Virus record (IMG/VR): IMGVR_UViG_3300042691_013558
Location: 1 to 21,080 of that record
Direction: 5' to 3' (one strand)
From: a virus
Length of the DNA: 21,080 nt
A model generated the notes under the pieces. It had not been told where the DNA came from and did no database searches. It worked only from the letters and a program-made list of their open reading frames with translations. Positions 1-21,080 of this stretch are shown in pieces (positions within the stretch are counted from its first letter, which is position 1; every line of letters begins with the position of its first letter). A program made the translations under genes and the position numbers.

Positions 1-44
1 ACTGGTACGTCAAAGACATCGGATAATGTATCATTAATTTTCAT
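1..44 (-). CDS. 5' end of an unidentified leftward gene, cut by window edge
   Basis: Only the first 14 codons are inside the window; they read MKINDTLSDVFDVP and a further partial codon region, with no stop before the edge. The ATG (44-42, minus strand) overlaps the TAA of the preceding holin-like gene as TAATG, and an AGGAA sequence sits 6 bases upstream, so the start is well supported and translational coupling is likely. The short amphipathic start ending in FDV vaguely recalls N-termini of small DNA-packaging or virion proteins in T4 relatives, but 14 residues are too few to identify it. I leave the product unnamed. Confidence 0.6.
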   Translation of the reverse strand, partial: MKINDTLSDVFDVP

Positions 45-490
45 TAATCGTTCCTAGTGTTTCTTGTTGGTGGATCGTCTGGTTCCAACTCCAGTACTGG
101 TTGTCTTGGTACTGGTCTGACTGTTGGTGGAGCGATTGGGGCAGGTGCTACTTGGGGTGTTCCATATGTTGTAATGACGCTTTGTGCCACAGGTTGCATA
201 CCACCATTGTTTGCTCCTGCCATCTTTTCTTGCGTACGACCGAATGCTGCGATACCTAGTACTGCACCCATGGCGATGTGGAATAAACCAGCACCTTGTA
301 GCGTTAGTGGGTTCCATTGTGTATTAACTGAACCATGGGTAGTTGCCTGTAGCAAACTCCACAATACTGGAAATACCACCATGTCCATCATACACACTAC
401 CATGTACATCCAACCCATCATTGGACGCCACTTAGAGTTCATCCAATCTTCTTTTTTCGTTTCGCTTTCGCTTTTAATTTCTTCTGCCAT
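44..490 (-). CDS. Small two-helix membrane protein, probable holin
   Basis: The 148-residue product has a charged N-terminus (residues 1-22), a strongly hydrophobic Met-rich segment (about 24-48, following the motif KWRPMMGW), a second hydrophobic segment (about 68-84), and a hydrophilic Pro-rich C-terminus. A Trp-Arg-Pro start to the first helix is typical of the '3TM' holin family (GTA-holin type) found in many phages; holins open the inner membrane to release lysis enzymes. I see only two clear helices, so the family call is an inference. The frame stays open up to a GTG at 538, which would overlap the upstream gene. I prefer the ATG at 490 because GGAGAG lies 4 bases before it and no good site precedes the GTG or the ATG at 502. 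It follows the gp54-like gene by 25 bases and overlaps the next gene by 1 base. Confidence 0.6.
   Translation of the reverse strand: MAEEIKSESETKKEDWMNSKWRPMMGWMYMVVCMMDMVVFPVLWSLLQATTHGSVNTQWNPLTLQGAGLFHIAMGAVLGIAAFGRTQEKMAGANNGGMQPVAQSVITTYGTPQVAPAPIAPPTVRPVPRQPVLELEPDDPPTRNTRND
51..55 (-). promoter_or_regulatory. Ribosome binding site for the edge-truncated gene
   Basis: AGGAA on the minus strand lies 6 bases before the ATG at 44-42, inside the 3' end of the holin-like gene. It supports reading the few codons left of 44 as a real gene. Confidence 0.55.
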
Positions 491-494
491 CTTA

Positions 495-500
495 CTCTCC
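495..500 (-). promoter_or_regulatory. Ribosome binding site deciding the holin start
   Basis: GGAGAG on the minus strand, with 4 bases to the ATG at 490-488 (6 from the GGAG core). It favours this start over the upstream ATG at 502 and GTG at 538. Confidence 0.55.
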
Positions 501-515
501 ATTTTGTTTTTATTA

Positions 516-1295
516 TTATCCGAAAGAGAATCCACCACCTAAAGATCCACCGAGGTATGAACCTACTGGGTCTTTGGCGAAAGAGTTAAAACTGTCTTGA
601 AAAGAATTAAACTGATTAACGTAACTAGACATTCCACTATCTTGAAAATAGTTAGTAACAAGGTTACCAAGAATATTATCCATATCGAGAGCAGCAAACA
701 CATCACCATCTGCCAGTACTGGTGGGTTGTCAATATTTGCCAATGCTGATTCAGATGCTGCTGCCTCACCAGCAACTGCTCTCCAATATTTGTACTGCAT
801 AGTCACTTGAAGTTTCATAAGTTCTTTGGAACCATAATCTAACTGGATTGGGCTAATTGCTTTTGGGTAGCACTCAAATAATGTAAGAGCATAAGTTCTT
901 TTATCTTCTACGTTGTGTACCCACAATTCAATATTGCTAACATACTCTTCGTAATAGTTACCTGCTCTTGTGTATGGGTCAAAAATACTATTGTGCCAAT
1001 CATCAAAGTATTCTTTCACTTTAAAATCAGAGTCAACATAGAACGACATATTGATTGGTTCATACGATCTCTCGTAGGGCACTTCTCTAGTTTCGCCAAA
1101 TATTTTTGAAGGTGATGTTAGTATTGTTGATCCAGGTATTTGTGTGTTCTCGCAGTATAAACCAAGAAGCTTGTTTCCGCTGGTGTAGCTGCTAGAATTG
1201 TTTCGGTTCGGCATTACTACGAAGTAACGATTACTTCTAGCAACCCCTTTTTGCATCTCAGCTACAAAGTCTTGGAGTAATGGTGCTTGGCTCAT
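516..1295 (-). CDS. 54: Tail-tube-fold protein, probable baseplate tail tube initiator (gp54-like)
   Basis: This 259-residue protein shows the pattern of the T4 gp19/gp54 tube family: an early NRYFVVMP strand, a GLYCENTQIPG segment (about residues 45-56), and a core running through YERSYEPINMSFYVDSDF to LDYGSKELMKLQVTMQYKYW (about 70-170). The tail is helical and ends Gly-rich. In T4, gp19 (163 aa) is the tube subunit, and gp54 (320 aa) sits on gp48 to start tube growth. I favour gp54 because the neighbours are baseplate and completion genes, the protein is longer than a plain tube subunit, and no sheath gene adjoins it. A second tube subunit or gp19 itself remains possible. Its ATG overlaps the TGA of the upstream 199-aa gene (ATGA), with AGGAAG about 11 bases upstream. 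Confidence 0.65.
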   Translation of the reverse strand: MSQAPLLQDFVAEMQKGVARSNRYFVVMPNRNNSSSYTSGNKLLGLYCENTQIPGSTILTSPSKIFGETREVPYERSYEPINMSFYVDSDFKVKEYFDDWHNSIFDPYTRAGNYYEEYVSNIELWVHNVEDKRTYALTLFECYPKAISPIQLDYGSKELMKLQVTMQYKYWRAVAGEAAASESALANIDNPPVLADGDVFAALDMDNILGNLVTNYFQDSGMSSYVNQFNSFQDSFNSFAKDPVGSYLGGSLGGGFSFG

Positions 1296-1891
1296 TTGGT
1301 AAGTTTCTTCCTGCTATCTGCCCACACTTTGGTGGTAGTGGCTTTCTTGAACTGTTCGACTGGTAGCATCATTGCTGTCATCCAATCTTCAGCTTCTATT
1401 TTTCTGAACTGCGATCTAACATGATCAACTAGGTATTCTTTAACGCAAGGCTGAGCCAGCGCCAGTCTTGATGTGTTAGCCAATAGCTGCCAACTTAACT
1501 TTAGTCTTGTGACTTCATCTAGGTTCTTATTGTTTGCATAAAGCATAAGTCTATCCAACAACATGATACGAAGTGGGTACGGCAAGTAGTGCATATTCAA
1601 ACCAAGAAATCCGTTTGGTGTTTTTGCAAAAGGAAACACTAGCGGAAAGGTATCATAGTAAGGTAGAGTTGCCTTGGTCTTTGGATCGTATACAAACATG
1701 TATAAAAAACCAGGCATAACTCTTGGTCGAAGAGCAGTTTTATCTGCCCTCAACAGTTGTGCGGGAGTTACCTTCTCGGTTCGGAGAAGAGCAATTTGTC
1801 CTTGAAACCAACTTCTCGACTTCGTAACAGCTGTACGGTCGTATTTGTATTTATCAAAGACATCTTTAAATGATTTTCTAGTATTTGCCAT
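1292..1891 (-). CDS. Conserved T4-like protein of unknown function, likely virion-associated
   Basis: The product is 199 residues, basic at both ends, with a distinctive core: MPGFLYMFVYDPKTK (about 58-72), a YYDTFPLVFPF segment (about 77-87) and GFLGLNMHYLPYPLRIMLLD (about 93-112). The Y-D-x-F-P plus GFLGLN-HYLP combination recurs, as I remember it, in non-T-even T4 relatives, usually as an unnamed structural or hypothetical protein. The C-terminal half is helical and charged. There is no signal peptide, membrane helix or catalytic motif I recognise. It lies between gp4 (11 bases upstream) and the gp54-like gene (4-base overlap downstream), so a role in tail or neck completion is plausible by context only. 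Its ribosome binding site is weak: the bases before the ATG are nearly all A and T. Confidence 0.75.
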   Translation of the reverse strand: MANTRKSFKDVFDKYKYDRTAVTKSRSWFQGQIALLRTEKVTPAQLLRADKTALRPRVMPGFLYMFVYDPKTKATLPYYDTFPLVFPFAKTPNGFLGLNMHYLPYPLRIMLLDRLMLYANNKNLDEVTRLKLSWQLLANTSRLALAQPCVKEYLVDHVRSQFRKIEAEDWMTAMMLPVEQFKKATTTKVWADSRKKLTK

Positions 1892-1902
1892 AAATATATT
1901 TA

Positions 1903-2340
1903 TTACTTCAATCCGAGTTCTTTTTCAGTAATGATGATAAACTTCCAACCTCTGTCAGTTGCCCATGTCTTTGCTGCTGCCCATTTAGCCTGATTTAGCA
2001 TAAAAGTAGCAGACTCTTTCAGATACCTTTGAGTTTGACGTCCAGGGAATGCTGGTGGCTGGGTTTGCTTTAGTGGTTTTATCTCTACAAGATAGGTAGC
2101 CAATAATCCCTGACGGTTTTTCACTTGGATTCTGAAATCTATAAAATAACGATGGATAGTCTTTCTCATTGGACATCGGTACGGAACAATAGTTTCCTCA
2201 GAAGACCAAGAGAGAATATTTGGATTGTGATCACACCAAATTGCGAATTTAGTCTCCCAACTCGACCTCATAACTATATTTGTTGGGTCACCTTTATACT
2301 TTTCAGGGTGTATTGGAACATATCTTCTTTTATGATACAT
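1903..2340 (-). CDS. 4: Head completion protein with nuclease-like fold (gp4)
   Basis: The 145-residue product matches T4 gp4 (150 aa) in length and in its march of motifs: EKYKGDP near residue 13, RSSWE (25-29), HNPNILSWSSE (38-48), IVPY (51-54), RYFIDF (64-69) and VEIKP (85-89). Glu29, Asp68 and Glu86-x-Lys88 have the spacing of a TnsA-like PD-(D/E)xK nuclease core. T4 gp4 (also gp50/65) acts on filled heads before tail joining; a nuclease activity is inferred from the fold family. It is the first gene of the leftward block, starting 52 bases from the divergent gp48 start. A GAG about 8 bases upstream is a weak ribosome site. Confidence 0.88.
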   Translation of the reverse strand: MYHKRRYVPIHPEKYKGDPTNIVMRSSWETKFAIWCDHNPNILSWSSEETIVPYRCPMRKTIHRYFIDFRIQVKNRQGLLATYLVEIKPLKQTQPPAFPGRQTQRYLKESATFMLNQAKWAAAKTWATDRGWKFIIITEKELGLK

Positions 2341-2363
2341 AAATAACTCTATCGAATAAATAA
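2338..2363 (+). promoter_or_regulatory. 48: Candidate tandem late promoters for the rightward baseplate block
   Basis: Two octamers fit the NATAAATA late -10 motif of T4-like phages: CATAAATA at 2339-2345 region (2338-2345, overlapping the gp4 start codon) and AATAAATA at 2355-2362. The second lies 30 bases before the gp48 ATG at 2393, which leaves room for a short leader. T4-type late promoters need no -35 box, so the octamer alone is the signal. Confidence 0.5.
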
Positions 2364-2373
2364 CAACTTTTTC

Positions 2374-2381
2374 TATTTAGA
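2374..2381 (-). promoter_or_regulatory. Candidate leftward late promoter for gp4
   Basis: The minus strand reads TCTAAATA, one mismatch from the T4 late -10 element TATAAATA, 33 bases before the gp4 ATG. It sits in the only divergent gap of the window, where a leftward promoter is needed, but the second base is off consensus, so support is moderate at best. Confidence 0.35.
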
Positions 2382-2392
2382 GATCCAGAAAC

Positions 2393-3445
2393 ATGGCAGA
2401 ACAGACAACTCCAAAAGATCCAGCTACAGGCACTAGAGCTGCAGTTCGCAAGCAAGAGAGCCGTAGTAATGACAAATATAACAAGGATCAACACACCTAT
2501 CCATCGGATTTGTTGTCTAATCGAACTGCGTATGGCGGAAACTATGTTATTTTCTTCATCAACGTTGCCGAAGGTGGTAAGCTGGATCAATCTGGTGCCA
2601 AAACTATTTCAGCAGCAGACGTCCCTCCAAGAGAAGCTGGTGAGTTACATGGAAAAGATTATACTAAGGGAGAAGCTGTCACTGGCGCTGGTATTATGGG
2701 TTTGGTTGCTGGTAACGTTGCAGGGACGAGCGGACTAGTAGCAGGTGGTATTTCTGCAGCTGGCGCAGCAGCCATCCCAACAAACGGTACGTTAACACGT
2801 GCAACTAAAAGACTTGAGACAGCCATTGCGCTTTACATGCCGAACCAAGTTGGTATTCGTTACGGTATGCAGTGGGAAGAAGAAAGTATGGGTAACTTAA
2901 TTGCAATGATGGAAGGTGGTGAGGCATTAAAGAATGCTGTCACAGGAGATCTATCTAAAGCATCAAATACAGTTAGAAGTATTGCTGCTAACTTAGCTAT
3001 CAGCGCTGGAACTCCAGGCGCAGGTGCCATTGCTCGTGGCGGTGGTGTTGCTGCTAACCCAAGAAAAGAACAAGTGTTTAAAGGTGTTGACTATCGTTCC
3101 TTTCAATTTAACTATCAGTTCTATCCTAAGAGTAGCACTGAAGCTAATAAGGTTATGGAAATTATTCATGCGTTTAAGTACCACATGCATCCAGAGTTTA
3201 AAGACGATAAAGGTTTTTTGTATACTTACCCTTCAGAATTTGATATTATCTACTACAACGGTGGTAGCGAGAACACCAATTTACATAAGCACACGTCTTG
3301 CGTTTTAAAAGAGATGAACGTAAACTACACACCACAAGGGCAGTTCAATGCCTTTTCAGATGGTACTCCAATGCAAATTAACGTAGACATGACGTTCTTA
3401 GAGTTGGCTCTATTGACAAAAGATTCTATCGACAAGGGCATGTAA
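2393..3445 (+). CDS. 48: Baseplate tail tube cap (gp48-like)
   Basis: The 350-residue product is close to T4 gp48 (364 aa). The C-terminal third carries the tube-like signature of the gp48/gp54 pair: NPRKEQVFKGVDYRSFQFNY (about 222-241), FYPKSSTEANKVMEII, then a helix and a FDIIYYNGG to VNYTPQGQFNAF stretch. In T4, gp48 binds the gp27 hub and carries gp54 and the tail tube. The N-terminus is hydrophilic and Lys-rich. About residues 98-130 form a long Gly/Ala/Val-rich low-complexity segment that looks membrane-like but lies inside a virion protein. This is the first gene of the rightward block; its TAA overlaps the gp53 ATG (TAATG). Confidence 0.82.
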   Translation: MAEQTTPKDPATGTRAAVRKQESRSNDKYNKDQHTYPSDLLSNRTAYGGNYVIFFINVAEGGKLDQSGAKTISAADVPPREAGELHGKDYTKGEAVTGAGIMGLVAGNVAGTSGLVAGGISAAGAAAIPTNGTLTRATKRLETAIALYMPNQVGIRYGMQWEEESMGNLIAMMEGGEALKNAVTGDLSKASNTVRSIAANLAISAGTPGAGAIARGGGVAANPRKEQVFKGVDYRSFQFNYQFYPKSSTEANKVMEIIHAFKYHMHPEFKDDKGFLYTYPSEFDIIYYNGGSENTNLHKHTSCVLKEMNVNYTPQGQFNAFSDGTPMQINVDMTFLELALLTKDSIDKGM

Positions 3446-3972
3446 TGACATACTTTACAAAATTTCCTCAGATCTATTACGACTTCAAAGTTGGTGGAGT
3501 AAATGATCCATCTACTTTGATGGTTATTAGAGATATTACGCACAACGTTCGCATTAGAAAAGAAGTTCTATCCAACGTTGTTCTATATGACTACTATCAT
3601 ATTCAAGACGGTGAAACTCCAGAAATCATTTCTGAGAAAGTTTACGGTAGCCCTCTTTATCATTGGGTTATTATGATGAGCAATGAAAGGTTTGATTATA
3701 TTGATGACTTTCCTTTAAGCGCAGCAGCTTTGGAAGTTCACATCGATAAGTTGTATGGTGCCAACAGAAATGCTGTACGCCATTACGTATATGATGGCTT
3801 AATAGTTAACTCTGATTATCCTGGGGCAACCTCTGTAAGTAATGCAGACTATGAATATGCACGCAATGAACGTAAGGCTAGAATTAAACTTATCAAGCCT
3901 TCTTTACTACAACAAATTTTAAGAGAATATGATGGAGCTTTTACCCAAGGATTAATTCCTAAGGTTGCATAA
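3445..3972 (+). CDS. 53: Baseplate wedge protein gp53
   Basis: The 175-residue product resembles T4 gp53 (196 aa): an N-terminal YFTKFPQIYYDF, an ITHNVRIRKEVLSN segment, then the LysM-like core EIISEKVYGSPLYHWVIMMS (about 59-78), directly comparable to the GNPQLYWVLLMCND region of T4 gp53. The C-terminus KIKLIKPSLLQQILREY-type helix also matches. In T4, gp53 clamps adjacent wedges around the hub. Its ATG overlaps the gp48 stop by one base, suggesting translational coupling, and the gp27 gene starts 2 bases after its stop. Confidence 0.85.
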   Translation: MTYFTKFPQIYYDFKVGGVNDPSTLMVIRDITHNVRIRKEVLSNVVLYDYYHIQDGETPEIISEKVYGSPLYHWVIMMSNERFDYIDDFPLSAAALEVHIDKLYGANRNAVRHYVYDGLIVNSDYPGATSVSNADYEYARNERKARIKLIKPSLLQQILREYDGAFTQGLIPKVA

Positions 3973-3974
3973 TT

Positions 3975-5294
3975 ATGGCAGAATCTGAAAATAAAAATAA
4001 CAAAATTTTACGTGACCCCAACATTCTTAGAAGTGCTGGGGATATAACTGTTGAGAAAATTGTCATCACATCAAGTAAAGGTGTGAAACTTGATGTAGTG
4101 AATCAAATGATGCAGATTCAAATTTATGAGGACATGTTTCAGACATTTACTTCTGGTAACATCGTTCTTGATGATTCTCTTGACCTAATTAACTTCTTCC
4201 CATTTATTGGTGAAGAATATCTTGAGTTAGACTTAAGAACACCAACCTTTAGTGAGGACGGAAAGAAAATTACTGGCAAGTTTTACATCTACAAAATGAC
4301 TGATCGATATAAGCATAAAGAAAAGGCAGTATACTATACTCTACACTTTATCAGTATCGAGGCATTGGTAGATATGAACATAAGATTTTCAAGAGCATTT
4401 GAGGGGTCACCATCTGACTTGGTTGATAAATTAGTCAGTAGTGATGACGGTATGAGATCCGCCAAGAAAATTGTTATTAAAGAACCTACTACTAACAAGA
4501 TTAAATTTATTGCATCTAATTGGAACCCATCACGTTGTCTATTGTTTGTCACCAAAGCAGCACAAAATGATATGCGTTCCAATTATTTATTTTTCGAGAA
4601 CAGAGATGGTTTCGTATTTTCTACACCAAACTATTTGTACAATTTACAACCTGTTGCTCAAAATTTTACATATTCAGCCAAAGACCGTAATATAGAAACT
4701 AGTGGTTCTTCAACTAAAGATTTGAACTACGACTATACTCGTATTCATGATTACAAATTACCAGTTGGTTTCAACTTTATTGATAGAGTTGCCAACGGTA
4801 TGTATGGTTCACGTATGACTACGCATGATTTGGTTACCAAGAAATACTCTAGTACAGTTTACTATGCTCCAACTGATTGGGAAAAACATCCACACCTAAA
4901 CAAGTATCCTATATGGAGTAAAAATCTAGCAACATCTACTTCTGCAGTTCAGATTGTAGAGCCAAAACATTACGGCATCTATAATGGGTTTGGAGATATT
5001 ACAAACACCAAGAACAATCTTTCCCGTATATCAATGATGAAACAGTTCGAGGGATTTAAATTGCAGATTAAAGTTAGCGGTAGAACTGATTATACTGTTG
5101 GTATGAAAGTGACAGTACAGTTACCTTCTATTGAACCAGCAAATGAGACAGATAGTGCTCAAAGCATTGAGGACAAGATGTTCTCTGGTACATATATTAT
5201 ATGTGCGATTAACCATAACATTAAACCAGATAAACATGAATGTTATATGGAGCTTGTAAAAGACTCTCTTATTTTTGATTTGAACGGAGGCTAA
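3975..5294 (+). CDS. 27: Baseplate central hub protein (gp27-like)
   Basis: The 439-residue product fits the gp27/VgrG-N hub family (T4 gp27 is 391 aa). Typical features are an N-terminal beta domain (DITVEKIVITSSKG, then IQIYEDMFQTFTSGNIVLDD at about 46-65), a second tube-like domain around GKFYIYKMTDRYKHKEKAVY (about 102-121), a RFSRAFEGSPSDLVDKLV helix, a WNPSRCLLFVTKAAQ helix, and a C-terminal barrel with VGMKVTVQLPS and SGTYIICAINHNI. Gp27 trimers form the torus that joins the six-fold tube to the three-fold gp5 spike. It lies immediately before gp5, its partner, and 2 bases after gp53; in T4 gp27 and gp5 are far apart. Confidence 0.85.
   Translation: MAESENKNNKILRDPNILRSAGDITVEKIVITSSKGVKLDVVNQMMQIQIYEDMFQTFTSGNIVLDDSLDLINFFPFIGEEYLELDLRTPTFSEDGKKITGKFYIYKMTDRYKHKEKAVYYTLHFISIEALVDMNIRFSRAFEGSPSDLVDKLVSSDDGMRSAKKIVIKEPTTNKIKFIASNWNPSRCLLFVTKAAQNDMRSNYLFFENRDGFVFSTPNYLYNLQPVAQNFTYSAKDRNIETSGSSTKDLNYDYTRIHDYKLPVGFNFIDRVANGMYGSRMTTHDLVTKKYSSTVYYAPTDWEKHPHLNKYPIWSKNLATSTSAVQIVEPKHYGIYNGFGDITNTKNNLSRISMMKQFEGFKLQIKVSGRTDYTVGMKVTVQLPSIEPANETDSAQSIEDKMFSGTYIICAINHNIKPDKHECYMELVKDSLIFDLNGG
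5286..5290 (+). promoter_or_regulatory. 5: Strong ribosome binding site of the spike gene
   Basis: GGAGG lies 9 bases before the ATG at 5300 and overlaps the last codons of the hub gene. It is the most consensus-like Shine-Dalgarno in the window. Confidence 0.6.
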
Positions 5295-5299
5295 TAATA

Positions 5300-7891
5300 A
5301 TGTCTAAATTTTTTACTGGAGTAGTTGAGGATCGAATGGATCCACTGAAGATCGGACGCTGTAAAGTTCGAGTTGTTGGTGTGCATACGCATGTAAAGTC
5401 AGTTCTCCCAACTTCTGATTTACCATGGGCGATGCCTATGCAACCATTAACATCTGCTGGCGTCAGTGGTGTTGGTCACACACCAATGGGTCCAGTTGAA
5501 GGTACATGGGTTATTGTATTTTTCAACGATATGGATTTACAGTTCCCAATTATGATGGGTTCTCTAGGTGGTATCCCTCAGAAAGATGGTACCGTAGAAG
5601 AAGATGAAGGAACATTAAAACTAACACGTGATGGTGATGATGGTCCATCCGATAGTTCAGCTAAAGTTGATTCTAATGGCGATATTGTCAGAGACGGTGA
5701 CACCACCCCACCCCCTAAGAAAGTTGAACCTCCTGCAAAAGATCAAGTTGTTAGTGGTGACACGAGTGGCTTAGGTAAGCCAGCTAATCAGTACACTACT
5801 GTTTCTCAACGCTGTATTGATTTACTACATCAGTATGAAGGTCTTGCTAAAAAGATTGGTAACAACCAAGTTCAAGCATATCCAGATCCAGGCACTGGCG
5901 CTGAACCATGGACTATCGGATATGGTACTACGTACTTAGATATCGACAAAGGCATCAAGGTTAAACAAGGTGACATCATCTCTATCGCTAAAGCTGAAGA
6001 ACTATTTGCGCAGCAGTTAAAGAAGACGTTTCTACCACAAGTAACTAAGCGTATTCGTTCTGTGGTTACACAATCAATGATTGATGCGTGCGTATCTTAC
6101 ACTTACAATGCAGGTGGCGGTGGTTTTGGTTCGTCTCCGATGTTGGCATTTATCAATCAAGGTAAATATAAAGAAGCAGCAACAGCATTTCTCGATAGCC
6201 GAGTTACTGCTGGAGGTAGGGTTCTTGCTGGTCTCGTTAAGCGTAGAAAAGCAGAATCAGAATTATTTCTTAAAGACGGAATCCCAGGAGAAGGTAAAAG
6301 TGTCACACCACCAGCAGAAGAAGATCCTACACAAACAGCACCTGTTGGATCGCCTAACTCAGACGGGTCTACATCAGATGGTAAAGGTGGAGAAGACCAA
6401 GTTGGATTTAAAGATCCAAACAAGAAGTATCCAAAATATATTGCCGAACCAGATACAAATAGATTGGCTCGGCACGAACAGATAGACAAGACTATTGTTA
6501 TAAAGAAAGAAGCAGCCTTAATTAAAGGTGTGCCTGTTGCTGGAGGTAAAGCATGGACTCAATCAGATAATCCGTTTAATGCCGACTATCCATTTAACCA
6601 TGTGTATGAATCTGAGTCTGGGCATGTTATGGAGTTTGATGATACTCCAAATGCTGAACGTGTGCACCTTTACCATAAAGCAGGTACATATACTGAGATA
6701 GATCATAACGGTACACGTGTTAACCGTATTGTTGGTGATGGTTATGAAATCTATGAGCGTAATGGTTACATCTTTGTTAATGGTAATTACAATTTAACTG
6801 CAGCTGGTAACGGTAATGTTCTTTTCCAAAGCGGAATGAATCTATACGTTGGTGGTAATGCGCAAATCTCAGTTGCTGGTGATTGTAAAATAAACTCTAC
6901 TGGTGCTCTTGATATTAAAGGTAAAACTGTTAACATTGAATCTGAGGGTGCAGTTAACCTCAAAGCTGGCGCAGGATTAAATATAGAATCTAGCGCTGCA
7001 ATGAATCTTAAAGGTGGCGGTGCTTTAGCAATGTCAGCTGGTGGTTCGATGAACATTAAAGCTGGCGGTACTATGAATATGGATTATAGTCGTGGTAATT
7101 TCGGACAAGGTGCGAGTTCAGCAGGAGGTGCATCTAGTGCCAATGCTGGTCCAGCTGCAACTAAAGGCGAAGGTGCTCCAGAGCATGAAGCACTAAAGGT
7201 TAACTCTAGAAAAGATAGAGCAGCTGCCGAGTATGAGACTGAAGACGATGGCGATTCGACTGAGTTTACAAAGAATGCTACGGCAAATGGTTCTATTGAT
7301 CCAACTGATCAAACTCCAGATCAGGCAGCAGAAGATACTGCAAAACCAAAGAATAATGATAAACAACCAGCTGGCGCTAAGTGTGACGAAATCTATGGTA
7401 TGACATCATACCCTAATAACATGAAGCTATCACCTAACTTTACAGTTGGAGCATTGACTAAGGGCGGTACTCGCCCTATTAGCGACACTAAAGGATTGTC
7501 TGCAAAAGAAATTGCATGTAACTTAAAGGGGTTGTGCGAGCAAGTGCTTGAGCCAATTAAGAAGGCATATCCATCAATGACTATTACTAGTGGTTATCGT
7601 CGTCCAGGTGATGTTGGTGCGTCAAGCGCTACTTCACAACACTATACTGGAGAAGCTGTTGATATTGTTATCTCAGGATTTAATCGTAAGAAACACTACG
7701 AAGCTATTCAGCAGATCCAACAATTGGTTCCATATGATCAGTTGATTCTTGAGTATGATGGTTCCAGTACAGTTTGGATACACTGTTCGTTTAAGTATAG
7801 TGGAAACAGAAAACAACACTTTACAATGTATCACCATAAACGTAAAGGTAACATAGGTGAATTCCTTTATTTGGCTGAGGGGCAATCTTGA
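5300..7891 (+). CDS. 5: Central spike: OB-fold, GH24 lysozyme, beta-helix and C-terminal M15 peptidase (gp5-like)
   Basis: At 863 residues it is far longer than T4 gp5 (575). In order I see: an OB-fold (about 1-93; FTGVVEDRMDPLKIGRCKVR, ending IMMGSLGG); an acidic/Pro linker; a GH24 lysozyme (about 168-325) with Glu180 (YEG), Asp196 (YPDP) and Thr205 (WTIGYGTT) matching the T4 lysozyme Glu11/Asp20/Thr26 triad; another linker; a triple beta-helix needle (about 390-605) with repeated Asn-Leu-x-Gly strands; an Ala/Gly/Asp-rich linker; and a C-terminal zinc peptidase of M15 type (about 705-863). The peptidase has SGYRRPGD (764-771), HYTGEAVD giving ligands His781 and Asp788, and WIHCSF giving His828. 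Gp5 trimers puncture the outer membrane and cut peptidoglycan; the peptidase would add peptide cleavage. T4 gp5 ends at the needle, so the extra domain is notable. Confidence 0.9.
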   Translation: MSKFFTGVVEDRMDPLKIGRCKVRVVGVHTHVKSVLPTSDLPWAMPMQPLTSAGVSGVGHTPMGPVEGTWVIVFFNDMDLQFPIMMGSLGGIPQKDGTVEEDEGTLKLTRDGDDGPSDSSAKVDSNGDIVRDGDTTPPPKKVEPPAKDQVVSGDTSGLGKPANQYTTVSQRCIDLLHQYEGLAKKIGNNQVQAYPDPGTGAEPWTIGYGTTYLDIDKGIKVKQGDIISIAKAEELFAQQLKKTFLPQVTKRIRSVVTQSMIDACVSYTYNAGGGGFGSSPMLAFINQGKYKEAATAFLDSRVTAGGRVLAGLVKRRKAESELFLKDGIPGEGKSVTPPAEEDPTQTAPVGSPNSDGSTSDGKGGEDQVGFKDPNKKYPKYIAEPDTNRLARHEQIDKTIVIKKEAALIKGVPVAGGKAWTQSDNPFNADYPFNHVYESESGHVMEFDDTPNAERVHLYHKAGTYTEIDHNGTRVNRIVGDGYEIYERNGYIFVNGNYNLTAAGNGNVLFQSGMNLYVGGNAQISVAGDCKINSTGALDIKGKTVNIESEGAVNLKAGAGLNIESSAAMNLKGGGALAMSAGGSMNIKAGGTMNMDYSRGNFGQGASSAGGASSANAGPAATKGEGAPEHEALKVNSRKDRAAAEYETEDDGDSTEFTKNATANGSIDPTDQTPDQAAEDTAKPKNNDKQPAGAKCDEIYGMTSYPNNMKLSPNFTVGALTKGGTRPISDTKGLSAKEIACNLKGLCEQVLEPIKKAYPSMTITSGYRRPGDVGASSATSQHYTGEAVDIVISGFNRKKHYEAIQQIQQLVPYDQLILEYDGSSTVWIHCSFKYSGNRKQHFTMYHHKRKGNIGEFLYLAEGQS
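7877..7882 (+). promoter_or_regulatory. Ribosome binding site supporting a TTG start
   Basis: GAGGGG lies 5 bases before the TTG at 7888-7890, inside the last codons of the spike gene. No ATG or GTG is placed as well, so it decides the start of the next gene. Confidence 0.5.
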
Positions 7892-8541
7892 TATACGAAG
7901 TTTCTTACTACAACTATCCTCAGTCTAATCCTGAGTATGCAGTACCGCTTATTATTGGTGGCGGTGAAGGTGCTGCTGAAGAACGTTTTCTTTCTGTGTA
8001 TGAATTGCTTGATGAAAACTGGGAAGTTACTGTTACATTTTTTGAAGAAGAAGGCGGTGCAATGGGCGCACCTCCAACCAAGTCATTAACAAGCCCAACT
8101 AAAGTGTTATCTTGGTCTATCGATCCACCATCAACTTCTATACAAGCTATTGTAGATAACACAGCAATACAAGGTAAGATTACGTTTAAGGGTACATGGA
8201 CTAAAAGATTCGAACAAAGACAGTTTGACTTTAGAATGAATGATGAGACGCTTCTGCTTGATGGAGACGTTACTATAATTGGGGACAACTACTATGGTCC
8301 AATCAATTTTATTCCTGACACAAGAGTTTACCTAGAGTCAACTTTTAGTGTAAACGTAGAAAGTACCCCAGTTATTGCAGGAGTGCCGTCTGGAGGTAAG
8401 GTTACTACAAAATTCGAGCGTAAACAAACTGTTCTGAATAATTGGGACGCAAACAGAAGAAGACTTCTTCAACTTAGAGATAACCCAAAACGCAAAGAAC
8501 AAACGGATGCCGATAAGTTTAACACAATAGCAAATTCATAA
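7888..8541 (+). CDS. Unknown protein between spike and PAAR tip, TTG start
   Basis: I do not recognise this 217-residue product. It starts at TTG, overlapping the spike stop codon as TTGA, with GAGGGG 5 bases upstream. The N-terminal part (about 1-60) has Tyr- and Glu-rich strands (YYNYPQSNPEYAVPLI, then ENWEVTVTFFEEEGG); the middle is beta-strand-like with TLLLDGDVTIIGDNYYGPIN (about 121-140); the last 45 residues are basic and helical (NNWDANRRRLLQLRDNPKRK). There is no signal peptide, membrane helix or catalytic motif. Placement between gp5 and the PAAR gene suggests a hub component, a spike accessory or a chaperone, by context only. It ends 9 bases before the PAAR start. Confidence 0.7.
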   Translation: MIYEVSYYNYPQSNPEYAVPLIIGGGEGAAEERFLSVYELLDENWEVTVTFFEEEGGAMGAPPTKSLTSPTKVLSWSIDPPSTSIQAIVDNTAIQGKITFKGTWTKRFEQRQFDFRMNDETLLLDGDVTIIGDNYYGPINFIPDTRVYLESTFSVNVESTPVIAGVPSGGKVTTKFERKQTVLNNWDANRRRLLQLRDNPKRKEQTDADKFNTIANS

Positions 8542-8550
8542 GGAAACGAT

Positions 8551-8847
8551 ATGGCAGCAGTAGCATTGGCAGGTGGAAAATCTTCAGGGCATGGATGCTT
8601 TCCTCCAGTATCGCCCATCGGAGGATACTCAACTAAAACTTCTGTAGAAGGACGTCTAGTTCAATTGGTTGGTATAACCAACTATGGTCCAATCCATAAC
8701 TGCGGTAAATCTGTCCATGCATGCGGTCCAGTGGTTTCTGGTTCCAGAAAAAACTTTGTGGACGGTGCTCCTGTGGCTAGAATTGGTGATCCAATTGCTT
8801 GTGGAGATATGGTTGCTAAAGGTGCTTCTAAGACTTTCTTTGCATAA
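8551..8847 (+). CDS. 5.4: PAAR-repeat spike tip protein (gp5.4-like)
   Basis: The 98-residue product equals T4 gp5.4 (97 aa) in size and shows the PAAR pattern: GHGCFPP (13-19), IHNCGKSVHACGPVVSGSRK (about 48-67), then the diagnostic VDGAPVARIGDPIACGD (about 70-86) and a final ASKTFFA. His and Cys residues at these places are candidate zinc ligands. PAAR proteins fold as a sharp cone on the end of the gp5/VgrG beta-helix. An AAGGAA lies 5 bases before the ATG. It comes two genes after gp5, separated by the unknown 217-aa gene, and is followed by gp25 after a 20-base gap. Confidence 0.88.
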   Translation: MAAVALAGGKSSGHGCFPPVSPIGGYSTKTSVEGRLVQLVGITNYGPIHNCGKSVHACGPVVSGSRKNFVDGAPVARIGDPIACGDMVAKGASKTFFA

Positions 8848-8852
8848 AAGAG

Positions 8853-8860
8853 AATAAATA
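8853..8860 (+). promoter_or_regulatory. 25: Late-promoter-like octamer just before gp25
   Basis: AATAAATA fits the NATAAATA motif, but it lies only 7 bases before the gp25 ATG at 8868, so transcripts starting from it would have almost no leader. It could still serve gp6 and later genes, or be chance in an AT-rich gap. Confidence 0.25.
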
Positions 8861-8867
8861 AACAATC

Positions 8868-9260
8868 ATGGCGATAAACACAAGAGTCTTTACAGACATA
8901 GACCTAAACTTCAGACCCCATCCTCTAACTGGCGATATCGTCAAGAGGGTGAATGATAGCGCAATCAAAGCATCTGTGCGCAATCTGGTTCTAACAAACA
9001 ACTACGAGCGACCATTTCATAGCGATATTGGTGCCCCATTGAGAAGAATGTTGTTTGAGTTACCTTCTCCTCTTACCAAGTCTATGATTGAGAAAACAAT
9101 TACAGATTTGATAAACACATATGAACCAAGAGTAGTGCTTACTCAAGTTCAAGTAACTTATTCACATGATACCTATGAAGTCTACGTTAGAATAGAATAT
9201 AAAATAGTCAACACTTCTACCCAGCAGACGGTAGAAGTAACCCTAGAGAGAACCCGATAA
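8868..9260 (+). CDS. 25: Baseplate wedge protein gp25 (GPW/gp25 family)
   Basis: The 130-residue product matches T4 gp25 (132 aa). It shows the family pattern: FTDIDLNFRPHPLTGDIVKR (8-27), a SVRNLVLTNNYERPFHSDIG block (about 36-55) containing the conserved N-Y-E-R-P-F-x-x-x-x-G, then LRRMLFELPSPLTK, and YEPRVVLTQVQV. In T4, gp25 sits in the inner baseplate with gp6 and gp53 and is thought to start sheath assembly. The stop overlaps the gp6 ATG as TAATG, the standard 25-6 pairing of wedge operons. Confidence 0.92.
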   Translation: MAINTRVFTDIDLNFRPHPLTGDIVKRVNDSAIKASVRNLVLTNNYERPFHSDIGAPLRRMLFELPSPLTKSMIEKTITDLINTYEPRVVLTQVQVTYSHDTYEVYVRIEYKIVNTSTQQTVEVTLERTR

Positions 9261-11110
9261 TGGCAATAGATAACAATCGAATTAAGGTAAACGAGTTAGA
9301 CTTTGATAACATTAAGTCTAACTTAAAGAACTACCTAAGAGGGCAGAATCAATTCTCTGATTATGATTTTGATGGCGCAGGTATGAGTATTCTGTTGGAT
9401 GTTCTGGCATACAATACTCACTACAACGCTTTGTATACAAACTTAGCCATTAACGAAATGTTCTTAGACTCCGCTTCTAAGCGTAGTAGTCTTGCTTCTA
9501 TTTCTGCACTAATGGGTTATACGCCAAAGTCTATTACGTCATCTGCAGCTATTATTGATTTAACCTTATCAAACGTTCCAGGCAATCCTGCCACAGTAAC
9601 TTTACCATCGAATCAACCATTTCAAGCCAGCGTGATTGATGCGACGGGAGCAGCAACTGGTGTTGTGTTCTATACAAGAAGTAGTTATACTGCAGCAAGA
9701 TCTTCTATTAACACATATGTGTTTAAGAATATTGCGATCACAGAAGGTAAACCAATGACATATAGGTATGTCGTTGCAGATAATGTTCGTTACATTATTC
9801 CTAATGCTGATGTCGATATGTCCACTCTTGTGGTTCGTGTACAAGAGTCAGCTGAAGTGGGTACATTCACTTCATATAATTTAAATACCTCCGTCGTTGA
9901 TTCAGTTGCAGCAAGTAGAGTTTATTACACCAAAGAAATTGAAGAGGGGTTGTATGAAGTATATTTTGGCGATGGCATCGTTTCACACAAACCATCTAAT
10001 GGTAATGTTGTAAACTTTGACTACTTTATCTCTAAAGGTAACAGCGCAAACGGTGCCAGAATATTTAATTACCAAGGGTTTACTGCTGGTGGAACAACTT
10101 CAGTGCTAACTGTTCAGCCAGCTGGTAATGGATCAGATCCAGAGACAAATGATAGCATTCGTTTTAATGCACCAAAACAATATGCTGCTCAAAATAGAAC
10201 TGTTACCGCAGAAGATTATAAAACATTAATACCTAGATTGTATCCTAATACAGAAACTATTTCTGTATGGGGTGGTGAAGAAAATGATCCACCTATCTAC
10301 GGTAAAGTCTTTATTTGCATTAAGCCACTAAGTGGAGCAGTTTTATCACAGGCTGCTAAAAATTATGTAACAGATGAATTACTATCGTCCCGCAATGTGG
10401 TTTCTATTACACCTACTATTGTAGATCCAAGATATCTAAACATTCTTCTGGATGTTTCTTTCTATTACAATCCATTAAAAACACGTTACTCTGCTGATGG
10501 TTTAACATCTTTGGTGCGTCAGGTTATTGCAGACTATAACGATACAGATATTAAAAACTTTGACTCTGTATTCAGATTGTCTAAGTTACAACGATTGATT
10601 GACACATCAGAACAAGCTATTACTAATAGCGTGGTTAAAGTTAAATTAAGTTATGACTTAGAACCTAATTATAACTTTGAATCTTCTTATGTTATTAATC
10701 TACATAACCCGATCTATAATGAGCCAGGAAGTACAGCAGGTAGTAACGTAAACTCCACTGGGTTTACTGTAGCAGGAAATACAAACACTTTCTTCTTCGA
10801 TGATGACACACAAGGTAAACTGCGAATGTATTATCTGTCATCATCTGGTACAAAAATATACACTAACAATAATGCAGGAACTATTGACTATGTAAACGGT
10901 AAAATTATTGTTGGCAGTATCAATATTGCTGCAGCGGTAAACAACATAATCACTTTCGTTATTGAACCTTCCTCTTATGACGTCATCTCTGTACGAAATC
11001 AATTAATAACTATTGCTGAAGATAAGCTGATAGTATACCCAATCGTTGACAAAATTTCCTCTGGTGAATTTGTTAGCGGAAGTAACTACATCTTTACAGC
11101 TAACAGGTAA
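9260..11110 (+). CDS. 6: Baseplate wedge protein gp6 (baseplate J-like)
   Basis: The 616-residue product is comparable to T4 gp6 (660). The N-terminus shows the gp6 signature: LDFDNIKSNLKNYLRGQNQF (14-33), a DYDFDGAGMSILLDVLAYNT segment, then THYNALYTNLAINEMFLDSA. A baseplate-J-like centre follows, with YEVYFGDGIVSHKPSNGNVV (about 231-250) and NAPKQYAAQNRTVTAEDYKT (about 299-318). The C-terminus has extra beta-rich sequence from about residue 480. Gp6 dimers form the ring that binds the wedges together. Its ATG overlaps the gp25 stop, and the gp7-like gene starts 5 bases after its TAA. Confidence 0.92.
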   Translation: MAIDNNRIKVNELDFDNIKSNLKNYLRGQNQFSDYDFDGAGMSILLDVLAYNTHYNALYTNLAINEMFLDSASKRSSLASISALMGYTPKSITSSAAIIDLTLSNVPGNPATVTLPSNQPFQASVIDATGAATGVVFYTRSSYTAARSSINTYVFKNIAITEGKPMTYRYVVADNVRYIIPNADVDMSTLVVRVQESAEVGTFTSYNLNTSVVDSVAASRVYYTKEIEEGLYEVYFGDGIVSHKPSNGNVVNFDYFISKGNSANGARIFNYQGFTAGGTTSVLTVQPAGNGSDPETNDSIRFNAPKQYAAQNRTVTAEDYKTLIPRLYPNTETISVWGGEENDPPIYGKVFICIKPLSGAVLSQAAKNYVTDELLSSRNVVSITPTIVDPRYLNILLDVSFYYNPLKTRYSADGLTSLVRQVIADYNDTDIKNFDSVFRLSKLQRLIDTSEQAITNSVVKVKLSYDLEPNYNFESSYVINLHNPIYNEPGSTAGSNVNSTGFTVAGNTNTFFFDDDTQGKLRMYYLSSSGTKIYTNNNAGTIDYVNGKIIVGSINIAAAVNNIITFVIEPSSYDVISVRNQLITIAEDKLIVYPIVDKISSGEFVSGSNYIFTANR

Positions 11111-11115
11111 TATAA

Positions 11116-14100
11116 ATGGCTAAGGTAAAAGCAAAAGTATCTGCCGTTGTAGGTAAACAACTCCCAGAGTTTGTAAGAGAAGACCACCCATATTTTATTA
11201 ACTTCTTAGAAGCATACTATGAGTGGTTGGAAACTAATTACAGACTTAGAGATTTAGAAAACCTAGCCAGCGCAGATTCAACGTTAGATGAGTATGTAGA
11301 GTATTTTGCTAACCAGTTTATGGCATTGATGCCAAAGACCACGTTAGGCGATCGCAGACTTATGCTACAACATGCTAAGGAACTTTACTTAGCCAAAGGT
11401 ACTCCGAAATCATATGAACTTTTGTTCAGATTAATGTTTAACGAAGTACCTCAACAAATCTACTATCCAAAGGTAGACATGTTGAGAGCTTCTGATGGTA
11501 AGTGGGATCAAAGTACAATCATGCGTGGTTATGATGTACTTGGAGATTCCTTTAACATTGTTGGGCAATTGGTGTTTCAGGATTCTACTGGATTCGGAGA
11601 TGTCGGTGCTCAGGCACGTGTAGAATCAGTCATCAAATATAACGTAGGTACTAGGTTAGTAACAGAGATTACATTAAGCGCACCAAGTATCATCGGTGAG
11701 TTCCAAAGTAATCAAATCGTTAGAGGAACTAGTACAGTTGATGGTACTCAGGTTTCGGTATTATTAATTCCTATTGTTAACAATATTACTGTTACAAATA
11801 AAGGTAAGTATTACGATACTGGGTTTCCTATTAACGTTGACGAAGGAAGTGGTGTTGACTTTGCTGGCGAGATTAGTACAGTCTCTACTGGTAGCGTAGA
11901 TCATATACATGTGGTAGATGGTGGAGATGGCCACTATGTTGGACAGCCTATTCTATTTAATAATAACAATGCTGGTTTCGGTGGAACTTCTTCTGTTGAT
12001 AGCGCTATCGCTGAAGTCTCAGAGGTTGACTATGGGTCTATACTCTTAGAGTCTGCAGTTCGTTTTACTCCATTAGCCTTTGTTACTACTGGGCAAGAGT
12101 TAGCGTTTAAAGGTAGACAATATCGTGTAACAGCTAATGGCACTCTTGGTAGTACTGGTCCAGTTCATACGTATGGAACATATGGAAACGGAACTGCATT
12201 TCTTAAGTATGTTGGTAAACCATCTTCCAATTTAACAAATGAAAATGGTACTAAAACATCATTAGAACAATTCCGTATTTACAGAACTGATGCTAATGAT
12301 AATTATAATTTTTCGACACCACCTGTAACCAATAATCTTTACGGATCAATCAAAGCAGTTCGAATGATAAACAAGGGTAAGCACTACAACAGCTTACCAC
12401 AAGTTTTTGTCATGACGGACTTTATCACATCGATCTTTTCACAAGCCAACAGTAATATCGTTACAGTTACAACTGAATTCACACATGAGTTGATAGAAGG
12501 TCAACAGATTATTATCAACGGATCTGTAAATAGAATCGTTGACGGAACATTCAACGTCAACTCCATCGTAAATAGTTATACGTTTACATATCGTTCTTCT
12601 CAGGTGTTTGGTATTGTTGGAACTCTTGCTGCACCGAATAAGAAACAAACTTTATATGCAGATAAATCTATAAACGTAGGTGCCCAGCGTAAACAGGGTA
12701 CAGTAAAACTTATTGCAACAAGTAATGAAATTGGTGCAGTATCCAAAGCTATCATTAACAACTTCGGCTACTATTATGATACTGCGAAACTTTCTGCAAC
12801 TGCACCTTTACTTGTAGATAACATAAATGGTTCTTTTGTTGTCGGGGAAACTGTTTCTCTAGCACCTCAATCTTTAGCCACCGAACTGTATGGCAATGAA
12901 CTTTTATTGGAGAATGGTGATAAATTTCTTATCGAATCCCAGTCAAGTGCATCTGGCACCTTCTCTTCTTATACAGCTGCTACGAATCTAGTAAAACTTT
13001 TCCCCGCAAGCGCAAGACAAGCTATCTTAATGGAAGATGGTAGCGGTAATTTATTGACTGAAGAATTCTCTAGTTTCACTGTTGGTAGCGCATGGACACC
13101 ACTAACAGAAAAGAAAATCGGCGATATAGTTAATTACAACGGTGTTGTTTATGAAGTTATAACACTAGGAACTACAGGTAACGTTGCACCTACGCATATT
13201 CGTGGAATTGAAACCAATGGTGGATTGAAGCTAATGGTTGTTAGTGGTGCGCTTAGTTCTGCACGCAATACATTAGTCGGAGAACGTTCTGGTGTATTCA
13301 CTAAGAATAGCGTTCTAATTGGTAACACTAGCAATGCAACTGCAAGAATTGTAGACAGTGGCGTGGCTGGTGTAGTTGCCAGAATTGGTGCTGTCGGTGT
13401 TAACACAGGTAACTTTACAAACTCAGACGGTAAGATATCAGATGGGTCTAAGAAACTGCAGGATAGTTTCTATTACCAAGATTACTCATACGTTATTCGT
13501 ATCGGTCAGTCTGTTAAGAATTATCGTGATGCGGTTAAGAAATTATTACACCCAGTTGGTGTTGCATTATTCGGTGAAGTTAGTTTGACGAATCAGGTTC
13601 AGGCATTGATGCGTCTGATGAATCAAGAAAAGGCTATTCTTTCTAATATTATTAATTTGAACTTAAATGTTCAGACATTAGCCATTGGTAATTGGCAATA
13701 TCCATCTAATAGATTATTGATCGAGAACTCTGATAAACTAGCTACGATAGAACTAGAAGGTGGTATTAGAGTTGCCATAACTCTTGAAGATAACAATAAT
13801 CTGTTATTTGAAGATGGGTCAATTTTTGTAACAGAGCAAAGCGGAGAAGAAGGTAGAAGTCTATTAACTGAAACTGGATATAAGTTTGTTGCTGAAGATC
13901 AACAATCAATATTTTTCCCTGAACACATACTAAGCGAAACCTACGGATTTTTCCGTATGGAAAATGATGACACTCATGCTAAGAGTAGAAATCCAGATGT
14001 AAGAAAAGAGCAGTGGATCATTAGTCTAGAAGATTTTGTTCCTTCGTTTGTTGATGCCGATGTTCTTAAACTTGAAGATGCATTAGAAGATGGTGATGGT

Positions 14101-15531
14101 ATTCCAATCGGAGAAGATAATAACTTGCTATTGGAAGATGGTGGTCGCTTCTTGAAGCAACAGCAACTATCCAAGCCTGCACCAAGTATGCGTATATTGC
14201 AGTCTGAAATGCTGCCTCCAGTTATTATACCAGAATTGCCATTAAACACAATTCACTTACTGGAGATGTCACCATCATTATTTAAAGAGATTGTGTTTGG
14301 TTTACATTCTAAAGTGAATATGGGGTATTCTGATGGCGATCTTCTTCTTGAAGACGACAGCGGAAAACTTCTATATGAAGATGGTAGCAGTATCAGTGAC
14401 AGACAGTCTTATCCAAATATTCCTAACGACAAATCAGTTGCCAACATAGTTGTTGAGGTGGTTCCAGGTAACGTTGAATTAGACAATCTACTGCTTGAGA
14501 ATGGTGAGTTCTTTTTAGTGGAAGACAGATACAAGGCTGGTGTAAATATTAACACTACTATCAATTCTGCTTTGGCTGGTACTAGAACAATTACTGGAAG
14601 TGCACCTAGAGCGCAGTGGACCAATGAGTTAACTACTGGTATGGTTATTAAAGAAGGTATTCAGTTTACGTTCACGCAGTTGTATGGCTTTGGAACTGGC
14701 GTAGTTACTGCTGTAGACTTTAATTTAGACCCAGTAACCTTTACTATCGAGTTAGATTCTCCACTACCGCAAACTCGTGCTACTACAGACTTTGTTAGTT
14801 TAGAATTCCGTCTGCCGAATTACAAGATACAAACCGATCATCAGTCTCAGTTCTTGTATAGATCAAACTTCTCATCATCGATAATGCCAATGGTCAGCGT
14901 AAATCCTATCACTGGAGAACAAACCACAGAAAAGATGGAAGTTCGTGTCCAGTCAAGAGCTGGATTTAAACCGAATGGAACAAGTATGTCGTTCCTAGAG
15001 CAAAGAAAATTCGGCTTTGCTCCATATGTTTATGGCACTAAGGGATCTATATCTTTAGTTCCAGGTAATACCTATATTGGCGTATCTTGGGAATCTTCTA
15101 CTGAAGTTTTGACAAAGCAGGTTCTAAACAATGCAGGTAAGGCATATGAGGTTGTCGTTGCTGGCACCACGGGTGTAGTTGCCCCGACCCATACCACAGG
15201 TTCTTTGGTAAATGGTACTGCAGAATTACAATACATTGGACCAGCGAAACTAAATAAACAATACCCATCTGGCTTTACAGGCGCATGGGATGACCAGTAC
15301 CCTAATCCTAACAGGGCGTACTGGAACAACGAAGGCTTGTTACTAGAAAGTGGCGATTCGTTGTTGAATGAGAGCAATGATGCTCATCTGTTAGAATTTA
15401 TGGAATCTTCTGGCGACACGCAAATCAAAGATTTTGCCCATGTTACCATTTATGACATCATAAATAGAAAGAATAAGAAAACTAATTTCGCAGTGGGTTC
15501 ATACATAGAAATCCTGAAATCTGCTGCATAA
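11116..15531 (+). CDS. 7: Large baseplate wedge protein, gp7-like, with internal repeats
   Basis: This 1471-residue protein occupies the gp7 slot between gp6 and gp8 (T4 gp7 is 1032 aa). Its first about 110 residues (LPEFVREDHPYFINFLEAYY, then a KELYLAKGTPKSYELLFRLM helix) resemble the late part of T4 gp7, where a FEAFCEAYIQYLSDGYG stretch and a STKGIEASYKFLFKVLYNEE helix occur. A later piece with YSYVIRIGQSVKNYRDAVKK and LHPVG (about 790-816) resembles the T4 segment around FVHPVGFGF. The T4 N-terminal half appears to be missing. Beta-rich sequence fills the gap and the C-terminal half, with nine LLLEDG-type repeats and three GTTG-APTH modules. Gp7 links wedge subunits in T4. The gp7 assignment rests on position and remembered segments. 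Confidence 0.75.
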   Translation: MAKVKAKVSAVVGKQLPEFVREDHPYFINFLEAYYEWLETNYRLRDLENLASADSTLDEYVEYFANQFMALMPKTTLGDRRLMLQHAKELYLAKGTPKSYELLFRLMFNEVPQQIYYPKVDMLRASDGKWDQSTIMRGYDVLGDSFNIVGQLVFQDSTGFGDVGAQARVESVIKYNVGTRLVTEITLSAPSIIGEFQSNQIVRGTSTVDGTQVSVLLIPIVNNITVTNKGKYYDTGFPINVDEGSGVDFAGEISTVSTGSVDHIHVVDGGDGHYVGQPILFNNNNAGFGGTSSVDSAIAEVSEVDYGSILLESAVRFTPLAFVTTGQELAFKGRQYRVTANGTLGSTGPVHTYGTYGNGTAFLKYVGKPSSNLTNENGTKTSLEQFRIYRTDANDNYNFSTPPVTNNLYGSIKAVRMINKGKHYNSLPQVFVMTDFITSIFSQANSNIVTVTTEFTHELIEGQQIIINGSVNRIVDGTFNVNSIVNSYTFTYRSSQVFGIVGTLAAPNKKQTLYADKSINVGAQRKQGTVKLIATSNEIGAVSKAIINNFGYYYDTAKLSATAPLLVDNINGSFVVGETVSLAPQSLATELYGNELLLENGDKFLIESQSSASGTFSSYTAATNLVKLFPASARQAILMEDGSGNLLTEEFSSFTVGSAWTPLTEKKIGDIVNYNGVVYEVITLGTTGNVAPTHIRGIETNGGLKLMVVSGALSSARNTLVGERSGVFTKNSVLIGNTSNATARIVDSGVAGVVARIGAVGVNTGNFTNSDGKISDGSKKLQDSFYYQDYSYVIRIGQSVKNYRDAVKKLLHPVGVALFGEVSLTNQVQALMRLMNQEKAILSNIINLNLNVQTLAIGNWQYPSNRLLIENSDKLATIELEGGIRVAITLEDNNNLLFEDGSIFVTEQSGEEGRSLLTETGYKFVAEDQQSIFFPEHILSETYGFFRMENDDTHAKSRNPDVRKEQWIISLEDFVPSFVDADVLKLEDALEDGDGIPIGEDNNLLLEDGGRFLKQQQLSKPAPSMRILQSEMLPPVIIPELPLNTIHLLEMSPSLFKEIVFGLHSKVNMGYSDGDLLLEDDSGKLLYEDGSSISDRQSYPNIPNDKSVANIVVEVVPGNVELDNLLLENGEFFLVEDRYKAGVNINTTINSALAGTRTITGSAPRAQWTNELTTGMVIKEGIQFTFTQLYGFGTGVVTAVDFNLDPVTFTIELDSPLPQTRATTDFVSLEFRLPNYKIQTDHQSQFLYRSNFSSSIMPMVSVNPITGEQTTEKMEVRVQSRAGFKPNGTSMSFLEQRKFGFAPYVYGTKGSISLVPGNTYIGVSWESSTEVLTKQVLNNAGKAYEVVVAGTTGVVAPTHTTGSLVNGTAELQYIGPAKLNKQYPSGFTGAWDDQYPNPNRAYWNNEGLLLESGDSLLNESNDAHLLEFMESSGDTQIKDFAHVTIYDIINRKNKKTNFAVGSYIEILKSAA
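12106..15243 (+). repeat. Three copies of a GTTG-APTH module in the gp7-like protein
   Basis: A module of about 35-40 residues, Y-x-V-...-G-T-T/L-G-x-x-x-P-T/V-H-...-G-...-N-G-x-x-x-L-x-Y/V-x-G, occurs at residues about 332-368, 676-709 and 1338-1376. The second and third share YEV and GTTG with APTH; the first is diverged (TLGSTGPVHTYG). Similar modules are common in phage fibre and baseplate proteins. Bases between the copies belong to unrelated parts of the same gene. Confidence 0.6.
12901..15366 (+). repeat. Nine LLLEDG-type coding repeats in the gp7-like protein
   Basis: The translated motif L-L-L/I/F-E-D/N-x-(G/S)-x-x-x-L/F-x-x-E recurs near residues 596 (LLLENGDKFLIE), 637 (ILMEDGSGNLLTEE), 867 (LLIENSDKL), 896 (LLFEDGSIFVTE), 917 (SLLTETGYKFVAED), 1004 (LLLEDGGRFLK), 1076 (LLLEDDSGKLLYEDG), 1125 (LLLENGEFFLVED) and 1408 (LLLESGDSLLNE). 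Each spans 12-15 residues and looks like a beta-hairpin with an acidic turn. Spacing is irregular, so this is a dispersed motif, not a tandem array. Confidence 0.75.
15459..15466 (+). promoter_or_regulatory. 8: Candidate late promoter for gp8
   Basis: CATAAATA fits NATAAATA and lies inside the 3' end of the gp7-like gene, 91 bases before the gp8 start codon, leaving space for a leader. It also encodes ordinary residues, so a chance match is possible. Confidence 0.35.
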
Positions 15532-15546
15532 ACCAAGAAAAGAAAT

Positions 15547-15551
15547 AGGAG
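15547..15551 (+). promoter_or_regulatory. 8: Ribosome binding site supporting the GTG start of gp8
   Basis: AGGAG lies 6 bases before the GTG at 15558-15560 in the 26-base gap after the gp7-like gene. The GTG gives the family-typical N-terminus. Confidence 0.55.
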
Positions 15552-15557
15552 ACACAA

Positions 15558-16985
15558 GTGGCTGCAATTATTACAAATAAATTCCGCATTCATAATGCGC
15601 AGTCGTTCAAAGAAGGGTTCTCAGAAGGCGCAGATACTAAGATTTATCTGGGCATCGGAAGACCACAATCATGGGCGAATGAAAACTCACCAGATACACC
15701 TTACGACACAGTAGGCGATGAGTATTACAACTGGGACGATATGCTTGCTTTAAAACGCATTCAGTCTACAGATGTTTCACTAGCTGTTGTTCGTCGTAAC
15801 TGGGTTTCTGGTAAATTCTATGACATCTATCGTCATGACTATAATGGTATCACAACTGGCGTAAACTTGGACTCTGGCGCAGCGACTGCACCTGCATCTT
15901 TGTTTGATGCTAACTTCTACGTTATTACTGACGAATACAACATTTACAAATGTATTCGTAACATTAACCCAGCCACTGGTTTGGTAATTCCTTCTACGGC
16001 AAAACCAACTGGTACATCTACTGCTGTTATTACAACTTCTGACGGTTACGTTTGGAAGTATATGTACACTGTTGCTCCAGCTGACGTTTTGAAGTTCGTG
16101 TCTACAGACTTTGTTCCAATTAAAACATTGGGTACCAGTCCAGGATCTACCGATGCATATTACAATCAGTTCTTGATTGAGCAAGCTGCTGTTGATGGTT
16201 CTATTGAAAATATTGTCGTCACTAACTTTGGTAATAATTACACAGCTGAGCAAGGTCCTGTCAACGTTACTATTAGTGGTGACGGCACTGGTGCCACAGC
16301 AACTGTAACTAGAGACTCCAATAACCGTATCGTTCGTGTCAACATTGGCGAAAAGGGCACTGGTTACACATGGGCACGCATCACAATTGGACCACCAGCT
16401 ACTGGTAGCAATAATGCTACCGCAGAGGCTATTATCTCTCCAAAAGGTGGGCATGGTAAAGACGCTGTTGAAGAACTAGGTGGATTCTACGTTATGATGA
16501 ACGTTCGTTTAGAATATGATGATGGCGCTGGCGACTTCCCTATCGATAACGACTACCGTCGTATCTGTTTGATTCGTGATCCATTTAACTTTGGTACTAC
16601 CGTTGTATCTTCTTCACAAACTTTGCTTTCAAATAGAACTGCTAGTTACACTGCAACAAGTGGAACGTTTTCTATTGATGAAGAAATTTCTGGTGGAACT
16701 ACTGGTGCTAAAGGTCGTATCGTTTCATTGAACACTGGTTCTACACCGAAAACCCTACGTTATATCCAAACTAAGAGTGACGCAAATTCTACAACTACTG
16801 GTCGTTTGTTCCAAGTTGCCGAAACTATAACTGGTTCTGTTAGCGGAGCAACAGGTACTATTACTGCTATCGCTGATCCAGATGTGGTTGCTGACAGTGG
16901 TGATATTATCTACGTTGAAAACCGTCGTCCTATTAACCGTGCTGGTGACCAGATCGAAGACATCAAGATCATTGTTGAAATGTAA
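15558..16985 (+). CDS. 8: Baseplate wedge protein gp8, enlarged
   Basis: The 475-residue product starts at GTG. Its N-terminus (ITNKFRIHNAQSFKEGFSEG) and the following YLGIGRPQSWANENSPDTPY (about 30-49) are typical of gp8 of T4 relatives, as is the GGHGKDAVEELGGFYVMMNV block (about 298-317) followed by DYRRICLIRDPFNFG. T4 gp8 has 334 residues. The extra length lies in a beta-rich insert around 220-290 with Gly-rich turns (SGDGTGATATV, GEKGTGYTWARITI), and in a later pair of similar repeats (about 361-392 and 418-438) sharing the pattern T-x-(E)-x-I-(S/T)-G-x-(T/S)-x-G-A-x-G. Gp8 dimers bind gp7 and gp10 in the T4 wedge. The gene follows the gp7-like gene by 26 bases. Confidence 0.88.
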   Translation: MAAIITNKFRIHNAQSFKEGFSEGADTKIYLGIGRPQSWANENSPDTPYDTVGDEYYNWDDMLALKRIQSTDVSLAVVRRNWVSGKFYDIYRHDYNGITTGVNLDSGAATAPASLFDANFYVITDEYNIYKCIRNINPATGLVIPSTAKPTGTSTAVITTSDGYVWKYMYTVAPADVLKFVSTDFVPIKTLGTSPGSTDAYYNQFLIEQAAVDGSIENIVVTNFGNNYTAEQGPVNVTISGDGTGATATVTRDSNNRIVRVNIGEKGTGYTWARITIGPPATGSNNATAEAIISPKGGHGKDAVEELGGFYVMMNVRLEYDDGAGDFPIDNDYRRICLIRDPFNFGTTVVSSSQTLLSNRTASYTATSGTFSIDEEISGGTTGAKGRIVSLNTGSTPKTLRYIQTKSDANSTTTGRLFQVAETITGSVSGATGTITAIADPDVVADSGDIIYVENRRPINRAGDQIEDIKIIVEM

Positions 16986-16993
16986 AATAAATA
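16986..16993 (+). promoter_or_regulatory. Candidate late promoter for the last structural gene
   Basis: AATAAATA directly follows the gp8 stop codon and lies 33 bases before the ATG at 17027. Motif, intergenic place and spacing all fit a T4-type late promoter, making this one of the better candidates in the window. Confidence 0.5.
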
Positions 16994-17026
16994 TTGTCAG
17001 TAGATCAATAACTAAGAGAAAACAGA

Positions 17027-20000
17027 ATGGCTATCAATTTTAACGTTGCACCGTATTATGATGATTTTAATGAAGATAACGATTATCTTCGTATCTTGTT
17101 CAGACCTGGATACGCTGTACAAGCACGTGAACTGACACAACTACAAACTATTCTACAAAAACAAGTGAGTCGTTTCGGCGACCACATATTTAAGAATGGT
17201 TCGTTGGTTGTCCCAGGTTCTGTTAACGTAGATAACCGTGTTCACTTTGCTAAGTTGGATAATGTTTATTTGACACAGACTGTAAGAAACTACCTACCAC
17301 AATTTGTTAATAAAATTGTTACTGGTGTTGAGTCTGGCGTCAAAGCTCTTGTTATTGATACCTCTGAGTGTGAATGCGTTGTTGATAATATTGATATCCC
17401 AACGCTTTACTTTAAAGTTGAAACTCCAGGTGGTGACGAAGGTACTGTAAAGCGTTTTATCCCAGGTGAAACTATCGTTGCTTATGCAGCTGATAATACT
17501 GTTGCCAACAACTATCGTCTTGTGACTGATCAAACTTCAGATCTTTTCGTTAATGTTAAGTCTTTTGGTGACAACGGTGTTTCTGCTACAACTTACGCAA
17601 ATAACTCAGTATCTGATGTACTTGGTTACGCTTTTGCCGTTGAGGTTGAAGCTGGTGTTTATTACATCGATGGTTATTTCGTTAAGAACCAAGAGATGCA
17701 CTTATACGTTGGACGCTTCACTACAACTCCATCGTTCCGTGTTGGTTTCCAAGTTACAGAATCTATTATAACTCCAGAAGAAGAACCAACGCTAGCAGAT
17801 AACTCACAGGGTTCAACTAACTACGCTGCTCCAGGTGCACACCGTTACAAGATCTCTGTATCTTTAGTTAAGTTACCACTAGATTCTACCGATGACATTC
17901 GTTTCATCGAATTGTTGCGTGTTGTTCAGGGTCGTGTTCAGAACAAGATTGAAAAAGCATCTTATGCTGAACTAGAAAAAACTTTGGCTCGTCGTACATA
18001 CGACCAGTCTGGTGATTATGAAGTAAACAAGTTCAAGCTAAATGCTCGTGAACATTTGAATACCAATGGTGATGGTGTTTACCCACCTACTCCAACTGAT
18101 TCTGTAATTGTTGCTGATCAAATTTATGGCGACGAGGATAAATTTGTTGTTGCTGTAGATCCAGGTAAAGCATATATCCAAGGTTTTGAAGTTGAAGTAA
18201 CAGCTACACAATTTATCCCATTCAACAAAGCCAGAGAAAACACTATCACTGGTGATGAGGGTGGTCACATTATTCGTGAAGAAGACTATCCAGTTGCAAC
18301 ACCAATCGGTAACTTTGTAACTGTAAACAATGTACACGGTTACCCAGACATTTCTACTTTCCAAACTGTATACCTCTACGACGTTCCACGTAAAACATTT
18401 AATGGTACTGCGTCAAGTACTACTTACGTTGACGGTACTCCACCAGCAATTGGTGACAAGGTCGGTACTGCTCGTGTTAAAGCATTCCAACTTAGCTCTG
18501 GCTCTTATGCCTCAGATGCTACACAATTCAAATTAGGTTTGTTTGATATTCAGATGGATATCGAACCAACTAGCGGTAATAGATATGACTTTTCCAAATA
18601 TGTTAAGTCCATTGCTGGCGCAACTACAGGAACTGATGTATTTACCTGCGACATCGTGGGCGAACGATATCAACTACTTGGTGCTGGTACTGTAACAAGT
18701 GGTAGCCCTAACGTTGCTGGTATTGGTACACTATTCACTGAACAAGTTAAAGAAGGTGATGTGCTTTATGTGGACGGCACTCAAGTGGGTGTAGTGCATC
18801 CAACTCTGGCAACTGGCGTTCCATCAAATATTGCGTTGGTGATGGCTGCTAACTATGTTGGTACAACTAGAACTGGTGTTCTATCAATATTCCGTGCACC
18901 TATTCAAGACGCACGTTATGATTCTCTAGTGTTCCCGTCTGCATTTAAAACATTAAAGACATTGCGTGGGCAAGATGCTGATGGTAATGATACCGTTAAG
19001 TCTAGCATTCAAACTGTTCGTCGTACCATTACCACTTCAACAAGTGAATCAGGTATTTGGAGTATTACGCTAACGAATCCTTCTGAATTCTTCCAGTCTG
19101 CACAAGACCTTTCTAACTATACTTTGTTTGCAACTAATGCCAAAACCTTTGTTAACTTAACTTCTAGCAACATTACATTAGATACTTCGTTACAAACTGT
19201 AACTATTTCTGCTTCTCTATCTAATAACACCCAATATACTCTTATTACAAGTATTTTACAACGTGGTGTTCCAGCTGGAGAAAAGACTAAGTCGCTGCAA
19301 TTAAATGAAGCAGCAACATTCACAGGAAGAAAGGTTGTCAATGAAGCAATCGTGACATTACCTCATGCTGACGTTCTACGTATCGTTGACATTCGTGTGA
19401 ATCCAGGTAACTATGACGCTTACATCGCTGCTAATTCCGTAAGTATTTTAGACAAATATGTCTTTGATGATGGACAACGTGTAAGCCATTATCAAGCTGC
19501 TTCTATTTCATTGTTACCTAACGTATCTCCACCTTCTGGTGCTATTCAAATTACATATGACTACTTTGAGCATACTGGCTCAGGTAACTACTTCTCTGTA
19601 GATTCATATGCTGGTGCAATAGCCAACGCTAATAATAACTTTACTTACGGTAGCATTCCTTCATTCCCAGTTCGTGGTACTGACGGCAAGACAACTACAA
19701 TTTATTTACATGACGTTTTAGACTATCGCCCAGTTATTAGCGGAACGAATACTTTCACTCCAGAGCTACCAAAGATCGGTGAAGATTTTAACACCAGTAT
19801 CGCTTACTATTTGCCACGTATTGACAAATTGGTTATCGACTCTACTGGTCGTTTCGTTGTTATCCAAGGTATTCCTGCAGCGCAACCTAAAGACCCACAA
19901 GACCCTAAAGAGGGTATGGTTCTTGCAACTATCGCCATCCCAGCGTTCACAAAATCATTTAGAGAGATTCGTATCTTTGGAAGAGACAATCGCCGTTACA

Positions 20001-21080
20001 CCATGCGTGATATCGGTGGTTTGGAAAAGCGTATTTCTAATCTTGAGTACTACGTTTCTCTAACATTGTTAGAGCAAGAAACTAGCACTCTAGCAATTAA
20101 GGATGGCGTCACAGGTCTTGACCGTTTCAAGAATGGTTTTATCGTTGATCAATTTACTGGACATGGTGTAGGTGATGTTAAAAACATTGACTACCGTATT
20201 GCTGTCGACTCAGCTAAGGGTGAGTTGCGCCCGATGCACTTTACCGATAACTTAGATATTGTTGAAGACGTTACATCATCTGACGAACGTTTTTCTAAGA
20301 GTTATCAAAAGACTGGCGACATTATTACTGTCCCATACACAACTTCGCTAACTGTATTCAACCCATATGGCACACGTACTATTGACGTTAACCCATATAA
20401 GGTTGCAGCGTTTAAAGGTGAAATTACTTTAGTCCCAGAAGGTGATAACTGGAAAGATACTGATCGTCGTCCAGACTTAGTTGTAACAGACGATAACAAC
20501 TTCGATGCTATTAAGTTTATGGCAGACACATTGGGTGTTACTGGTACTCAATGGGGCGCATGGCAAACTCAATGGACAGGTTCTTCAACTAGCACTTCAA
20601 ACTCGGAAAGTACATCTGGTTGGGTAACAACTGGATACCAAACAACAACGACAGTTGATACTGGCGTAACTTCTCGTACTGGTATACAGACTTCTCTACA
20701 GAGTAGCGTTAACCGAATCGACTATGGTGATAGAGTTGTAGACATCTCGTTTGCCGAGTTCATGAGAGCACGTCCAGTAACTTTCTTGGCACAAAACTTA
20801 AAGCCAATGACTAAGTTTTATGCATTCTTTGATGACGAGGCAGTAACTTCTGTTTGTCAACAGGCAGATGTATTTAAGTTGACACGTGCTTCTGGTGCAA
20901 CTTTTATGAAATTCGATTTAGAATCTGTTAGAAATCTTGTTGTTGCAACAGACTCTGCAAGAACATATCGATCTCAGGCTGAGCCAGCGTTTCAGATTGG
21001 TGACGTTATCACAAACAGTGTACATACTCCTGCAACAATTCAAACATTAACTCATATTGATGCCGCAGTAAACCCACTAG
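17027..21080 (+). CDS. Very large virion structural protein, 3' end outside window (DUF4815-like N-terminus)
   Basis: From the ATG at 17027 the frame stays open to the edge: at least 1351 codons with no stop. The N-terminus (PYYDDFNEDNDYLRILFRPG, then AVQARELTQLQTILQKQVSR and HIFKNGSLVVPG, within residues 8-64) has the DUF4815 look found on large tail proteins of T4-like marine phages. The middle is long and beta-rich. Near residue 983-1015 a short coiled coil (GGLEKRISNLEYYVSLTLLE) follows FGRDNRRYTMRDI. A Trp-rich GTQWGAWQTQW precedes a Ser/Thr-rich linker (about 1185-1225), and then comes ARPVTFLAQNLKPMTKFYAF with FFDD. Its place after gp8 is that of gp10 and the fibre genes in T4, so a peripheral baseplate or fibre-anchoring role is likely; the sequence does not recall T4 gp10. 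A AAGAGAA lies upstream of the ATG. Confidence 0.82.
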   Translation, partial: MAINFNVAPYYDDFNEDNDYLRILFRPGYAVQARELTQLQTILQKQVSRFGDHIFKNGSLVVPGSVNVDNRVHFAKLDNVYLTQTVRNYLPQFVNKIVTGVESGVKALVIDTSECECVVDNIDIPTLYFKVETPGGDEGTVKRFIPGETIVAYAADNTVANNYRLVTDQTSDLFVNVKSFGDNGVSATTYANNSVSDVLGYAFAVEVEAGVYYIDGYFVKNQEMHLYVGRFTTTPSFRVGFQVTESIITPEEEPTLADNSQGSTNYAAPGAHRYKISVSLVKLPLDSTDDIRFIELLRVVQGRVQNKIEKASYAELEKTLARRTYDQSGDYEVNKFKLNAREHLNTNGDGVYPPTPTDSVIVADQIYGDEDKFVVAVDPGKAYIQGFEVEVTATQFIPFNKARENTITGDEGGHIIREEDYPVATPIGNFVTVNNVHGYPDISTFQTVYLYDVPRKTFNGTASSTTYVDGTPPAIGDKVGTARVKAFQLSSGSYASDATQFKLGLFDIQMDIEPTSGNRYDFSKYVKSIAGATTGTDVFTCDIVGERYQLLGAGTVTSGSPNVAGIGTLFTEQVKEGDVLYVDGTQVGVVHPTLATGVPSNIALVMAANYVGTTRTGVLSIFRAPIQDARYDSLVFPSAFKTLKTLRGQDADGNDTVKSSIQTVRRTITTSTSESGIWSITLTNPSEFFQSAQDLSNYTLFATNAKTFVNLTSSNITLDTSLQTVTISASLSNNTQYTLITSILQRGVPAGEKTKSLQLNEAATFTGRKVVNEAIVTLPHADVLRIVDIRVNPGNYDAYIAANSVSILDKYVFDDGQRVSHYQAASISLLPNVSPPSGAIQITYDYFEHTGSGNYFSVDSYAGAIANANNNFTYGSIPSFPVRGTDGKTTTIYLHDVLDYRPVISGTNTFTPELPKIGEDFNTSIAYYLPRIDKLVIDSTGRFVVIQGIPAAQPKDPQDPKEGMVLATIAIPAFTKSFREIRIFGRDNRRYTMRDIGGLEKRISNLEYYVSLTLLEQETSTLAIKDGVTGLDRFKNGFIVDQFTGHGVGDVKNIDYRIAVDSAKGELRPMHFTDNLDIVEDVTSSDERFSKSYQKTGDIITVPYTTSLTVFNPYGTRTIDVNPYKVAAFKGEITLVPEGDNWKDTDRRPDLVVTDDNNFDAIKFMADTLGVTGTQWGAWQTQWTGSSTSTSNSESTSGWVTTGYQTTTTVDTGVTSRTGIQTSLQSSVNRIDYGDRVVDISFAEFMRARPVTFLAQNLKPMTKFYAFFDDEAVTSVCQQADVFKLTRASGATFMKFDLESVRNLVVATDSARTYRSQAEPAFQIGDVITNSVHTPATIQTLTHIDAAVNPL

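Follow-up and report, generated by a model that had tools for sequence, protein, structure and literature searches.

A T4-type gp5 spike predicted to join a base glycosidase to a conserved M15 peptidase domain beyond the needle

The textbook T4 puncturing device carries one wall enzyme. The gp5 protein of T4 comprises domains at residues 1-129, 174-339 and 389-575 and ends at residue 575 (PMC4576200). The tip made of gp5C and the PAAR protein gp5.4 goes ahead of the tube across the outer membrane and into the periplasm, the gp5 lysozyme then helps the tube past the peptidoglycan, and gp5 is cleaved at position 351, in the linker between lysozyme and needle (PMC7600766). According to a 2017 review, a single lytic domain is found in most virion-associated lysins, and endopeptidases were rare among the lysins of this type from phages of Gram-negative bacteria (PMC5380687). 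The hub protein gp15 of Anabaena phage A-1(L) bears endoglucanase and peptidase domains shown to lyse host cells (PMC10966104), and WHIX effectors of type VI secretion systems can combine a peptidase with a glycosidase (PMC12135965).

The window, i.e. the whole 21,080-base stretch of a viral record analysed here, encodes a spike that follows the T4 gp5 plan and extends it. An intact frame opening with ATG at 5300 and running to 7891 on the plus strand specifies a gp5-like central spike or tail lysozyme of 863 residues, ordered as OB fold, GH24 lysozyme, needle, linker and M15 domain. The OB fold, GH24-type lysozyme and beta-helix are collinear with those of T4 gp5, at nearly equal residue positions, whereas the 92-residue linker and 171-residue M15 domain that come after the needle are additions. 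One baseplate protein is predicted to carry a glycosidase and a peptidase, which would act on different classes of bond. This recalls A-1(L) gp15, although the A-1(L) enzymes are on the hub and those of the window on the spike. Type VI spikes (evolved VgrG/VgrG3, effector-bearing PAAR, WHIX) also carry wall enzymes on the spike or tip protein, and a VgrG3-like muramidase occurs in gp5 relatives of the window. However, these spikes are interbacterial weapons with immunity proteins, whereas the window's is a phage baseplate spike with its glycosidase between OB fold and needle and its peptidase at the C terminus.

Judged from its sequence and neighbours, the 5300-7891 frame is the T4-type gp5 of a gp54/gp53/gp5/PAAR/gp25/gp6 baseplate cluster. 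Pfam and PHROG matches place homologues of the tail cap, gp53, PAAR, gp25, gp6 and gp8 around it, which are neighbours of the same kind as in T4, where a PAAR gene (gp5.4) is likewise near downstream. The plus strand encodes a gp54/gp48-like tail tube cap (2393-3445; T4_tail_cap, 9.4e-6; phrog_230, 2e-59), a gp53-like baseplate wedge (3445-3972; Phage_gp53, 3.7e-9), a 98-residue PAAR (gp5.4-like) needle tip (8551-8847; PAAR_motif, 6.2e-8; phrog_281, 1.3e-19) and the baseplate wedge proteins gp25 (8868-9260; GPW_gp25, 3.4e-12) and gp6 (9260-11110; Gp6-like, 3.4e-20). A phrog_350 tail protein (3975-5294) directly precedes gp5, and a large wedge protein (11116-15531) and a gp8-like protein (15558-16985) lie farther along. 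Between gp5 and PAAR, an ORF of 217 residues with a TTG start (7888-8541, plus strand) has no Pfam, PHROG or NCBIfam match and has homologues at the same place in the nearest relatives (L006-L013 and L104, 39-99.5% identity). It is missing in relatives whose gp5 directly adjoins PAAR, and a tip adaptor or chaperone is a possible function. The minus-strand genes at 44-2340 comprise a GTA-holin-like gene (44-538), a tail-tube protein gene (516-1295), a gene without assignment (1292-1891) and a TnsA-N endonuclease-like gene (1903-2340).

The OB-fold domain (residues 1-105, 5300-5614, plus strand; Gp5_OB, 8.9e-22) matches the T4 gp5 structures 1pdl/1k28 over residues 4-100 in a PDB sequence search and is expected to sit in a gp27-like hub. 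It is joined to the lysozyme by a low-complexity linker (5615-5794), which is 17 codons shorter in L006, whose gp5 is otherwise identical at the protein level. The GH24 domain (residues 166-330, 5795-6289, plus strand) matches Pfam Phage_lysozyme over residues 190-319 (2.2e-27, 96 bits), phrog_7 (endolysin) over residues 161-345 (6e-40) and PDB lysozymes down to 7e-23 (6et6). The catalytic residues named in the initial annotation are in place, namely E180 (5837-5839), D196 (5885-5887) and T205 (5912-5914). Among 24 GH24 domains of relatives, E180 and D196 are each kept in 23/23 (one gap each) and T205 in 24/24, and the pairwise dN/dS of this domain against L007, L009 and L008 is 0.09, 0.053 and 0.034. 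On these matches and residues, the gp5 lysozyme is a true GH24 domain. A near-copy of the window's gp5 (L010:5980-8557) has its frame broken within GH24 (5980-6612 and 6476-8557), which is compatible with a sequencing error as well as with a true break.

A second low-complexity linker (residues 331-395, 6290-6484, plus strand; 82% small, polar or charged residues) occupies the site equivalent to the proteolytic cleavage of T4 gp5; in some relatives, gp5 is encoded by two genes that part at this site. The triple-stranded beta-helix needle (residues 396-600, 6485-7099, plus strand) aligns with the T4-type gp5 9f4a over residues 421-607 in a PDB sequence search (7.8e-36 for the whole protein), and phrog_430, a gp5 family, spans residues 412-849 (8e-93, whole protein), by which this C-terminal needle is homologous to the gp5C triple beta-helix. 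Beyond it, the flexible low-complexity linker (residues 601-692, 7100-7375, plus strand) consists for 90% of GASTNPDEKQ residues and is among the quickest-evolving segments in the more diverged pairs by pairwise dN/dS.

The chain ends with the M15 zinc-peptidase domain (residues 693-863, 7376-7888, plus strand). Peptidase_M15_3 matches residues 748-819 of the whole protein at 3.3e-4 with 21.2 bits, slightly below the 23.2-bit cut-off, and the isolated domain at 24.6 bits, above it; the same profile is matched by 27 of 44 aligned domains (the window's own counted), and phrog_894 (endolysin) matches residues 704-848 at 8e-22. The zinc ligands H781 (7640-7642), D788 (7661-7663) and H828 (7781-7783), carried by the HxxGxAxD and WxH motifs, are kept in all 60 non-identical domains from related phages, as are N741 and G784, and the presence of R767, H781, G784, A786, D788, W826 and H828 at these positions was verified. 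A chance motif was rejected, the SG[FYW]R / HxxGxAxD / WxH signature appearing in 0 of 200,000 shuffles. An AlphaFold2 model of the domain, for which 39 related sequences were supplied, reached a pLDDT of 95.1 and a pTM of 0.90. Its top Foldseek match in the PDB is the Zn DD-peptidase 1LBU (E 1.5e-4), followed by Hedgehogs and, much lower, by the Ply500 and LysB4 endolysins, with TM-scores to known M15 structures that are modest (TMq 0.54 for 1LBU). By profile, residues and model, the C-terminal domain is a true M15-family domain, in agreement with the initial annotation, which thereby withstood both of its own tests, an M15 profile match and a predicted fold that has the His-Asp-His zinc site. 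Its dN/dS against L007, L009 and L008 is 0.034, 0.075 and 0.068; the M15 and GH24 domains are both under strong purifying selection, and this together with residue conservation excludes decayed enzyme copies. The view that a single gp5 chain holds both domains intact, with M15 at the far needle end, thus stands.

Hedgehog proteins, which are structural relatives of M15 and not peptidases, are the nearest PDB sequence matches of the domain, and H781, D788, E818 and H828 fall on the Hedgehog zinc site in this alignment; we take E818 to align with the catalytic glutamate position and the other three with the Hedgehog zinc ligands. An M15-fold domain that is no longer an enzyme could retain such a site because its folding, or its attachment to the wall or a receptor, depends on zinc, and could serve as a cell-wall anchor or as a trimerisation or tip domain, and conservation of the zinc site by itself is also compatible with structural zinc. 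We nevertheless regard this as unlikely. Beyond the zinc ligands, conservation extends to E818 (7751-7753; 59 of 60 domains), the likely general base and a residue that the initial annotation does not mention, and to R767 and Q814 in all rows; furthermore, the top structural match is an active DD-peptidase, and Pfam and PHROG group the domain with peptidases and endolysins.

A needle-only query was used so as to avoid selecting on M15. Among its best 80 matches, M15 is part of the needle ORF in 68 and of a neighbouring ORF in 2, 5 are on truncated contigs and 5 are without M15, of which 3 have little downstream sequence. The needle ORF thus includes M15 at 68 of the 75 untruncated loci, a frequency that describes the group of window-like needles rather than all T4-like phages. 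A scan with whole gp5 gave 79 loci, nearly all complete ones ending in M15, and 207 of 227 needles do so in a set where this figure is inflated, part of it having been gathered with M15 as query. Several rows without M15 on the needle tree are contigs that end early, and a tree-wide count of M15 losses was therefore dropped. The same four-domain chain is found on many independent contigs, which rules out a fusion specific to the window or made by assembly. Far from the non-standard oddity it was first taken for, the fusion is the usual arrangement among related needles.

The isolates with needle and M15 are Cr30 (Caulobacter), pf16 (Pseudomonas), Melnitz (Methylophilales) and BUCT-ZZ01 (Synechococcus), in all of which the domain has been carried unremarked. 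The phrog_430 gp5s of Cr30 and pf16 share the needle with C-terminal M15 but differ from the window's in that no glycosidase is recognised in their slot between OB fold and needle. BUCT-ZZ01 gp5 (38% identity, 76% of the query covered) has the same single chain of OB fold, glycosidase, needle and M15; its glycosidase, however, is GH19 in place of GH24, and this phage has an extra M15 gene, of the same family and annotated as hypothetical (ON615601.1:76718-77248, L249). In the open-access literature, no paper describing M15 on a gp5 spike or needle was found. Proteins of the phrog_430 type bear no annotation beyond 'baseplate hub subunit and tail lysozyme' or 'hypothetical'; should the peptidase be active, they would merit something more exact than 'tail lysozyme' or 'hypothetical protein'. 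Of the two advantages initially suggested for the fusion, a general gain is the better one; a fit to thick or unusual cross-linking has no supporting evidence, the fusion occurring in isolates from Caulobacter, Pseudomonas, Methylophilales and Synechococcus. A genome-contig scan with P0001 gave distant needle matches only, in Marinobacterium/Oceanospirillaceae. A cyanobacterial host, suggested by Kyanoviridae-like relatives, is unsupported: psbA was not found in 18 related records, although this absence is uninformative because BUCT-ZZ01 itself is without psbA.

M15 is found at the needle end in most relatives, as a separate gene adjoining the needle in L129, L150, L159, L167 and L238, and fused to PAAR in L005, L154 and L155 and in the Pseudomonas phages Paride, Illi-2 and Astolliot. 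On the M15 tree, the separate-gene and PAAR-fused forms are interspersed among the needle-fused ones, and the strongest indication that M15 works at the tip comes from these exchanges of the domain between needle end and PAAR. On the other hand, four sampled stand-alone M15 proteins of phages (an annotated endolysin, a pair labelled 'peptidase M15' and an unannotated protein) form their own clade (99) in this unrooted tree, which does not support recruitment from a recent endolysin.

A rival reading gives the domain its main role not in entry but at the end of infection, where a lytic domain on gp5 would stand in for a free endolysin. Related stand-alone M15 endolysins exist, and in the long records examined (119-169 kb, behind L012, L020, L021, L023, L038 and L052) no GH24 and no M15 of this kind was seen outside gp5. 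For the same reason, the two do not look like copies of the phage's lysis enzymes. We consider this role improbable: in many lineages M15 forms part of a structural component of the baseplate, next to the needle or PAAR tip, the stand-alone forms sampled branch apart, BUCT-ZZ01 has its separate second M15 gene, and endolysins from other families may be encoded in the long records.

In L110, L121, L126, L137, L235 and others, gp5 is split into a gene for OB fold and VgrG3-like muramidase and a gene for needle and M15, at the position of the post-assembly cleavage in T4 gp5. It would be conceivable that M15 is a protease acting on a protein substrate, e.g. in gp5 maturation cleavage or on a periplasmic host protein, but we hold this to be very improbable. 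M15 enzymes are known as peptidoglycan peptidases, the split-gene relatives need no cleavage and still keep M15, and T4 gp5 is cleaved although it has no M15. In its favour, the split-gene relatives show that the linker position can be open, and the cleavage of T4 gp5 falls in the linker that joins lysozyme and needle (PMC7600766).

We therefore favour, with a probability of roughly 0.72, a T4-type gp5 spike with two complementary peptidoglycan hydrolases, a peptidase at the tip and a glycosidase at the base, that would puncture the wall with two kinds of cut. When the sheath contracts, the PAAR-tipped trimeric needle would cross the outer membrane, and three M15 domains, on flexible tethers of about 90 residues at the distal needle end, would by homology be the first to reach the periplasm and wall, where they may cut peptide bonds of the stem peptide or cross-link. 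Three GH24 domains near the needle base, behind M15, would cut the glycan. Both cuts together would open the hole for the tail tube, and an attack on both bond types should lower the number of cuts of either kind that the hole requires. We infer the trimeric state, the tip position in the particle, the enzymatic activity, the order of action and the bond specificity; the reading is based on the identity and order of the domains, their conserved catalytic residues, the predicted M15 fold and purifying selection, and also on M15 being kept while the other slot is swapped or lost and being fused to or adjoining the PAAR gene in relatives. Against a need for M15, T4 manages without it. Provided that the tip peptidase is active, many of the T4-like phages in the environment, a large share of them, would enter with two different cuts, division of labour in wall penetration would become testable, and type VI secretion spikes that bear enzymes would have a counterpart among phages.

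The position between OB fold and needle is occupied in relatives by GH24, GH19, a VgrG3-like muramidase, unassigned modules that we call slotA and slotB, or none. Across 227 needles, GH19 was counted 64 times, GH24 62 times, slotA 27 times, slotB 17 times and the VgrG3-like muramidase 16 times, with none in 22, and the slot changed at least 15 times on the needle tree. Where a Pfam match exists, the slot enzymes are wall glycosidases. An AlphaFold2 model of slotA (pLDDT 83) has the lytic transglycosylase MltE as its best match (probability 1.0, best E 0.017). The base slot is modular, and the M15 tip enzyme is less so and largely retained. This pairing of a retained tip peptidase and an exchangeable glycosidase slot is the more interesting result. 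The chances are about even that the spikes of a large, mostly uncultured T4-like group share a fixed plan, in which a largely kept, mobile peptide cutter at the tip is combined with an interchangeable glycan cutter at the base; tip peptide cleavage, and not the lysozyme, would then be the more constant wall step. In this reading, M15 moves among needle, separate gene and PAAR tip, and the base cutters come from several unrelated or distantly related families. An active tip peptidase would then be kept more often than any single lysozyme class. The swappable slot also offers a natural series of combined wall enzymes for purified cell-wall studies.

In L029:5989-8274 and L030:5989-8271, a deletion has removed the half of GH24 to which the catalytic Glu, Asp and Thr belong, and M15 is intact. 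Both enzymes are thus not always needed, because of this deletion and of several gp5s without a slot enzyme; L029 and L030 represent a natural lysozyme-dead gp5 lineage. The slotB module (L047:6295-8079, L066:766-2385) adds several hundred residues to the chain between OB fold and needle, has an ESG...GKYQ-like motif and no Pfam match, and is probably a further module of the lysozyme superfamily. The C-terminal slot has alternatives as well, with GH24 in L150 and L198 and GH19 in L186. In Melnitz (L002:3938-4999), an OB gene with a weak VanY-like match in its slot, VanY being of an M15-type family, is followed by the gene for needle and M15, and this phage possibly has two M15-type peptidases.
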